From NCBI GenBank assembly GCA_013284265.1, contig JABTBR010000008.1:1-64000 (forward strand): 64,000 bases of DNA, written 5' to 3'. Of the stretch, positions 1 to 64,000 are shown piece by piece; positions within the stretch are counted from its first letter, which is position 1; each line of letters opens with the position of its first letter. A model generated the notes under the pieces. It made no database searches. It was not told the DNA's origin and saw nothing but the letters and a program-made list of their open reading frames with translations. The position numbers and the translations under genes are program-made. This stretch comes from Oxalobacteraceae bacterium (GTDB lineage: Bacteria; Pseudomonadota; Gammaproteobacteria; Burkholderiales; Burkholderiaceae_D).

Positions 1-15
1 TGGGTTCAAATGAAA

Positions 16-32
16 GCCGGCAACCCGCCGGC
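16..32 (-). terminator. Hairpin downstream of ahpF
   Basis: A perfect 6-bp stem (GCCGGC) with a 5-base loop lies just past the ahpF stop. Read on the minus strand it is followed by TTTCATTTG, a short T-rich tail. It is a plausible but weak rho-independent terminator for the ahpCF unit. Confidence 0.5.
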
Positions 33-40
33 TCAGCTGA

Positions 41-1633
41 TTAGGCCGCCACCGCCACCTTGGCGACATCGGCCGCCTCGCCTTGATCATCCGAACGGAT
101 CAGGTGATCGAAGGCCGCCAGTGCCGCCTTGGCACCCTCGCCGACCGCGATGACGATCTGCTTGAACGGCACCGTGGTCACGTCGCCGGCGGCGAACACG
201 CCCGGTACCGAAGTCTGGCCGCGTGCGTCGACTTCAATCTCGCCATGGCGCGACAGGGCGATGGTGCCCTTGAGCCATTCGGTATTCGGCACCAGGCCGA
301 TCTGTACGAACACCCCTTCCAGCTCGACCTTCTGCGCCGCACCCGACACCCGGTCGGTATAACTGAGCGCATTGACGATCTTGCCGTCGCCGTGGATCTC
401 GGTGGTCTGCGCCGAGGTGATCACGGTGACATTGGCCAGGCTGTGCAGCTTGCGCTGCAGCACCGCGTCGGCGCGCAGTTCGGCGCCGAATTCGATCAGC
501 GTCACATGCTTGACCAGGCCGGCCAGGTCGATCGCCGCTTCCACACCGGAGTTGCCGCCGCCGATCACGGCCACGCGCTTGCCCTTGAACAAGGGACCGT
601 CGCAGTGCGGGCAGTAGGCGACACCATGGTTGCGGTATTCCTTCTCGCCCGGCACATTGATTTCCCTCCAGCGCGCGCCGGTGGCCAGAATCACCGATTT
701 GCTTTTCAACACAGCACCGCTGGCGGTCTTGATTTCGATCAGCTTGCCCGGCACCAGCTCGGCGGCGCGCTGGGTGTTCATGATGTCCACGTCATAGGTC
801 TTGACGTGCTGTTCCAGCGCCACGGCGAATTGCGGACCATCGGTTTCCTTGACGGACACGAAGTTCTCGATCGACAGGGTGTCGAGCACCTGGCCGCCGA
901 AACGCTCGGCCAGCACGCCGGTCTTGATGCCTTTGCGGGCGGCGTAGATCGCCGCGGCCGCGCCGGCCGGACCGCCGCCGACGATCAGCACGTCGAACAC
1001 GTCTTTCTTGCTCAGTTCTTCGGCCTGGCGGGCGCCGGCGTTCTTGTCCAGCTTGGACAGGATCTCTTCCACATTGGTCCGGCCCTGGCCGAAGTGTTCG
1101 CCGTTCAGGAACATCATCGGCACGGCCATGATCTGGCGCGCTTCGACTTCTTGCGGGAACACGCCGCCATCGATGGTGGTGACCTTGATGCGCGGGTTAA
1201 TCACCGACATCGCGTTGAGCGCCTGCACCACTTCCGGGCAGTTGTGGCAGCTCAGCGAGATGAAGGTTTCAAATTCGTAATCGCCATCGAGATTGCGGAT
1301 CTGTTCGATCACGGCATCGTCGAAGCGGATGGTGTGGCCGCCCACTTGCAGCAAGGCCAGCACCAGGGAGGTGAATTCATGGCCCATCGGGATGCCGGCG
1401 AAACGCACGCCGATATCGGTGCCCGGGCGGTTGATGCTGAAGGAAGGCTTGCGCTCATTGTCGTCGCTGCGTTCGACCAGCGTGATCTTGTCGCTCAACA
1501 GGACGATTTCCTGGAGCAGTTCCTGCATCTCGCGGGCCTTGGCGCTGTCATCGAGAGAGGCGACGATCTCAATTGGCTGCACTACTTTTTCCAAATAGGA
1601 TTTCAACTGGGATTTCAGGTCTGCATCTAACAT
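41..1633 (-). CDS. ahpF: Alkyl hydroperoxide reductase subunit F
   Basis: This is the cytoplasmic flavoprotein that passes electrons from NAD(P)H to AhpC for reduction of peroxides. The 530-residue length fits the family (about 520). The N-terminal tandem thioredoxin-like domain carries a CxxC (SCHNCPE, C129/C132). A FAD-binding [10 protein letters not shown] motif follows near residue 218. The thioredoxin-reductase-type active site CPHC lies at about 341-344, and a second nucleotide-binding GGGNSG lies shortly after. It lies 96 bases downstream of ahpC on the same strand with its own AAGGAAG ribosome site, so the two are very likely co-transcribed. Confidence 0.97.
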
Positions 1634-1671
1634 GATTTTTTCTTCCTTACATTTCTTTGGGCGAATGCCGG

Positions 1672-1690
1672 GCCGGACGCCCGGTCCGGC
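1672..1690 (-). other. Intercistronic hairpin between ahpC and ahpF
   Basis: GCCGGAC and GTCCGGC form a 7-bp stem with a 5-base loop between the two ahp genes. No T-run follows on the minus strand, so it is unlikely to be a full terminator. It may stabilise the ahpC end of the transcript and help give more AhpC than AhpF. That role is inference. Confidence 0.4.
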
Positions 1691-1729
1691 ATCGCGGTAC
1701 TACAAGTTTGCTGCGCTAGCGTTCAAGAC

Positions 1730-2293
1730 TTAGATCTTGCCGACCAGGTCCAGCGATGGCTTCAGGGTTGCTGCGCCTTCGGTCCACTTGGCTGGGCACA
1801 CTTCGCCTGGGTGGGAAGCGACGTACTGGGCTGCCTTGACTTTGCGCAGCAGTTCCGAGGCATCGCGGCCGATGCCGTTGTCATGCACTTCCAGCACCTT
1901 GATCTGGCCTTCTGGATTGATGACGAAGGTACCGCGCAGGGCCAGGCCTTCTTCTTCGATCATGACTTCGAAGTTACGCGACAGCAGGCCGGTAGGATCA
2001 CCGATCAGTGGGTATTGCACTTTCTTGATCGCGTCCGAGGTGTCGTGCCATGCTTTGTGCGCGAAGTGGGTATCGGTCGAGATACCGTAGACTTCCACGC
2101 CCAGTTTCGAGAACTCGGCGTAGCTATTGGCCAGGTCTTCCAGTTCGGTTGGGCAAACGAAGGTGAAGTCGGCTGGGTAGAACACGAATACCGACCATTT
2201 GCCTTTCAGGGAAGCTTCGGTCACGTCAACGAATTTGCCATTGTGGAAAGCGGTTGCCTTGAATGGTTTTACTTGGGTATTGATCAGAGACAT
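1730..2293 (-). CDS. ahpC: Alkyl hydroperoxide reductase subunit C (2-Cys peroxiredoxin)
   Basis: AhpC reduces hydrogen peroxide, organic peroxides and peroxynitrite in the cytoplasm and is recycled by AhpF. The 187-residue length equals that of the enterobacterial protein. The peroxidatic cysteine is C47 in DFTFVCPTE and the resolving cysteine is C166 in GEVCPAKW. Both are in the expected places for a typical 2-Cys AhpC1 peroxiredoxin. The ATG is preceded by GAGGAAAC, a good ribosome site. It is the first gene of an ahpC-ahpF unit with an OxyR-like site upstream. Confidence 0.98.
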
Positions 2294-2333
2294 TGTGGTT
2301 TCCTCGTGAGGGGTTGTGAATCATTGAGACTCA

Positions 2334-2399
2334 AGTGTACGGTTTTTTAACCCATATGCAAAATTGATTGTCGCAATAGTTTCAATACGTTTTAACTAT
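2334..2399 (-). promoter_or_regulatory. Candidate OxyR-controlled ahpC promoter
   Basis: Four tetramers with exact 7-base spacing lie at 2363-2399: ATTG, CAAT, ATAC, CTAT. This matches the OxyR layout ATAG-N7-CTAT-N7-ATAG-N7-CTAT at 3, 3, 3 and 4 of 4 positions. On the minus strand it is followed by a -10-like TACACT (about 2334-2339), some 40 bases before the ahpC ATG. OxyR control of ahpC is well known in other bacteria; here it is inferred from sequence. Confidence 0.6.
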
Positions 2400-2473
2400 C
2401 GAGACAGCAAATGGCATTGCTATTATCCCCGTTCCACGCCGTTAAGGCGCGCGCTGGCTTAATCTGTTGATAT

Positions 2474-2782
2474 CTATTCTTCGAGCGGTGGTCCGGCCAC
2501 GCCCAGGCGGGCGAGGAAGATTTCCAGCTGGGGGCCGATGGCCTGGGACGGGTCGAACTTGCCTTGCAAGGCGTAGCGCTGGCGCTTCGATCCCGCGTCG
2601 ACGATTTCGGCGCTGAAGTTGCCGTTTTCCCAGCAGGTGACGCGGCCGGTGGCGTTGCCCGTTTCCAGGTCGAGGCGCACGGTGGAGTTGAGCGAAGCCT
2701 GGCCCAGCACTAGCTGGGACGCCATATCCTCGGGCAAGGTGGCGATGGTGGCGCGGGCCCAGGCATAGAATAGTTGCAGCAT
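2474..2782 (-). CDS. Small protein of unknown function, 102 aa
   Basis: The protein begins MLQLFYAWAR; an upstream extension to 2830 is possible, but the shorter start gives a clean amphipathic N-terminus. It has no signal peptide or membrane segment. A central stretch VTCWENGNFSAEIVDA with alternating hydrophobic residues suggests a small beta-rich fold. It faintly recalls polymorphic-toxin immunity proteins with a WExGxxxxEVxD pattern, but no toxin gene is adjacent and this is a weak guess. It stands alone between ahpC and the GGDEF-EAL gene, with the same strand as both. Confidence 0.6.
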   Translation of the reverse strand: MLQLFYAWARATIATLPEDMASQLVLGQASLNSTVRLDLETGNATGRVTCWENGNFSAEIVDAGSKRQRYALQGKFDPSQAIGPQLEIFLARLGVAGPPLEE

Positions 2783-2877
2783 GCGGCGATCCCTTTCACG
2801 GTGATCCAAACGGCCGGGCAGACGATACACTGGCTACGATTGTAGTCCCTTTGCCGCCGAGGGAAAGTCCCGTTCGC

Positions 2878-5706
2878 TCAGGCCTGCAGGCGCTCGCGCT
2901 GTTCCCTGAGCAGCTCGTCGAACTGTGCGCCCGGCATCGGCCGCGCGAACAGATAGCCCTGGCCATAGTCGCAGCCGGCCCCGGCCAGCAGATCGCGCTG
3001 CTCCGGCGTCTCCACCCCTTCGGCGATGACGCGCAGGCCCAGCTTGTGGGCCATCACGATGATCGCGTCCGACAGCGCCATATCGCTCGATTCGGGCGCC
3101 AGGTTGCGGGTGAAGGAGCGGTCGATCTTCAGATAATCGATGTCGAATTTCTTCAGGTAGGACAGCGAGGAATAGCCGGTGCCGAAGTCGTCCAGCGCCA
3201 CCTGGATGCCGGCGTCGCGCAATTGCAGCAGCTTGGCGGTGACGGCCTCGCTGGCGTCGAGCAGCAAGCCTTCGGTGATCTCCACCACCACCGACTGGCC
3301 CGGCAGATCACGCGCCTCGAGCTGCTGCAGCCAGCCCGAATAGCAGCCATCCTCGCGCTGGAATTCCAGCGGCGACTGGTTGACGCTGACCTGGAATTGC
3401 GGATGGTGTTCCAGCCGCCAGCGCTGCACCCATTGCAGCGATTCGCGGAATACCCACTCGCCGATGTCGATGATCAGGCCGCTCGCCTCGGCCAGCGGAA
3501 TGAATTCCAGCGGGCTGACCACGCCGCGCTGCGGATGGTTCCAGCGTATCAGCGCCTCGGCCTTGTGGATGCGTCCGCTGGCCAGATGCACGATGGGCTG
3601 GAAGAACAGTTCGAACTGCTCGCCCTTGAGCGCGCCGCGCAGATCGTTGGTCAGGCGCATGCGGTTCAGCGCCGCCACCTGCAGCACCGGCGTGAAGTAG
3701 CTGAAACGGTTGCGGCCCGCGCCCTTGGCCGCGTACATGGCCTGGTCTGCATGCTTGAGCAAGTCTTCGATGTCGTGGGCGTCGTCGGGGAACAGGGTGA
3801 TGCCGATGCTGGCCGACACGAAAGCCTGCTCCTGGCCCAGGTCGAAGGGCGCCAGCAGGCTGTCGATGATGGACTGGGCCACCCGTTCGACCAGGTCGGC
3901 CTCGTGCAGCTCGGTCAGGATCACGGTGAATTCATCGCCGCCCAGGCGCGCCACCGTGTCCGAGGCGCGCACACAGGCCGAGATGCGGCGCGCCGCGTCG
4001 ATCAGCAGGATGTCGCCCTGATGGTGGCCCAGGGTATCGTTGACTTCCTTGAAGTGGTCCAGGTCGATGAACAGGATGGCCAGGTGGCTGCCGTCGCGGC
4101 GGCACTTGATGATGTCGTGCGCCAGCCGGTCATGGAACATGCGCCGGTTCGGCAACTGGGTCAGGGCGTCGAAATTGGCTTGCTGCCAGATCAGCTCCTC
4201 CGACTGCTTTTTCTCCGTCACATCTTCGATCATGCTCAGGTGATAGGGATGGGCGGCGGCGGCCGCGCCGATGGCGGCCACCGAGGCATCGACCCAGACC
4301 ACCGAGCCGTCCGGGCGCAGCAGGCGCTTGGACAGCTTGTAGCCGGCGCTGCGGCGGGCATTCAGTTCTTCCATATGGATCAATTCGGCCAGCACATCGT
4401 CGGGGTGGCTGATATCGCTCCATTTGCTCGCCTTCATCTGTTCCAGCGAGCGCCCGGCGATGTCCAGATAGCGCTGATTGATGTCGTGGAACTGGCCGCT
4501 GACGGTGTCGATCAGGGCGATGCCCATCGGCGCCGCCTCGAACATGGTGCGGAAGCGCTGCTCGCCCTTGCGGATGGTGTCCTCGGCGCGCTTGCGCTCG
4601 CGCGCCAGCAGGCTGAAGTGGATGGCACCGGCCAGCAACAGCAAGGCGCCGGCGCCGCCGAGCACGCGGTACACCCAGGTCAGGCTGTCGCTGCCCTGAT
4701 CGGCCTGGTACAGGAAGCCGTCGAAGGAGACATTGCGCGGCAGCAGGCCCAGGTCGGCGTACACCTCGGCGATATGGCGCCAGCGCGCCGGGTTCATATA
4801 GCCGATCTCCACCAGCACCGGCTGCACCAGCGGCACCATCTGGCGCGCCTCGTACAGCAGGTGCTGGCGGTCGAAGCGGCGGCTGTATTTGTTCAGGATC
4901 AGCTCGGCCACCTCTTCCTGGTGGCTCATCGCATACTGCCAACCACGCATCGAGGCGGCGCGGAAGGCGCGCACCCGGTCCGGATGGGTATTGAGTTCCT
5001 GCTCGCTGGTAAACAGATTGTCGCCGTAGAAATCGATCCCGGCCGAACGGGGGGTGTAGACATCGTAGGCAAAGCCGATCCGGTCCAGCAGGTCCGGCTC
5101 GTTGGTCACATAGATCGACAGCGCATCGACCTTGCCGCTGACCAGGTCGTCCGGATTATAGGTGTGCTCGACGCGCTGCAGCCGGTAACTGGGGATGCCT
5201 TCCTTCTTCAGGTAGGCCAGCAGCTCATCGGCATGGGTCAGCTCGTCGGTGAGCGAACCTATCATCACGCGCTTGCCGATGATGCGGCGGATATCGGGCT
5301 CGGCACCGCTCTGGCGCATCGCCAGCGCATACGGCGAATGCTGGAAGATCACGCCCAGCACCACCAGCGGCTTGCCGGCCTGGCGCGCCAGCAGCAGGCT
5401 GCTGCTGCCCACGCCGTATTGCGCCTTGCCGGCCAGCACCGCGCGTTCCGGCTCATTGCCGTCGGCTCCCTCGGTCAGGCTGACCTCCAGCCCCGCCTCG
5501 CGGTAATAGCCCTGCTGCACGGCCGCGTAATAGCCGGCGAACTGGAACTGATGGCTGTGCTTGAGTTGCAGGGTGATCTTGTCGAGCGCCTGGGCCGGCA
5601 GCGGCAGCAGCGCGGCGCAGGCCAGCGCCAGCGCGGCCAGAGGGCGCGGCGGCCGGCGCAATGCGCGGACAAGACGGGAGATGGCAGCGGCGGGGTGAAC
5701 GGGCAC
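2878..5706 (-). CDS. Periplasmic NMT1/THI5-like sensor with PAS, GGDEF and EAL domains
   Basis: This is a membrane-bound cyclic-di-GMP turnover protein with a solute-binding sensor. A signal peptide ends near PLPAQA. Next comes a substrate-binding domain of the NMT1/THI5 type ([19 protein letters not shown]), then one membrane helix, a PAS domain, a GGDEF domain with intact RLGGDEF at about residue 590, and an EAL domain with EALIRW at about 715 and VIAEGVET near the end. Both catalytic signatures look intact, so cyclase, phosphodiesterase or both are possible. The start is uncertain: GTG at 5706 or GTG at 5766, neither with a clear ribosome site. The ligand is unknown; relatives of this sensor bind pyrimidine-like or sulfonate-like molecules. 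Confidence 0.9.
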
Positions 5707-5822
5707 TGAGCGATCCGAAAGCGGGTTGAGGGGGTTGCGGTCTGCAGAGTGGCGTAGTTGCCACACACAAATTGTAGCCGCTTCGGCCGCCCATGCGGCA
5801 TTTATCCCCTCCGGAACGCAGC

Positions 5823-5860
5823 AAAAGCAACGGGCGGCGGGCTTGCGCCGCGCCGCCCGT
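5823..5860 (-). terminator. Terminator after the RCC1-repeat gene
   Basis: A 9-bp perfect stem (ACGGGCGGC / GCCGCCCGT, 5830-5838 and 5852-5860) lies 26 bases beyond the stop codon. On the minus strand it is followed by TTGCTTTTGC. The strong GC stem and T-rich tail support rho-independent termination. Confidence 0.6.
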
Positions 5861-5885
5861 GGGCCAGGGCCGCCGCCTTGCGACT

Positions 5886-7301
5886 TTATGGCAGGTTGGT
5901 CGGGATCTGCTGGTTGAGCAATTTGCCATTGCCCAACTGGCCTTCGGTGCCACGGCCCCAGCCCCAGATGCTGTTATCGGTCTGCAAGCCGAAGCTGTGC
6001 GAGGCGCCGGCCGCGACCACCGACCAGCTGTTCAGGTTGCCGATCTGGACCGGCACGGCCTGGTCCAGCCCGGCGCCATCGCCCAACTGGCCGTCGGTAT
6101 TCGCACCCCAGGCCCACAGCGAGCCATCGGTACGCACCGCCAGCGAATGCAGGTCGCCCGCCGAGATCGACTGCCAGTTGACGGTGGACGCGATCAGCAC
6201 CGGCGCCAGCACGTCGGAGAAACCGTTATTGCCCACCTGGCCGGACGCATTGCCGCCCCAGCCGTAGAGCGAGCCGTCGTTGCGCAGCGCCATCGAATGG
6301 GTCTTGCCGGCCGCGATCGCGGTCCAGAACGAATTACCCACCTGGGTCGGGATCAGCACATCGACATTGCGCGCGCCATTGCCGAGCTGGCCGTTATTGT
6401 TGCCGCCCCAGACGAACAGCGAGCCATCCTTGAGCAGGGCCATGCTATGGATGGTACCGGCCGCCACCTTGGTATACAGGGCGGTGCCGATCTTGGTCGG
6501 AATCAGCTTGTCGGCCTTGGTGTTATCGCCCAGCTGGCCGTTGAAATTGCGGCCCCATGCATACAGTATGCCCTTGCTGATGGCCAGGGTATGCGCTTCG
6601 CCCACGGCCACATAGCTGTAGTCGGTACCGGCGATCTTGACCGGGGCCGGACGGTCGGTGGCGGTGCCATCGCCCAGCTGGCCATTGTGGTTGTAGCCCC
6701 AGGCCCACAAGGTGCCGTCGTTGCGGATCGCCATGGTGTGGTAACGCCCGGTGGCGACCATTTTCCAGGTACTGACGCCGCCGGTGACCAGTGCCGGCAC
6801 GTCATGGTCGGTGGTGGTGCCATCGCCCAGCTCGCCGTTATGGTTGCTGCCCCAGGAGTACAGGGTGGCATCGGCCTTGCGCGCGAAGCTATGGTCGCCG
6901 CCGGCCGCGATCGAGGTCCACGGCGCGATCACCGTCAGTGCGGTGGTGGCGCTGACCGAATCGACGGTGGCCGTCACAGTGTCGGTACCGACGGCCTTGC
7001 CGGTGACCAGGCCGCTGGTAAACACCACGCCCACCACGGACGACTTGGCGGTCCAGCTGACGCCGGTGGTGAGCGCCTTGGTGCTGCCGTCCGAGTAGGT
7101 TCCGGTGGCCACCAGCTGGACGCTGGTGCCGATGGCGATGGTCGGGTTGACCGGCGTCACATTGAGCGACTTGAGGGTGACGCTGGTGCCGGGCGTGGTC
7201 GGCGTGGTGGTGGCGCTATCGCTGCCGCCACCGCCGCAAGCGGCGAACAGGGCCAGCATGGGCACCAGCAGCAGGGAGGTGAATTTAAACGAGGTTTTCA
7301 T
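5886..7301 (-). CDS. RCC1-repeat beta-propeller lipoprotein with Ig-like domain
   Basis: The chosen ATG at 7301 begins [20 protein letters not shown] with a lipobox cysteine at residue 22 (FAACGGGG), so the mature protein is probably a membrane-anchored lipoprotein. Residues about 38-120 resemble a bacterial Ig-like (BIG2) domain. From about 125 to the end there are seven RCC1 units, each marked by a G(Q/E)(L/V)G(D/N) core as in [13 protein letters not shown], enough for one seven-bladed propeller. The ORF extends upstream to 7451, but that part has no signal-peptide character. Function is unknown; in bacteria such proteins are usually secreted or surface-exposed binding scaffolds. Confidence 0.88.
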
Positions 7302-7558
7302 AGTCTTCCAGTTCGTCGCATCAAATGGGGCCGGGACGGAGGGGCGATTGCGCGTAACGGTGCCAGCATCTTGCCAGTGTAGCCCCAAGCGGACTGCGCG
7401 CATCGCCCGAGCAGAACCGATTTCGCTAGCCAATTGCCCTAATGACGGCATTTAACAACATTTCCTGATGGGAAAATGAAGCGTAGTGGGAATTGGGGGA
7501 AAACTCAAGCGGGATGTGCTGAGGTGTGGCGGAAGGTGGCGGGTTGCCGGCGCTGTTT

Positions 7559-7622
7559 AAACCCACGGCGTAACCCTGGGGTCTGACCCGGCGGGTCAGA
7601 CCCCGGCTCTTTGCCGTGGGTT
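7559..7622. repeat. Dispersed palindromic repeat, copy 1
   Basis: Outer arms AACCCACGGC and GCCGTGGGTT flank an inner 12-bp palindrome (GGGGTCTGACCC, GGCG linker, GGGTCAGACCCC). It lies between the RCC1 gene and ygiQ. Copies 2 to 4 are at 11595, 27277 and 59770. The structure suggests a REP-like element or a shared terminator-like cassette. Confidence 0.85.
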
Positions 7623-7623
7623 C

Positions 7624-7707
7624 AAAAAAGGGCAGCGGCACCTTGGAAAAAGGCAGCGACACCTTGAAAAAAGGCAACGGCACCTTGAAAAAAAGCAGGG
7701 CATCTTG
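7624..7707. repeat. Tandem repeat of about 21 bp, four units
   Basis: Four imperfect units of the form A5-7, GGCAGCGGCACCTTG follow directly after palindromic repeat copy 1 and lie just downstream of ygiQ on the minus strand. Unit boundaries are near 7624, 7647, 7667 and 7688. On the minus strand each unit carries a T5-7 run. No protein-coding role is evident. Confidence 0.8.
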
Positions 7708-7747
7708 CGATGCGCCTGCTCTATAGCCGGACTGCCGCAGTGTTGGC

Positions 7748-10069
<2,322 letters not shown>

Positions 10070-10275
10070 ATCGGACAGCATTGTACCGGAAATGCCTCGT
10101 TCCCGCTCGCCAGCTGCCGTTTTTTTAAGCAATTAATTTTGGAAATCCTTATATCTTTCAATAACTTGTGTCGTGGCGGACAAGATTACTCTTTGATAGA
10201 AGATGCCAGACTCCCATTGCTTTGTCATACAAGTTTGCTATAACGAATAGACAGTCATTGTTCAGGGAGACCACC

Positions 10276-10788
10276 ATGCGCCGCCGACTTTACTTCATGC
10301 TGCCCAATCCTGCGAGTGCCCGAGCCATGCTCGACGAGCTGTTGCTGGCCCGGATCGAGATCAGCCATATGCGCTTCCACGGACGCGACGGCACCTTGCC
10401 GGACGACATGCCTACCCTGAACTATCTGCAGAAAACCGATCTGGTCCATGGGGCCCAGCTGGGCGTCGTCATCGGCGCCATCGTCGGTCTGGGCGCGGGT
10501 ATTTTCCTGACCATGTTCCCGCCCGATGGTTTTACCCTGCGCACCGCCGCGATCCTGCTGGTGGCGCTCGGCGGCGCGGTGTTCGGCGGCTGGGCTTCCG
10601 GCATGAATGCGGCGGCCGTACCGAATACCAAGCTGCGGCAGTTCGCCGACCGGATCGAGCAGGGACAGGTGTTGTTGATACTGGACGTGCCGCTGGGGCG
10701 GGTCCAGGAAATCGAGGAGATGATCGCCAAACGTCATCCCGAAATCAGCTTTGGCGGTATTGAACCGCCGATGCTGGCGTTTCCGTAA
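10276..10788 (+). CDS. DUF1269-like small membrane protein
   Basis: The 170-residue protein starts MRRRLYFMLPN with CAGGGAGACC as ribosome site. Two hydrophobic segments, at about 60-80 (GAQLGVVIGAIVGLGAGIF) and 95-112, form a glycine-rich membrane hairpin. The flanking parts are soluble, with an N-terminal 'LPNPASARAMLDELL' helix and a C-terminal VQEIEEMIAKRHPE helix. This is the pattern of DUF1269/general stress membrane proteins. Function is unknown. It is single and convergent with the pair at 10841-11353. Confidence 0.8.
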   Translation: MRRRLYFMLPNPASARAMLDELLLARIEISHMRFHGRDGTLPDDMPTLNYLQKTDLVHGAQLGVVIGAIVGLGAGIFLTMFPPDGFTLRTAAILLVALGGAVFGGWASGMNAAAVPNTKLRQFADRIEQGQVLLILDVPLGRVQEIEEMIAKRHPEISFGGIEPPMLAFP

Positions 10789-10797
10789 CGCTGGCTG

Positions 10798-10818
10798 CCC
10801 GGGGCTACCGGCCCCGGG
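10798..10818. terminator. Bidirectional hairpin between convergent genes
   Basis: CCCGGGGC and GCCCCGGG form an 8-bp stem with a 5-base loop, followed by TTCTTCCTT on the plus strand. It lies 10 bases after the DUF1269-like gene and before the stop of the convergent DUF4404-like gene. Confidence 0.7.
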
Positions 10819-10840
10819 TTCTTCCTTGCTTTCTGCTTTG

Positions 10841-11113
10841 CTAAATTCCCATATTGGCCAGAATGGTGCCCAGCTCGCGCAGGGCCGGTTCCAGTTGCGG
10901 GTGGCGCGCGGCGAAACGGGCTGAAATTTCCTGCGTGCGTTCGGCCAGGCCATAGGTGGTGGTTTCGCCACTGTCTTCCGCACCGCGGTCGAGCAGCTGC
11001 TTGATATCGCCATCGAGCTGCCTGAGCAATTCCTGCAGTTCTTCGTCGATGGGACCGGTATTGGCCAGCTTGCCGTGCAGAGTCTTTAATGATGCCTTCA
11101 GATTGCTGTCCAT
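10841..11113 (-). CDS. DUF4404 family protein
   Basis: This 90-residue soluble, helical, acidic protein starts MDSNLKASLKTLHGKL. The pattern of an N-terminal helix (L..LH..L), an 'ELLRQLDGDIKQLLDR' segment and a C-terminal 'FAARHPQLEPALRELGTILANMGI' matches DUF4404. No catalytic residues can be pointed out. It is 27 bases downstream of the VF530-like gene and probably shares its transcript. Function is unknown. Confidence 0.8.
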   Translation of the reverse strand: MDSNLKASLKTLHGKLANTGPIDEELQELLRQLDGDIKQLLDRGAEDSGETTTYGLAERTQEISARFAARHPQLEPALRELGTILANMGI

Positions 11114-11140
11114 ATGCGTCCCCAGTGTATTCAGTCTTGC

Positions 11141-11353
11141 CTAGTCGATAAACGTGGTCGCAAGATAGAGTTCTTCCACTCGTTTCCTGGCCCACGGGGT
11201 CTTGCGTAAAAATTTCAGGCTGGACTTGATGCTCGGATCGCTGATGAAGCAATTGATGTCGATCCGCTGTGCCAGCTGTTCCCAGCCGTAATAGGCATGC
11301 AAGCGGGTGACGATCGCTTCCAGGGTCACACCGTGCAGGTCTTGCTCGCTCAT
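11141..11353 (-). CDS. VF530 (DUF2132) family DNA-binding-like protein
   Basis: This 70-residue protein begins [31 protein letters not shown] and ends [18 protein letters not shown]. That is the complete conserved layout of the VF530/DUF2132 family, whose structure suggests a DNA-binding helical fold. The role in cells is not known. It is probably the first gene of a two-gene unit with the DUF4404-like gene. Confidence 0.85.
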
Positions 11354-11721
11354 GTTTATATCTTACTCAAATTCGTCAATAAAGCACACGGCCTGTCGCA
11401 AACCGGTGGGTGTTAGCGCCACGTCCGCTGAGCAAAGGTGGCGAGGGTGTGGCATTTTGATACTTGTTGCGGACCGCGGGTGCAGCCGATTGCCTGGAAC
11501 CATTCTACCGTGTCGCGTGCAGACAGGTTTGAACGGTTCAGGATCAGGCGATGTGGGATGGGTGTGCGGCCTGCGAGCCGGCGGGGCAAGCTTGAACCCA
11601 CGGCGTACCCCTGGGGTCTGCCCCCAGGGTCGGGGGAGGGGCCAGGCCCCGCCGGTCCCGTTGGGACCGGCCCCCGGCTCTTTGCCGTGGGTTTAGAAAG
11701 AAGGTACCGGCGCGCCAACAT
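11354..11721. other. Gene-free interval with palindromic repeat
   Basis: I see no credible gene here. It holds repeat copy 2 (11595-11693). The rest is mixed-composition DNA upstream of the VF530-like gene, which must contain that gene's promoter. Open frames across it are low-complexity and cross the repeat. Confidence 0.6.
11595..11693. repeat. Dispersed palindromic repeat, copy 2 (expanded)
   Basis: The outer arms are the same as in copy 1 (AACCCACGGC ... GCCGTGGGTT). The centre is longer, with extra GC-rich palindromes including GGTCCCGTTGGGACC, giving 99 bp instead of about 64. It lies between the VF530-like gene and the 3' end of the M3 peptidase gene. Confidence 0.85.
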
Positions 11722-13854
11722 TTACGGCGCGGTCAGGCCACGGCGATCCAGCAAGGGCTCGATCTTCGCATCGCGGCCGCGGAAGTTGCGGAACAGCTGC
11801 AGCGCATCGTCGGTACCGCCGCGCGACAGCAAGGTCTTGCGGAACCAGTCGCCGTTCTTGCGCTGCAGGCCGCCGCTTTCCTTGAACCATTCCACGGTAT
11901 CGGCGTCCAGCTTTTCGCTCCACAGATAGGCGTAGTAGCCAGCCGAGTAACCGCCCGCGAAACTATGCGAGAAGTAAGTGGTGCGGTAGCGCGGCGGCAC
12001 CAGCGCGAAGTCCACGCCCAGTTCCTTCAGCGACGCCGCTTCAAAGCCCAGCACATCCGTCGGCACCTGCGCCGGGGTCAGCTGGTGCCAGCGCTGGTCC
12101 AGCAGCGAGGCGGCGATGTATTCGGTGGTCGTGAAGCCCTGGTTGAACTTCTTGGTCGCGACCACCTTGTCGAGCAACTCCTTCGGCATCGGCGCGCCGG
12201 TCTTGTAATGCTTGGCGTAATTGGCCAGCACTTCCGGCCACAGCGCCCACATTTCATTGACCTGCGATGGATACTCGACGAAGTCGCGCGGGACATTGGT
12301 GCCCGAGAAACGCGGGTATTTCACGTTCGAGAACATGCCGTGCAGCGCGTGGCCGAATTCATGGAAGGCGGTTTTCACTTCATCATAGGTCAGCAGCGTC
12401 GGCTCGCCGGCAGGCGGCTTGGGAATGTTCAGGTGATTGCCCACCACCGAGTGCGTGCCCATCAGGCCGGACTGCGAGATGTATTCATTCATCCAGGCGC
12501 CGCCCTGCTTGTTGCCGCGCGCGTACATATCGGCCAGGAAGATCGCCAACTGCTTGCCGTTCGCATCGAACACGTCGAACACGCGCACGTCCGGGTTGTA
12601 CACCGGCAGATCCTTGCGCTCCTTGAAGCTCAGGCCGTACAACTTGCCCGCCGCGAAGAACACGCCCTTGACCAGCACATTGTCCAGCTCGAAGTAGGGC
12701 TTGAGCTGGTTCTCGTCGAAGGCGAAGCGCTGGGCGCGCACCTTGTCGGTGTAGAGCGCCCAGTCGGCCGCCGTCACGGCGCCGCCCTGCTCCGCGCTGG
12801 CGGCCACTTGCAAATCGGCCGCTTCCTTGCGTGCATTGTTGACGGCGGGCTTGGACAGCTCGCTCAGCAGCTTGTTGACGGCGGCGGTGTCGTGCGCGGT
12901 CTGGTCTTCCAGCGAATAGGCCGCGTAGTTGGCGTAGCCCAGCAGTGCGGCTTTTTCCGCGCGCGCCTTGGCGATTTTCAGTACCACGTCACGGTTGTCG
13001 AATTCGCCGCTTTGGCCACGGTTCAGCGACGCGGCCAGCAGGCGCTCGCGCACATCGTGACGGCTCAGTTCGGCCAAAGGCGGCTGGCCCGAGGTGTTGA
13101 CCAGGGCGACCAGGAATTTGCCGTCCAGGCCCTTGGCCTTGGCCGCTGCGGCGGCGCCATCGATGGCGGCGGCGCTCATGCCGGCCAGCTCTTCACGCGT
13201 GTCGACCACCAGCGCGGCGGCATTGGTGCCCTTCAGTACGTTCTGCGAGAAGGTCGTTTGCAGCGTGGCGATTTCGCCATTGATGACGGACAGTTTTTGC
13301 TTGTCGGCCGCCGACAGCTTGGCGCCGGCGCGGACGAAATCGGTATGGTAGCGTTCCAGCAAATGCTTGGATTCGGCGTCCAGGCCCAGCTTGTCGCGCT
13401 TGGCGTACAGCGCTTCCACGCGCTGGAACAGCTTGGCGTTGAGGAAGATCGCATCGCCGTGGGCCGCCAGTTTGGGCGACATGTCGCGGTCGACCGCGTC
13501 CAGCGTGTCATTGGTGTTGGCGCCTTGCAGGTTCTGGAAGGTGGTCTGTACGCGGGTCAGCAACTGGCCCGAACGCTCCATCGCCACCACGGTGTTGTCG
13601 AAAGTGGCCGCCTTTGGGTTGTTGGCGATCGTCTCGATCTCCTTCAATTGCTGGCGCATGCCCTCGGCAAATGCCGGTGCGAAATGCTCGTCCTTGATCT
13701 TGTCGAATGCCGGATAGTGGAAGGGCAAGGTGCTGGCCTTGGCGAGGGGATTGGACGCCAGCGCGGCGGCGGGTGCCACCGGCGCCGCCAGAACGGTCTG
13801 GGTCATTGCCAGGCCAAGACTGGCCGCGATTACGAGCATTTGAGGACGGGACAT
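11722..13854 (-). CDS. dcp: M3 family zinc metallopeptidase (peptidyl-dipeptidase Dcp-like)
   Basis: The protein degrades small peptides. The M3 zinc site HEFGHALHGM lies at about residue 497, with the rest of the M3 core (FVEYPSQVNEMW, SGYYAYLWSEKLDAD) downstream. ATG at 13854 (MSRPQMLVIAASLGLAMTQT) gives a cleavable signal peptide ending VLAAP, so it is probably periplasmic. A further upstream frame opening to 13905 is not needed. At 710 residues it fits Dcp. Dcp and oligopeptidase A are close relatives; the signal peptide favours the Dcp side. Confidence 0.93.
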   Translation of the reverse strand: MSRPQMLVIAASLGLAMTQTVLAAPVAPAAALASNPLAKASTLPFHYPAFDKIKDEHFAPAFAEGMRQQLKEIETIANNPKAATFDNTVVAMERSGQLLTRVQTTFQNLQGANTNDTLDAVDRDMSPKLAAHGDAIFLNAKLFQRVEALYAKRDKLGLDAESKHLLERYHTDFVRAGAKLSAADKQKLSVINGEIATLQTTFSQNVLKGTNAAALVVDTREELAGMSAAAIDGAAAAAKAKGLDGKFLVALVNTSGQPPLAELSRHDVRERLLAASLNRGQSGEFDNRDVVLKIAKARAEKAALLGYANYAAYSLEDQTAHDTAAVNKLLSELSKPAVNNARKEAADLQVAASAEQGGAVTAADWALYTDKVRAQRFAFDENQLKPYFELDNVLVKGVFFAAGKLYGLSFKERKDLPVYNPDVRVFDVFDANGKQLAIFLADMYARGNKQGGAWMNEYISQSGLMGTHSVVGNHLNIPKPPAGEPTLLTYDEVKTAFHEFGHALHGMFSNVKYPRFSGTNVPRDFVEYPSQVNEMWALWPEVLANYAKHYKTGAPMPKELLDKVVATKKFNQGFTTTEYIAASLLDQRWHQLTPAQVPTDVLGFEAASLKELGVDFALVPPRYRTTYFSHSFAGGYSAGYYAYLWSEKLDADTVEWFKESGGLQRKNGDWFRKTLLSRGGTDDALQLFRNFRGRDAKIEPLLDRRGLTAP

Positions 13855-14094
13855 GTTTTCATCTTTCAAAAAGCACCAAAAAATGCTGACGGGGTAGCGC
13901 AGCATGCTAGCGCGAAATGATAGCAGGCAGTTATACGGGAGTCACCAGCAAAAAAACTGCTGTATTGCAGGGAAAACCGAATCTTATTCAGGCAATCACC
14001 CCATCCTTTCCACTGCTTACCTGAAGGAAACTATGCTTGGTGAGATTTACTGTTAAAGTGATAACTTTACCACCCACACTGTCCTTGGAAGTCC

Positions 14095-14565
14095 ATGAAC
14101 GTCCCTATGCTGAAACGCCTGCTTCCCTGCGCACTCGCCATGCTGGCCCAGCAAGCCCTTGCGGCCGAGTCATCCGCCCGGGCCGGCAAATTCTCCTCGC
14201 GCGAAGAGCTGCGCTACTGCATGGAATCGGAAGCGCAGCTGTCCCAGCGCAAGAAGAACAATAGCGACTACGTGGCGAAAAATCGCGCGGCCCTGGCACG
14301 CATACAGGCTGAAGCGGCGGTCATCGTCCAACAGCAAAGCGTGCTCGACCATAGCGACGAAGTTGCCGTCAATGCCCTGAATCTGGTCATTGACCAGCAC
14401 AATCAGTTCGTGGAAGAAACCAATGCCGAGGCCGAAACCCAGAATGCCCTGAGCAGCGCCTACAATGACGGCATGCTCACCCACAACCGGCGCTGCGCCG
14501 CCATGGTCTACCGCATGGAAGACCGCAAGGCGATTCTGGCAGAGCGCAAAGCCCAACAGAAATAA
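14095..14565 (+). CDS. Exported coiled-coil protein of unknown function
   Basis: This 156-residue protein starts with a signal peptide ending LAMLAQQALAAES; the ribosome site is GGAAG. The mature part is almost wholly helical, rich in Ala, Glu, Gln and Asn, and has two cysteines (LRYCMES and RRCAAM) about 90 residues apart that could pair in the periplasm. It ends 4 bases before the next gene and is surely co-transcribed with it. I recognise no family. Confidence 0.75.
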   Translation: MNVPMLKRLLPCALAMLAQQALAAESSARAGKFSSREELRYCMESEAQLSQRKKNNSDYVAKNRAALARIQAEAAVIVQQQSVLDHSDEVAVNALNLVIDQHNQFVEETNAEAETQNALSSAYNDGMLTHNRRCAAMVYRMEDRKAILAERKAQQK

Positions 14566-14569
14566 GCCC

Positions 14570-15298
14570 ATGGAAATGTTCGCCTACCCCGTCATCGCGC
14601 TGTTGTTCGTGGCCGTGTTCACCCGCGAAGTGATCGCCCCGGCCTCGCGCAACCATTGCGACCGGCGCTGGCTGATCCTGTCCCTGTCGCTGGGCGCCGC
14701 CACCGTGATCACCACGATAGGCCTGGGCTACCTGTGCAGCAGCTTCATCCACGGGATCGCGCTGATTCCGGCCGCGCAAGCCTGGCCAGATTTACTGGTG
14801 GGTAGCTTGAGTTTTCTGATGGCCAGTTTCCTGTTTTACTGGTGGCATCGCGCCACCCACCACGCCGATCTGCTGTGGCGCATCTTTCACCAGCTACACC
14901 ACAGCGCGCACCGCATCGAAGCGCTGACCGCCTTCTTCGCCCATCCGCTCGATACCGCGATGGCCGTGCTGATCAGCGTGTTCTCCAGTTATATCGTGTT
15001 TGGCGCTTCGCCGATTGCCGCGGGCTGGGCGCTGCTGCTGACGGGCGCCTTCGATCTGTTTCTGCATTCGGACATCCGCACCCCGCGCTGGCTGGGCTAT
15101 CTGGTTCAGCGGCCGGAAATGCACACCGTGCACCATCGCTACGAGCACCACGCGCAAAATTACGGCCTGCCAGTCTGGGACCTGCTGTTCGGCACCTGGC
15201 ACAATCCGGCGGAACGTTGCGCCAGGCTGGGCTTCGATCCCGACAAGTCCGAACGCATCAGCGACATGTTGCTGTGCAAAGATGTTCACCAATCCTGA
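14570..15298 (+). CDS. Sterol desaturase / fatty acid hydroxylase family membrane protein
   Basis: This 242-residue integral membrane di-iron protein has the expected histidine clusters: WWHRATHH near 88, HQLHHS near 107, and HTVHHRYEHH near 186. Four or so membrane segments surround them. The family hydroxylates or desaturates lipids; the substrate here cannot be told. Start ATG at 14570 lies 4 bases after the previous stop and gives MEMFAYPVIALLF. It is the middle gene of a likely three-gene unit 14095-15678. Confidence 0.88.
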   Translation: MEMFAYPVIALLFVAVFTREVIAPASRNHCDRRWLILSLSLGAATVITTIGLGYLCSSFIHGIALIPAAQAWPDLLVGSLSFLMASFLFYWWHRATHHADLLWRIFHQLHHSAHRIEALTAFFAHPLDTAMAVLISVFSSYIVFGASPIAAGWALLLTGAFDLFLHSDIRTPRWLGYLVQRPEMHTVHHRYEHHAQNYGLPVWDLLFGTWHNPAERCARLGFDPDKSERISDMLLCKDVHQS

Positions 15299-15312
15299 AG
15301 AGCGCCACCACC

Positions 15313-15678
15313 ATGAATGTTTCGCAGTTAAAGAAAGCCTGCCTGCGCCTGAACGGCGCCACCGAGAACTTGAACGGGCCGCCGAGCAATGTGCTGTCGT
15401 ATTCCGTGGGTGGAAAGAATTTCGCCTACTTCAAGACCAGCGAGCCGGAGCAGTGGCGATTTAATATCCGCGTCTCGCCCGACCGCTTCATCGAGCTGAC
15501 CGACATGCCCGGCGTGAAACCCTCACGCTATATGGGGCGCTTCCATTGGGTGGCGATTGTCGATGTGAGCAAGTTCCCCGCCGACTATCTGCAGGAATTG
15601 CTGGAGTGGTCCTACCGCAAGGCGGCCAGTGGCTTGACCAAGGCGATGCAGAAGGAACTGGGCTTGCTGACGGCGTAA
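15313..15678 (+). CDS. MmcQ/YjbR family protein
   Basis: This 121-residue protein starts MNVSQLKKACLRLNGATENL and contains the family's typical centre (VGGKNFAYFKTSEPEQW, KVSPDRFIEL-like) and a terminal helical part (LQELLEWSYRKAASGL). YjbR proteins have a CyaY-like fold and are described as DNA-binding, but their role is poorly known. It lies 14 bases after the desaturase-like gene and is the last gene of the unit. Confidence 0.85.
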   Translation: MNVSQLKKACLRLNGATENLNGPPSNVLSYSVGGKNFAYFKTSEPEQWRFNIRVSPDRFIELTDMPGVKPSRYMGRFHWVAIVDVSKFPADYLQELLEWSYRKAASGLTKAMQKELGLLTA

Positions 15679-15699
15679 GCCGGCGCGGGCCGCGACGCA

Positions 15700-15730
15700 C
15701 AAGCGCAAGGTCTGAGAAGACCTGCGCTTG
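15700..15730. terminator. Hairpin between convergent genes
   Basis: AGGTCT/AGACCT extended by CAAGCGC/GCGCTTG (one bulged A) makes a 13-pair stem with a 4-base loop, in the 67 bases between two convergent genes. The T-tail is short on both strands. It probably ends transcripts from both sides. Confidence 0.65.
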
Positions 15731-15745
15731 TTACGGATGGTTTGC

Positions 15746-16321
15746 TTAGTGCTTCAGTTGCGCCTCAATTCGACGTTCCGGCAGGAACCAGATCACGGCA
15801 ACCGACACGTAGATTGCCAATGCAATCCCAACGTGCAGATATGCCAATCCAATCGCCGTCAGATACAACGCGGGCGACAGCCACACCTTGCCATCCTTGC
15901 CAACCGCCTTGGCCAGCGGCGAGTTGCCAGGGTTACGCGCGATCAGCACCTTCTGCAGAATCAGATAGGCAATCGCCGCCATCAGCAGCATGAAGCCATA
16001 CAGCGCGACGGGCAGCGGCTCGAAATGGTTCTCGCCCATCCAGCCGGTGGCAAACGGAATCAGCGACAGCCAGAACAGCAGGTGCAGATTGGCCCACAGC
16101 ACCACACCATCGACTTGCGAGGAAGCGTGCAAAAGATGGTGGTGATTATTCCAATAAATCCCCACGTAGACAAAGCTCAGCACATAGCTGAGCAACACCG
16201 GAATCAGCGGCTGCAACGCCGCCCAGTCCGCCCCATGCGGCACCTTTAGTTCCAGCACCATGATGGTGATGATGATCGCGATAACGCCATCGCTGAATGC
16301 TTCCAACCTGCCTTTGCCCAT
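15746..16321 (-). CDS. TMEM175-like (DUF1211) membrane protein
   Basis: This 191-residue protein begins MGKGRLEAFSDGVIAIIITI. The RxxxFSDG signature in the first membrane helix defines the TMEM175 potassium-channel family. About six hydrophobic segments follow, one repeat as in bacterial members, which assemble as tetramers. Histidines (NNHHHLLH) lie between helices 2 and 3. Channel activity is inferred from the family. The gene is single and divergent from the M48 peptidase gene. Confidence 0.85.
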   Translation of the reverse strand: MGKGRLEAFSDGVIAIIITIMVLELKVPHGADWAALQPLIPVLLSYVLSFVYVGIYWNNHHHLLHASSQVDGVVLWANLHLLFWLSLIPFATGWMGENHFEPLPVALYGFMLLMAAIAYLILQKVLIARNPGNSPLAKAVGKDGKVWLSPALYLTAIGLAYLHVGIALAIYVSVAVIWFLPERRIEAQLKH

Positions 16322-16546
16322 TTTTCGCCTATCAGTTAGTAAAACGCTAGTAGCGGTATGTTACTGCACCAAATCATCCAATCGACACGAGCAGTTTTCT
16401 TTTGGCGATGAAAATTGTAGGTCCAACGCTGCTTGATCTGCCTTAAAGTTGCCGTGAAATAACATCGCTATGATTTCCCTACGGCAATGTGCCGCAGACC
16501 TCTGCAAGGTTGCGGAGGCGATGATCAATTATTGGGGAGCTCATTC

Positions 16547-17347
16547 ATGAAATCGATTCGTTTATCCATGCTGGCCAAACGGCTCAAGCCTGTACCGGCG
16601 CTGTTCACGGGCGGCGCGATGCTATTGTCGATGCTGGCCTGTACCTCGACCAATGCCGTGGATTTTGGCGGGCTGGTCAATTCGGCTGGTTTGGCGGCGA
16701 AAGCCGCGACCCTGAGCGATGCGGAAGTGGCCGATCTGGCGGACAAATCCTGCGCCGATCTCGATCGCCGGAACAAGATCGCCGCGCCCGGCAGCAAGTA
16801 CGCGAAACGCCTAGCGACAGCGTTGAAACCGCTGAAGATGGACAAGTTCAACGGCAAACCGCTCAATGCCAAGGTGTACCTGGTCAGCGACGTCAATGCC
16901 TTCGCGATGGACAATGGCTGCATCCGCGTGTTCGCCGGCTTGATGGATATGGCGAATGACGACGAGATACGCGGCGTCGTGGGACATGAAATCGGCCATG
17001 TGTTGCTGGGACATTCCAAGAAGTCCATGCAAACGGCCTACACCTTGCAGGCGGCGCGCGGTGCGGCCGGCGCTGTCAGCACCACTGCGGCGACCTTGAG
17101 CCAGTCGGATCTCGGGGACCTGGGTCAGAAATTCATCCAGGCGCAGTTTTCTCAATCGCAGGAAACGGATGCGGACGATCAATCCTATGGGATTTTATAC
17201 AAGGAGAAATTGTCACGAACAGGACTGGTGACGATGTTCCAGAAGCTGGCTAAGCTGGATGGCTCCGGCCACAGCATGTTCAGTTCGCATCCATCCTCGC
17301 CGGATCGCGCGCAGCATATTCAGTCGCGCATTGATAAGGATGGTTAA
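16547..17347 (+). CDS. M48 family metallopeptidase, tandem copy A
   Basis: This 266-residue exported zinc peptidase has the HExxH site in GVVGHEIGHVLLGH and a distal SHPSSPDRAQHI motif typical of YggG/LoiP-like M48 proteins. The start at 16547 is preceded by GGGGAGC. The leader contains MLACTSTNA: the cysteine might be a non-standard lipobox, or cleavage may follow TNA. The copy at 17612 is almost identical from VDFGGLVNS to the end. The product probably acts on envelope proteins. Confidence 0.9.
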   Translation: MKSIRLSMLAKRLKPVPALFTGGAMLLSMLACTSTNAVDFGGLVNSAGLAAKAATLSDAEVADLADKSCADLDRRNKIAAPGSKYAKRLATALKPLKMDKFNGKPLNAKVYLVSDVNAFAMDNGCIRVFAGLMDMANDDEIRGVVGHEIGHVLLGHSKKSMQTAYTLQAARGAAGAVSTTAATLSQSDLGDLGQKFIQAQFSQSQETDADDQSYGILYKEKLSRTGLVTMFQKLAKLDGSGHSMFSSHPSSPDRAQHIQSRIDKDG

Positions 17348-17477
17348 GCCGACGGCTTGTCATGGCCTGAACCGCCGCAGGTCGCGCTATGCAAACGCGA
17401 GGTCTGCGGCAGGACATCGACGACGCGCAAGGACTGGGCTGGTTTGTTTAATATCATTGCACATAGTACAATATCAT

Positions 17478-17483
17478 TATAAT
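17478..17483 (+). promoter_or_regulatory. Candidate -10 element for M48 copy B
   Basis: A consensus TATAAT lies in an AT-rich pocket between the two M48 genes, with TTGCAC 15 bases upstream (17457-17462). The spacing is short, so the -35 is uncertain. Its presence suggests copy B has its own promoter and a long leader. Confidence 0.4.
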
Positions 17484-17611
17484 AATTTTTACTGTGAATT
17501 ATTATCTCCACACAATTTCAGCAAGTCATATCGGATGCGCAGTCATCACGACGGACCAGTCTCAGCGCTCACACTGTACGGAATACGCAGTCAATTTTTA
17601 AGAAAGTAATT

Positions 17612-18412
17612 ATGGTATCGATGCATTTAACCTTGCGCGACAAACAGCGCAAGTCTGTTCCAGCCCTGCTCGCCGGCGGCATGCTGCTTTGCTCGGCATT
17701 CGCAACTCCCCTGGCCAGCGCCATCGATTTTGGCGGACTGGTCAATTCAGCCAGCCTGGCGGTCAAGGCAGCGACCTTGAGCGATACCGAAGTCATTGAG
17801 CTGGCGGAAAAGTCCTGTGCCGAACTCGATCGCACCAATCAGGTCGCAGCACCTGGCAGCAAATATGCAAAACGCCTGGCGACGGTATTAAAACCGATGA
17901 ATATGAGCCAGTTCAATGGCAAAGCACTCGATGCCAAGGTGTATCTGGTCAGCGACGTCAATGCCTTCGCGATGGACAATGGCTGTATCCGTGTGTACGC
18001 CGGCTTGATGGATATGGCCAATGACGATGAGATCCGTGGCGTCGTCGGACATGAAATCGGGCACGTGTTGCTGGGTCATTCCAAGAAGTCCATGCAAACG
18101 GCCTACACCTTGCAGGCGGCGCGCGGCGCGGCCGGGGCCGCTAGCGGCGCCGTTGCGGCATTGAGCCAGTCGGATCTGGGGAACCTCGGTCAAAAATTCA
18201 TCCAGGCACAGTTTTCCCAATCACAGGAAACGGCTGCGGACGACCAGTCCTATGGAATTCTGTACAAGGAAAAACTGTCGCGGACGGGCTTGGTGACGCT
18301 GTTCCAGAAGTTGGCCAAGCAGGAAGGCTCCGAGCACAGCATGTTCAGCTCGCATCCATCCTCGCCGGATCGCGCACAGCATATTCAGTCCCGCATCGAT
18401 AAAGACGGTTAA
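17612..18412 (+). CDS. M48 family metallopeptidase, tandem copy B
   Basis: It has 266 residues, exactly the length of copy A, and aligns end to end without gaps. The HEIGH site, the SQSDLG(D/N)LGQKF segment and the terminal RIDKDG are shared. Differences gather in the signal peptide (here LLCSAFATPLASA, a standard cleavable leader without a lipobox-like cysteine) and in charged surface positions. Clearly a recent tandem duplication. The 264-base gap between the copies is AT-rich, unlike its surroundings. Confidence 0.9.
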   Translation: MVSMHLTLRDKQRKSVPALLAGGMLLCSAFATPLASAIDFGGLVNSASLAVKAATLSDTEVIELAEKSCAELDRTNQVAAPGSKYAKRLATVLKPMNMSQFNGKALDAKVYLVSDVNAFAMDNGCIRVYAGLMDMANDDEIRGVVGHEIGHVLLGHSKKSMQTAYTLQAARGAAGAASGAVAALSQSDLGNLGQKFIQAQFSQSQETAADDQSYGILYKEKLSRTGLVTLFQKLAKQEGSEHSMFSSHPSSPDRAQHIQSRIDKDG

Positions 18413-18433
18413 ACGCCATACTGCCTTATCAAT

Positions 18434-18653
18434 CTACATCCGCAGTAAATTGACCGGGATACCTAAGACCTTTCCTGCTGCCGCCATGCCGCGATCTAAT
18501 GTGTAAACTGTTGCGTTATGTGCGGTAGCGATGGCGAGACCAACTGCTGATCGCGAGCGGCTCACCGGCGCTCAACATGAATTTCTCGGCTACCACACTG
18601 CCAGACTCGGGCGTCAGGTAAGCGATCAAAACACTGGTATCGACGTAACGCAT
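18434..18653 (-). pseudogene. PIN-domain toxin, internally deleted and frameshifted
   Basis: The ATG overlaps the antitoxin stop (TGATG). The frame reads MRYVDTSVLIAYLTPESGS and on to LAISSWS, a normal PIN N-terminus with the first catalytic Asp, then goes out of frame and stops. In the next frame the sequence resumes as AVGLAIATAHNATVYTLDRG to NLLRM and a stop, a normal PIN C-terminus. About 60 central residues of a usual 135-140 are missing at the junction near 18545. The toxin is therefore almost certainly inactive. Confidence 0.8.
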
Positions 18654-18889
18654 CAATAGCGATCACTGTCTCGAAGCTTCCGCATAAACTCACCCGCAGG
18701 TTCAGTTTGCCGCGGTAATCTTGCACGTAATTCGGCCAGACTAGGGAGCTGTTGACGCTGCGGCACACTGCGCACAAGCCGCACAACTGCCTGACCTCGT
18801 TTCGTAATAGTGACGTCCTCACCGGCCTCAACCATTGCAATCAGCTTGCTCAGTTGGGCTTTGGCCTCCGCCAAGGTAAACGTTTGCAT
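18653..18889 (-). CDS. Phd/YefM-type antitoxin
   Basis: This 78-residue protein starts MQTFTLAEAKAQLSKLIAMVEAGEDVTITKRGQ, the Phd/YefM DNA-binding fold complete with the 'I T (K/R) R G (Q/K)' turn. The C-terminal half (LRARLPRQTEPAGEFMRKLR) is the flexible toxin-wrapping part. The stop codon overlaps the toxin start by one base, the normal arrangement of a phd-PIN (VapBC-like) pair. The toxin partner is broken, so this antitoxin now stands alone. The ORF opens at 18931, but ATG at 18889 is the family start. Confidence 0.85.
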   Translation of the reverse strand: MQTFTLAEAKAQLSKLIAMVEAGEDVTITKRGQAVVRLVRSVPQRQQLPSLAELRARLPRQTEPAGEFMRKLRDSDRY

Positions 18890-18989
18890 GATTTCCTCAT
18901 GACTATCCAGGTAGTCATTCAAGCATAGCACGCGATTCCAACCTTATTTTGAGCGGAACCCAAGTCCGACGATGTAAAAAATCAAAGGA

Positions 18990-19205
18990 TCAATAGTGCG
19001 GCGGCCGCTCATTCGCAGCACTACCGCCGCCACCGCCACCGCTTTGCTGCTGGTCGCGCGCGTGCTGGGCCAGCGCCGCACACATCTGCTCGAGCTTGTC
19101 GATCTGCTTTTGCTGCTCGTAGATGCGCTGGTTGAGCGACTCCACCATGTCCTCCTGGTGGGCCAGCTTGATTTCGATATCGATGAAGCGGTCTTCGGTA
19201 CTCAC
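18990..19205 (-). CDS. slyX: SlyX family protein
   Basis: This 71-residue coiled-coil protein contains the SlyX core (IDIEIKLAHQEDMVESLNQ, then IYEQQKQIDKLEQ) and a glycine-rich tail ending NERPPHY. The GTG at 19205 has AGGGAG 7 bases upstream, so it is a better start than the upstream ATG at 19229. SlyX function is unknown in spite of its name. Confidence 0.85.
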   Translation of the reverse strand: MSTEDRFIDIEIKLAHQEDMVESLNQRIYEQQKQIDKLEQMCAALAQHARDQQQSGGGGGGSAANERPPHY

Positions 19206-19259
19206 GGCATACTCCCTGCTAGAAAGCATGCATTCTACCGCCCATCACCGGGCCGCCGT

Positions 19260-19742
19260 TTATTTCAGATAGATGCCGCCGCACAGGATCAGGTCGTCCT
19301 CGGGCTGGCAATACATGGCCTTGGGCTCGATCTTGCCGCTGACGGGATTGGTGAACTTGTATTCCTGCCAGAACGGCGTCTTCTTCTTGGCCATTTCCAC
19401 GCGCTCACGCACGAAGGCCTTGCCGTCGACATCCTTGATATCGATGAGATTCTTGCCGATCATCTTGGCGTTGGCGCCGTGGGCGCGCACTATGCCGTCC
19501 AGGCCGTAGATCACCAGATACAGGTCGCGGTCGATGAACTGGCCATCCTTCTTGCTGACTTCGGCATAGGCTTTGTCCTTGCCGTTGGCCTTCAGATAGA
19601 CCAGGCCTTTCTTGACCATCGCTTCGGCTTCGGCCTTGGTGGCGAAATCGTCAGCGTGCACAGGAGACAGCATGCCGCACATGAAGACGGCCGCCGGAAC
19701 TAGAAATTTCAGGATGCTGCGGGTAGCGGATCGCAATTTCAC
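19260..19742 (-). CDS. Exported single Cache-domain protein
   Basis: This 160-residue protein has a signal peptide ending SPVHADDF. The rest fits one sCache_2 domain: an N-terminal helix (KAEAEAMVKKGLVYLKANG), the sheet FIDRDLYLVIYGLDG, and the closing KAMYCQPEDDLILCGGIYLK, whose two cysteines may pair. There is no membrane anchor or signalling domain, so it probably works as a free periplasmic ligand-binding protein. The ligand is unknown. It is encoded just upstream of rep on the same strand. Confidence 0.82.
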   Translation of the reverse strand: MKLRSATRSILKFLVPAAVFMCGMLSPVHADDFATKAEAEAMVKKGLVYLKANGKDKAYAEVSKKDGQFIDRDLYLVIYGLDGIVRAHGANAKMIGKNLIDIKDVDGKAFVRERVEMAKKKTPFWQEYKFTNPVSGKIEPKAMYCQPEDDLILCGGIYLK

Positions 19743-19828
19743 CTCCGAAAAAACAAGCCGGTCTGACTTGGATCAATGCTAGCACGCCAATCTTTTGTTA
19801 AGGCCAATTTTCTGACCAGAATTCCGGC

Positions 19829-21901
19829 TCAGTTTGCTATCGGTGGCTTAGGTGTGGCCAACAGTTCCTTCATGCGTGCAAGACGCTCTTTCGGCGACAG
19901 AATCTCCGACTCCAGCGGCACGGCGGTGCCCACATCGAGTTCCATTTCCTTGATGAAGCGCGAGGGATCGCAATGGACTTGTTCGCCGGCGCGCTTGCGC
20001 TTCTTGCACCAGGTAATGTGCAGCGTGCGCTGGGCGCGGGTAATGCCCACATACATCAGACGGCGCTCTTCCTGCACCCGCGCGGCGATGCTCTCGGCCG
20101 GCGCATCGGGGTCGCCCTTGTGCGGCAAAATGCCCTCTTCCACGCCGACCAGGAACACGTGCGGATATTCCAGTCCTTTCGATGCATGCAGGGTGGACAT
20201 GCGCACCGCGTCCGGCTCTTCGTCCTGGCCTTCCAGCATCGACATCAAGGCCACCATCTGGGTCAGTTCCAGCACGTTCTTTTCGTCGCCGTCGCGGTCC
20301 TTGCCGCCCCGGCCGCGATCCTTCAGCCAGTTGGTAAATTCCAGCACGTTCTGCCACTTTCCCTGGGCCGCGCGCTCTTCGAACATATCGTAGAGATAGG
20401 ATTCGTAGTTGATCGCTTCGAGCAAGTCGTCCAGCACCTGGGCGGCGTTGTCGCCGCTGCCGCTCGGACCGGGCCGGCTGGCGCGCGCTTCAAGGTTGTT
20501 GATGAAGTTGCAGAACTCACGCAGCGGCAGCAGCTGGCGATCGTTCAGCTTGCCCTCGATGCCGCCCTTGAACACGGCTTCGAACAGCGAACACTGCCAT
20601 TGGCCCGAGAAGGTGCCCAGCGCTTCCAGCGTGGACTGGCCCACGCCACGGCGCGGTGTGGTCACGGCGCGGATAAAGGCGGGATCATCATCGGTATTGG
20701 CCAGCAGGCGCAGGTAGCTGATGATGTCCTTGATCTCGGCCTTGTCGAAGAAACTCTGGCCGCCGGAAATCGTGTAGGGAATCCGTTCCTTGCGCAGCGC
20801 CTGCTCGATGACGCGGGCCTGGTGGTTGCCGCGATACAAAATCGCATAATCCGACCACTTGTTCTTGCGGTCGAAATGGTCGGCGGAAATCATGATGCCC
20901 ACCTGCTCGGCTTCCTGATCGTCATTGCCCATGCCCAGCACCTTGATCGGTTCGCCCAGGCCGTGCTCGGACCACAGCGATTTTTCGAACAGCTTGGGAT
21001 TGTTGCCGATCACGGCATTGGCGGCCTGCAGGATGCGGGTGGTGGAGCGGTAGTTCTGCTCCAGCTTGATCACCTGCAGATCGGGAAAGTCCACCTGCAG
21101 GGTTTTCAGGTTTTCCACCGAAGCGCCGCGCCAGGCGTAGATGGCCTGGTCGTCATCGCCCACGGCGGTGAACATCGGTTTCTTGCCGATGCCCGTCACC
21201 ATCAGTTTCACCAGCTCGTACTGGCAGGTATTGGTGTCCTGGTACTCATCCATCAACAGATAGCGCAGACGGCGCTGCCACTTGTCGCGCACCGGTTCGT
21301 TATGACGGAACAATTCCACCGGCAGGCGGATCAGATCGTCGAAGTCCACCGCCTGATAGGCCGACAGCGTGGCCACATAGCTGCGGTAGATGCGGGCGGA
21401 CTGGGCCTCGTCCTCGTCCTTGGCTTGCGACAGCGCCAGCTCCGGGTCGATCAGGCCGTTTTTCCACAGCGAAATATCGGTCTGGATGCGGCGGATCAAC
21501 TGCTTGTCGGTGGTGATCGCCAGATCCTGGATCAGCGAACCGCAATCGTCGGCGTCCATGATGGAAAAACGGTCTTTGAGCCCCACGCCATTGGCTTCCT
21601 GGCGCAGGATTTTTACGCCCAGCGAGTGGAAGGTGGACACGGTCAGCTGCTTGGCCTGGCGCGGCTGCTTGAGCAGCTTGGCGATACGCTCCTGCATTTC
21701 CAGCGCGGCCTTGTTGGTGAAGGTCAAGGCGGCGATGGTGCGCGGATCGTAGCCGCGGTCTTCGATCAGGTGGGCGATCTTTTGCGTGATCACCCGGGTC
21801 TTGCCCGAGCCGGCGCCGGCCAGCACCAGACAGGGGCCGTCCAGGTAGGTCACCGCTTCGCTTTGCGGAATATTCAGGCCGAATTGTGGTGCTTTGGACA
21901 T
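19829..21901 (-). CDS. rep: ATP-dependent DNA helicase Rep (UvrD/Rep family)
   Basis: This 690-residue superfamily 1 3'-5' helicase helps forks past bound proteins. Walker A AGAGSGKTR lies near residue 30, the DEXX box is MDEYQDTN, the Q-motif-like start is GLNIPQSEAV, and motifs VGDDDQAIYAWRG, LEQNYRST and YVGITRAQ follow in order. The VHASKGLE-type motif V is STLHASKGLEYPHVF. Length and start (MSKAPQFGLN) suit Rep better than UvrD or PcrA, which are usually longer. Confidence 0.93.
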   Translation of the reverse strand: MSKAPQFGLNIPQSEAVTYLDGPCLVLAGAGSGKTRVITQKIAHLIEDRGYDPRTIAALTFTNKAALEMQERIAKLLKQPRQAKQLTVSTFHSLGVKILRQEANGVGLKDRFSIMDADDCGSLIQDLAITTDKQLIRRIQTDISLWKNGLIDPELALSQAKDEDEAQSARIYRSYVATLSAYQAVDFDDLIRLPVELFRHNEPVRDKWQRRLRYLLMDEYQDTNTCQYELVKLMVTGIGKKPMFTAVGDDDQAIYAWRGASVENLKTLQVDFPDLQVIKLEQNYRSTTRILQAANAVIGNNPKLFEKSLWSEHGLGEPIKVLGMGNDDQEAEQVGIMISADHFDRKNKWSDYAILYRGNHQARVIEQALRKERIPYTISGGQSFFDKAEIKDIISYLRLLANTDDDPAFIRAVTTPRRGVGQSTLEALGTFSGQWQCSLFEAVFKGGIEGKLNDRQLLPLREFCNFINNLEARASRPGPSGSGDNAAQVLDDLLEAINYESYLYDMFEERAAQGKWQNVLEFTNWLKDRGRGGKDRDGDEKNVLELTQMVALMSMLEGQDEEPDAVRMSTLHASKGLEYPHVFLVGVEEGILPHKGDPDAPAESIAARVQEERRLMYVGITRAQRTLHITWCKKRKRAGEQVHCDPSRFIKEMELDVGTAVPLESEILSPKERLARMKELLATPKPPIAN

Positions 21902-22082
21902 CGAGGGCGATCAGGCTGGGGCTTAGCCAGCCATTGTATCAGCGCTGCGGGACAGCGGCGCGGGCCGCTGACCAGCGCCAGCACGTGCCGCTGAGCAATG
22001 TCAGCGGCACGTCGCCGGGGAACTGGTTTCCTGCACTGCGGCGTGGCGCTACGGCGCCGCCGCGGTCTCTTGAAACGGGTTC

Positions 22083-23099
22083 TTAAAAGCCGCTCAGCAC
22101 GATCTTGCCGATGGTACGGTGGCTTTCCAGCGCGGCATGGGCGCGGCGCAGATTGGCGGCGTTGATCTTGCCGTAGACCTCGCCCAAGGTGGTTTTCAGC
22201 TTGCCGGCGTCGATCAGATCGGCCACTTCATTGAGCAGCTTGTGCTGTTCGATCATGTCCGGGGTGCCGAACATGGCGCGGGTGAACATCATTTCCCACA
22301 CAAAGGTCACGCTCTTGCCGAACAGTTTTTCCATCGGCAGCGGCTTGGTGTTGCTGACGATGCTGCACACGCCGCCTTGCGGAGCGATCAGTTCGGCGAT
22401 CGCGTCGAAATGCTGATCGGTATCGTTCAGGCACAGCACGTAGTCGACCTGATCCAGGCCCAAGGCCTTCAGCTGGGCCGGCATATCGCCGTTGTGGTCG
22501 ATGATGTGGTCGGCGCCCAGGTCGCGGCACCATTTGGCCGACTCGGCCCGCGAGGCGGTGGCGATCACGGTCAGGCCGGCCTGCTGCTTGGCCAGCTGGA
22601 TCGCGATCGAGCCGACGCCACCGGCGCCGCCGATGATCAGCACGCGCTTGCCGGCGTCGGCGCCGCCGCGGCGGATCGCCAGGCGGTCGAACAGCATTTC
22701 CCAGGCGGTGATCGCGGTCAGCGGCAGGGCGGCGGCATTGTTAAAGTCCAGGCTGGCTGGCTTGCGGCCCACGATGCGCTCATCGACCAGATGGTATTCG
22801 CTGTTGGAGCCGGGGCGGGTGATGCTGCCGGCGTAGTAGACCGGGTCGCCGACCTTGAACAGGGTCACGTCCGGACCGACCGCCGTCACCGTGCCGGCCG
22901 CGTCCCAGCCCAGCACGCGCGGGGCCGCTTCGTCCGGGCTCGGCTGGCTGCGCACCTTGGTGTCGACCGGATTGACCGAGATGGCTTCGATGCGCACCAG
23001 CAGGTCGTGGCCGGTGGCGACGGGCTGGTTCAGCTCCACGTCCTGCAGCGAGGCAGGGTTGTTGATCGGGAGGTAGGCGGTGAGGCCGATGGCTTTCAT
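22083..23099 (-). CDS. Zinc-free alcohol dehydrogenase/quinone oxidoreductase family protein
   Basis: This 338-residue medium-chain dehydrogenase/reductase has an NADPH-binding IIGGAGGVGSIAIQLAKQ motif near 155 and a GroES-like N-terminus with VNPVDTKVR. The catalytic-zinc cysteine is absent, as expected for the quinone oxidoreductase-like (ZADH1) branch. The substrate is unknown. It is divergent from a LysR regulator 75 bases away, which probably controls it. Confidence 0.9.
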   Translation of the reverse strand: MKAIGLTAYLPINNPASLQDVELNQPVATGHDLLVRIEAISVNPVDTKVRSQPSPDEAAPRVLGWDAAGTVTAVGPDVTLFKVGDPVYYAGSITRPGSNSEYHLVDERIVGRKPASLDFNNAAALPLTAITAWEMLFDRLAIRRGGADAGKRVLIIGGAGGVGSIAIQLAKQQAGLTVIATASRAESAKWCRDLGADHIIDHNGDMPAQLKALGLDQVDYVLCLNDTDQHFDAIAELIAPQGGVCSIVSNTKPLPMEKLFGKSVTFVWEMMFTRAMFGTPDMIEQHKLLNEVADLIDAGKLKTTLGEVYGKINAANLRRAHAALESHRTIGKIVLSGF

Positions 23100-23174
23100 G
23101 GTATTTCCTGGAAAAGTGATTGATGACGCAGTCTAAAGCGCCCGCATTGAATTGATAATTGGCATAATGATGAA

Positions 23175-24104
23175 ATGACTCTTCAGCAAAACAAGCAAAT
23201 GACGCTGGATCTGACCGACGTCGCCCTGTTCGTGCGGGTCTGCGCCACGCGCAACCTGTCCGCCGCCGGGCGCGAATTCGGTCTGTCACCCGCCGCCTCG
23301 AGCGCGCGCATGGCCCAGCTGGAAAAGCGCCTGGGCGCGCGCCTGCTGCACCGGACCACGCGCCACATCGCCGTGACCCAGGACGGCGATCTGTTCCTGG
23401 AAAAAGCCCTGCTGCTGCTGGAAGCGGCCGAGCAGGCCAGCGCCTCGGTCGGCCTGTCCGCCAGCGAACCGCAGGGCTTGCTGCGGGTGGCCGCCTCGGT
23501 CACGTTCGGCCGCTCCTATCTGATGCCGGCGGTGGCGCAATTCCTGCGCGAATATCCCGGCGTGCAGCTCGACTTGCGCCTGTCCGACACGATGATCGAT
23601 CTGGCTTCAAACGGCATCGACGTGGCGGTACGGATCGGTCCGCTGCGTGATTCGGCGCTGGTGGCGCGGGTGCTGGCGCCCAGCCGCATCGTCATGGTCG
23701 CCTCGCCGGACTACCTGCGCCAGCATGGCACACCGGTCCATCCCGACGAACTGCCGCAACACCAATGCCTGTCACTGGAAGGGCGCAGCCTGTGGCGCCT
23801 GAGCGATCCGGATGGCGGCGAACACAAGCAGCGCGTCAACGGCCGCTTCCGCAGCGACAATGGCGAGGCGCTGCGCGACGCCGCCGTCGACGGGCTCGGC
23901 ATCTCGATGCTGGCCACCTGGCTGGTGGCGGAACAACTGCGCAGCGGTGCGCTGGTGAAGATCATGACGGAGTTCGCGGCGGAGGATTCGGTCATCTCCG
24001 CGCAGTATTTGCACCGCCAGTTTTTGCCGCCGAAGAGCAAGGCCTTCATCGATTTTTTCAGCGCACGCTTCGGTCCCGAACCGTTCTGGGATGTGCCGGG
24101 CTGA
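23175..24104 (+). CDS. LysR family transcriptional regulator
   Basis: It has 309 residues. The N-terminal winged helix (LFVRVCATRNLSAAGREFGLSPAASSARMAQLEKRLG) is typical of the DsdA/CrgA-like branch. The C-terminal co-inducer domain contains LPQHQCLSLEG and DGLGISMLATWL. ATG at 23175 or 23199 could be the start. Divergent placement suggests it regulates the oxidoreductase gene, the common LysR pattern, and the 75-base gap must hold both promoters. The inducer is unknown. Confidence 0.92.
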   Translation: MTLQQNKQMTLDLTDVALFVRVCATRNLSAAGREFGLSPAASSARMAQLEKRLGARLLHRTTRHIAVTQDGDLFLEKALLLLEAAEQASASVGLSASEPQGLLRVAASVTFGRSYLMPAVAQFLREYPGVQLDLRLSDTMIDLASNGIDVAVRIGPLRDSALVARVLAPSRIVMVASPDYLRQHGTPVHPDELPQHQCLSLEGRSLWRLSDPDGGEHKQRVNGRFRSDNGEALRDAAVDGLGISMLATWLVAEQLRSGALVKIMTEFAAEDSVISAQYLHRQFLPPKSKAFIDFFSARFGPEPFWDVPG

Positions 24105-24221
24105 AGCCGCCAAGGCGGCGCCCTGGCCCGGCCATGATGCAACGCAGCCATCATTGGTCGCAAGTTGCAGTACCATGCAGGGATAGGGCGCGTTGCGCGC
24201 CTGCTTTCAAGATGGTGTCAC

Positions 24222-24704
24222 ATGAACTTTGAACATTTAATAGAAATTAACGATCCGCTCAATCCACTGATCGAGGCACTGTCCTTGGAGCAACTGTGGC
24301 GCGGTCTGGTGCTGCGTGCGGAGTCGCCCAAGCTGTTCGTGCCGCATCTGGACGAATGCATCATCAGCGAGCGCACCGAACTGGGTTTCAAGCGCCGCCT
24401 GCGCTATGGCGAGCTGGTGATTGAGGACAAGGTCTTCCTCGACCCGCTGCATCAGGTGCGCTACCAGGTTGCGGCCCAGCAAGACATCAGCGCTTCCAGC
24501 CTGACGATGACGATCGAATTGCCGCACCCGGACACGCCCTTCGTGCGTTTCCTGTACGAGGACGGCCACGATGCCGCCACCGACGAAGCCAATGCCATGT
24601 ACGACGAATTCCGCCGTTCCGCCTATCAGGAATCGGATATCGATACCGTGCGCATCCTGCGCGAAATGGCCATCGAAGGCCGCCTGGACGCGCTGCTGAA
24701 CTAA
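24222..24704 (+). CDS. SRPBCC family protein (DUF1857/AtaL-like)
   Basis: This 160-residue soluble protein starts MNFEHLIEINDPLNPLIEAL. The opening 'NDP...LT..QLW.GL..R' pattern and the later 'DTPFVRFLYEDG' are marks of the DUF1857 group of START-like (SRPBCC) ligand-binding proteins. The C-terminal helix DTVRILREMAIEGRLDAL closes the fold. The ligand is unknown. The ATG at 24222 was chosen because the upstream extension (to 24165) does not look like the family. Confidence 0.85.
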   Translation: MNFEHLIEINDPLNPLIEALSLEQLWRGLVLRAESPKLFVPHLDECIISERTELGFKRRLRYGELVIEDKVFLDPLHQVRYQVAAQQDISASSLTMTIELPHPDTPFVRFLYEDGHDAATDEANAMYDEFRRSAYQESDIDTVRILREMAIEGRLDALLN

Positions 24705-24712
24705 TTGCGCTC

Positions 24713-24789
24713 CGCCGGGCTGATACGCCCAGTGGTACAGCGCCGGGCTTACGCGCCCAGTTTACGCCGCCGGGCTTACACGCCCGGCG
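24713..24789. repeat. Three tandem 27-28 bp hairpin repeats
   Basis: CGCCGGGC-TNAYRC-GCCC recurs at 24713, 24741 and 24768, spaced 28 and 27 bases. Each unit can fold as GGGC/GCCC; the last is best (GCCGGGC/GCCCGGC). The third unit overlaps the stop codon and last codons of the convergent flavoprotein gene. It probably acts as a serial terminator between convergent genes. Confidence 0.75.
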
Positions 24790-26212
24790 TGCAATCCGGA
24801 CACTCCGGCCGGTTTTCCTGGTGCACCAATTGGTGCGCCAGATCGCGCAAGGCCGTGCGCACGCCCTCCTCGACAACGGGATGGTAAAACGGCATGTCCA
24901 GCATCTGATCCACCGTCAGCCGCGCCTGGCAGGCCCAGGCCAGCAGATGGGCCAGATGTTCGGCGCGCGGCCCGGCCAGCTCGGCGCCCAGGAAACGCCC
25001 GCTCCCCAATTCCCCATACACCCGCAGCATGCCGTGGTTTTGCAGCATGACCCGGCTGCGCCCCTGATTTTCGAACGACACCTGGCCGAACACAAAACGG
25101 CCCGCATGACTGGCGCACAATTCCTTGTAGCTGGCGCCCAGGGTGGCGATCTGCGGCTCGCAAAACGCCACCGTCAATGGTGTGCGGCGCAGGCCGGGTG
25201 TGACCTGCGGATAGCGCGCCGCATTGTCGCCGGCGATCTTGCCCTGGTCGGCCGCCTCCGGCAGCAAGGGCCGCTCATCGTCGGCATCGCCGGCGATGAA
25301 GATGGCGCTGCCGCCGCATTGCATGGTGTGCTTGTCGTAGATGGGCACGCCATCTTTGTCCAGCGCCAGCCCCGTGTGTTCAAGTCCCAAGTTATCCACA
25401 TTGGGCGCACGGCCGATGGCGCTGAGCACGTAGCTGAAGCGCTCGCTGTGCTCGCCCTTGGCATCCGAGCTGCGCAGCAGCAGTTGTTCTCCCTCCTTTT
25501 CCACGCTGGCGATCGTCACGCCGAAGCGCAGATCCAGTTCCAGCCCCAGCGCGCGGGCGGCGCTGTCGCGCACGGCCGGGTCGCTCAGCTGCGCCACGCT
25601 GCTGCCGCGTGCAAAAATGCTCACGCGCACGCCCAGACGGTGCAAGGCCTGCCCCAGTTCCAGCCCGATCACGCCGGAGCCAACCACGGCCACCGAATCG
25701 GGCAGCGTGGTCCAGTCGAATACCGCATCGCTGATGATCACGCGCGGCCCCGCTTTTTTCCAGTCATCCGGCACTTTGGCGCGCGAGCCGGTGGCGATGA
25801 CCACGCTGTCGGCCTGCACCACCGTATGCTCGCCCACCTGCAGGCGATTCGCATCCAGGAAGCGCGCGTGGCCCAGCAAGCGGTCTTCCTCGGGGATATG
25901 TTCCATGCCTTCGAGCACAAAGCCGACAAAGCGGTCGCGCTCGCTGCGCACCCTGGCCATTACGGCCTCGCCATCAATGCGCACACCTTGCGGATGCACG
26001 CCAAAGGCGGGCGCCGCGCTCAGCGCGTGGGCCGCTTCGGCGGCCGCGATCAAGAGCTTGCTGGGCATGCAACCGACCCGCGCGCAAGTGGTGCCGTAGT
26101 GCCCGCTTTCGATCAGCACGGCGCGTTTTCCCGCCAGCCGGGCGGCCCGGTAAGCGGACAAACCGGCGGTGCCGGCTCCAATGACAGCCACTTCGGTACT
26201 GAGTGTTTTCAT
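24776..26212 (-). CDS. Dihydrolipoyl dehydrogenase-like flavoprotein
   Basis: This 478-residue pyridine nucleotide-disulfide oxidoreductase has a FAD site IGAGTAGLSAYRAA and redox-active cysteines CARVGC. It also has the NAD site VGSGVIGLELGQ, a second FAD motif AIFIAGDADDERPLL, and the C-terminal active-site histidine in FYHPVVEEG. The protein ends with an unusual CPDC cysteine pair. No 2-oxoacid dehydrogenase genes are near, so the class is clear but the partner is not. It is probably a standalone paralogue of Lpd. Confidence 0.88.
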   Translation of the reverse strand: MKTLSTEVAVIGAGTAGLSAYRAARLAGKRAVLIESGHYGTTCARVGCMPSKLLIAAAEAAHALSAAPAFGVHPQGVRIDGEAVMARVRSERDRFVGFVLEGMEHIPEEDRLLGHARFLDANRLQVGEHTVVQADSVVIATGSRAKVPDDWKKAGPRVIISDAVFDWTTLPDSVAVVGSGVIGLELGQALHRLGVRVSIFARGSSVAQLSDPAVRDSAARALGLELDLRFGVTIASVEKEGEQLLLRSSDAKGEHSERFSYVLSAIGRAPNVDNLGLEHTGLALDKDGVPIYDKHTMQCGGSAIFIAGDADDERPLLPEAADQGKIAGDNAARYPQVTPGLRRTPLTVAFCEPQIATLGASYKELCASHAGRFVFGQVSFENQGRSRVMLQNHGMLRVYGELGSGRFLGAELAGPRAEHLAHLLAWACQARLTVDQMLDMPFYHPVVEEGVRTALRDLAHQLVHQENRPECPDCTPGV

Positions 26213-26341
26213 AAAGGCATCCTGTGCACAAAGCGGAAGATTTCTTGGGGAATACTATACCCCGCTTGCGAATTCCGGTTTTCCTTTGAAGAAAAGCGTA
26301 TTAGTATTACTTATCCGAATTACTTATTATAAGTACAGCTT

Positions 26342-27244
26342 ATGAAAAACCTGGATTATCGTGCGCTGGCCGTATTGGATGCGGTGGCCAGCCAGGGCAG
26401 TTTTGAGAAGGCGGCGCTGGCCTTGGGCATCAGCCAGTCGGCGGTATCGCAACGCATCAAGGCATTGGAAGATGCCAGTGGCCGCCTGCTGATCGTGCGC
26501 GGCGCCCCCGCCGTCCCGACTGGCCTGGGGCAGCGTCTGGTCTCGCACCATCGTAACGTCAAGCTGATGGAGGCGGCGCTCGATATCGACCTGGGCAAGC
26601 GCGTCAGCATGCCGGAAATCGCCCTGGCCATCGATGCGGCCAGTCTGGCCACCTGGTTCCCGCCCTGCTTGCTGCCGCTGCTGTCGCCGCCGCGCTGCCA
26701 GCTCGATGTGCAGTTGGCCGATCAGGCGCTGGCTTTGCATCTGGTCAATGAGGGCAGCGTGTTTGCCTGCGTGGCGGCGGCCTCGGGCACGCCGCCAGCG
26801 GCGGCGAACGGGCCGACGGTCACGCCGCTGGGGCTGATGCGCTATGTCTGCGTGGCGACGCCGGCGTTTGCCGGGCACTGGTTTGGCGATGGTTTTTCCG
26901 TCGAAGCGGCGCAACTGGCGCCGGCGGTGGTCAGCGAGCCGGAACTGATGGCGCGCTTCATGGCCGAGGTGCTGGGCGTGCGCACGCAGATTCCGCGCCA
27001 CCGCATGCCGGTGTCGCCGGCCTTGCAGGAATGTATCAACGGTGGATTGGCTTACGGGCTGTTGCCGCTGTCCCAGGTGGCGCCGGCGCTGGAAAGCGAA
27101 CGTTTGATCGACCTGGCGCCGGGCCGCCATGTGGACGTGGCGCTGAACTGGCATGCCTGGAATCTGGATACGCCGTTTACCCGCGCGCTGTCCGAACAGG
27201 TGGTGGCGACGGCGCAGCGGATGCTGCTGCCGATAGACGCTTGA
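26342..27244 (+). CDS. argP: LysR family regulator ArgP
   Basis: This 300-residue LysR regulator has the ArgP/IciA start (MKNLDYRALAVLDAVASQGSFEKAA) and GISQSAVSQRIKALED. In other bacteria ArgP senses lysine/arginine and drives the exporter argO. No exporter gene is next to it here; the neighbour is the divergent flavoprotein gene 129 bases away. Orthology is by overall pattern. Confidence 0.87.
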   Translation: MKNLDYRALAVLDAVASQGSFEKAALALGISQSAVSQRIKALEDASGRLLIVRGAPAVPTGLGQRLVSHHRNVKLMEAALDIDLGKRVSMPEIALAIDAASLATWFPPCLLPLLSPPRCQLDVQLADQALALHLVNEGSVFACVAAASGTPPAAANGPTVTPLGLMRYVCVATPAFAGHWFGDGFSVEAAQLAPAVVSEPELMARFMAEVLGVRTQIPRHRMPVSPALQECINGGLAYGLLPLSQVAPALESERLIDLAPGRHVDVALNWHAWNLDTPFTRALSEQVVATAQRMLLPIDA

Positions 27245-27276
27245 AATAGCTTCTCAGGTGCCGGCGACGCGTTTGG

Positions 27277-27339
27277 AACCCACGGCTTAAATCTGGGGTC
27301 TGACCCGGCGGGTCAGACCCCGGCTCTTTGCCGTGGGTT
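27277..27339. repeat. Dispersed palindromic repeat, copy 3
   Basis: AACCCACGGC to GCCGTGGGTT with the inner GGGGTCTGACCC palindrome, 63 bp, almost identical to copy 1 in the same orientation. It lies between the convergent ends of argP and priA, where it could terminate both. Confidence 0.85.
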
Positions 27340-27386
27340 TTAAAGAGGCCGGCGGCCCCTTTCAAGTTACCCCATTCAAGCCGGCA

Positions 27387-29420
27387 TCAAATATCCAGCG
27401 GATCAACTTCCAGCGACCACTTCACGCGGCTCTTCATCTGCCGCAGAGTGAGCAACCACTCTCGCAGAAAGTGTTGCAGCGCGGGCCTGGACGGCGACTC
27501 GACCAGCAGCTGGGCACGGTCCACATTGTGTACCCGCGTCATGCTCATCGGAATCGGATCATTGACCGTGATACCAGGATGCTCCATGCAATCGCGCGCC
27601 ATCGTCAAGAATTCGATGGCCGTGGCCAGCTCCGGCGCCTCGGCCCGCAACAGGGCCTGGAACAGATACGGCGGCAAATCCGCCTGCTCGCGCTCCTCCA
27701 GCAAGGCGGTGGCGAAGTGGTCGTAATCGTGATTGACCACCGCCCCATACAGCGGATGCTGGGGATAGCGGGTCTGGATCAGCACCTCGCTGGCGCTGCC
27801 GCCCTCGATCTGGGCCGAGCGCCCGGCCCGGCCCGCCACCTGCATCAGTTGCGCGAACAGGCGCTCACTGGCGCGGTAATCCTGCGAGAACAGCGCCGTA
27901 TCCGGATTCAAAATCCCCACCAGGGTCAGCTTCTTGAAGTCATGGCCCTTGGCGACCATCTGGGTGCCGATCAGGATATCCACTTCGCCCCGGTGCACCG
28001 TATCGAACGCGGCCTGTGCGCTGCCCTTGCGCCGGGTTGAATCGGCGTCGATGCGCAGCACCCGCGCTTCCGGGAACAGCGCCTGCAAACCCTCCTCCAC
28101 GCGCTGGGTGCCACGCCCCAGCGGTTGCAGGTCCACATTGCCGCAAGTCGGGCAATGACGCGGTATGCGCATCTCCAGGCTGCAATGGTGGCAGCGCAGC
28201 CGGTGCTCCGGCTTGTGCAGCACCATGAAGGAGGTGCAGCGGGTGCAATCGCTGATCCAGCCGCAGGACTCGCAGCAGATCACCGGCGCATAGCCGCGCC
28301 GGTTCAGGAACAGCAAGGACTGCTCGCCGCGCTCCATGCGCAGCTTCAGCGCCGCGATCAATTGCGAGGTCAGGCCATCCTTGGGCTTGTCGCGCTCCAT
28401 GTCCAGCAGCGCCACCCGCGGCAGCACGGCGTTGCGCACGGCGCGCTCGCGCAGTTCCAGCTTGCGGTAGCGGCCATTGTGGGCGTGGTGCCAGGTTTCC
28501 AGCGAGGGTGTGGCAGAACCGAGCACGATCGGGATGCGCAACTGCCAGGCGCGCCACACGGCCAGGTCGCGCGCCGAATAGCGCAAGCCTTCCTGCTGCT
28601 TGTAGGAAGGATCGTGCTCCTCGTCGATGACGATCAGTTTCAAATGCGGCAGCGAGGCCAGGATCGCCAGCCGCGTCCCCAAAATAATCCGTGCCTGGCC
28701 CTGGTGCGCGGCCAGCCAGTGCAGCATGCGCTCGCCTTCGGACAGGCTGCTGTGCAGGGTGGCCAGCATCACGCCGGGGAAGCGTGCGCGGATATTGCCT
28801 TCCAGCTGGGGCGTCAGATTGATTTCGGGAACCAGGATCAGGATCTGGCCCTGCGGTTCGCGCGCCAGCACCTGGGCGCAGGCTTGCAGATACACCTCGG
28901 TCTTGCCGCTGCCGGTCACGCCGTACAGCAGGGTGGGGGTGAAGCCGACGGCGCCGCCGATGGCGTCGGCCGCCTCTTGCTGAGCCGGATTGAGTTGGGG
29001 CATGTCGAGCGGGGTGCCGTCGTGCTCATCCTTGAGTTTGGCCAGCTTCTTCAGCGCGCGGTCCAGCGCCACCGTGGTCAGCACGCGCAGATTCTTGGGC
29101 AGGCCGGGCAGGGCCACCTCGCCCAGCGGACGCTGATAGTAGTCGGCGGCAAAGCTGGCCAGCGCCAGCCATTTGTCCGACAGCGGCGACAGCTGGCTGC
29201 GCACGGCCAGCACATCCTTGAGCTTTTCCTCGGGCACCTCGCTCGATTCGGCGATGGCCACGATCAGGCCCATCACCTCGCGCCGGGCGAAGGGCACCAG
29301 CGCCAGCTGCCCCACCTGGGGTAATTCTTCCTGCAAGCCTTGCCAGCGGTAATCGAAGACGGCATTGAGCGGCGTATCGAGCGCGATCTGCAGAATGCAA
29401 TGTGTAGAAATGCCCTGCAT
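27387..29420 (-). CDS. priA: Primosomal protein N' (replication restart helicase PriA)
   Basis: This 677-residue superfamily 2 helicase restarts stalled forks. Walker A is GVTGSGKTEVYL near residue 167 and the DEEHD box is near 264. The zinc region of paired cysteines (CCESCGWISDCTRC, CHHC, CPTC) runs from about 380 to 427. A start as MQGISTHCILQ with the 3'-binding N-terminal domain is complete. Its promoter must lie in the DnaA-box-rich region upstream. Confidence 0.96.
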   Translation of the reverse strand: MQGISTHCILQIALDTPLNAVFDYRWQGLQEELPQVGQLALVPFARREVMGLIVAIAESSEVPEEKLKDVLAVRSQLSPLSDKWLALASFAADYYQRPLGEVALPGLPKNLRVLTTVALDRALKKLAKLKDEHDGTPLDMPQLNPAQQEAADAIGGAVGFTPTLLYGVTGSGKTEVYLQACAQVLAREPQGQILILVPEINLTPQLEGNIRARFPGVMLATLHSSLSEGERMLHWLAAHQGQARIILGTRLAILASLPHLKLIVIDEEHDPSYKQQEGLRYSARDLAVWRAWQLRIPIVLGSATPSLETWHHAHNGRYRKLELRERAVRNAVLPRVALLDMERDKPKDGLTSQLIAALKLRMERGEQSLLFLNRRGYAPVICCESCGWISDCTRCTSFMVLHKPEHRLRCHHCSLEMRIPRHCPTCGNVDLQPLGRGTQRVEEGLQALFPEARVLRIDADSTRRKGSAQAAFDTVHRGEVDILIGTQMVAKGHDFKKLTLVGILNPDTALFSQDYRASERLFAQLMQVAGRAGRSAQIEGGSASEVLIQTRYPQHPLYGAVVNHDYDHFATALLEEREQADLPPYLFQALLRAEAPELATAIEFLTMARDCMEHPGITVNDPIPMSMTRVHNVDRAQLLVESPSRPALQHFLREWLLTLRQMKSRVKWSLEVDPLDI

Positions 29421-30178
29421 TAGTCCTGCCTGTCCTGAAAAATCATGGGTAAAAGCCCTGAATACCTGCCATTGCTGGGGCGCTTTGAAGTATCCACAGA
29501 TTTTGTGGATAACTTTGTGGACAAAGGAAAATTAATTCCGGGAAACGGTCACCTTTCCGCTTGTCCAAGACAGCCAGACCGACAAAAAGCGAAATTTACT
29601 CCCTTTAAAATCAATGACTTAGAAATTGCTTCCTAGGAGAGGGAAAATTAAGTTTTTTCCTCGGCCGCTGTGCATAACTGAAGTATTTAGGCTGTTTTTT
29701 TCTTCGAAATCAAGCTTTTTTTGGTGCCTGAACGGGCTTTATCCACTGTTGCGGCACAGCATGTTAGCAGGCTCTGCAACATCGCGACGCCCCGCATTCT
29801 ACCCAGCTACATTTGGCAAGGTTTGCGCGATGACAAGGGCCTTATCAAGGGGGTATTCTTGCCCAAAAATAGTGCAACGCAGCATAAAACCCCGCCGCCA
29901 ACAGGCAAAAATGTCTAAGTGCCGGTTTACTAAGTACTTTTCATTTTTATCCACAGATTGTGTGGATAACTTTGTGGACAATGGAAGAATCGACCTCTCC
30001 AGCCCTTGGGATAAGGTTTACAACTTGCCTAGTATTGACTGAAACACCATAAAATTAATACTTAATAATCATGCACTTACAAGATGTCTCCGGGCGAGCC
30101 GGATATGTCTGCCTGTTATTTCCGCAGCAAAAAAAATTGTGCATAAGTCGCTTTCACGCACGGGCGTTCAGAATGAAA
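29421..30178. other. Origin-like DnaA-box cluster, gene-free
   Basis: Perfect TTATNCACA boxes lie at 29504-29512, 29669-29677, 29947-29955, 29961-29969 and 30137-30145. One-mismatch boxes lie at 29490, 29516, 29739 and 29973. Two clusters share a 35-base layout (box, inverted box, TTGTGGACAA). An exact IHF consensus (AATCAATGACTTA, 29609-29621) and AT-rich tracts (29590-29720, 30045-30075) lie between. Small open frames here are only the repeats read through. This resembles an oriC or a DnaA-controlled/titrating locus; no dnaA gene is in the window. Confidence 0.65.
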
Positions 30179-30210
30179 AAAGGGCACGTTTCAGGCGAAA
30201 CGTGCCCTTT
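30179..30210 (-). terminator. Rho-independent terminator of hemE
   Basis: A perfect 14-bp stem (AAAGGGCACGTTTC and its complement) with a 4-base loop lies 15 bases past the hemE stop. On the minus strand it is followed by a T-run. It also insulates the DnaA-box region from hemE transcription. Confidence 0.92.
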
Positions 30211-30224
30211 GTTAGCGAGTTACA

Positions 30225-31307
30225 TCAGCCTGCGCGCTGGGCCCGGCTGTAAGTATGCACTGCGTCGACCATCGCCGCGACATTCTCCGGCGGGGTGAAT
30301 TGCGAGATGCCGTGGCCCAGGTTGAACACATGGCCGCTGTCCGCAGCAGGCTTGCCGAAGGCGTCCAGCACCTGATGCACCTGGGCACGGATCTGCTCCG
30401 GTTCGGCGAACAGGATGGCCGGGTCCAGATTGCCCTGCAGACCGACTTTATGGCCGACCTTGGCGCGTGCTTCGCTCAGGTTGACGGTCCAGTCCAGGCC
30501 CACGGCATCGGCGCCGATGTCGGCGATCTGCTCGATCCACTGGCCGCCGCCCTTGGTGAAGACGATGGCGGGGATGCGCACGCCATCCTTGTCACGTTTC
30601 AACAGGGAAACAACTTGCTGCATATATTGAAGCGAGAAGGCCTGGTAAGCGCCATCGGCCAGTGCGCCGCCCCAGGAGTCGAAGATCATCACCGCCTGGG
30701 CGCCAGCATCGATCTGGGCGTTCAGGTAGTCGGCCACCGACTTGGCGTTGATCGCCAGGATGTGGTGCATCAGGTCGGGACGGCTGTACAGCATCTTTTT
30801 AATCGTGTGGAACTCGCGCGAGCCCTGGCCTTCGACCATATAGCAGGCCAGCGTCCACGGGCTGCCCGAGAAACCGATCAGCGGCACCCGGCCATTCAAT
30901 TCGGTGCGGATCTGGGTTACGGCCTTGAACACATAGTCCAGCGTACCCGGTTCCGGCGCGCGCAGGGCCAGCACATCCTGCTCGGTTTGCAGCGGACGCT
31001 CGAACTTGGGACCTTCGCCTTCGACGAAGTACAGGCCCAGGCCCATCGCGTCGGGCACGGTCAGGATGTCCGAGAACAGGATCGCCGCGTCCAGCGGGAA
31101 GCGGTCCAGCGGCTGCAGCGTGACTTCGGTGGCGTAGTCGGAATTGGTGGCCAGGCCCATGAAGGAACCGGCCTTGGCGCGCGTGGCGCGGTATTCCGGC
31201 AGATAGCGCCCGGCCTGGCGCATCAGCCACACAGGCGTGTACTCGGTCGGCTGGCGCAACAGCGCGCGCAAGAAGGTGTCGTTCTGGAGCGGAGCAAATT
31301 GTGGCAT
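30225..31307 (-). CDS. hemE: Uroporphyrinogen decarboxylase
   Basis: HemE removes four carboxyl groups from uroporphyrinogen III to give coproporphyrinogen III in haem synthesis. The 360-residue protein starts [20 protein letters not shown] (ATG at 31307). It has the N-terminal [15 protein letters not shown] signature, the central [11 protein letters not shown] motif and the C-terminal LGHGI motif. It is complete and single, with a strong terminator downstream. Confidence 0.97.
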
Positions 31308-31491
31308 GGGCGGCAATCGAAAGCGGAAAGAAAGCGGCTATTATCGCACCCCGCGCGGCTTTTTTTCTCATAAGCTTAGGCGCCAGCGCGCGCGTTGGCG
31401 GCGGCACAACGCACAATTTCGCTGGATGAATGCCCGCCCTTTCACTATGATGCGTAGCACCGCATTTTTCAGCCCACTTCCCGGAGCCGCC

Positions 31492-33486
31492 ATGAGCACG
31501 TCCGCCAGCACGTTTGACAGCCCCGCCATCACCGCCTTTGGCGCCTGGCCGTCCACCATCGGCGCGGCGCAAGTAGCGGCGGGCGCCACGCCCTTGTCCC
31601 AGCTGATGCTGGGCGGAGCGGACGGCGGCGACATCTTCTGGCTGGCCGGACGCGCCAGCGAAGCGGGCCGCAATACCTTGCTGCGCCGGCGCGGCGGCGG
31701 CGTCACCGAGCAGACTCCCGCCCCCTTGAATGTGCGCAGCCGCGTACACGAATATGGCGGCGCTGCCTACGTGGTGGACGGCGATACCATCTATTTCTCC
31801 CATTTCGCCGACAACCGTGTGTATCGTAAGGATTGCCAGGATGGCGAGGCCGCTGCTGTCGCCCTGACACTGCCGGGCAGCCAGCGCCACGTCGACTTCC
31901 GGCTGGATCGGCAGCGCCAGCGCCTGATCGGCGTGCGCGAACTGCACGACGCCGACCCGGCCAGCCACGCGCAGCCTGCCAATACCGTCTGCGCCATCAA
32001 TGCCGACGGCAGCGAGACCGTGCTGGCCGAGGGCAGCGACTTCTACGCCGCTCCGCGCCTGTCGCCGGACGGCCGCAGCCTGGCCTGGCTGAGCTGGGAC
32101 CATCCGCGCATGCCCTGGCAGGGCACCGAGCTGTGGCTGGCCGAGGTGCAGGCCGACGGCAGCCTGGGCACCGCACGCCGCATCGCCGGCGGCCCGGAAG
32201 AATCGGTGTGCCAGCCCGAATGGTCGCCCGACGGCCTGCTCTACTTCGTGTCCGACCGCAGCGGCTGGTGGAATCTGTACCGCCTGTGCGCCGACCGCCA
32301 GCGGGTGGAAGGCATCTGCCCGATGGAGGCCGAATTCGCCACCCCGCACTGGGCCTTTGGCGCTTCCATGTACGGCTTCCGCTCGGCCCAGGAAATCGTC
32401 TGTACCTATATTGAACAGGGCGTGAGCCGGCTGGCGCGCCTGCTGCCGGCCAGCGGCAAGCTCGAAGCGATCGCCAATCCGTATGAGGAAATCCGCGAAC
32501 TGCGCGTCGGCCCGGGCTTCATCGCCCTGCTGGGCGGTGGCCCGACCATCGCGCTGGAACTGGCGCGCATCGAATTTAACTGTGAAGAAGTCGAAGTGCT
32601 GGCCCAGTCGATCGCCGAACTGCCGGCCGCGGACCTGCTGTCGGTGCCGGACAGCATCCGCTACCCCAGCGCCAACGGGCGCGAAGCCTATGCCTTCTTC
32701 TACCCGCCGCGCAACCCTGCGGTGCAGGCGCCGGCCGGCAGCAAGCCGCCGGTGATCGTCATCAGCCATGGCGGCCCGACCGGCATGACCGTCAACACCC
32801 TCAAGCTGGCCACCCAGTTCTGGACCAGCCGCGGCTTCGGCGTGCTCGATGTGAACTACGGCGGCAGCAGCGGCTTTGGCCGCGCCTACCGCGACGCCCT
32901 CAAAGGCCAGTGGGGCATCGTCGATGTGGAAGACTGCATCGCCGGCGCGCGCGCCCTGGTCGAACGGGGACTGGCCGATGGCGAACGCCTGATCATCCGC
33001 GGCGGCAGCGCCGGCGGCCTGACCACCTTGTGCGCCCTGACCTTTCACGATGTGTTCAAGCTCGGCGCCAGCTACTACGGCGTGTCCGACCTGAAGGGTC
33101 TCGATCTGGACTCGCACAAATTCGAGTCGCACTACAACGCCTACCTGATCGCGCCGCAGCCGCAAGCGGAAGCGCTGTATCGGGCGCGCTCGCCCATCCA
33201 CCACACCGACAAGCTGGCGCGTCCGATGATTTTCTTCCAGGGCCTGGACGACAAGGTGGTGCCGCCGCCGCAGTCGGAGGCGATGGTCGATGCGCTCAAG
33301 GCGCGCGGCGTGCCGGTGGCCTATCTGCCGCTGGAAGGCGAAGGCCACGGCTTCCGCAAGGCCGAGAACATCGTGCGCACGCTGGAAGCGGAGCTGTACT
33401 TCTATCAGCGCATGTTCGGCCTGCACGCTGCCGACGGGGTGGCAACATCGGCCGCGCCGGTGCAGATTCACAATCTGGCGCCCTGA
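31492..33486 (+). CDS. Prolyl oligopeptidase family serine peptidase (S9)
   Basis: This 664-residue protein has an N-terminal beta-propeller region with TolB-like WSPDGLLYF and DRSGWWNLYR blades, and a C-terminal alpha/beta hydrolase. The nucleophile serine sits in RGGSAGGLT near 505, the acid in GLDDKVVP near 586, and the histidine in GEGHGF near 617. The HGGPTG oxyanion loop is present. No signal peptide is seen, so it is probably cytosolic. ATG at 31492 has GGAG upstream; the frame opens earlier at 31237 but over hemE's coding strand. It lies 22 bases before the SNF2 gene. Confidence 0.92.
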   Translation: MSTSASTFDSPAITAFGAWPSTIGAAQVAAGATPLSQLMLGGADGGDIFWLAGRASEAGRNTLLRRRGGGVTEQTPAPLNVRSRVHEYGGAAYVVDGDTIYFSHFADNRVYRKDCQDGEAAAVALTLPGSQRHVDFRLDRQRQRLIGVRELHDADPASHAQPANTVCAINADGSETVLAEGSDFYAAPRLSPDGRSLAWLSWDHPRMPWQGTELWLAEVQADGSLGTARRIAGGPEESVCQPEWSPDGLLYFVSDRSGWWNLYRLCADRQRVEGICPMEAEFATPHWAFGASMYGFRSAQEIVCTYIEQGVSRLARLLPASGKLEAIANPYEEIRELRVGPGFIALLGGGPTIALELARIEFNCEEVEVLAQSIAELPAADLLSVPDSIRYPSANGREAYAFFYPPRNPAVQAPAGSKPPVIVISHGGPTGMTVNTLKLATQFWTSRGFGVLDVNYGGSSGFGRAYRDALKGQWGIVDVEDCIAGARALVERGLADGERLIIRGGSAGGLTTLCALTFHDVFKLGASYYGVSDLKGLDLDSHKFESHYNAYLIAPQPQAEALYRARSPIHHTDKLARPMIFFQGLDDKVVPPPQSEAMVDALKARGVPVAYLPLEGEGHGFRKAENIVRTLEAELYFYQRMFGLHAADGVATSAAPVQIHNLAP

Positions 33487-33508
33487 GCGCGCCACCACCG
33501 GAATACGC

Positions 33509-36500
33509 ATGAACGATCAGCTGCTGCAGGAATTCGATGCACTGGAATTCAACGAAAAGATGATTCTGGCCCTGCTTGCCCTGCTGGGCGAGCCGACCGC
33601 GCGCAGCTCCGTCCTCGACCACCTGCGCGCCGCCAACCTGAAAGATCCGCAGGAACGCACCTACAGTGCCACCACGCTGGACGACCCGATCCGCAAGCTG
33701 GAACGGCTGGCCTTCATCAGCGTCATCACAGGCCGCGGCTTCGCCTGCAATCCGCGCCTGCGCTGGCCCGCCATGCGCGCCGCCATCGGCGCGCACATGC
33801 TCGACGACCTGTGCCAGGCCCACGATGTGGTGGTGCCGATGCGCCAGAACTGGAACAGCGTCGAGCCGCGCAGCTACCGCGCCGGCATCGCGCGCCTGCG
33901 CATGGCGCTGCTGCGCGGGCAGGCGCCCCAGCAGGTGCAGCCGCTGCTGAACTTCTGCCTGGGCTGCTACGAAGCGGCCCAGTTGCATCCACTGGTGGAA
34001 ATCCTCGGCCGCCCGTTCGAAGCGGGCATGCTGGCGCGCGTCCATCCGCTGCTGCAGGACGAAATGCTGACCGTGCTGCTGCAACATACCCAGCGCGAAC
34101 CGGCAACCGCGCCGCAGTTGCGTGAATTCGCCAACGCCCACTTCCAGCGCCACGTCGACAGCGGCGACGCGGTGGACACTGTGCTGCGCCTGGCGCTGGC
34201 GGAAGACGCGCTGCTGTGCGGCCGCCTCGACGACGCCGCGCGCTACCTGGAACAGACCGAGGGCGCGCTGACGCTGTTCTTCACCAGCGCGCTGGTGCTG
34301 CTGCGCGGCGACCACGAAGCAGCCCTGCCCGGCTTTGAAGCCGCGCTCAAAACGCTGCGGCGCGAGTCCGGCAAGCGCAAGCAGCTGTTCCAGGGATTGG
34401 GCAGCCAGCTCTATGTGCTGGCCCTGCTGCGCGGTGACGCCAAAGAGCACAAACTGGCCACCGCCTACCTGGAGACGGCGCTGCGCGCGCCGCAGCATCT
34501 GGATTCCGATGTCTATCTGCAGCTCGAACTGCTCAGGCAAGTGCAAGCCGGCGTGCGCACGGCCGACACCATCCTCTCGCTGCGCTGGGAAACCGAACTG
34601 CTGCCCTTGATGTTCCAGAGCCTGCTGTACTTCTGGCTGTCGCTGCCGGAACTGGCCAAGCGCCGTCTGGCGCTACAGGAGCTGGCGCAGTTTGCCGGCA
34701 GCGCCGGCTACCACTTCATCGCCGCACAGGCCGCCAGCCTGCTGGGCCATCTGGGTGACGTCGAACAGGGGCGCCACGCGGCCGCGCTGCGCGAGCGCCA
34801 CGGCTTCGCCGATCTGACGGCATGGTTTGAACGCCAGGAGCCCTGGCAGCGCCAGCTCGCCGCCCTGATCAACCTGCAGCAACCCCAGGTACAGGAAACC
34901 TCCACCGCCTCGCGGCTGGTGTGGCTGGTCAGCTACGATGTGCATCTGGGCCTGGGCGAGTTCGAACCGCGCGAGCAGAAGCGCGACGCGCGCGGCAACT
35001 GGAGCAAGGGCCGCCCCATGGGCCTGAAGCGTCTGCGCTACGAAAACGAGGGCATCGATTTCCTCACGCCGCAGGACTTGCGCGCCGCCGAAGCGGTCAC
35101 CGTCGCGCACCGCAACTACCATTCCTCCGGCCTCGCCTACGAGATCGATCCGCTGCGCGGCGCCGCCGCGCTGGTGGGCCACCCGCTGGTGTTCTGGGCC
35201 GACGCGCCCGACATCCGCGTCGAACTGCTGGCGGGCGAGCCGGAACTGCTGATCCGCAAGCTGGGCGGCAGCCTGAAACTGAGCCTGCTGCCGCCCATCC
35301 TCAACACCAGCCCCAACGTGTTGGTCTCGCGCGAAACGCCGACCCGCCTGCGCGTCATCAACGTCACCGACGAACACCGCCGCATCGGCGCCATCGTCGG
35401 CGACGGACTGGTGGTGCCGGCCCACGCGGAACAGCAGGTGCTGCAGGCGATCGGCGCCATCTCGGCCCTCGTCACCGTGCAGTCGGACATCGGCGGCGCG
35501 GCCGCCAACATCGCTGAAGTCGATGCCGACACCCGCCTGCATGTGCACCTGCTGCCTTACCAGCATGGCCTGAAGATGCAGCTGCAAGTACGTCCACTCA
35601 GCGACGGCGCCTACTACGTGCCCGGTGACGGCGCCGAGGTGGTCATCGCCGACGCCGGCGGCAAGCGCGTGCAGACCCGCCGCATGCTCAACGCCGAACG
35701 CGAAGCGGAGCGCCAGCTGATCGCCCGCTGCCCGGTACTGGAAGCGGCCGAGCAGGAACATGGCGAGTGGCTGCTGGGCCAGCCCGCGCTCTGCCTGCAA
35801 CTGCTGGTGGAGCTGCAGGAGATGGACCCGGCCGGCATGGTCGTCGCCTGGCCCGAAGGCGAAAGCTTCCGCGTCACGAAAAAGATCGAGACCAAGCAGC
35901 TGCGCCTGGCCATCAAGAGCAAGAAGGACTGGTTCGCGGCCAGCGGCGAATTGCAGATCGACGAAGACAAGGTACTGGACCTGCGCTCGCTGCTGGAGAT
36001 GATGCAGAACAGCCAGGGCCGCTTTGTGGCGCTGGGCGAAAACCGCTATCTGGCCCTGACCGAGGAACTGCACCGCCGCCTGGCCGAGCTGTCGGCCTAT
36101 GGCATGGCCGATGCCGACGGCGTGCGCCTGCACCCGCTGGCCGCCTTCACGCTGGAAGAACTGGCCGACGAAGCGGGTAGTCTGAAAGCCGACAAGGCCT
36201 GGCGCGACCATGTGGCCCATCTGGCCGCGCAGGCCGACTTCGTGCCGCAACTGCCGTCCACCTTGCAGGCCGAACTGCGCGACTACCAGCTGGAAGGCTT
36301 CAACTGGCTGGCGCGGCTGGCCCACTGGGGCGTGGGCGCCTGTCTGGCCGACGATATGGGCCTCGGCAAGACCTTGCAGGCGCTGGCGCTGATCCTGTCG
36401 CGCGCGCCGCAGGGACCGACCCTGGTGATCGCGCCGACCTCGGTGTGCATGAACTGGATCAGCGAGGCGGCACGCTTCGCGCCGACACTCAAAGTAAAAC

Positions 36501-37666
36501 TGTTCGGCGCGGGCGACCGCGGCGAAATGCTGACCAGCCTGCAGCCCTTCGATCTGGTGGTGGCCAGCTACGGCCTGCTGCAACTGGAGTCGGCGCTGTT
36601 CGCGAACGTGGACTGGCACACCATCGTGCTCGACGAGGCGCAGGCCATCAAGAACGGCGCTACCAAGCGCTCGCAGGCGGTGATGGCGCTCAAGGGCGGC
36701 TTCCGCATGGTGGCCACCGGCACGCCGCTGGAAAACCATCTGGGCGAGCTGTGGAACCTGTTCCGCTTTATCAATCCCGGCCTGCTGGGCAATCTGGACC
36801 AGTTCAATCTGCGCTTCGCCGGCCCGATCGAGCGCCAGCAGGACCACCGCGCCGAAGTGGGCGCGCGCAACCGCCTGCGCCGTTTGATCCAGCCCTTCAT
36901 GCTGCGCCGGACCAAGGCCCAGGTGCTGACCGAACTGCCATCGCGCACCGAGATCACGCTGGAAGTCGACCTGTCCAAGGAAGAGATGGCGCTGTACGAG
37001 TCGCTGCGCCGCACCGCGCTGGAAAAGCTGGCCGCCGTCGAAGGCCCGGCCGAGAAGAAATCGATCCAGATCCTGGCCGAGATCATGAAGCTGCGCCGCG
37101 CCTGCTGCAATCCGCAACTGGTGGCGCCGGAACTGAATCTGGCCAGCAGCAAGCTGGCCGCCTTCGCGCACCTGCTCACCGGCCTGCTGGAGAACCGCCA
37201 CAAGGTGCTGGTGTTCAGCCAGTTCGTCGACCACCTGACCCTGATCCGCGCCCATCTGGACGAGCGCGAAATCGCTTACCAGTACCTGGACGGTTCCACC
37301 CCCATGCTGGAGCGCAAAAAAAGAGTGGACGCCTTCCAGGGCGGCAGTGGCGACGTATTCCTGATCAGCCTGAAAGCGGGCGGCATGGGCATCAACCTGA
37401 CAGCGGCCGACTATGTGATCCATATGGACCCGTGGTGGAATCCGGCGGTGGAAGACCAGGCCTCGGACCGCGCCCACCGCATGGGCCAGTTGCGGCCCGT
37501 GACCATTTACCGCCTGGTGGCGCGCCACACCATCGAGGAAGGCATCGTCGACCTGCACCAGCACAAGCGCGACCTGGCCGACAGCCTGCTCGAAGGCAGC
37601 GACACGGCCGCGCGCATGTCGGCCGGCGATATGCTCAACATGCTGCAGGAAGGCTTGAAGCCCTAG
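33509..37666 (+). CDS. Very large SNF2-family ATPase
   Basis: This 1385-residue protein has a standard SNF2 motor only in its last third. Walker A LADDMGLGKT lies near 948, DEAQ near 1040, TGTPLENHLGELW soon after, and QASDRAHRMGQ near 1316. Residues 1 to about 870 begin with a short winged-helix-like part and alpha-helical repeats; the rest shows no domain I can name. The HepA/RapA family moves on nucleic acid or RNA polymerase; the target here is unknown. It is probably co-transcribed with the upstream S9 peptidase gene. Confidence 0.9.
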   Translation: MNDQLLQEFDALEFNEKMILALLALLGEPTARSSVLDHLRAANLKDPQERTYSATTLDDPIRKLERLAFISVITGRGFACNPRLRWPAMRAAIGAHMLDDLCQAHDVVVPMRQNWNSVEPRSYRAGIARLRMALLRGQAPQQVQPLLNFCLGCYEAAQLHPLVEILGRPFEAGMLARVHPLLQDEMLTVLLQHTQREPATAPQLREFANAHFQRHVDSGDAVDTVLRLALAEDALLCGRLDDAARYLEQTEGALTLFFTSALVLLRGDHEAALPGFEAALKTLRRESGKRKQLFQGLGSQLYVLALLRGDAKEHKLATAYLETALRAPQHLDSDVYLQLELLRQVQAGVRTADTILSLRWETELLPLMFQSLLYFWLSLPELAKRRLALQELAQFAGSAGYHFIAAQAASLLGHLGDVEQGRHAAALRERHGFADLTAWFERQEPWQRQLAALINLQQPQVQETSTASRLVWLVSYDVHLGLGEFEPREQKRDARGNWSKGRPMGLKRLRYENEGIDFLTPQDLRAAEAVTVAHRNYHSSGLAYEIDPLRGAAALVGHPLVFWADAPDIRVELLAGEPELLIRKLGGSLKLSLLPPILNTSPNVLVSRETPTRLRVINVTDEHRRIGAIVGDGLVVPAHAEQQVLQAIGAISALVTVQSDIGGAAANIAEVDADTRLHVHLLPYQHGLKMQLQVRPLSDGAYYVPGDGAEVVIADAGGKRVQTRRMLNAEREAERQLIARCPVLEAAEQEHGEWLLGQPALCLQLLVELQEMDPAGMVVAWPEGESFRVTKKIETKQLRLAIKSKKDWFAASGELQIDEDKVLDLRSLLEMMQNSQGRFVALGENRYLALTEELHRRLAELSAYGMADADGVRLHPLAAFTLEELADEAGSLKADKAWRDHVAHLAAQADFVPQLPSTLQAELRDYQLEGFNWLARLAHWGVGACLADDMGLGKTLQALALILSRAPQGPTLVIAPTSVCMNWISEAARFAPTLKVKLFGAGDRGEMLTSLQPFDLVVASYGLLQLESALFANVDWHTIVLDEAQAIKNGATKRSQAVMALKGGFRMVATGTPLENHLGELWNLFRFINPGLLGNLDQFNLRFAGPIERQQDHRAEVGARNRLRRLIQPFMLRRTKAQVLTELPSRTEITLEVDLSKEEMALYESLRRTALEKLAAVEGPAEKKSIQILAEIMKLRRACCNPQLVAPELNLASSKLAAFAHLLTGLLENRHKVLVFSQFVDHLTLIRAHLDEREIAYQYLDGSTPMLERKKRVDAFQGGSGDVFLISLKAGGMGINLTAADYVIHMDPWWNPAVEDQASDRAHRMGQLRPVTIYRLVARHTIEEGIVDLHQHKRDLADSLLEGSDTAARMSAGDMLNMLQEGLKP

Positions 37667-37730
37667 AAAACCGGGGCTGCGGCGCCTATCCATGTAAGAT
37701 GCCGCATCCCCGCACCACTGGAGAACGACT

Positions 37731-38216
37731 ATGGAAGAAGATAACGCATCCCACCCCGGCAGCCACGGCACGCCCCTGTGCGGAAAAGCCTGGACCGCCT
37801 ATCTGGGCACAGTGCTGCTGGCCCTGCTGCTATTCGGCGCCCTGCTGCCGCTGGCCTTCCGCTGGAACGAACTGGCCGCCGCCGGCGTGATGCTGGTATC
37901 GGTGCTGATCGTGGGCTACCGCGTGCTGGACATCCGCAGCTACCAGCTGTACTACGACGATGTGGGCGTGTGGCTCTACCACGGCATCCTGCCCTGGTCC
38001 AAAGGCGTGGCCGGCGTCAAATGGCGCGATATGGATGAAGCGACCTTCATACCCTCGTTCTGGAGCTGGCTGTCGCGCTCCTACACCATCCGCATCGGCC
38101 ACCGCTTCACCAAGTCCAGCGAAATCCTGCTGAGCCAGATGGCCAATGGCAAGGACGTCGTCGGCGCGCTGAATACCCACCATCAGGAGCTGATACGCAG
38201 CAACGTATTAGCCTGA
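37731..38216 (+). CDS. Two-helix membrane protein of unknown function
   Basis: The 161-residue protein has two hydrophobic helices (about 25-44 and 49-67), followed by a soluble part YYDDVGVWLYHGILPWSKG to the end. That soluble portion looks like a small bacterial PH-type domain, based on strand pattern (YQLYYDDVGVWL, GVKWRDM). It lies 64 bases after the SNF2 gene and may share the transcript. No homologue recognised. Confidence 0.65.
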   Translation: MEEDNASHPGSHGTPLCGKAWTAYLGTVLLALLLFGALLPLAFRWNELAAAGVMLVSVLIVGYRVLDIRSYQLYYDDVGVWLYHGILPWSKGVAGVKWRDMDEATFIPSFWSWLSRSYTIRIGHRFTKSSEILLSQMANGKDVVGALNTHHQELIRSNVLA

Positions 38217-38255
38217 TTTTTCCACCGATTGTTGCACGTTGTAACAGCGCTCTCC

Positions 38256-38286
38256 AGCGTGGGAAATAATGATACTCTCCCACGCT
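38256..38286 (+). terminator. Hairpin before the DUF885 gene
   Basis: AGCGTGGGA and TCCCACGCT form a perfect 9-bp stem with a 13-base loop, followed by TTGG. It lies between two plus-strand genes. The tail is short, so termination is likely but not certain; it could also act as a 5' leader structure. Confidence 0.5.
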
Positions 38287-38356
38287 TTGGCCCGGCGCGC
38301 ATGCCTGATTGCACGGCTTTGCGCGCCCTGCCCAACTCAAGACAAGGTTGTCCAAG

Positions 38357-40327
38357 ATGATCAAAAATAAAATTGCACTGGCTGTATTGCTGGCGAGCGT
38401 AGCGTTCGCCCCCGCCGGTGCGACTACCCACCACGGCAAGGCCAGCAGCACCAGCAGCAAGGCCAAGAGCGGCGGCAAGGCGGCCGGCAAGAGCGGCAGT
38501 AAAGCCAGCGGCGCTGCCAAGACCGGAACCAAAGGCAAGACCAGCAAATCCGACAAATCCAGCAAAGCCGGCAAGGGCAAGACCGCCGCCGCGGCAGGCG
38601 CCGTCGCAGCCGCAAGCACCGCCGCCGTCGCCGCACCGGCCGCCGTGTCGGAACGCCGCCAGGACCGCAACTTCGATAACCAGAGCAATCAGTTCCTTGG
38701 CGCGCTGTGGCGCATCGATCCGGAAATGGCGATCTCGGTCGGCAAGTACGAAACCGCCGCCAATCTGACCATTCCCGATCAGGCCGCCCGCACCCGCCAA
38801 CTGGCCTTTACCGAAGACTGGCTGAGCCGTTTCGGCAAGATCGACGCGCGCCAGCTGTCCGCGCGCCAGCGCACCGACCTGGCCTTGCTGACGAATAAAC
38901 TGCAAGCCGACCGCTTCTATCTGACCACCCTGAAAGAATTCGAGTGGAATCCGGCCAGCTACAACGTCGCCGGCCCGATCGACTTCATCCTCAACACCGA
39001 ATACGCGGCCAAGCCGCAGCGCCTGCGCACCCTGCTCAAGCGCATCGCCGGCATCCCGGCCTTCTACGAAGCGGCGCGCGCCAGCATCGTCAATCCGACC
39101 CGTGAACATACCCAGCTGGCCATTTCGCAAGCGGCCGGCGTGCTGACCATGCTGACCGAGCTGGACAAGGCGGCCCAGGAATCTATCCTCAGTTCGATCG
39201 AGAAGCAGCTGTTCACCTTGCGCGTCAACGCCGCGCTGACGGCGGTCGATGGCTATGTGGCCTGGCTCGGCGAGCTGGACAAGACCATGGCCAAGACCGG
39301 CGGCCGCTCCTTCCGCATCGGCAAGGAATTGTATGATCAGAAGTTCGCCTTCGACATCCAGGCCGGCAACACGGCCGAACAGACTTACCAGAAGGCGCTG
39401 GCGGCCCGCGAAGACTTGCTGGCGAATATGGACAAGCTGTCCGACGAGCTGTGGACCAAGACCATGGGCAACGAGAGCAAGCCCGCCGACCGCACCGCCA
39501 AGATCGGCAAGGTGATCGACAAACTGTCCAGCCAGCACGTGGCGCGCGAGGACTTCTTCCCTGAAATCCGGCGCCAGATTCCGCTGCTGCAGGACTGGGT
39601 CATCAGCCACAACCTGCTGACCATGGACCCTAAAAAGCAGCTGGAAGTGCGCGCCACGCCGGCCTACCAGTCTGGCGTAGCGGGCGCCAGTATCGAAGCG
39701 CCGGGTCCCTACCGTCCGCAAGACCGTACCTACTACAACGTGACCCCGCTGGACGGTGCCACGCCTGAACAGGCCGAAAGCAGCCTGCGCGAATACAACC
39801 ACTGGATTTTGCAGATCCTGAATATCCACGAAGCGATTCCAGGCCACTACACCCAGCTGGTGTATGCCAACAAATCGCCGTCCATCGTCAAATCGATCTT
39901 CGGCAATGGCGCCATGGTCGAAGGCTGGGCCGTGTATGGCGAGCGCATGATGCTCGAATCGGGCTATGGCGACAACACGCCGGAAATGTGGCTGATGTAT
40001 TCGAAGTGGAATCTGCGCAGCGTCACCAACACCATCCTCGACTACAGCGTGCACGTGCTGGGCATGAACGAGAAGGAAGCGCTGGACCTGCTGACCCGCC
40101 AGGCCTTCCAGACCACGACGGAAGCGAAGGAAAAATGGCGCCGCGTACAGCTGACTTCGGTTCAACTGACCAGTTACTTCAGCGGCTACAGCGAAATCAT
40201 GGAATTGCGCGAGCAGCGCAAGCAGGCGCTGGGCAGCAAGTTCGTGCTGAAGGATTTCCACGAACAGTTCCTCAGCTACGGCAGCGCCCCGGTGCGGGTG
40301 ATACGGGAGTTGATGCTGAAGGACTAA
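38357..40327 (+). CDS. DUF885 family zinc-peptidase-like exported protein
   Basis: This 656-residue protein has a signal peptide (MIKNKIALAVLLASVAFAPAGA). Then comes an unusual Lys/Ser/Gly/Ala-rich low-complexity stretch to about residue 95, then the DUF885 core with the zinc-site HEAIPGHYTQL near 490. The family resembles thermolysin-like carboxypeptidases. The C-terminal VYGERMMLESG and 'Y...R..E..R' elements are present. The basic linker may tether it to anionic envelope polymers; that is inference. Start at 38357 was chosen for the signal peptide. Confidence 0.87.
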   Translation: MIKNKIALAVLLASVAFAPAGATTHHGKASSTSSKAKSGGKAAGKSGSKASGAAKTGTKGKTSKSDKSSKAGKGKTAAAAGAVAAASTAAVAAPAAVSERRQDRNFDNQSNQFLGALWRIDPEMAISVGKYETAANLTIPDQAARTRQLAFTEDWLSRFGKIDARQLSARQRTDLALLTNKLQADRFYLTTLKEFEWNPASYNVAGPIDFILNTEYAAKPQRLRTLLKRIAGIPAFYEAARASIVNPTREHTQLAISQAAGVLTMLTELDKAAQESILSSIEKQLFTLRVNAALTAVDGYVAWLGELDKTMAKTGGRSFRIGKELYDQKFAFDIQAGNTAEQTYQKALAAREDLLANMDKLSDELWTKTMGNESKPADRTAKIGKVIDKLSSQHVAREDFFPEIRRQIPLLQDWVISHNLLTMDPKKQLEVRATPAYQSGVAGASIEAPGPYRPQDRTYYNVTPLDGATPEQAESSLREYNHWILQILNIHEAIPGHYTQLVYANKSPSIVKSIFGNGAMVEGWAVYGERMMLESGYGDNTPEMWLMYSKWNLRSVTNTILDYSVHVLGMNEKEALDLLTRQAFQTTTEAKEKWRRVQLTSVQLTSYFSGYSEIMELREQRKQALGSKFVLKDFHEQFLSYGSAPVRVIRELMLKD

Positions 40328-40393
40328 AGCACGAGGCTACCGCAGCGACGCCGGCCAACACTCACCCGTCGCTGCGTCCGTTCTCGGCAACCG

Positions 40394-40972
40394 CTAAATC
40401 AGATCAGTTGCCGCAGTTAACAACTTGCTGATTTGCGGAAGTCCTTGAGCTTCGTACGTGGCAATCAGCTCTTTGGCGGATTTGGGAGGATGCTTCAGTC
40501 GTTTCCGAACGGACTTGGCGATACCCAAAAATCGAATGGGGTCGAGATCATATTGGGCTACAAGGAAATCATCGGGGTGTAGAACTTCAATTCCTCGCTC
40601 GCCAACCATCGCCTGAGGGAAGTCTTTCAAATTGAAGGTCACTATCGCGTCAGCGTGCCCCACAATCGCTGCCGCCAGCACATGCCGGTCGTTTTGATCC
40701 GGCAAAACGAGCGAATCAATCAAAAACTCGTAGCTCTCGATCAGGCAATTCTCGACCGCTGAGTTCATTAGTGCGATCGTATGTTGCAACTTCTGTGGAT
40801 CAAGATCGGGCCGCTTCGCGATCAGGCTTCTTACCCACTCTGCCTGAATTCTGGAAGTCCAGCGCGCACCAAACACACCTTCTAAAGCCAAGCTTAGCAG
40901 GAGATCTCGTAAAGGCGCCGGATACAGCACGCAGGCATCAAGAACTGCCGTGTATCGATAGTAGCCGGCCAT
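40394..40972 (-). CDS. PIN-domain protein (putative toxin)
   Basis: This 192-residue protein begins with a PIN fold: VLDACVLYP supplies the first acidic residue, and NDRHVLAAAIVGHADAIVTFNLKDFP supplies the others (D98 area and N...DF). The start overlaps the upstream HTH gene stop by one base (TAATG). This PIN group, longer than VapC by about 55 residues, is usually found with an excisionase-like HTH partner. Nuclease activity and toxin role are family inference. Base composition is nearer 50% GC than the neighbours, so recent transfer is likely. Confidence 0.85.
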   Translation of the reverse strand: MAGYYRYTAVLDACVLYPAPLRDLLLSLALEGVFGARWTSRIQAEWVRSLIAKRPDLDPQKLQHTIALMNSAVENCLIESYEFLIDSLVLPDQNDRHVLAAAIVGHADAIVTFNLKDFPQAMVGERGIEVLHPDDFLVAQYDLDPIRFLGIAKSVRKRLKHPPKSAKELIATYEAQGLPQISKLLTAATDLI

Positions 40973-41436
40973 TAGTACCCCAGATCAAGCTCCTGAGCCT
41001 GAGTCGCCAATTCTTGGAGTGCGTCTTGCGAAGACTTTCTTCGCTCGTCTTTATAGACAATGATATCTTCAAACCGGATTCGCCGGTGCGTGCCTACCTT
41101 GTGATGGGGGATTTTCCCTTCATCCAGGAGCCGGACCAGATAGGGACGGGAAACATTCAAATACATCGCCGCCTCCTGGGTGGTGATATCCAGCTCCTTC
41201 GGCATCACCGCGACCGCTTTCCCCTGGGCCAGCGCACCCAGCAAATCGGCGAAAAGACGCAGTACCGTGGGTGGCAACTTCAATACGGGCGAATTTTCAG
41301 TGCATTCAATGCCATCGTCAAAGATGGCGATGCTGACGGCCCGAGAGTGATCCAGCGCGCTAACGATGCAACGCTGTGCAGCCTTGGCAAGCTCGACATC
41401 TTCCTTGCTTTCCAGGCGATCAATGACGTCTGACAT
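40972..41436 (-). CDS. Helix-turn-helix antitoxin-like DNA-binding protein
   Basis: This 154-residue protein has a C-terminal excisionase-type winged helix (TTQEAAMYLNVSRPYLVRLL followed by HHKVGTHRRIRFEDI). The N-terminal half looks helical. It precedes the PIN gene with a one-base overlap and is probably its antitoxin and autoregulator. The ATG at 41436 has GGAGAA upstream; the frame continues to 41508 but that part is only repeated TTCGTTTAT promoter sequence. Confidence 0.85.
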   Translation of the reverse strand: MSDVIDRLESKEDVELAKAAQRCIVSALDHSRAVSIAIFDDGIECTENSPVLKLPPTVLRLFADLLGALAQGKAVAVMPKELDITTQEAAMYLNVSRPYLVRLLDEGKIPHHKVGTHRRIRFEDIIVYKDERRKSSQDALQELATQAQELDLGY

Positions 41437-41457
41437 TTCGTTCTCCAAACAGCGCAT

Positions 41458-41494
41458 ATAAACGAATCTTACGAAATAAACGAAATATTCGCAA
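41458..41494 (-). promoter_or_regulatory. Promoter with 9-bp direct repeats for the HTH-PIN pair
   Basis: On the minus strand, TTGCGA (41489-41494), 17 bases, then TAAGAT (41466-41471) forms a good sigma-70-like promoter. Across it lie three 9-base units, TTCGTTTAT, TTCGTAAGA and TTCGTTTAT. That is what a binding site for the excisionase-like antitoxin would look like, with repression by blocking polymerase. Confidence 0.6.
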
Positions 41495-41634
41495 CGAGAA
41501 CATAACATTCAGCGCTCACAGAAAAACCATACTTGCACGGCTACTCCATGGCACCCCTTTGCGAGAGATCAATCAACGGCCAGCAACGGCGCGCAGGATT
41601 GAGGGAGTCAATTCAATCACTGAAAGTTCGCGCC

Positions 41635-41952
41635 ATGCCTTTGATGATAAACACAGTGAAATATGCCGACACCCTGGAAAAAAGCGGCATTCCGCGTGCG
41701 CAAGCTGAGGCATATGCGAAAGTGACCTACAACATTCTGAACGAGCTATTGGCCCGAACCGAATCCGAACAGTTGCACGCCGATTTCATGAAGCGCATTG
41801 AAGTGTGGTTGCAGCACATCCTTGTAACTCTGCATAAATCGGGAAATCACTCACCAGCGCAGACGCAAGCGCTACTCGACACCGTCGATACGCATTTGCA
41901 ATGCATCACCGCAGCCGCCGATGCATACGCCAACCACACCGATCCACATTAG
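41635..41952 (+). CDS. Helical protein of unknown function, 105 aa
   Basis: It starts MPLMINTVKYADTLEKSGIPRAQAEAYAKV (ATG at 41635 or 41644); the frame opens at 41533. The 'DTLEKSGIPRAQAEAYAK' segment recalls the start of DUF1640-type proteins. The rest is helical with His and Leu (WLQHILVTLHKSG). No signal peptide. It is divergent from the HTH-PIN pair; its own ribosome site is weak. Moderate evidence that it is real. Confidence 0.55.
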   Translation: MPLMINTVKYADTLEKSGIPRAQAEAYAKVTYNILNELLARTESEQLHADFMKRIEVWLQHILVTLHKSGNHSPAQTQALLDTVDTHLQCITAAADAYANHTDPH

Positions 41953-41966
41953 CCAGCACAATGAAA

Positions 41967-42001
41967 CAGGCCCCTGGCAGCTTCACGCCGGCAGGGGCCT
42001 G
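41967..42001. terminator. Terminator between convergent transcripts
   Basis: CAGGCCCCTG and CAGGGGCCTG form a perfect 10-bp stem with a 15-base loop, between the end of the small plus-strand gene and the tatC stop. It ends the long minus-strand operon; the minus-strand tail TTTCATTG is modest. Confidence 0.8.
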
Positions 42002-42021
42002 TTCGGGCTTGCGGTAAATAT

Positions 42022-42777
42022 TTAGCTGATCTCTTCCGGCGCCTGCGTCACCCGCACGAACACCGGGGCCACCAGCAGGCCCAGCTCGAACAGCAGGCAC
42101 ATCGGAATCGCCAGCGAGAACTGGCTGACGATATCGGGTGGCGTCACAATCGCGGCGATCACGAAGGCGCCGACGATCACATACGGCCGCACTTCCTTCA
42201 GCTTGGCCACGCTGACCATGCCCATGCGCACCAGGATCACCACCACCACCGGCACCTCGAAGGTCGCCCCAAAAGCCAGGCACATCGACATCACAAAATC
42301 GAGATAGTTTTCGATATCCGGCGTGACCGCGATCGAGGTAGGCGAGAACTCGTTGATGAAGCTGAACACCCGCCCGAACACGAAGAAGTAGCAGAACGCC
42401 ACCCCGGCCATGAACAGCAGCGAGGACGAAATCACCAGCGGCGCGACCAGGCGCTTCTCATGCGTGTACAGGCCGGGCGCCACGAAGGCCCACAGCTGGT
42501 ACAGCACCCAGGGCAGCGCCAGGATGAAGGCGATCAGCAGGGTGACCTTCATCGGCACCAGGAAGGGGGAAATGACGCCGGTGGCGATCATCTTGGAGCC
42601 GACCGGCAGCGACTTGATCATCGGCTCGGCGATGATGTCGTAGATGCGTGCCGGGCCGGGCCAGATCATCAGCGCCACACAGACCAGCACGATGCCGAAC
42701 GATGCCTTGACCAGGCGGTCGCGCAGTTCGAACAGGTGCGAGATAAAGGTCTCTTCGCCCGATGCAGGTGTAGTCAT
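42022..42777 (-). CDS. tatC: Twin-arginine translocase subunit TatC
   Basis: This 251-residue inner-membrane receptor of the Tat pathway has six hydrophobic helices. Conserved elements are FISHLFELRDRLVKA at the N-terminus, the acid-bearing FINEFSPTS loop, and the PEVPVVVVILVRMG-type helix (here FEVPVVVVILVRMG). Start abuts the tatB stop. It is the last gene of the long minus-strand block; a strong hairpin follows. Confidence 0.96.
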   Translation of the reverse strand: MTTPASGEETFISHLFELRDRLVKASFGIVLVCVALMIWPGPARIYDIIAEPMIKSLPVGSKMIATGVISPFLVPMKVTLLIAFILALPWVLYQLWAFVAPGLYTHEKRLVAPLVISSSLLFMAGVAFCYFFVFGRVFSFINEFSPTSIAVTPDIENYLDFVMSMCLAFGATFEVPVVVVILVRMGMVSVAKLKEVRPYVIVGAFVIAAIVTPPDIVSQFSLAIPMCLLFELGLLVAPVFVRVTQAPEEIS

Positions 42778-43263
42778 TTAGAAGAACGAGGAAGGGGATT
42801 TGCTGCGTGGGCGGAAGCGGGCAACCCGGGCCGCGCCCGAGGTCACATGCAGCTTGCCCCCGTTGCGCTGCTTGTACCAGGCTGGAATGGCCGAGGTACG
42901 CACGAGTTTCTTGCGGCGGAATTCGCGCGCCTTGCGCGCCAGATGGTCGGGGTGGGCGGTGATCTGCGTCGCGGACGGCGTATCGTGCCAGGCGTTTTCC
43001 ACCTCGGCCAGATTCTGCGCGATCGACGATTCAACGTCCTGCTTGATCGATTGGGCCGACTCCTGCACGCTCTTTTGCAGATTGCGCAATTCCTCGAGCT
43101 CGATTTCGCGGCTCACTTCGGATTTGACGTCATTCAGGTAGCGCTGGGCGCGGCCGTACAGCGACCCCGCCATGCGCGCCACTTTCGGCAGCTTTTCAGG
43201 ACCGATGACGATCAGGGCGACGACGCCGATAATGGCAAGTTTGGAAAGACCGAGATCGATCAT
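42778..43263 (-). CDS. tatB: Sec-independent translocase protein TatB
   Basis: The 161-residue protein has a single N-terminal membrane helix (LGLSKLAIIGVVALIVIGPEKLPKVAR) and an amphipathic helix followed by a long charged tail rich in Arg. The 'GPEKLP' hinge is a hallmark of TatB. ATG at 43263 (MIDLGLSK) is the family start; a TTG two codons earlier is not needed. It lies between tatA and tatC. Confidence 0.95.
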   Translation of the reverse strand: MIDLGLSKLAIIGVVALIVIGPEKLPKVARMAGSLYGRAQRYLNDVKSEVSREIELEELRNLQKSVQESAQSIKQDVESSIAQNLAEVENAWHDTPSATQITAHPDHLARKAREFRRKKLVRTSAIPAWYKQRNGGKLHVTSGAARVARFRPRSKSPSSFF

Positions 43264-43308
43264 ACGCAATCAGCGCAAGCGGAACAGGGCGCGGCGGCCC
43301 CGCTCAGC

Positions 43309-43521
43309 TTAGGGCTGTTTCTTTTCTTTCGCGTCGACATCGATCGTGCCCTGGGGCGCGGCCGGCTTGACGTCGTCCTCGCTGCCCTTGACGCCATCCT
43401 TGAAGCCTTTGACGGCCTTGCCGATATCCGAACCCATATTGCCCAGCTTCTTGGTGCCGAACACCAGCATCACGACCACCAGCACGATCAGCCAGTGCCA
43501 AATACTCATTGAACCCATCAT
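43309..43521 (-). CDS. tatA: Sec-independent translocase protein TatA
   Basis: This 70-residue protein starts [26 protein letters not shown] and continues with an amphipathic helix [14 protein letters not shown]. The FGTKKL hinge is the TatA mark. The ribosome site is AGGGGAAA just before ATGATG. It forms the size-variable pore of the Tat translocase with TatB and TatC. Confidence 0.96.
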
Positions 43522-43663
43522 TTTCCCCTAGCAGAGCGCATGCGCCCAATAAATTCGGTTGAAGCCAAGCGCATAGTATAAGCCATGCACAGCTGACATG
43601 TGCCGGTCATATTCTCATGACGATATTAGCTGAGGGCATATGAACCCTGCCCTCATATACGCC

Positions 43664-44035
43664 TTAGCGCATGCCGCGCCAAGGGCGCGCGCCGCCGACC
43701 ACGTGCAGGTGCAAATGGTACACCTCTTGCCCGCCGTCCGGCCCACTGTTGATTACCGTCTTGTAGCCGCCGCCCGGGGTGCCGTCGGCGTCATAGCTGA
43801 CGGCGCAACCGGCTTCCTCGGCCAGACGCGGCGCCAGCGCCAGCATCTTGCCCAGCAGGGGAGCCTGGCTGGCGGTGCAGTCGGACAGGGTCGAGAAGTG
43901 CTGCTTGGGAATCACCAAGAGGTGCACCGGCGCGGCCGGGTTGATGTCCTTGAAGGCCAGCAGATCTTCATCTTCGTACACGATGGTCGAAGGAATCTGT
44001 TTGGCGGCAATCTTGCAAAAAAGGCAGTTTTCCAC
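43664..44035 (-). CDS. hinT: HIT family nucleotide-binding hydrolase (HinT-like)
   Basis: This 123-residue protein starts with GTG (VENCLFCKIAAKQIPS, GGAG 5 bases upstream), after a gap of 14 bases from hisE. The catalytic histidine triad is VYHLHLHVVGG. The N-terminal CxxC (CLFC) is typical of the HINT branch. It hydrolyses aminoacyl-AMP and nucleoside phosphoramidates. It is commonly located between his and tat genes in this group of bacteria. Confidence 0.93.
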   Translation of the reverse strand: MENCLFCKIAAKQIPSTIVYEDEDLLAFKDINPAAPVHLLVIPKQHFSTLSDCTASQAPLLGKMLALAPRLAEEAGCAVSYDADGTPGGGYKTVINSGPDGGQEVYHLHLHVVGGARPWRGMR

Positions 44036-44049
44036 GAAGTCTCCGCTAA

Positions 44050-44421
44050 TCAATTTTTCTTGGTTTCGGCCGCGTCGCGCAGTTCATCCTTGCGCGCCGC
44101 TTTTTCTTCGATGCCGGACACGCCTTCGCGGCGCGCCAGCTCATCGAGCACCTGCTGCGGCGTCAGATCGAACTGGGCCAGCATCACCAGCGAGTGGAAC
44201 CACAGGTCGGCGCATTCGTACAGCACCTTGCTGTTGTCGCCGTCGACGCGCGCATCCTTGGCGGCCATCACTGTCTCGGTGGCTTCTTCGCCGATTTTTT
44301 TCAGGATCGCATCGTCGCCCTTGGCGAACAGGCGCGAAATATACGATTTGTCCGGATCGCCGCCGTTGGCCAGTTTGCGCGACTCGATGATCTCGGCCAG
44401 GCGGTCTAGGATTGCACTCAT
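44050..44421 (-). CDS. hisE: Phosphoribosyl-ATP pyrophosphatase
   Basis: HisE removes pyrophosphate from phosphoribosyl-ATP, step 2 of histidine synthesis. The 123-residue protein ([16 protein letters not shown]) has the conserved [16 protein letters not shown] acidic metal site and [13 protein letters not shown]. Start ATG overlaps the hisI stop (ATGA). A longer frame opens at 44676 but is a shadow of hisI. hisI and hisE are separate here, not fused. Confidence 0.96.
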
Positions 44422-44873
44422 GTTGGTTTGGTCGTTTTTTTGGTTTTGGTCTGGTCCGGATACATCGTCTCCGGGTCTTTCAGCACAGGCTCGGTGACCT
44501 GCCAGTCGCCCTCTTCCGAGTCGCCCTCGAACTTCTGGAAGAAGCAGGAATGGCGTCCGGTATGGCAGGCGATGCCGCCGGCCTGCTCGATCTTGAGCAG
44601 CACCACGTCTTCGTCGCAGTCGAGGCGGATCTCCAGCACCTTCTGGGTATGGCCCGATTCCTCGCCCTTGTGCCACAACTTCTTGCGCGAACGGCTCCAG
44701 TACACCGCCTCGCCCAGTTCCACCGTGCGCGCCAGCGCGTCGCGGTTCATCCAGGCGAACATCAGCACGTCATTGCTGCCGGCTTCCTGGGCGATCACCG
44801 GCACCAGGCCGTGCTCGTCCCACTTGATTTTCTTCAGCCATTTGGCCTTGGGGAGGCTGGGAGGGTTCAACAT
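44418..44873 (-). CDS. hisI: Phosphoribosyl-AMP cyclohydrolase
   Basis: HisI opens the purine ring of phosphoribosyl-AMP, step 3. The 151-residue protein has [18 protein letters not shown] and the zinc/magnesium residues in [12 protein letters not shown] and [14 protein letters not shown]. The C-terminus has an extra Lys/Thr tail ([12 protein letters not shown]) which ends in the overlap with hisE. Gap to hisF is 22 bases. Confidence 0.96.
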
Positions 44874-44895
44874 CGTCTTTTTCCTCTATGTGCGA

Positions 44896-45657
44896 TCAGC
44901 GCAGGCGCATCGGAATGCCCTGCTCGGCCATGAAGCGCTTGGCTTCCTGCACGGTGTGCTGGCCATAGTGGAAAATACTGGCCGCCAGCACCGCATCGGC
45001 CTTGCCCAGCTTGATGCCGTCGGCCAGATCCTGCAGGCCGCCCACGCCGCCCGAGGCGATCACGGGAATGCCGACCGCATCGGACACGCCGCGCGTCAGG
45101 CCCAGGTCGAAACCGGACTTGGTGCCGTCGCGGTCCATGCTGGTCAGCAGGATTTCGCCGGCGCCCAGCTGTTCCATCTTGCGCGCCCATTCGATCGCGT
45201 CGATGCCGGTGGCCTTGCGGCCGCCGTGGGTGAACACTTCCCACTTGCCGGGAGCAACCTGCTTGGCGTCGATCGCCACCACGATGCACTGGGAACCGTG
45301 CTTCTGCGAGGCGTCGAACACCAGCTGGGGATTGCTGACGGCCGAGGAATTCATGCTGACCTTGTCCGCGCCGGCGTTGAGCAGGCGGCGCACATCGGCC
45401 ACCTCGCGCACGCCGCCACCGACGGTCAGCGGAATGAACACCTGCGAGGCGACGGCCTCGATGATGTCCAGGATCAGGCCACGGTTGTCGCTGGTGGCGG
45501 TGATGTCGAGGAAGGTAATTTCGTCGGCGCCCTGTTCGTCATAGCGGCGCGCGATCTCGACCGGGTCGCCGGCATCGCGCAGCTCGGTGAAATTGACGCC
45601 TTTGACGACGCGGCCGTTGGTCACGTCCAGGCAGGGGATGATTCGTTTTGCAAGCAT
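44896..45657 (-). CDS. hisF: Imidazole glycerol phosphate synthase, cyclase subunit
   Basis: HisF (253 residues) pairs with HisH to make imidazole-glycerol phosphate and AICAR. The start [23 protein letters not shown] and catalytic Asp residues (CLDV near 11 and [13 protein letters not shown] near 130) are present. It is a (beta/alpha)8 barrel like HisA, and the two lie side by side. Gap to hisA is 28 bases. Confidence 0.97.
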
Positions 45658-45685
45658 GGGAAACTGTCGGCCCGAAGGCCCGCCT

Positions 45686-46465
45686 TTATTGGGTCAGATC
45701 GCTGTCGCTCAGTTCATCGGCGCGCAGTTGCGCCGAGCTGAGGTCCAGTGTGCCTTCATAGATCGAACGGCCGCAGATCACGCCTTCGATGCCTTCGTCC
45801 TGCACCGCGCACAGGGCTTCCACGTCGCTCAGATTGTGCAGGCCGCCGGAGGCAATCACGGGGATCTTCACCGACTGGGCCAGCTTGACGGTCGCTTCGA
45901 TATTCACGCCGCCCATCATGCCGTCGCGGCCGATGTCGGTGTAGATGATCGATTCGACGCCATAGTCCTCGAATTTTTTCGCCAGGTCGATCACTTCGTG
46001 GCCGGACATCTTGCTCCAGCCGTCGGTGGCGACCTTGCCATCCTTGGCGTCCAGGCCGACGATGATCTGGCCGGGGAAGGCGCTGCAGGCGTCCTGCACG
46101 AAGCCGGGATTTTTCACCGCCGCAGTGCCGATGATGACGTAGCTGATGCCGGCGTCCAGATAGCGCTCGATGGTGTCGAGGTCGCGGATGCCGCCGCCCA
46201 GTTGGACAGGGATCTCGTCGATATCGTTTTCCTCGGCGAATTCCTTGACCACCTTCAGGATGGCCTTGATCGCGCCTTCGTTCTTCGGCTTGCCCGCAAA
46301 GGCGCCGTTCAGGTCGACCAGATGCAGGCGGCGCGCGCCCTGCTTGAGCCAATGCAGGGCCATGTCGCCCGGGTTGTCGGAGAATACGGTGGCGAGTTCC
46401 ATATCGCCTTGTTTGAGGCGTACGCAGTGACCGTCTTTGAGGTCGATGGCAGGAATGAGCAGCAT
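45686..46465 (-). CDS. hisA: ProFAR isomerase HisA
   Basis: HisA isomerises the ProFAR aminoaldose. The 259-residue protein starts [17 protein letters not shown] (ATG at 46465). It has the catalytic Asp in PAIDLKDG and [13 protein letters not shown] and the phosphate-binding GGGIRDLD. An apparently longer frame to 46828 is a shadow of hisH. Gap to hisH 43 bases. Confidence 0.97.
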
Positions 46466-46508
46466 GATCGTCGGGTTCGTAAAAAGTTTAAAAGGTGAGC
46501 AAAGGCGC

Positions 46509-47147
46509 TTAAGGCTGCCAGTGCACGAAATTTTTATACAGCTGCAAGCCCAGCGCCGCACTCTTTTCAGGGTGGAACTGGGTGGCGAAAATATTGTCCC
46601 GCGCCACCGCGCAGCTGAAGGCGGCGCCGTACACGGTCTGGCCGACGGTGTGGGCCGACTGCTCCGGCTGGGCAAAGTAACTATGCACGAAATAGAAATA
46701 GCTGTCGTCCGGAATTCCGTCCCACAGCGCATGCGGTGCGGTCTGTTTGACCGAATTCCAGCCCATCTGCGGCACCTTGAAGCGCGAACCGTCTTCCTGC
46801 AGCTGGCCATCGAGCTGGAAACGCACAACTTTGCCAGGCAGCAAGCCCAGACCGGCGGCGTCGCCTTCCTCGCTGGCGTCGAACAGCATCTGCTCGCCGA
46901 TGCACACGCCCATCAGCGGCTTGCTGCGCGCGGCGCGCAGCAGCGCGTCCTGGACGCCGGATTCGCGCAGGCTGCGCATGCAGTCAGGCATCGCGCCCTG
47001 GCCGGGCAGCACGATACGGTCGGCGCTATCGATATCGGCCACTTCGCCGGAGATCAGCACGTTTGCCTCGGGCGCGACCGCGCGCAAGGCCTGAGCGACC
47101 GAGCGCAGATTGCCCATGCCGTAGTCAACCACAACAATTTTATTCAT
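46509..47147 (-). CDS. hisH: Imidazole glycerol phosphate synthase, glutaminase subunit
   Basis: HisH (about 212 residues) is the class I glutamine amidotransferase that feeds ammonia to HisF. The nucleophile cysteine is in GVCIGEQML and the His/Glu pair in [12 protein letters not shown]; the oxyanion-side GQGAMP is present. ATG at 47147 ([16 protein letters not shown]) fits the family; 47159 is an alternative. No His-tag oddities. Confidence 0.96.
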
Positions 47148-47219
47148 AGTGCCATTCAAGCATATATGGGACCCGGGCAGGGCTGCGCAAGGCAGCCCCG
47201 CCGCTTGTGGTCAATTCTA

Positions 47220-47810
47220 TTACAGACTGCCCTTGGTGGAGGGGATGATGCCGGCGGCGCGTTCGTCCAGCTCGGAAGCCATGCGCAGGGCGCGGCCGAA
47301 AGCCTTGAACACGGTTTCGCACTGGTGGTGGGCGTTGGTGCCGCGCAGATTGTCGATGTGCAGGCTGACCAGCGCATGGTTGACGAAGCCGCGGAAGAAT
47401 TCCAGCGTCAGGTCGACGTCGAAGGTGCCGATCATGGCCCGGGTGAAGGGGATATGGTATTCGATGCCCGGACGGCCGGAAAAATCGAGCACCACGCGCG
47501 ACAGCGCCTCGTCCAGCGGCACATAGGCGTGACCGTAGCGGCGGATGCCTTTTTTGTCGCCGATCGCCTTGGCGACCGCCATGCCCAGCGTGATGCCCAC
47601 GTCTTCCACCGTATGGTGGTTGTCGATATGGGTGTCGCCGGTCGCTTCGATGTCCAGGTCGAACAGGCCGTGGCGGGCGATCTGGTCCAGCATATGGTCG
47701 AGGAAGGGCACGCCGGTGTTCAGCTTCTGCTGGCCGGTGCCGTCGAGGTTGATCGATACGCGAACTTGCGTCTCGTTGGTATTGCGCGTGATTTCTGCGG
47801 TGCGGTTCAT
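47220..47810 (-). CDS. hisB: Imidazoleglycerol-phosphate dehydratase
   Basis: This 196-residue monofunctional dehydratase has the paired DxHHxxED motif as [13 protein letters not shown] and a second, [15 protein letters not shown], that bind the manganese ions. It does not carry the histidinol-phosphatase part of the enterobacterial fusion. Gap to hisC is 19 bases and to hisH 72. Confidence 0.97.
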
Positions 47811-47829
47811 GAAAGGCTCTTGCGGTGAC

Positions 47830-48924
47830 TTAGGCTGCCAGCGCTGCGGAAAGCGCAGCGAGGAAAGCGGAATTTTCTTCCGGGGTACTGACCGTGATAC
47901 GCAAACAATTGGTCAGCACAGCATGCATTTTACTCACATTTTTGACTAATACCTTGTGAGACAGGAGTTTCACATGGGCATCATCGGAATTCGGCACCCG
48001 AATCAAGATAAAATTCGCCGCCGACGGGAACACCGTCACGCCCGGCAAAGCCGCCATCGCCACCGCCAGTTCAGAGCGCGCGGCGCGCAGCAGGGTGGCC
48101 TGCTCATTCAGGATTTCGACATGATCGAGGGCGAACTCGGCCGCAGCCTGGGTCAGCACATTGATGTTGTAAGGAGGCCGCACTTTGTCGAACTGCTCCA
48201 GCAGCTTGGGTGCCGCCGACATATAGCCGAGGCGGATGCCGGCCAGGCCCAGCTTGGACACGGTGCGCATGACGATCAGGTTGTCGAACTCCGGCAGGCG
48301 CGCCATGAAGGTCTGCTGGGCGAACGGTTCGTAAGCCTCGTCCACCACGGCCATGCCGGTATCGCCCAGGGCCTTGAGGATGGCGACGATGGCGTCGGCA
48401 TCGAACAGATTGCCGGTCGGGTTGTTCGGGTAGGACAGGTAGACCAGCGAAGGCTTGTGGGTGGCGATCGCGTCCAGCATGGCCGGCAGGTTCAGGCTCA
48501 GGTCCGCGTTCAGCGGTACGCCGATGAAGTCCATGCCCGCGAACTGGGCCGAGCGCTGGTACATGACGAAGGACGGCGTCGGCGCCAGCACCACGGCGCG
48601 GCGGTCCTGCAGCGCGCAAGCCATGTCGAGGATGGAGATCAGCTCGTCGGAGCCATTGCCCAGGATGACGTCGTAACCGTCCGGCACGCCCAGCTGGGCG
48701 CAGATGCGCTCCTTCAGCGTGGCGTAGGAAGCCACCGGATAGCGGTTCAGGGTGACCGCGGCCAGGCGTTCGCCCAGCTCGCGCAGCAGATGCTCAGGCA
48801 GGTGGTAAGGGTTCTCCATCGCATCCAGTTTGATAAAACCACTCGCGTCGGCGACGTGGTAGCCATGGATGGCGCGCACGTCGGAACGGATGGTATTGGT
48901 GATGAGGGTGTCGATGGAAGACAT
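47830..48924 (-). CDS. hisC: Histidinol-phosphate aminotransferase
   Basis: HisC (364 residues) makes histidinol phosphate using PLP. The PLP lysine lies in [15 protein letters not shown] and the substrate region in [15 protein letters not shown] at 48924 (MSSIDTLI) is backed by CAGGAGCG; a more distal ATG at 48951 would overlap the methyltransferase end. It lies 26 bases after the methyltransferase gene. Confidence 0.95.
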
Positions 48925-48950
48925 CTTGCTACGCTCCTGTTTGAAAATCA

Positions 48951-49991
48951 CTACGCTAGGATTTCAGCCGGTTCCGTTTTTTTCACGGCCCGACTTCGCT
49001 TGGCGGCGGCTGGCTGCTCCGCTGCCGATGTTGCTGGCTTGACTGCTGCTGGCTTGACTGCTGCTTTCTTGGCTGCTGACTTCTTCACCGCGATTTCTTT
49101 TACTACGGGTTCTTTTACTACGGTTTTCTTTGCCGCCGGTTTTTTAAGCGCTGCCGGCTTCTTGGGTGCCGCTGCCTTCTTCGCCGCCGGCTTGCGCACG
49201 GCTTTCTGCTTTTCCGGCTTGTCCGCGTCCAGCGGTGCGGCCAGCCGCTCCTGAATGATCGCGCAGTATTCCGCGTTCAGTTCAAAGCCGACGAAGTGGC
49301 GTCCGCAGCGACGCGCCGCGATCGCGGTGGTGCCGCTGCCCATGAACAGGTCCATCACCACGCCACCCGGCGGGCAGGAAGCCTTGACCATGCGCTCGAT
49401 GATTTCCAGCGGCTTCTGGGTCGGATGGTCGGCGCGCTCGGGATGCTCCCGGTGCAGACGCGACACGCTCCACAAATCCTTGGGGTTGTAGCCCACTTCC
49501 AGCCATTTGGCGCCGACGAAGATCGAGCGCGAACGGGCCTTCTTGGTGGCCGCGTCATACGGAATCCGTACCGCGTCCAGGTCGAAGTAATAATCCTTGC
49601 GGCCGACGAAAAAGCCGATGGTGTCGTGTACCGAAGAGTAGCTGCGCACGCTGCCGCCCATCGAGGGCACGCGCCGGTCCCAGATAATTTCATTCATCAT
49701 CGTCATGCGCTGCTTGAGCATAACGAAGATCTCCGGCGAAAAACGCCAGGTCAAAAAGATGTACAGGCTGCCGTTCGGCTTGAGCTTGGGCAGGGCCAGC
49801 GTGATCCACTCCTCGGTCCAGCGCAGGTATTCAGCCACCGTCTGCTGGTCCGAGGCATTGCCGTAATCCTTGCCCAGGTTATAGGGCGGGTCGGTCAGGA
49901 TCAGGTCTACCGATGCGTCGGGAATGCGCGCCAATCCTGCCAGCGCGTCCTCGCAATAGACCTGGTCGAGCCAGCTCGCCATTTCGCTCAT
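48951..49991 (-). CDS. Solitary beta-class DNA methyltransferase with Lys/Ala-rich tail
   Basis: This 346-residue protein has the N4-cytosine/N6-adenine motif TDPPYNLG at about 33-40 and the AdoMet-binding [11 protein letters not shown] near 213, i.e. DPPY before FxGxG, the beta class. From about residue 245 to the end it carries a basic tail of repeated AAKK/PAAKK units like histone H1 or AlgP tails. The start overlaps the hisD stop (ATGA), and hisC follows 26 bases later. There is no restriction enzyme gene near. Sequence specificity is unknown. Confidence 0.93.
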
Positions 49992-51313
49992 AAGCCGGAC
50001 TTCAAGCGCAGTTCGGCGCTGCGGGCGTGAGCCTGCAAGCCTTCGCCATAAGCCAGTTCGGCCGCGACCTTGCCCAGGGTCTGGGCGCCCGCTTCGCTGA
50101 CGAAGATGATCGACGAGCGCTTCTGGAAGTCGTACACGCCCAGCGGCGACGAGAAGCGCGCCGTGCGCGAGGTCGGCAGCACGTGGTTAGGGCCGCAGCA
50201 ATAGTCGCCCAGCGACTCGGACGAGAAACGGCCCAGGAACATCGCACCCGCATGGCGGATCTGGTTGGCCCACTGCTGCGGCTCTTCGGCTGAAATTTCC
50301 AGGTGTTCGGCCGCGATGCTGTTGGCGATCTCGCAGGCTTCGGCCATGTCGCGCACCTTGACCAGGGCACCGCGGTCGGTCAGCGAGGTGCGGATGGTTT
50401 CCTGGCGCGGCATGGTCGGCAGCAGCTTGTTGATGCTCGCTTCCACCTGCGCGATGTAGTCCGCGTCCGGGCACAGCAGAATGGCTTGCGCCAGTTCGTC
50501 GTGCTCGGCCTGCGAGAACAGGTCCATCGCCACCCAGTCGGGATCGGTCGTGCCGTCGCAGATGATCAGGATTTCGGACGGGCCGGCGATCATGTCGATG
50601 CCGACGGTGCCGAACACGCGGCGCTTGGCGGCGGCCACATAGGCGTTACCGGGGCCGACGATCTTGTCGACGGCGGCGATGGTCTCGGTGCCATAGGCCA
50701 GCGCGCCCACGGCCTGGGCGCCGCCGATGGTGATCACGCGGGTCACGCCGGCGATCGCGGCGGCGGCCAGCACCATCTGGTTCTTCACGCCGTCCGGAGT
50801 CGGCACCACCATGATGATCTCGGCCACGCCGGCCACCTTGGCCGGAATCGCGTTCATCAGCACCGACGATGGGTAGGCGGCCTTGCCGCCCGGGACGTAG
50901 ATGCCCACGCGGTCCAGCGGGGTGATCTTCTGGCCCAGCACCGTGCCATCGGGCTCGGTGTAGGTAAAGCCGCCCAGCTCCTGCTTCTGGCGCTCGTGGA
51001 ATACGCGGATGCGTTCAGCGGCGATGCGCAGCGCGTTGCGCTGGGCGTCCGGCAGGCCATCGAGCGCGGCCTGCAGTTCTTCCGTGCCGATGTCGAAGGC
51101 AGCCATGCTGGCGGCGCCGCCATTGGGAATGCGGTCGAAGCGGTTGGTGTACTCCAGCACGGCGGCATCGCCGCGCGCCTTGACGTCGGCCAGGATGGTG
51201 GCGACGGCGCGCTCGATGGCTTCGTCGGTGCTAGCTTCGAAGGCCAGCAGGCGATCCAGTTTTGGCTGGAAATCGGCCTGGCTGGAATCGAGCTTGGTGA
51301 TCTGAATCGGCAT
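49988..51313 (-). CDS. hisD: Histidinol dehydrogenase
   Basis: HisD (441 residues) oxidises histidinol to histidine in two NAD steps. The NAD part has [17 protein letters not shown] and [13 protein letters not shown]; the zinc-binding residues are in [16 protein letters not shown] and AEHLEI. It lies between hisG and the methyltransferase gene; the last codon overlaps the latter's ATG. Confidence 0.97.
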
Positions 51314-51335
51314 GATGGAAGGTTCCGGCTAAGCT

Positions 51336-52010
51336 TTATTGAGTTTTGCGCGAGGCGCGTTCAAACGCCTCGATGATCGGTTGCAGGCGCTCGCGTTTGA
51401 GCTTGAGCGCGGCCTGATTGACGATCAGGCGCGAGGAGATGTCCATGATCTCTTCGACTTCCACCAGGTGGTTGGCGCGCAGCGTGTTGCCGGTGCTGAC
51501 CACGTCGACGATGGCGTCCGACAGGCCGACCAGCGGCGCCAGTTCCATCGAACCATACAGCTTGATCAGGTCGACGTGCACGCCCTTGGCGGCGAAGTGC
51601 TCGCGCGCGGTGTTGACGAACTTGGTGGCCACGCGCAGGCGCGCGCCCTGGCGCACCGCGGTCTCATAGTCGAAGCCGGCCTTGACGGCGACCGACATGC
51701 GGCAGGCCGCAATGTTCAGGTCGATAGGCTGGTACAGGCCTTCGCCGCCGTGTTCGAGCAGCACATCCTTGCCGGCCACGCCGAAATCGGCCGCGCCATG
51801 CTGTACATAGGTCGGCACGTCGGAGGCGCGCACGATGATCACGCGCACATCCGGGTCGTTGGTCGCCAGGATCAGCTTGCGCGAGGTCTCCGGATTTTCG
51901 GTGACGATGATGCCGGCCGCTTCCAGCAGCGGCAGCGTGTCCTCGAAGATGCGGCCTTTCGACAGGGCCAGGATCAGTTGGGAATTGGCCTGGCTGTTAA
52001 ATGCACTCAT
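51336..52010 (-). CDS. hisG: ATP phosphoribosyltransferase, short form
   Basis: HisG (224 residues) starts histidine synthesis. It is the short catalytic form, without the C-terminal histidine-sensing domain, so it needs HisZ (not in this window) for activity and feedback. Motif [18 protein letters not shown] is present. No leader peptide with a histidine run lies before it; murA ends only 38 bases upstream, so the operon seems to start further up. Confidence 0.95.
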
Positions 52011-52048
52011 GATGGGTTCTCAGATTCTTGTTCGATTTTTGTTCGTGC

Positions 52049-53299
52049 TTATTTGACGCGGCGGATGTTCGCGCCCACCGCCGACAGCTTCACTTCCATG
52101 CGGTCGTAGCCGCGGTCGAGGTGATAGATGCGGTCGATCAGGGTTTCGCCACGGGCCGCCAGCGCGGCGATCACCAGCGAAGCCGAAGCGCGCAGGTCGG
52201 TCGCCATCACGGGCGCGCCGATCAGGTGCTCGACGCCCTTGATGAAAGCCGTATTGCCGTCGGTCTCGATGGCCGCGCCCAGGCGGTTCATCTCCTGCAC
52301 GTGCATGAAACGGTTCTCGAAGATCGTTTCGGTGACGCGGCTGGCGCCGTCGGCCACCGTATTGACGGCCATGAACTGGGCCTGCATATCGGTCGGGAAG
52401 CCGGGGTATTCGGTGGTGCGGAAGGTCACCGGGTTCGGACGGCTATCCATGCGCGCACGAATCCAGTTGTCGCCGATTTCCATGTTCAGGCCCACTTCGC
52501 GCAGCTTGTCCAGCGCGGCGTCCATGATGTCGACGCGGGTATTGCGGATGGTGATGTCGCCACCGGCCGCCGCCACCGCGCACAGGAAGGTCGCCGCCTC
52601 GATCCGGTCGGAAATGACCGCGTGGCTGGCGCCATGCAGCTCGGCCACGCCCTGGATCACCAGGCGGTCGGTGCCGATGCCTTCGATCTTGGCGCCCATG
52701 GCCACCAGCAGATTGGCCAGGTCGGTCACTTCCGGTTCGCGCGCGGCGTTTTCCAGGATGGTTTCGCCTTCGGCCAGGGTCGCCGCCATCAGCAGGTTCT
52801 CGGTGCCGGTGACGGTGATCATGTCGGTGAGGATGCGGGTGCCCTTGAGCTTTTTGCACTTGGCGTAGATATAGCCGCCCTCGATCGAAATCTCGGCGCC
52901 CAGCGCCTGCAGACCCTTGATGTGCTGGTCGACCGGACGCGAACCGATGGCGCAGCCGCCCGGCAGCGATACCTTGGCTTCGCCGAAGCGCGCCAGCAGG
53001 GGACCGAGCACCAGGATCGAGGCGCGCATGGTCTTGACCAGCTCATACGGCGCTTCCAGCTTGTCGATGGCGCTGCCGTTGAGGACCACGCGGTCGTCGT
53101 CCTGGCTGATCTTCAGGCCGGTCTGGCCCAGCAGCTTGAGCATGGTGGCGACATCGTGCAGATGCGGCACATTGCTCAGCTCCAGGTCGCCCGCGGTCAG
53201 CAGGCCGGCGCACAGGATGGGCAGGGCCGCGTTCTTGGCGCCGGAGATGGTGATGTCGCCGGCCAGGCGGTTGCCGCCTTGAATGAGGAGCTTGTCCAT
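52049..53299 (-). CDS. murA: UDP-N-acetylglucosamine 1-carboxyvinyltransferase
   Basis: MurA (416 residues) does the first committed step of peptidoglycan synthesis. The fosfomycin-target cysteine is C116 in [12 protein letters not shown]. The start [14 protein letters not shown] and the closing [19 protein letters not shown] are complete. It lies between ibaG and hisG with short gaps, so the peptidoglycan and histidine genes may share a transcript. Confidence 0.97.
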
Positions 53300-53301
53300 G
53301 C

Positions 53302-53538
53302 TTATCCTTGGTATTCGTCAGGGGTCAGGGTTTTCATCGACAGCGCGTGGATTTCCTCGCGCATGCGGTCGCCCAGGGCGGCGTACACCAGCTGGTGACG
53401 CTGGATCAGGCGTTTGCCGACAAAGGCGGGCGACACGATGATGGCCTGGAAGTGCTGGCCATCGCCCTCCACTTCGAGGTGGGTGCATTCGAGGCCGGCG
53501 CTGAGGTAGCCGTGGATCAGTTCTGGAGTAGTAGTCAC
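53302..53538 (-). CDS. ibaG: BolA family protein IbaG
   Basis: This 78-residue protein of the BolA family (YrbA/IbaG branch) has the [27 protein letters not shown] core, with the His likely to help coordinate an Fe-S cluster with Grx4. GTG at 53538 has AAGGAT upstream and matches the family start; its stop is next to the murA start. ibaG next to murA is common in proteobacteria. Confidence 0.93.
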
Positions 53539-53611
53539 GATAAATCCTTTTAGTGCGGGTAGCAATCTGCTGTTCGGTATAGACAATATAGCGCAAGCGC
53601 CGCTTCGGTCC

Positions 53612-54379
53612 TCAATGGCGCAGGCGGTAGCCGCTGCGCAGCATGCGGATGGCCACCAGCGCCAGTACCACCAGGAAGCCGCCCACGATGGCGAGGCTGA
53701 TCAGGGGGTTGACGTCGGACTGGCCGAAGAAGCCGTGGCGGAAACCGTCGATCATATAGAAGAAGGGGTTCAGGTGCGAGACCGTCAGCCAGAACGGTGG
53801 CAGCGAGTGGATCGAATAGAACACGCCGGACAGGAAGGTCAGCGGCATGATCAGGAAGTTCTGGAAGGCGGCCAGCTGGTCGAATTTCTCGGCCCAGATG
53901 CCGGCGATCAGGCCCATGGTGCCGAGGATGGCCGCGCCCAGCAGGGCGAACACGATAATCCACAGCGGCGCCACGAAGGACAGGTGGGCGAACCAGGCGG
54001 TGATGACGAATACGCCGAAGCCGACCACCAGGCCGCGCACCATCGACGCCAGCACATAGGCGGAGAAGATTTCCCAGTGCGACAGCGGGGTCAGCAGCAC
54101 GAACACCAGGTTGCCGGTGATCTTGGACTGGATCAGCGAGGACGAGGAATTGGCGAAGGCGTTCTGCAGCACGCTCATCATCACCAGGCCGGGAATCAGG
54201 AAGGCGGTGTAGCTGACGCCGTCGTAGACCTGGACCCGGCCTTCGAGCACATGGCCGAAGATCAGCAGGTAGAGCATGGCGGTCAGGATGGGCGCGGCCA
54301 CGGTTTGGGTCGCGACTTTCCAAAAGCGCAAGGTTTCCTTGTAGACCAGGGTGCGGAAGCCGGTGGAGATGAAGTTCAT
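53612..54379 (-). CDS. ABC-2 type transporter permease
   Basis: This 255-residue permease has six hydrophobic segments and the ABC-2 signature around FLIPGLVMMSVLQNAF and FLSGVFYSIHSLPPFW. ATG at 54379 is inside the stop of the ATPase gene (ATGA overlap). It resembles the YadH/NodJ-type exporter permeases. Substrate not known; its place between mla genes and murA suggests the envelope. Confidence 0.92.
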   Translation of the reverse strand: MNFISTGFRTLVYKETLRFWKVATQTVAAPILTAMLYLLIFGHVLEGRVQVYDGVSYTAFLIPGLVMMSVLQNAFANSSSSLIQSKITGNLVFVLLTPLSHWEIFSAYVLASMVRGLVVGFGVFVITAWFAHLSFVAPLWIIVFALLGAAILGTMGLIAGIWAEKFDQLAAFQNFLIMPLTFLSGVFYSIHSLPPFWLTVSHLNPFFYMIDGFRHGFFGQSDVNPLISLAIVGGFLVVLALVAIRMLRSGYRLRH

Positions 54380-55290
54380 ACGGTCCCCTTGTCCATGATC
54401 TGCAGGAAGATGTCTTCCAGGTCGGCCTGTTGCAGCTGCATATCGTCGATGACGGCGCCGTTCTCGCGCAGGCGCGCCAGGATCGGTTCCACCTCGGAAT
54501 ACTCGTTGATGCGCAGGCTGTACTTGTTGCCGTGCTCGGAAGGCTCGGGATGGGTCACCAGGTGGCGCAGGTCGTCCGGCAGCTCGCCCTGGACCATGTT
54601 GACGATCAGCTGGGAGCCGGAAATGCGCCGGATCAGTGCCGCCATCGTGTCCAGCGCCACCACCTTGCCGCTTTTGAGCATGGCCACGCGCTTGCACATG
54701 GCCTGGGCTTCTTCCAGGTAATGGGTGGTCAGCACCACGGTGTGGCCTTCGCGGTTCAGGCGCGAAATGAATTTCCACAGCGTCTGGCGCAGTTCCACGT
54801 CGACGCCGGCGGTCGGCTCGTCGAGCACGATCACGGGCGGCTTGTGCACCAGCGCCTGGGCCACCAGCACGCGCCGCTTCATGCCGCCCGACAGCGCGCG
54901 CATATTGGTGTCGGCCTTATTGCTCAGGTCGAGGTTATGCATCACCTCGTCGATCCAGGGGTCGTTGTTGGGCAGGCCGAAATAGCCCGACTGCAGGCGC
55001 AGGGTCTCGCGCACCGTGAAGAAGGGGTCGAACACCAGTTCCTGGGGCACCACGCCGAGCTTTTTGCGGGCCGCGCGGAAATCGCCCGTCACATCGTGGC
55101 CGTGAATGCGCACCGAGCCGGCATCAGGCCGGATCAGGCCGGCGATGATGGAAATGAGGGTGGTTTTGCCGGCGCCGTTGGGGCCGAGCAGGCCGAAGAA
55201 CTCGCCTTCCTCGATGCTGAGGGAAACGCCGCCCAGCGCCTGGAGCGACTTGTAGCGCTTTTCGACATTACTGATTTGGATCGCTGTCAT
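54376..55290 (-). CDS. ABC-2 exporter ATP-binding protein
   Basis: This 304-residue ATPase has Walker A GPNGAGKTT, the signature ALSGGMKRR, Walker B VIVLDEPTAGVD and the H-loop TTHYLEEA. A 70-residue C-terminal extension follows the ATPase core. It pairs with the permease at 53612 (YadG/YadH-like). The true start is ATG at 55290 (MTAIQISNVEKRY). A 192-base gap separates it from mlaB. Confidence 0.93.
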   Translation of the reverse strand: MTAIQISNVEKRYKSLQALGGVSLSIEEGEFFGLLGPNGAGKTTLISIIAGLIRPDAGSVRIHGHDVTGDFRAARKKLGVVPQELVFDPFFTVRETLRLQSGYFGLPNNDPWIDEVMHNLDLSNKADTNMRALSGGMKRRVLVAQALVHKPPVIVLDEPTAGVDVELRQTLWKFISRLNREGHTVVLTTHYLEEAQAMCKRVAMLKSGKVVALDTMAALIRRISGSQLIVNMVQGELPDDLRHLVTHPEPSEHGNKYSLRINEYSEVEPILARLRENGAVIDDMQLQQADLEDIFLQIMDKGTV

Positions 55291-55482
55291 GCTTGGCTTA
55301 TCGGTTGGTGGCGGCGGCGCAGACCGCCGCACAGGGCTCGAAGACTGTCTATTGCGGGAGCCGCGGCACTATATGTCGGCGGCAACGTTCAATTATAGGG
55401 GAAATCTGATTCGGCAGAGCCGGACGGGGCAATACTGGGGCTGTTGTCTGGACAACAGCGGGGCGGCGGGGTGGGGCGAAGG

Positions 55483-55905
55483 TCAATGATGGTGCAAGCC
55501 GGCAGGCGCGTTGGCCAGGCCGGGCTTGGACGCTGTGGCAGCGTCTTTCACTGGAGCAAAATTATGGTGGGCCGGATTGTGCGCCTGCTGGTTCGCGCCT
55601 TCCAGCGGCACCGAGGTGGGGAACAGCAGCGAGCACACGCCATACAGCTTGGTCAGGCTTTGCAGGGCCGGCGGCAGGTTTTTCAGCTGCAGCGCGACGC
55701 CGCTATCCTGGGCGAACTTTTGCCACGCCAGCATCACCGACACCGCCACCGAATCGACCGTCAGGATATGACGCAAGTCGAACGCGGTCTGGCCGGCACG
55801 AATGGCGTCCTGACCGCGCTGCAGGGCAGCGGTGGCGTTCAGCACGGTCAGGGAGGTGAGCGTGCTGAGGTTGTCGATAGCGGCTGGCATGGCGGGCGTG
55901 CTCAT
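55483..55905 (-). CDS. mlaB: STAS-domain protein MlaB
   Basis: MlaB is the cytoplasmic STAS subunit that sits on the MlaFE ABC transporter. The 140-residue protein has the STAS core (TALQRGQDAIRAG, then FDLRHILTVDSVAVSVML, with the Ser where phosphorylation occurs in anti-sigma antagonists). It is longer than usual (about 95-100) because of a C-terminal Ala/His/Pro-rich tail ending HHH. Its start overlaps the mlaC stop. Confidence 0.85.
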   Translation of the reverse strand: MSTPAMPAAIDNLSTLTSLTVLNATAALQRGQDAIRAGQTAFDLRHILTVDSVAVSVMLAWQKFAQDSGVALQLKNLPPALQSLTKLYGVCSLLFPTSVPLEGANQQAHNPAHHNFAPVKDAATASKPGLANAPAGLHHH

Positions 55906-56549
55906 GACTTGGCGGCGGCTTTCAGAGGACGGTTGGCCAGTTTCTTGTTCTTCTCGGACAAGGCTTTGATCAAGCCATCGACGCCCCCCTTGGAGATTTC
56001 CGAAGCGAAAGTACCTTTATAGGTTTCCACCAGCCAGGCGCCCAGCACATTGATGTCGTAGATCTTCCAGCCGGCAGGCGACTTGGCCACGCGGTAGTTC
56101 AGCAGAATCGGCTCGCCGCGGGCCACATTGACCTGGGAACGCACTTCGACTTCGGTGTCGGCCGGATCGGCGCGCAGCGGCTTGAATTCCACGGTTTCGT
56201 TCTTGATCTGCGACAGCGCGCCCGAATAGGTGAAGATCAGCAGGGTGCGGAACTCGTTGGACAGCTGCTTTTGCTGTTCCGGCGTGGCGTCGCGCCAGAA
56301 GCGGCCGGCCGCCAGCGCGGTCATGCGCTGGAAATCGACGTAAGGCAGAATCTTGCTTTCGACCAAGTCCATGACTTTTTTCTGGTCGCCGGCCTGGATC
56401 GACTTGTCGCTCTTGGCGGTATCGATCACTTCCTGGCTGATGCGCTTGACCAGCACGTCCGGCGCCTCGGCGGCGGCCGGGACGGCGGCGTAGGCGCTGG
56501 TGGCCAGCGCGACGGTTGCTACTGCGATAAGTTGTTTAATCAATTTCAT
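55902..56549 (-). CDS. mlaC: Periplasmic phospholipid-binding protein MlaC
   Basis: MlaC carries phospholipid between MlaA at the outer membrane and MlaD at the inner membrane. The 215-residue protein has a signal peptide (MKLIKQLIAVATVALATSAYA), then the MlaC fold (ILPYVDFQRMTALAAGRFW and YRVAKSPAGWKIYDINVLG). The start at 56549 gives the best leader. Confidence 0.93.
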   Translation of the reverse strand: MKLIKQLIAVATVALATSAYAAVPAAAEAPDVLVKRISQEVIDTAKSDKSIQAGDQKKVMDLVESKILPYVDFQRMTALAAGRFWRDATPEQQKQLSNEFRTLLIFTYSGALSQIKNETVEFKPLRADPADTEVEVRSQVNVARGEPILLNYRVAKSPAGWKIYDINVLGAWLVETYKGTFASEISKGGVDGLIKALSEKNKKLANRPLKAAAKS

Positions 56550-56577
56550 ATGGTTTGCCTTAAGTGGTTTCTTCGGG

Positions 56578-57417
56578 TCACTGGCTGACGCTGGTTGCAG
56601 CCGGTGCACCGGAGTTTAACTCTTTTGGGGCTACTTCGGATGACACGAAATCAGGCGTATCAGTTTTGTCATACATCTCGCTGAGCTTCTTGCTGCCCTT
56701 GCGGGTGCTCGATTCGCCATCGTTGATGCGGCTTTCGCGCCGCTGCAGGAAGCCGTCGCGCACGAATTCATAGCGGTCCAGGGCCGCGTCTTCCAGCAGG
56801 CTGGAGGCGTCGAGCAGATTGGCGCGCTGGTCGACGGCGCGGCCGGCGGTGCCGATGTTGCGGATGTAGATAGGCTCCTTGAAGCGCCACAGGTCGCCGC
56901 GGAAGTCCAGCGGCAGCGCCGCCGTGTCGCGCACGGTGGACGGACCCAGCAATGGCAGCATCAGGTAGGGGCCGGAGCGCACGCCCCAGGTGCCCAGGGT
57001 CTGGCCGAAGTCTTCATTGTGCTTGGGCAAACCGGCTTCGGAAGCGATGTCGAGCAAGCCCAGCAGACCGAAGGTGGAATTCAGCGCCACGCGGGTGACG
57101 TCGCTCATGCCGGCTTCGCCCTTGCCTTGCATCAAGTTGTTGGCCGCGCTCCACACATCGGACAGATTACCGAAGAAGTTGTTCACGCCGGTCTGCACGA
57201 ACGTTGGCAGAACGTTACGATATGCCGTCGCGGCCGGCTTCAGGGCCACCTGATCGATCGTGTCGTTAAATTTGAACATGGTGCGGTTAAAGCCCTCGTA
57301 AGGGTCGCGCGGATTCGGCCCGGCACAGCCAGCCAGCAAGGCCAGCGCGGAAGCGGCCAGCGCCAGGCGGGCAACATTGTGCAGCGGCGCCTTGCGGCTC
57401 ATAGGGGAGGCTGTCAT
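56578..57417 (-). CDS. mlaA: Outer-membrane lipoprotein MlaA (VacJ)
   Basis: MlaA removes phospholipid from the outer leaflet. The 279-residue protein has a lipobox at LLAGC (Cys31) and the signature NPRDPYEGFNRTMFKFND. The C-terminal part (after ~215) is a charged tail ending in low-complexity Ser/Ala. Start MTASPMS overlaps the mlaD stop. The first seven residues may not belong; ATG at codon 6 is an alternative start. Confidence 0.94.
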   Translation of the reverse strand: MTASPMSRKAPLHNVARLALAASALALLAGCAGPNPRDPYEGFNRTMFKFNDTIDQVALKPAATAYRNVLPTFVQTGVNNFFGNLSDVWSAANNLMQGKGEAGMSDVTRVALNSTFGLLGLLDIASEAGLPKHNEDFGQTLGTWGVRSGPYLMLPLLGPSTVRDTAALPLDFRGDLWRFKEPIYIRNIGTAGRAVDQRANLLDASSLLEDAALDRYEFVRDGFLQRRESRINDGESSTRKGSKKLSEMYDKTDTPDFVSSEVAPKELNSGAPAATSVSQ

Positions 57418-57884
57418 TTGCTATCCTTTCCTTCGGCGGCTTTGCTGTAGATGAACTGATTGATCAGGTCTTCCAGCACGGCGGCCGATTGGGTTCGGGC
57501 AATCTTGTCGCCGGCAACCAGATTACTGGTGTCGCCGCCCGCTTCGATGCCTAAGTATTGTTCGCCCAGCAGGCCAGCGGTCAAGATCTTGGCCGAGCTG
57601 TCTTTTGGGAATTTATAGCCCTCTTCCATGTTCAAGGTTACCAGTGCCTGATAACTCTTGTCATCAAACTTGATCGAGCCGACCCGGCCCACCACCACAC
57701 CGGCGGCCTTGACCGGGGCCTGGGGACGCAGGCTGCCGATGTTGTCGAACTTGGCCGTGATCGTATAGGTCTTGGCAAAAGAGACAGACCCCATATTGCC
57801 GGCCTTGAGCGCCAGGAACATCAGCGCGGCCACACCCAGGACGATGAACAGGCCAACCCAGAGATCCAGAGATTTACGTTGCAT
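57414..57884 (-). CDS. mlaD: Inner-membrane MCE protein MlaD
   Basis: MlaD (156 residues) is the MCE-domain ring on the MlaFEDB complex. One N-terminal membrane helix (LDLWVGLFIVLGVAALMFLAL) is followed by the MCE part (VKAAGVVVGRVGSI, then LLGEQYLGIEAGGD). Start MQRKSLD. Gap to mlaE 73 bases. Confidence 0.95.
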   Translation of the reverse strand: MQRKSLDLWVGLFIVLGVAALMFLALKAGNMGSVSFAKTYTITAKFDNIGSLRPQAPVKAAGVVVGRVGSIKFDDKSYQALVTLNMEEGYKFPKDSSAKILTAGLLGEQYLGIEAGGDTSNLVAGDKIARTQSAAVLEDLINQFIYSKAAEGKDSK

Positions 57885-57957
57885 AGCTTAATCCTAATCA
57901 GTTTTTCTTGCGGCCGCCTTGGCGCTATACCGCTTATTACGTGTCAATGTGTCGTAT

Positions 57958-58740
57958 TTACTTGCTGAACATCAGCGCGGTCAGCATAAAGTCCAGCCAC
58001 CAGATCATCAGCGAGGAGATCACGACGGTGCGGGTGGTGGCGCGCGCGACGTCTTCCGGGGTCGGCTGGGCTTCATAGCCCTGGTACAGGGCGATGAAGG
58101 TGATGGCAATGCCGAACACGATGCTCTTGAAGAAACCGTTGAAAATATCTTTCCAGATGTCCACGCCGCCCTGCATCTGCGACCAGAACGCGCCCTCGTC
58201 AACGCCGATCAGCTGCACGCCGACCAGATAACCGCCGAACACGCCGACCGCGCTGAAGATCGCCGTCAGCACCGGCACCGCGATCACGCCGGCCCAGAAA
58301 CGCGGTGCCAGCACGCGCTGCACCGGGTTGACCGCCATCATTTCCATCGCCGACAACTGCTCGCCCGCCTTCATCAGGCCGATCTCGGCCGTCAGCGAGG
58401 TGCCGGCGCGGCCGGCAAACAGCAGGGCGGTGATCACCGGCCCCAGTTCCCGCGTCAAGCCCAGGGCCACCAGCAGGCCCAGCGCCTGTTCGGAGCCGTA
58501 TTTATTCAGTGTGTAATAACCTTGCAGGCCCAGCACCATGCCGACGAACAGGCCCGACAGGGCAATCACCAGCATCGAATAATTGCCGATGAAGTGCAGC
58601 TGCTCGACGATCAGGCGCGGACGCCTGAGCAGGCCGGGCGATACGCCCAGCATATAAAAGAAGGTACGGGTGCCATAGCCCACGCTTTCGACGTAGTTAC
58701 GCAGCGTCGAGCCGACCTTGGACAGCAGTTGCTTGATCAT
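57958..58740 (-). CDS. mlaE: ABC transporter permease MlaE
   Basis: MlaE (260 residues) has five membrane helices with the EQ-loop-like element VGTRTF...GVSPGL. Motifs such as FVGMVLGLQGY and AGRAGTSLTAEIGLMKAGEQLSAMEMMAVNPV are typical. The ATG overlaps the mlaF stop. The MlaFEDB complex moves phospholipid across the inner membrane-periplasm boundary. Confidence 0.96.
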   Translation of the reverse strand: MIKQLLSKVGSTLRNYVESVGYGTRTFFYMLGVSPGLLRRPRLIVEQLHFIGNYSMLVIALSGLFVGMVLGLQGYYTLNKYGSEQALGLLVALGLTRELGPVITALLFAGRAGTSLTAEIGLMKAGEQLSAMEMMAVNPVQRVLAPRFWAGVIAVPVLTAIFSAVGVFGGYLVGVQLIGVDEGAFWSQMQGGVDIWKDIFNGFFKSIVFGIAITFIALYQGYEAQPTPEDVARATTRTVVISSLMIWWLDFMLTALMFSK

Positions 58741-59540
58741 GGACGGGCTCCCAGGCCCAGGTCGTCGGCCAGGGATTTGCCTGGGTAGTGGAAGGGCACC
58801 GGCCCGTCCGCTTCCGCGTGGACGAATTGTTTAACGTAGGGGTCGGTCGAGACCAGCATGTCGGCCGGCGTGCCATGGGCAACAATCTTTCCTTGCGACA
58901 AGAAGTACACATGGTCGGCGATCGCGAAGCATTCCTTGACGTCGTGCGAGACCAGGATGGTGGTCGAACCGAGGGCCGTGTTCAGATTGCGGATCAGATT
59001 GGCGGTGACGCCCATCGAGATCGGGTCCAGGCCGGCGAAAGGCTCGTCGTACATGATCAGTTCCGGGTCGAGCGCGATCGAGCGCGCCAGCGCGACCCGG
59101 CGCGCCATGCCGCCGGAAATCTCGCCCGGTTTCAGTTTGGCGGCGTTGCGCAGGCCGACCGCGTGCAGCTTCATCAGCACCAGATTGCGGATCAGTTCTT
59201 CCGGCAGATCGGTGTGTTCGCGCAGCGGGAAGGCCACGTTTTCGTAGACACTCAAGTCGGTAAACAGGGCGCCATGTTGAAATAGCATGCCCATTTTGCG
59301 GCGCAGCAGATACAGCGCCTCGGTTTTGAGTTTGTGAACTACCTGGCCCTGCACCTTGACCTGGCCTTTTTGCGGACGCAACTGGCCGCCGATCAGGCGC
59401 AGCACCGTCGTTTTTCCGCTACCCGAGCCACCCATGACGGCCACCACTTTCCCACGCGGGAAGTCCATCTGGAGGCCCGACAAAATGGAGCGCTTTCCAT
59501 AGGAGAAGTGCAGATCACGGATTTCGACTAGATTAGGCAC
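58737..59540 (-). CDS. mlaF: ABC transporter ATP-binding protein MlaF
   Basis: MlaF (267 residues) has Walker A MGGSGSGKTTVLRL, the signature EISGGMARRVALA, Walker B LIMYDEPFAGLDP and switch LVSHDVKE. It is the first gene of the mla operon. Transcription probably begins in the interval at 59541-59760. Confidence 0.97.
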   Translation of the reverse strand: MPNLVEIRDLHFSYGKRSILSGLQMDFPRGKVVAVMGGSGSGKTTVLRLIGGQLRPQKGQVKVQGQVVHKLKTEALYLLRRKMGMLFQHGALFTDLSVYENVAFPLREHTDLPEELIRNLVLMKLHAVGLRNAAKLKPGEISGGMARRVALARSIALDPELIMYDEPFAGLDPISMGVTANLIRNLNTALGSTTILVSHDVKECFAIADHVYFLSQGKIVAHGTPADMLVSTDPYVKQFVHAEADGPVPFHYPGKSLADDLGLGARP

Positions 59541-59769
59541 GACGAAGCTCTTTTTTTTGAATGCCGTATTGTAGAGCAGAAACGTGAATCTCTGCTGGCA
59601 GGCCCCCGGGGCCTTGCCGGGGAAGCGGCGAAGTAGCAGATTTTACAACACTGCTGCGCTGAAAGTCGGCAATTTACATTTGGTAAACAATGTAGGCGTG
59701 CTGCGTTGCAACATAGCCACAGCGTAAATTTGAGGGTATTGCCCGCTCAGGGGCCGGGGAAACTATTAA

Positions 59770-59845
59770 AACCTACGGCAAAGAGCCGGGGGCGACGGGG
59801 GCGCCGAGCCCCGGCGGGTCAGACCCCAGGGTTACGCCGTGGGTT
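59770..59845. repeat. Dispersed palindromic repeat, copy 4 (inverted)
   Basis: The same element in the opposite orientation to copies 1-3: AACCTACGGC AAAGAGCCGG ... GGGTCAGACCCC AGGGTTACGCCGTGGGTT. One arm has a single mismatch. It lies beyond the gltD stop. Confidence 0.85.
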
Positions 59846-59890
59846 TTAAAAAGCCCGGCGGCAGGCTTGTTTTACAGCGATGCGCCGGAC

Positions 59891-59933
59891 AAAAAAAATA
59901 CCGGAAGCCAGGGCAAGCGCCCCGACTTCCGGT
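59891..59933 (-). terminator. Rho-independent terminator of gltBD
   Basis: ACCGGAAG and CTTCCGGT (8 bp) extended by internal GGGC/GCCC make a long hairpin; on the minus strand an A then eight T's follow. It lies 50 bases past the gltD stop. Confidence 0.9.
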
Positions 59934-59982
59934 TGGGATAAACGTGTTGGCCGGCGCCACGCGGCGCCGGCCGGTAGGTCAA

Positions 59983-61446
<1,464 letters not shown>

Positions 61447-61506
61447 GATAAATCCTCAATAATTTTTGTGCTGGCGGGGGCAGGCGCGCGGCCTGCCCGC
61501 TCTCAA

Positions 61507-64000
<2,494 letters not shown>

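Follow-up and report, generated by a model that had tools for sequence, protein, structure and literature searches.

The question raised by this locus is why the gap between hemE and priA should contain a dense cluster of DnaA boxes together with an IHF consensus. A sequence-only reading of the window (the whole stretch of 64,000 nucleotides that was analyzed) had offered three answers, namely the chromosome origin, a second origin, or a DnaA titration or regulatory site for priA. We consider it probable, by analogy with E. coli, that the gap carries a twin (tandem), IHF-coupled element of the DARS type, which would turn ADP-DnaA into ATP-DnaA. The twin element may also tune priA.

The genes on either side of the gap were identified by protein family models, and the features between them are collected in Table 1. 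A putative ORF of 138 aa with a TTG start (29626-30042) overlaps the gap, and no Rfam match at the gathering score was found in 29000-30600. A recount of the 804 bp found all nine of the DnaA boxes that had been claimed, five of them exact matches to TTATNCACA and four with one mismatch, and the IHF consensus reported with them is indeed exact. The boxes resolve into two copies of one module and one stray box. Within each module, box I is followed at +14 by box II in inverted orientation, at +26 by box III, at +119 or +120 by an IHF site and at +179 or +191 by box IV, and the identical internal spacing of 14 and 12 bp bears out the earlier description of two matching groups. The IHF site of module 2 and the place of a box IV in each module go beyond that description. 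Box I of module 1 is 69 bp upstream of the priA ATG, and the second module is 457 bp further upstream. The cluster is not a chance occurrence, as had been surmised: in 1000 copies of this 804-bp stretch drawn from a first-order Markov model there were on average 0.02 exact boxes (maximum 1) and 0.71 one-mismatch boxes (maximum 4), and a total of nine was reached in none of the 1000. Directly before box I in many modules of the family there is also an AAGYRCTTTT-like motif, which in the window falls within 29923-29941.

Table 1. Features of the hemE-priA region, in window coordinates; module offsets are counted from box I.
Feature	Position	Strand	Description
priA, replication restart helicase	27387..29420	-	NCBIfam NF004067 and TIGR00595 over cut-off; Pfam PriA domains
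hemE-priA intergenic gap with the twin element inside	29421..30224	.	804 bp; 44.5% GC, against 62.1% for the whole window
Module 1 DnaA box I	29490..29498	+	GTATCCACA; one mismatch
Module 1 DnaA box II	29504..29512	-	TTATCCACA; exact; +14, opposed to box I
Module 1 DnaA box III	29516..29524	-	TTGTCCACA; one mismatch; 3 bp from box II
Module 1 putative IHF site	29609..29621	+	AATCAATGACTTA; exact consensus; +119; place conserved in relatives
Module 1 box IV	29669..29677	-	TTATGCACA; exact; +179; mean identity 0.99 in 12 aligned sequences including the window
Isolated box	29739..29747	+	TTATCCACT; one mismatch; not conserved in the 12-sequence alignment
Conserved motif just 5' of module 2	29923..29941	.	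CGGTTTACTAAGtacTTTT
Module 2 DnaA box I	29947..29955	+	TTATCCACA; exact
Module 2 DnaA box II	29961..29969	-	TTATCCACA; exact
Module 2 DnaA box III	29973..29981	-	TTGTCCACA; one mismatch
Module 2 IHF-like site	30067..30079	+	AATCATGCACTTA; one mismatch; +120
Module 2 box IV	30138..30146	-	TTATGCACA; exact; +191; mean identity 0.98
Terminator-like hairpin, directly 3' of hemE	30179..30210	-	
hemE, uroporphyrinogen decarboxylase, upstream neighbor	30225..31316	-	TIGR01464 over cut-off

The spacing of the boxes was the first reason to consider a DARS-type element. The text available from PMC8682772 describes the DARS core as three boxes, of which I and II are opposed, and ADP-DnaA molecules bound head-to-head as releasing ADP. 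In E. coli K-12, the boxes of DARS1 are at 1108(+), 1122(-) and 1134(-) of its locus and those of DARS2 at 1636(+), 1650(-) and 1662(-) of its locus, giving both cores the 14/12 spacing that we found here. The likeness to DARS1, which lies between bioD and uvrB, includes the places of the opposed box II and of box III relative to box I, the sequence of box II (TTATCCACA) and an adjoining DNA repair gene (uvrB). However, DARS1 has a single core between its two genes whereas there are two between hemE and priA, and K-12 DARS1 has at best a two-mismatch IHF-like site near +121 whereas that of module 1 here is exact and at +119. The Kosakonia (L216) and Erwinia (L240) loci in our scans are DARS1 itself, with bioD and uvrB on the two sides; in both, the IHF consensus is exact at the place where that of E. 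coli K-12 is degenerate.

DARS2, upstream of mutH, resembles the gap modules in its core spacing, in being coupled to IHF and in having a degenerate second triple, also with 14/12 spacing, 316 bp from the core; according to the parts of PMC4245941 consulted, IHF and Fis activate it, its Fis sites (FBS2-3) are needed, and it matters how far the IHF site is from the core. It differs in the place of its IHF consensus matches, which are at +93 on the minus strand and +109 on the plus strand, compared with +119/120 here. The E. coli DARS2 region (L163) was seen to carry this degenerate triple at 1952, 1966 and 1978, with a one-mismatch IHF site at +119. We file the element in the window as neither DARS1 nor DARS2, as it has neither the single core between bioD and uvrB of the one nor the IHF offsets of the other. 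Based on the geometry of its core we file it as a DARS variant, with a putative recharge activity.

The sequence-only reading had proposed comparison with related genomes, and this showed the boxes to be conserved. A 34-base core pattern (up to 3 mismatches) was found in 73 of 120 relatives; by our hand count these were all 72 genomes of the genus, our own included, and one of the 48 others, which represented one genome per family of the order. A looser pattern was found in 171 of 195 genomes of the family and in 38 of its 44 genera. PriA was located in 73 of the 75 genomes in which it was sought, and the DNA upstream of priA was taken from 20 loci of 19 genera, picked by hand, 18 of which had already matched the looser pattern. 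At these chosen loci a core was present upstream of priA in 19 of 20 by a loose rule (up to 5 mismatches, with up to 2 in boxes II-III) and in 16 of 20 with up to 2 mismatches. The IHF consensus, with up to one mismatch, was at +118 to +120 in 18 of the 20, and at least two modules (core plus IHF site) were present in seven, with four modules in L152. The distance from module 1 to priA was short and nearly constant across many genera. In an alignment of 12 sequences (the window, ten other members of the genus and Duganella sp. BJB476, L229), both cores matched the window with a mean identity of 0.92, the values for box IV being those in Table 1, and the two IHF sites with 0.85 and 0.74, compared with 0.61 for the whole gap. 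The better conservation of the cores, box IV and IHF sites in these sequences supports the DARS-type reading.

The core extends well beyond the family. A generic form, TTATCCAC-N6-TGTGGATAA-N3-TGTG with up to 2 mismatches, occurred in 306 of the 370 class genomes sampled, whereas the one altered spacing that served as the control (N7 in place of N6, which lengthens the I-II spacing by 1) was present in 10 of 370, a difference that also argues for the DARS-type reading. A reversed pattern gave no match among the rows listed, a weak control since reversal breaks the boxes. In a sample of the phylum the generic core was found in 211 of 397 genomes. The core thus reaches past the class, since by hand count 68 of these genomes, many of family f229, lie outside it; the same hand count found the core in none of the 22 genomes of f241 and none of the 13 of f238, two families outside the class. 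Within the order, 12 of the 15 genomes of family f49 were without it (counted by hand). Some of the matches listed for the phylum sample, from genomes of the class, are 30-mers that coincide letter for letter with the cores of E. coli DARS1 and DARS2.

The place of the IHF site was assessed in named genomes by a scan that sought boxes II-III followed 75-105 bp later by the IHF consensus, with box I not required. This gave at least 120 matches at at least 117 loci, which are not a random sample; many rows are MAGs, and the names attached to L224 and L305 are non-proteobacterial, that of L296 alphaproteobacterial. Among the matches listed, the gap was 88-93 bp (6 of the 31 allowed distances) in 114 of 120, and box I, with up to 2 mismatches, was at -14 in 83 of 120, compared with 4 of 1080 at nine other offsets. 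This fixed place of the IHF site, together with the box I that the scan did not require, is a further reason for the DARS-type reading. The neighbors of the 120 matches listed (tblastn, within 1500 bp) were priA in 31, xseA in 35 and uvrB in 4; 32 were near none of priA, xseA, uvrB and mutH, and 18 of the 120 were within 1 kb of the end of their locus, so that the neighbor could not be judged. Among 29 core loci from other genomes, 27 of them from outside the order, priA adjoined the core in six (L169, L171, L172, L173, L175 and L194). In L169 and in G075 (L205), hemE is also kept beside the priA element.

The genome itself encodes Hda (TIGR03420 over cut-off), and ADP-DnaA is therefore expected to build up after each round of replication. 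Its DnaA has 53% identity to that of E. coli and keeps the equivalents of Asp269 (the sensor-1 Asp), Arg285 and Leu290. If the element works as in E. coli, ADP-DnaA would assemble on box I, its opposed partner box II and the neighboring box III, and IHF would introduce a bend at a set distance of about 120 bp from box I. Head-to-head contact between DnaA molecules would then release ADP, and the apo-DnaA would take up ATP, such that the level of ATP-DnaA would be raised before initiation at a true oriC located elsewhere. Box IV may contribute as the IHF bend closes a loop. We infer the binding of the proteins, the exchange of nucleotide, its timing and any role of box IV from the E. coli systems.

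Several observations count against the DARS-type reading. The AID1 residue Arg227 is replaced by His in the DnaA of this genome. The IHF offset is unlike that of E. coli DARS2, and the site near the equivalent place in K-12 DARS1 has two mismatches. The core is missing from some groups, such as most of family f49. Boxes II and III form a 3-bp double box of a kind known at promoters, according to the sections of PMC11317965 available, and the short, near-constant distance between module 1 and priA is as would be expected of an operator.

These last two points are also the basis of a different explanation, that the element is mainly a DnaA-controlled operator at which DnaA and IHF repress or activate priA with the replication cycle, any recharging being incidental. 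We regard this as unlikely. It would fit the position of module 1 just before the priA ATG, similar in many genera, and the double box: in the modules, boxes II and III are 3 bp apart and in one direction, like the double boxes that, in the portion of PMC11317965 seen, DnaA also uses at E. coli promoters. The same portion lists uvrB, which is downstream of E. coli DARS1, as a DnaA-repressed gene. However, the gap modules add to the double box an opposed box I and a fixed IHF site, and the spacing of this box I is conserved even though it lies outside any double box. There is also a full second module 457 bp upstream of the first, L152 has four modules, and the core with its IHF site is found at genes other than priA. 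The promoter consensus scan, which is weak evidence, found no promoter-like site on the priA strand and two weak sites, both on the opposite strand. That the distance to priA is short and similar in many genera does suggest a second role of the DARS-type element in priA transcription, which can be likened to that of DARS1 at uvrB, given the repression reported in PMC11317965 as far as its available text goes. The earlier interpretation as a whole is upheld in part: its proposal of a DnaA regulatory site tied to priA comes close to the reading preferred here, that of a DARS-type element in place of simple titration.

An element like E. coli datA, which would titrate DnaA or promote hydrolysis of its ATP with IHF, is distinctly improbable. 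The gap has DnaA boxes with IHF sites in a non-coding stretch, and datA, a regulatory site that is not an origin, also has boxes and an IHF site (from the part of PMC4245941 available), but no 14/12 triple was found among the E. coli datA boxes with up to 2 mismatches, whereas both gap modules have one and their geometry is that of DARS.

The core is repeated elsewhere in this genome. On contig C56, four tandem cores are upstream of xseA (C56:97,699-98,283, equal to L195 9699-10283) and are accompanied at +52 by an oppositely directed IHF consensus (0-1 mismatch), an arrangement found in 15 of the 16 xseA copies read in five genomes of the family; the offset of about +119 seen for the xseA copies of the named-genome scan was a requirement of that search. 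Arrays resembling the C56 cores were seen at XseA-like genes in L201, L202, L207 and L208. On contig C138 (L196), cores at 4669 and 6026, each with an exact IHF consensus at +119, flank a PAS gene with a weak response-regulator match, and core pairs resembling these were observed in L203, L204 and L206. Among the stretches examined, the densest 700 bp contained 13 boxes in C107, 13 in C56, 11 in C69 and 9 in the window. The C69 group (C69:70,517-71,084, equal to L197 15517-16084) has 11 boxes, 2 of them exact, in DNA of 44-47% GC; mnmG is about 19 kb away and a parS with one mismatch is at C69:60,995. This group is a candidate for the oriC of this genome. The C107 group (C107:12,910-13,457, equal to L198 9910-10457), with 13 boxes, 4 exact and nearly all in one direction, is also a candidate origin. 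Arrays of CTTATNCAC-like repeats in the same direction were noted in G021 (L041) at 380,575-380,751 and 391,729-392,302, one of them beside a GlmU-like gene.

The GC-skew analysis that had been proposed as a check on the origin was carried out in six relatives: 400 kb each of G021, G030 and G190, 20 stretches of 20 kb spread around the chromosome of G046, and 20 stretches each of G145 and G254. Skew was weak and irregular in five of the six, giving no clear answer in G030, G046 and G145, and was clear only in G190, a member of the same family with a contig of 2.47 Mb. Over the 400 kb read, its cumulative skew was lowest at 270,692, and from that point onward the skew stayed positive throughout the stretch. 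At 271,630 there is an exact parS, mnmG-rsmG-parA-parB begin at 271,684 and dnaA ends near 286 kb; mnmG, rsmG, parB, dnaA and priA were confirmed, while the ParA-like ORF fell below the cut-offs of its models. A one-mismatch parS is at 207,260. The densest box group of the stretch (270,876-271,480) has six one-mismatch boxes and none that is exact, and three other places have five. The priA element of G190, at 525,782-525,969, is 255 kb from the skew minimum and in steady positive skew, so that this relative keeps the element at a distance from that origin.

The results from other genomes were mixed. In the part of G021 read (0-400 kb), cumulative skew was lowest at 169,443, closer to the priA cluster at 196 kb than to dnaA at 36 kb, which counts against a non-origin reading, and in G254 the skew changed sign at 540-620 kb, near priA (495.6 kb) and far from dnaA. 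The cluster is 93-236 kb from dnaA in the 17 genomes of the genus that have both on one contig; mnmG and the cluster are 222 kb apart in G021 and on separate contigs in our genome (mnmG on C69). The dnaA of our genome has one exact and one one-mismatch box immediately upstream. No parS with up to one mismatch was found in the window, in 0-400 kb of G021 and G030, or in L004, L005, L080, L091, L106, L198, L199 and L200. In C. metallidurans CH34, the passages available from PMC2864759 describe 213 nt containing three perfect boxes, followed by the skew switch at 90 kb from dnaA, and this stretch may or may not be the element described here. The skew check divides, with the G190 minimum speaking against an origin at the gap and the weak skew of the genus and the G021 minimum leaving some room for it. 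The high density of boxes, the IHF consensus, the low GC, the one exact and one one-mismatch box at dnaA, and the skew of G021, G254 and CH34 (the last within the limits of that source) would all suit an origin. Nevertheless, we hold it to be very unlikely that the gap is either the chromosome origin or a second one, as had been suggested, because the module is repeated at several loci of its own genome, has the geometry of the E. coli DARS sites, which are not origins, and is exceeded in box density at C107, C56 and C69, and because in G190 the skew minimum, exact parS, mnmG-rsmG-parA-parB and the six-box group (a weak point, given the three places with five) lie 255 kb from the priA element.

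DARS elements have so far been described for E. coli and its relatives in the text available from PMC4245941 and PMC5742627. The former gives the DARS2 core as conserved specifically in gammaproteobacteria related to E. coli, and the latter, a review, gives DARS conservation as E. coli-proximal beta- or gammaproteobacteria. We found no earlier description, in the open-access literature, of a twin-core DARS-type element with IHF near +119, linked to priA, in betaproteobacteria. A DARS-like layout is present beside repair or restart genes in many beta- and gammaproteobacteria. We tentatively suggest that a DARS core with an IHF site about 120 bp from box I could be an ancestral beta- and gammaproteobacterial element for recharging the initiator, wired to the control regions of priA, xseA and uvrB such that recharging is coupled to restart and repair, and that DARS1 of E. 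coli K-12 may be a derivative from which the IHF site was lost. Should the pattern seen across the class prove functional, initiator recharging would be a general layer of cell-cycle control, it would follow a simple sequence rule that is testable in many species, and the control of initiation would be tied to restart and repair genes.
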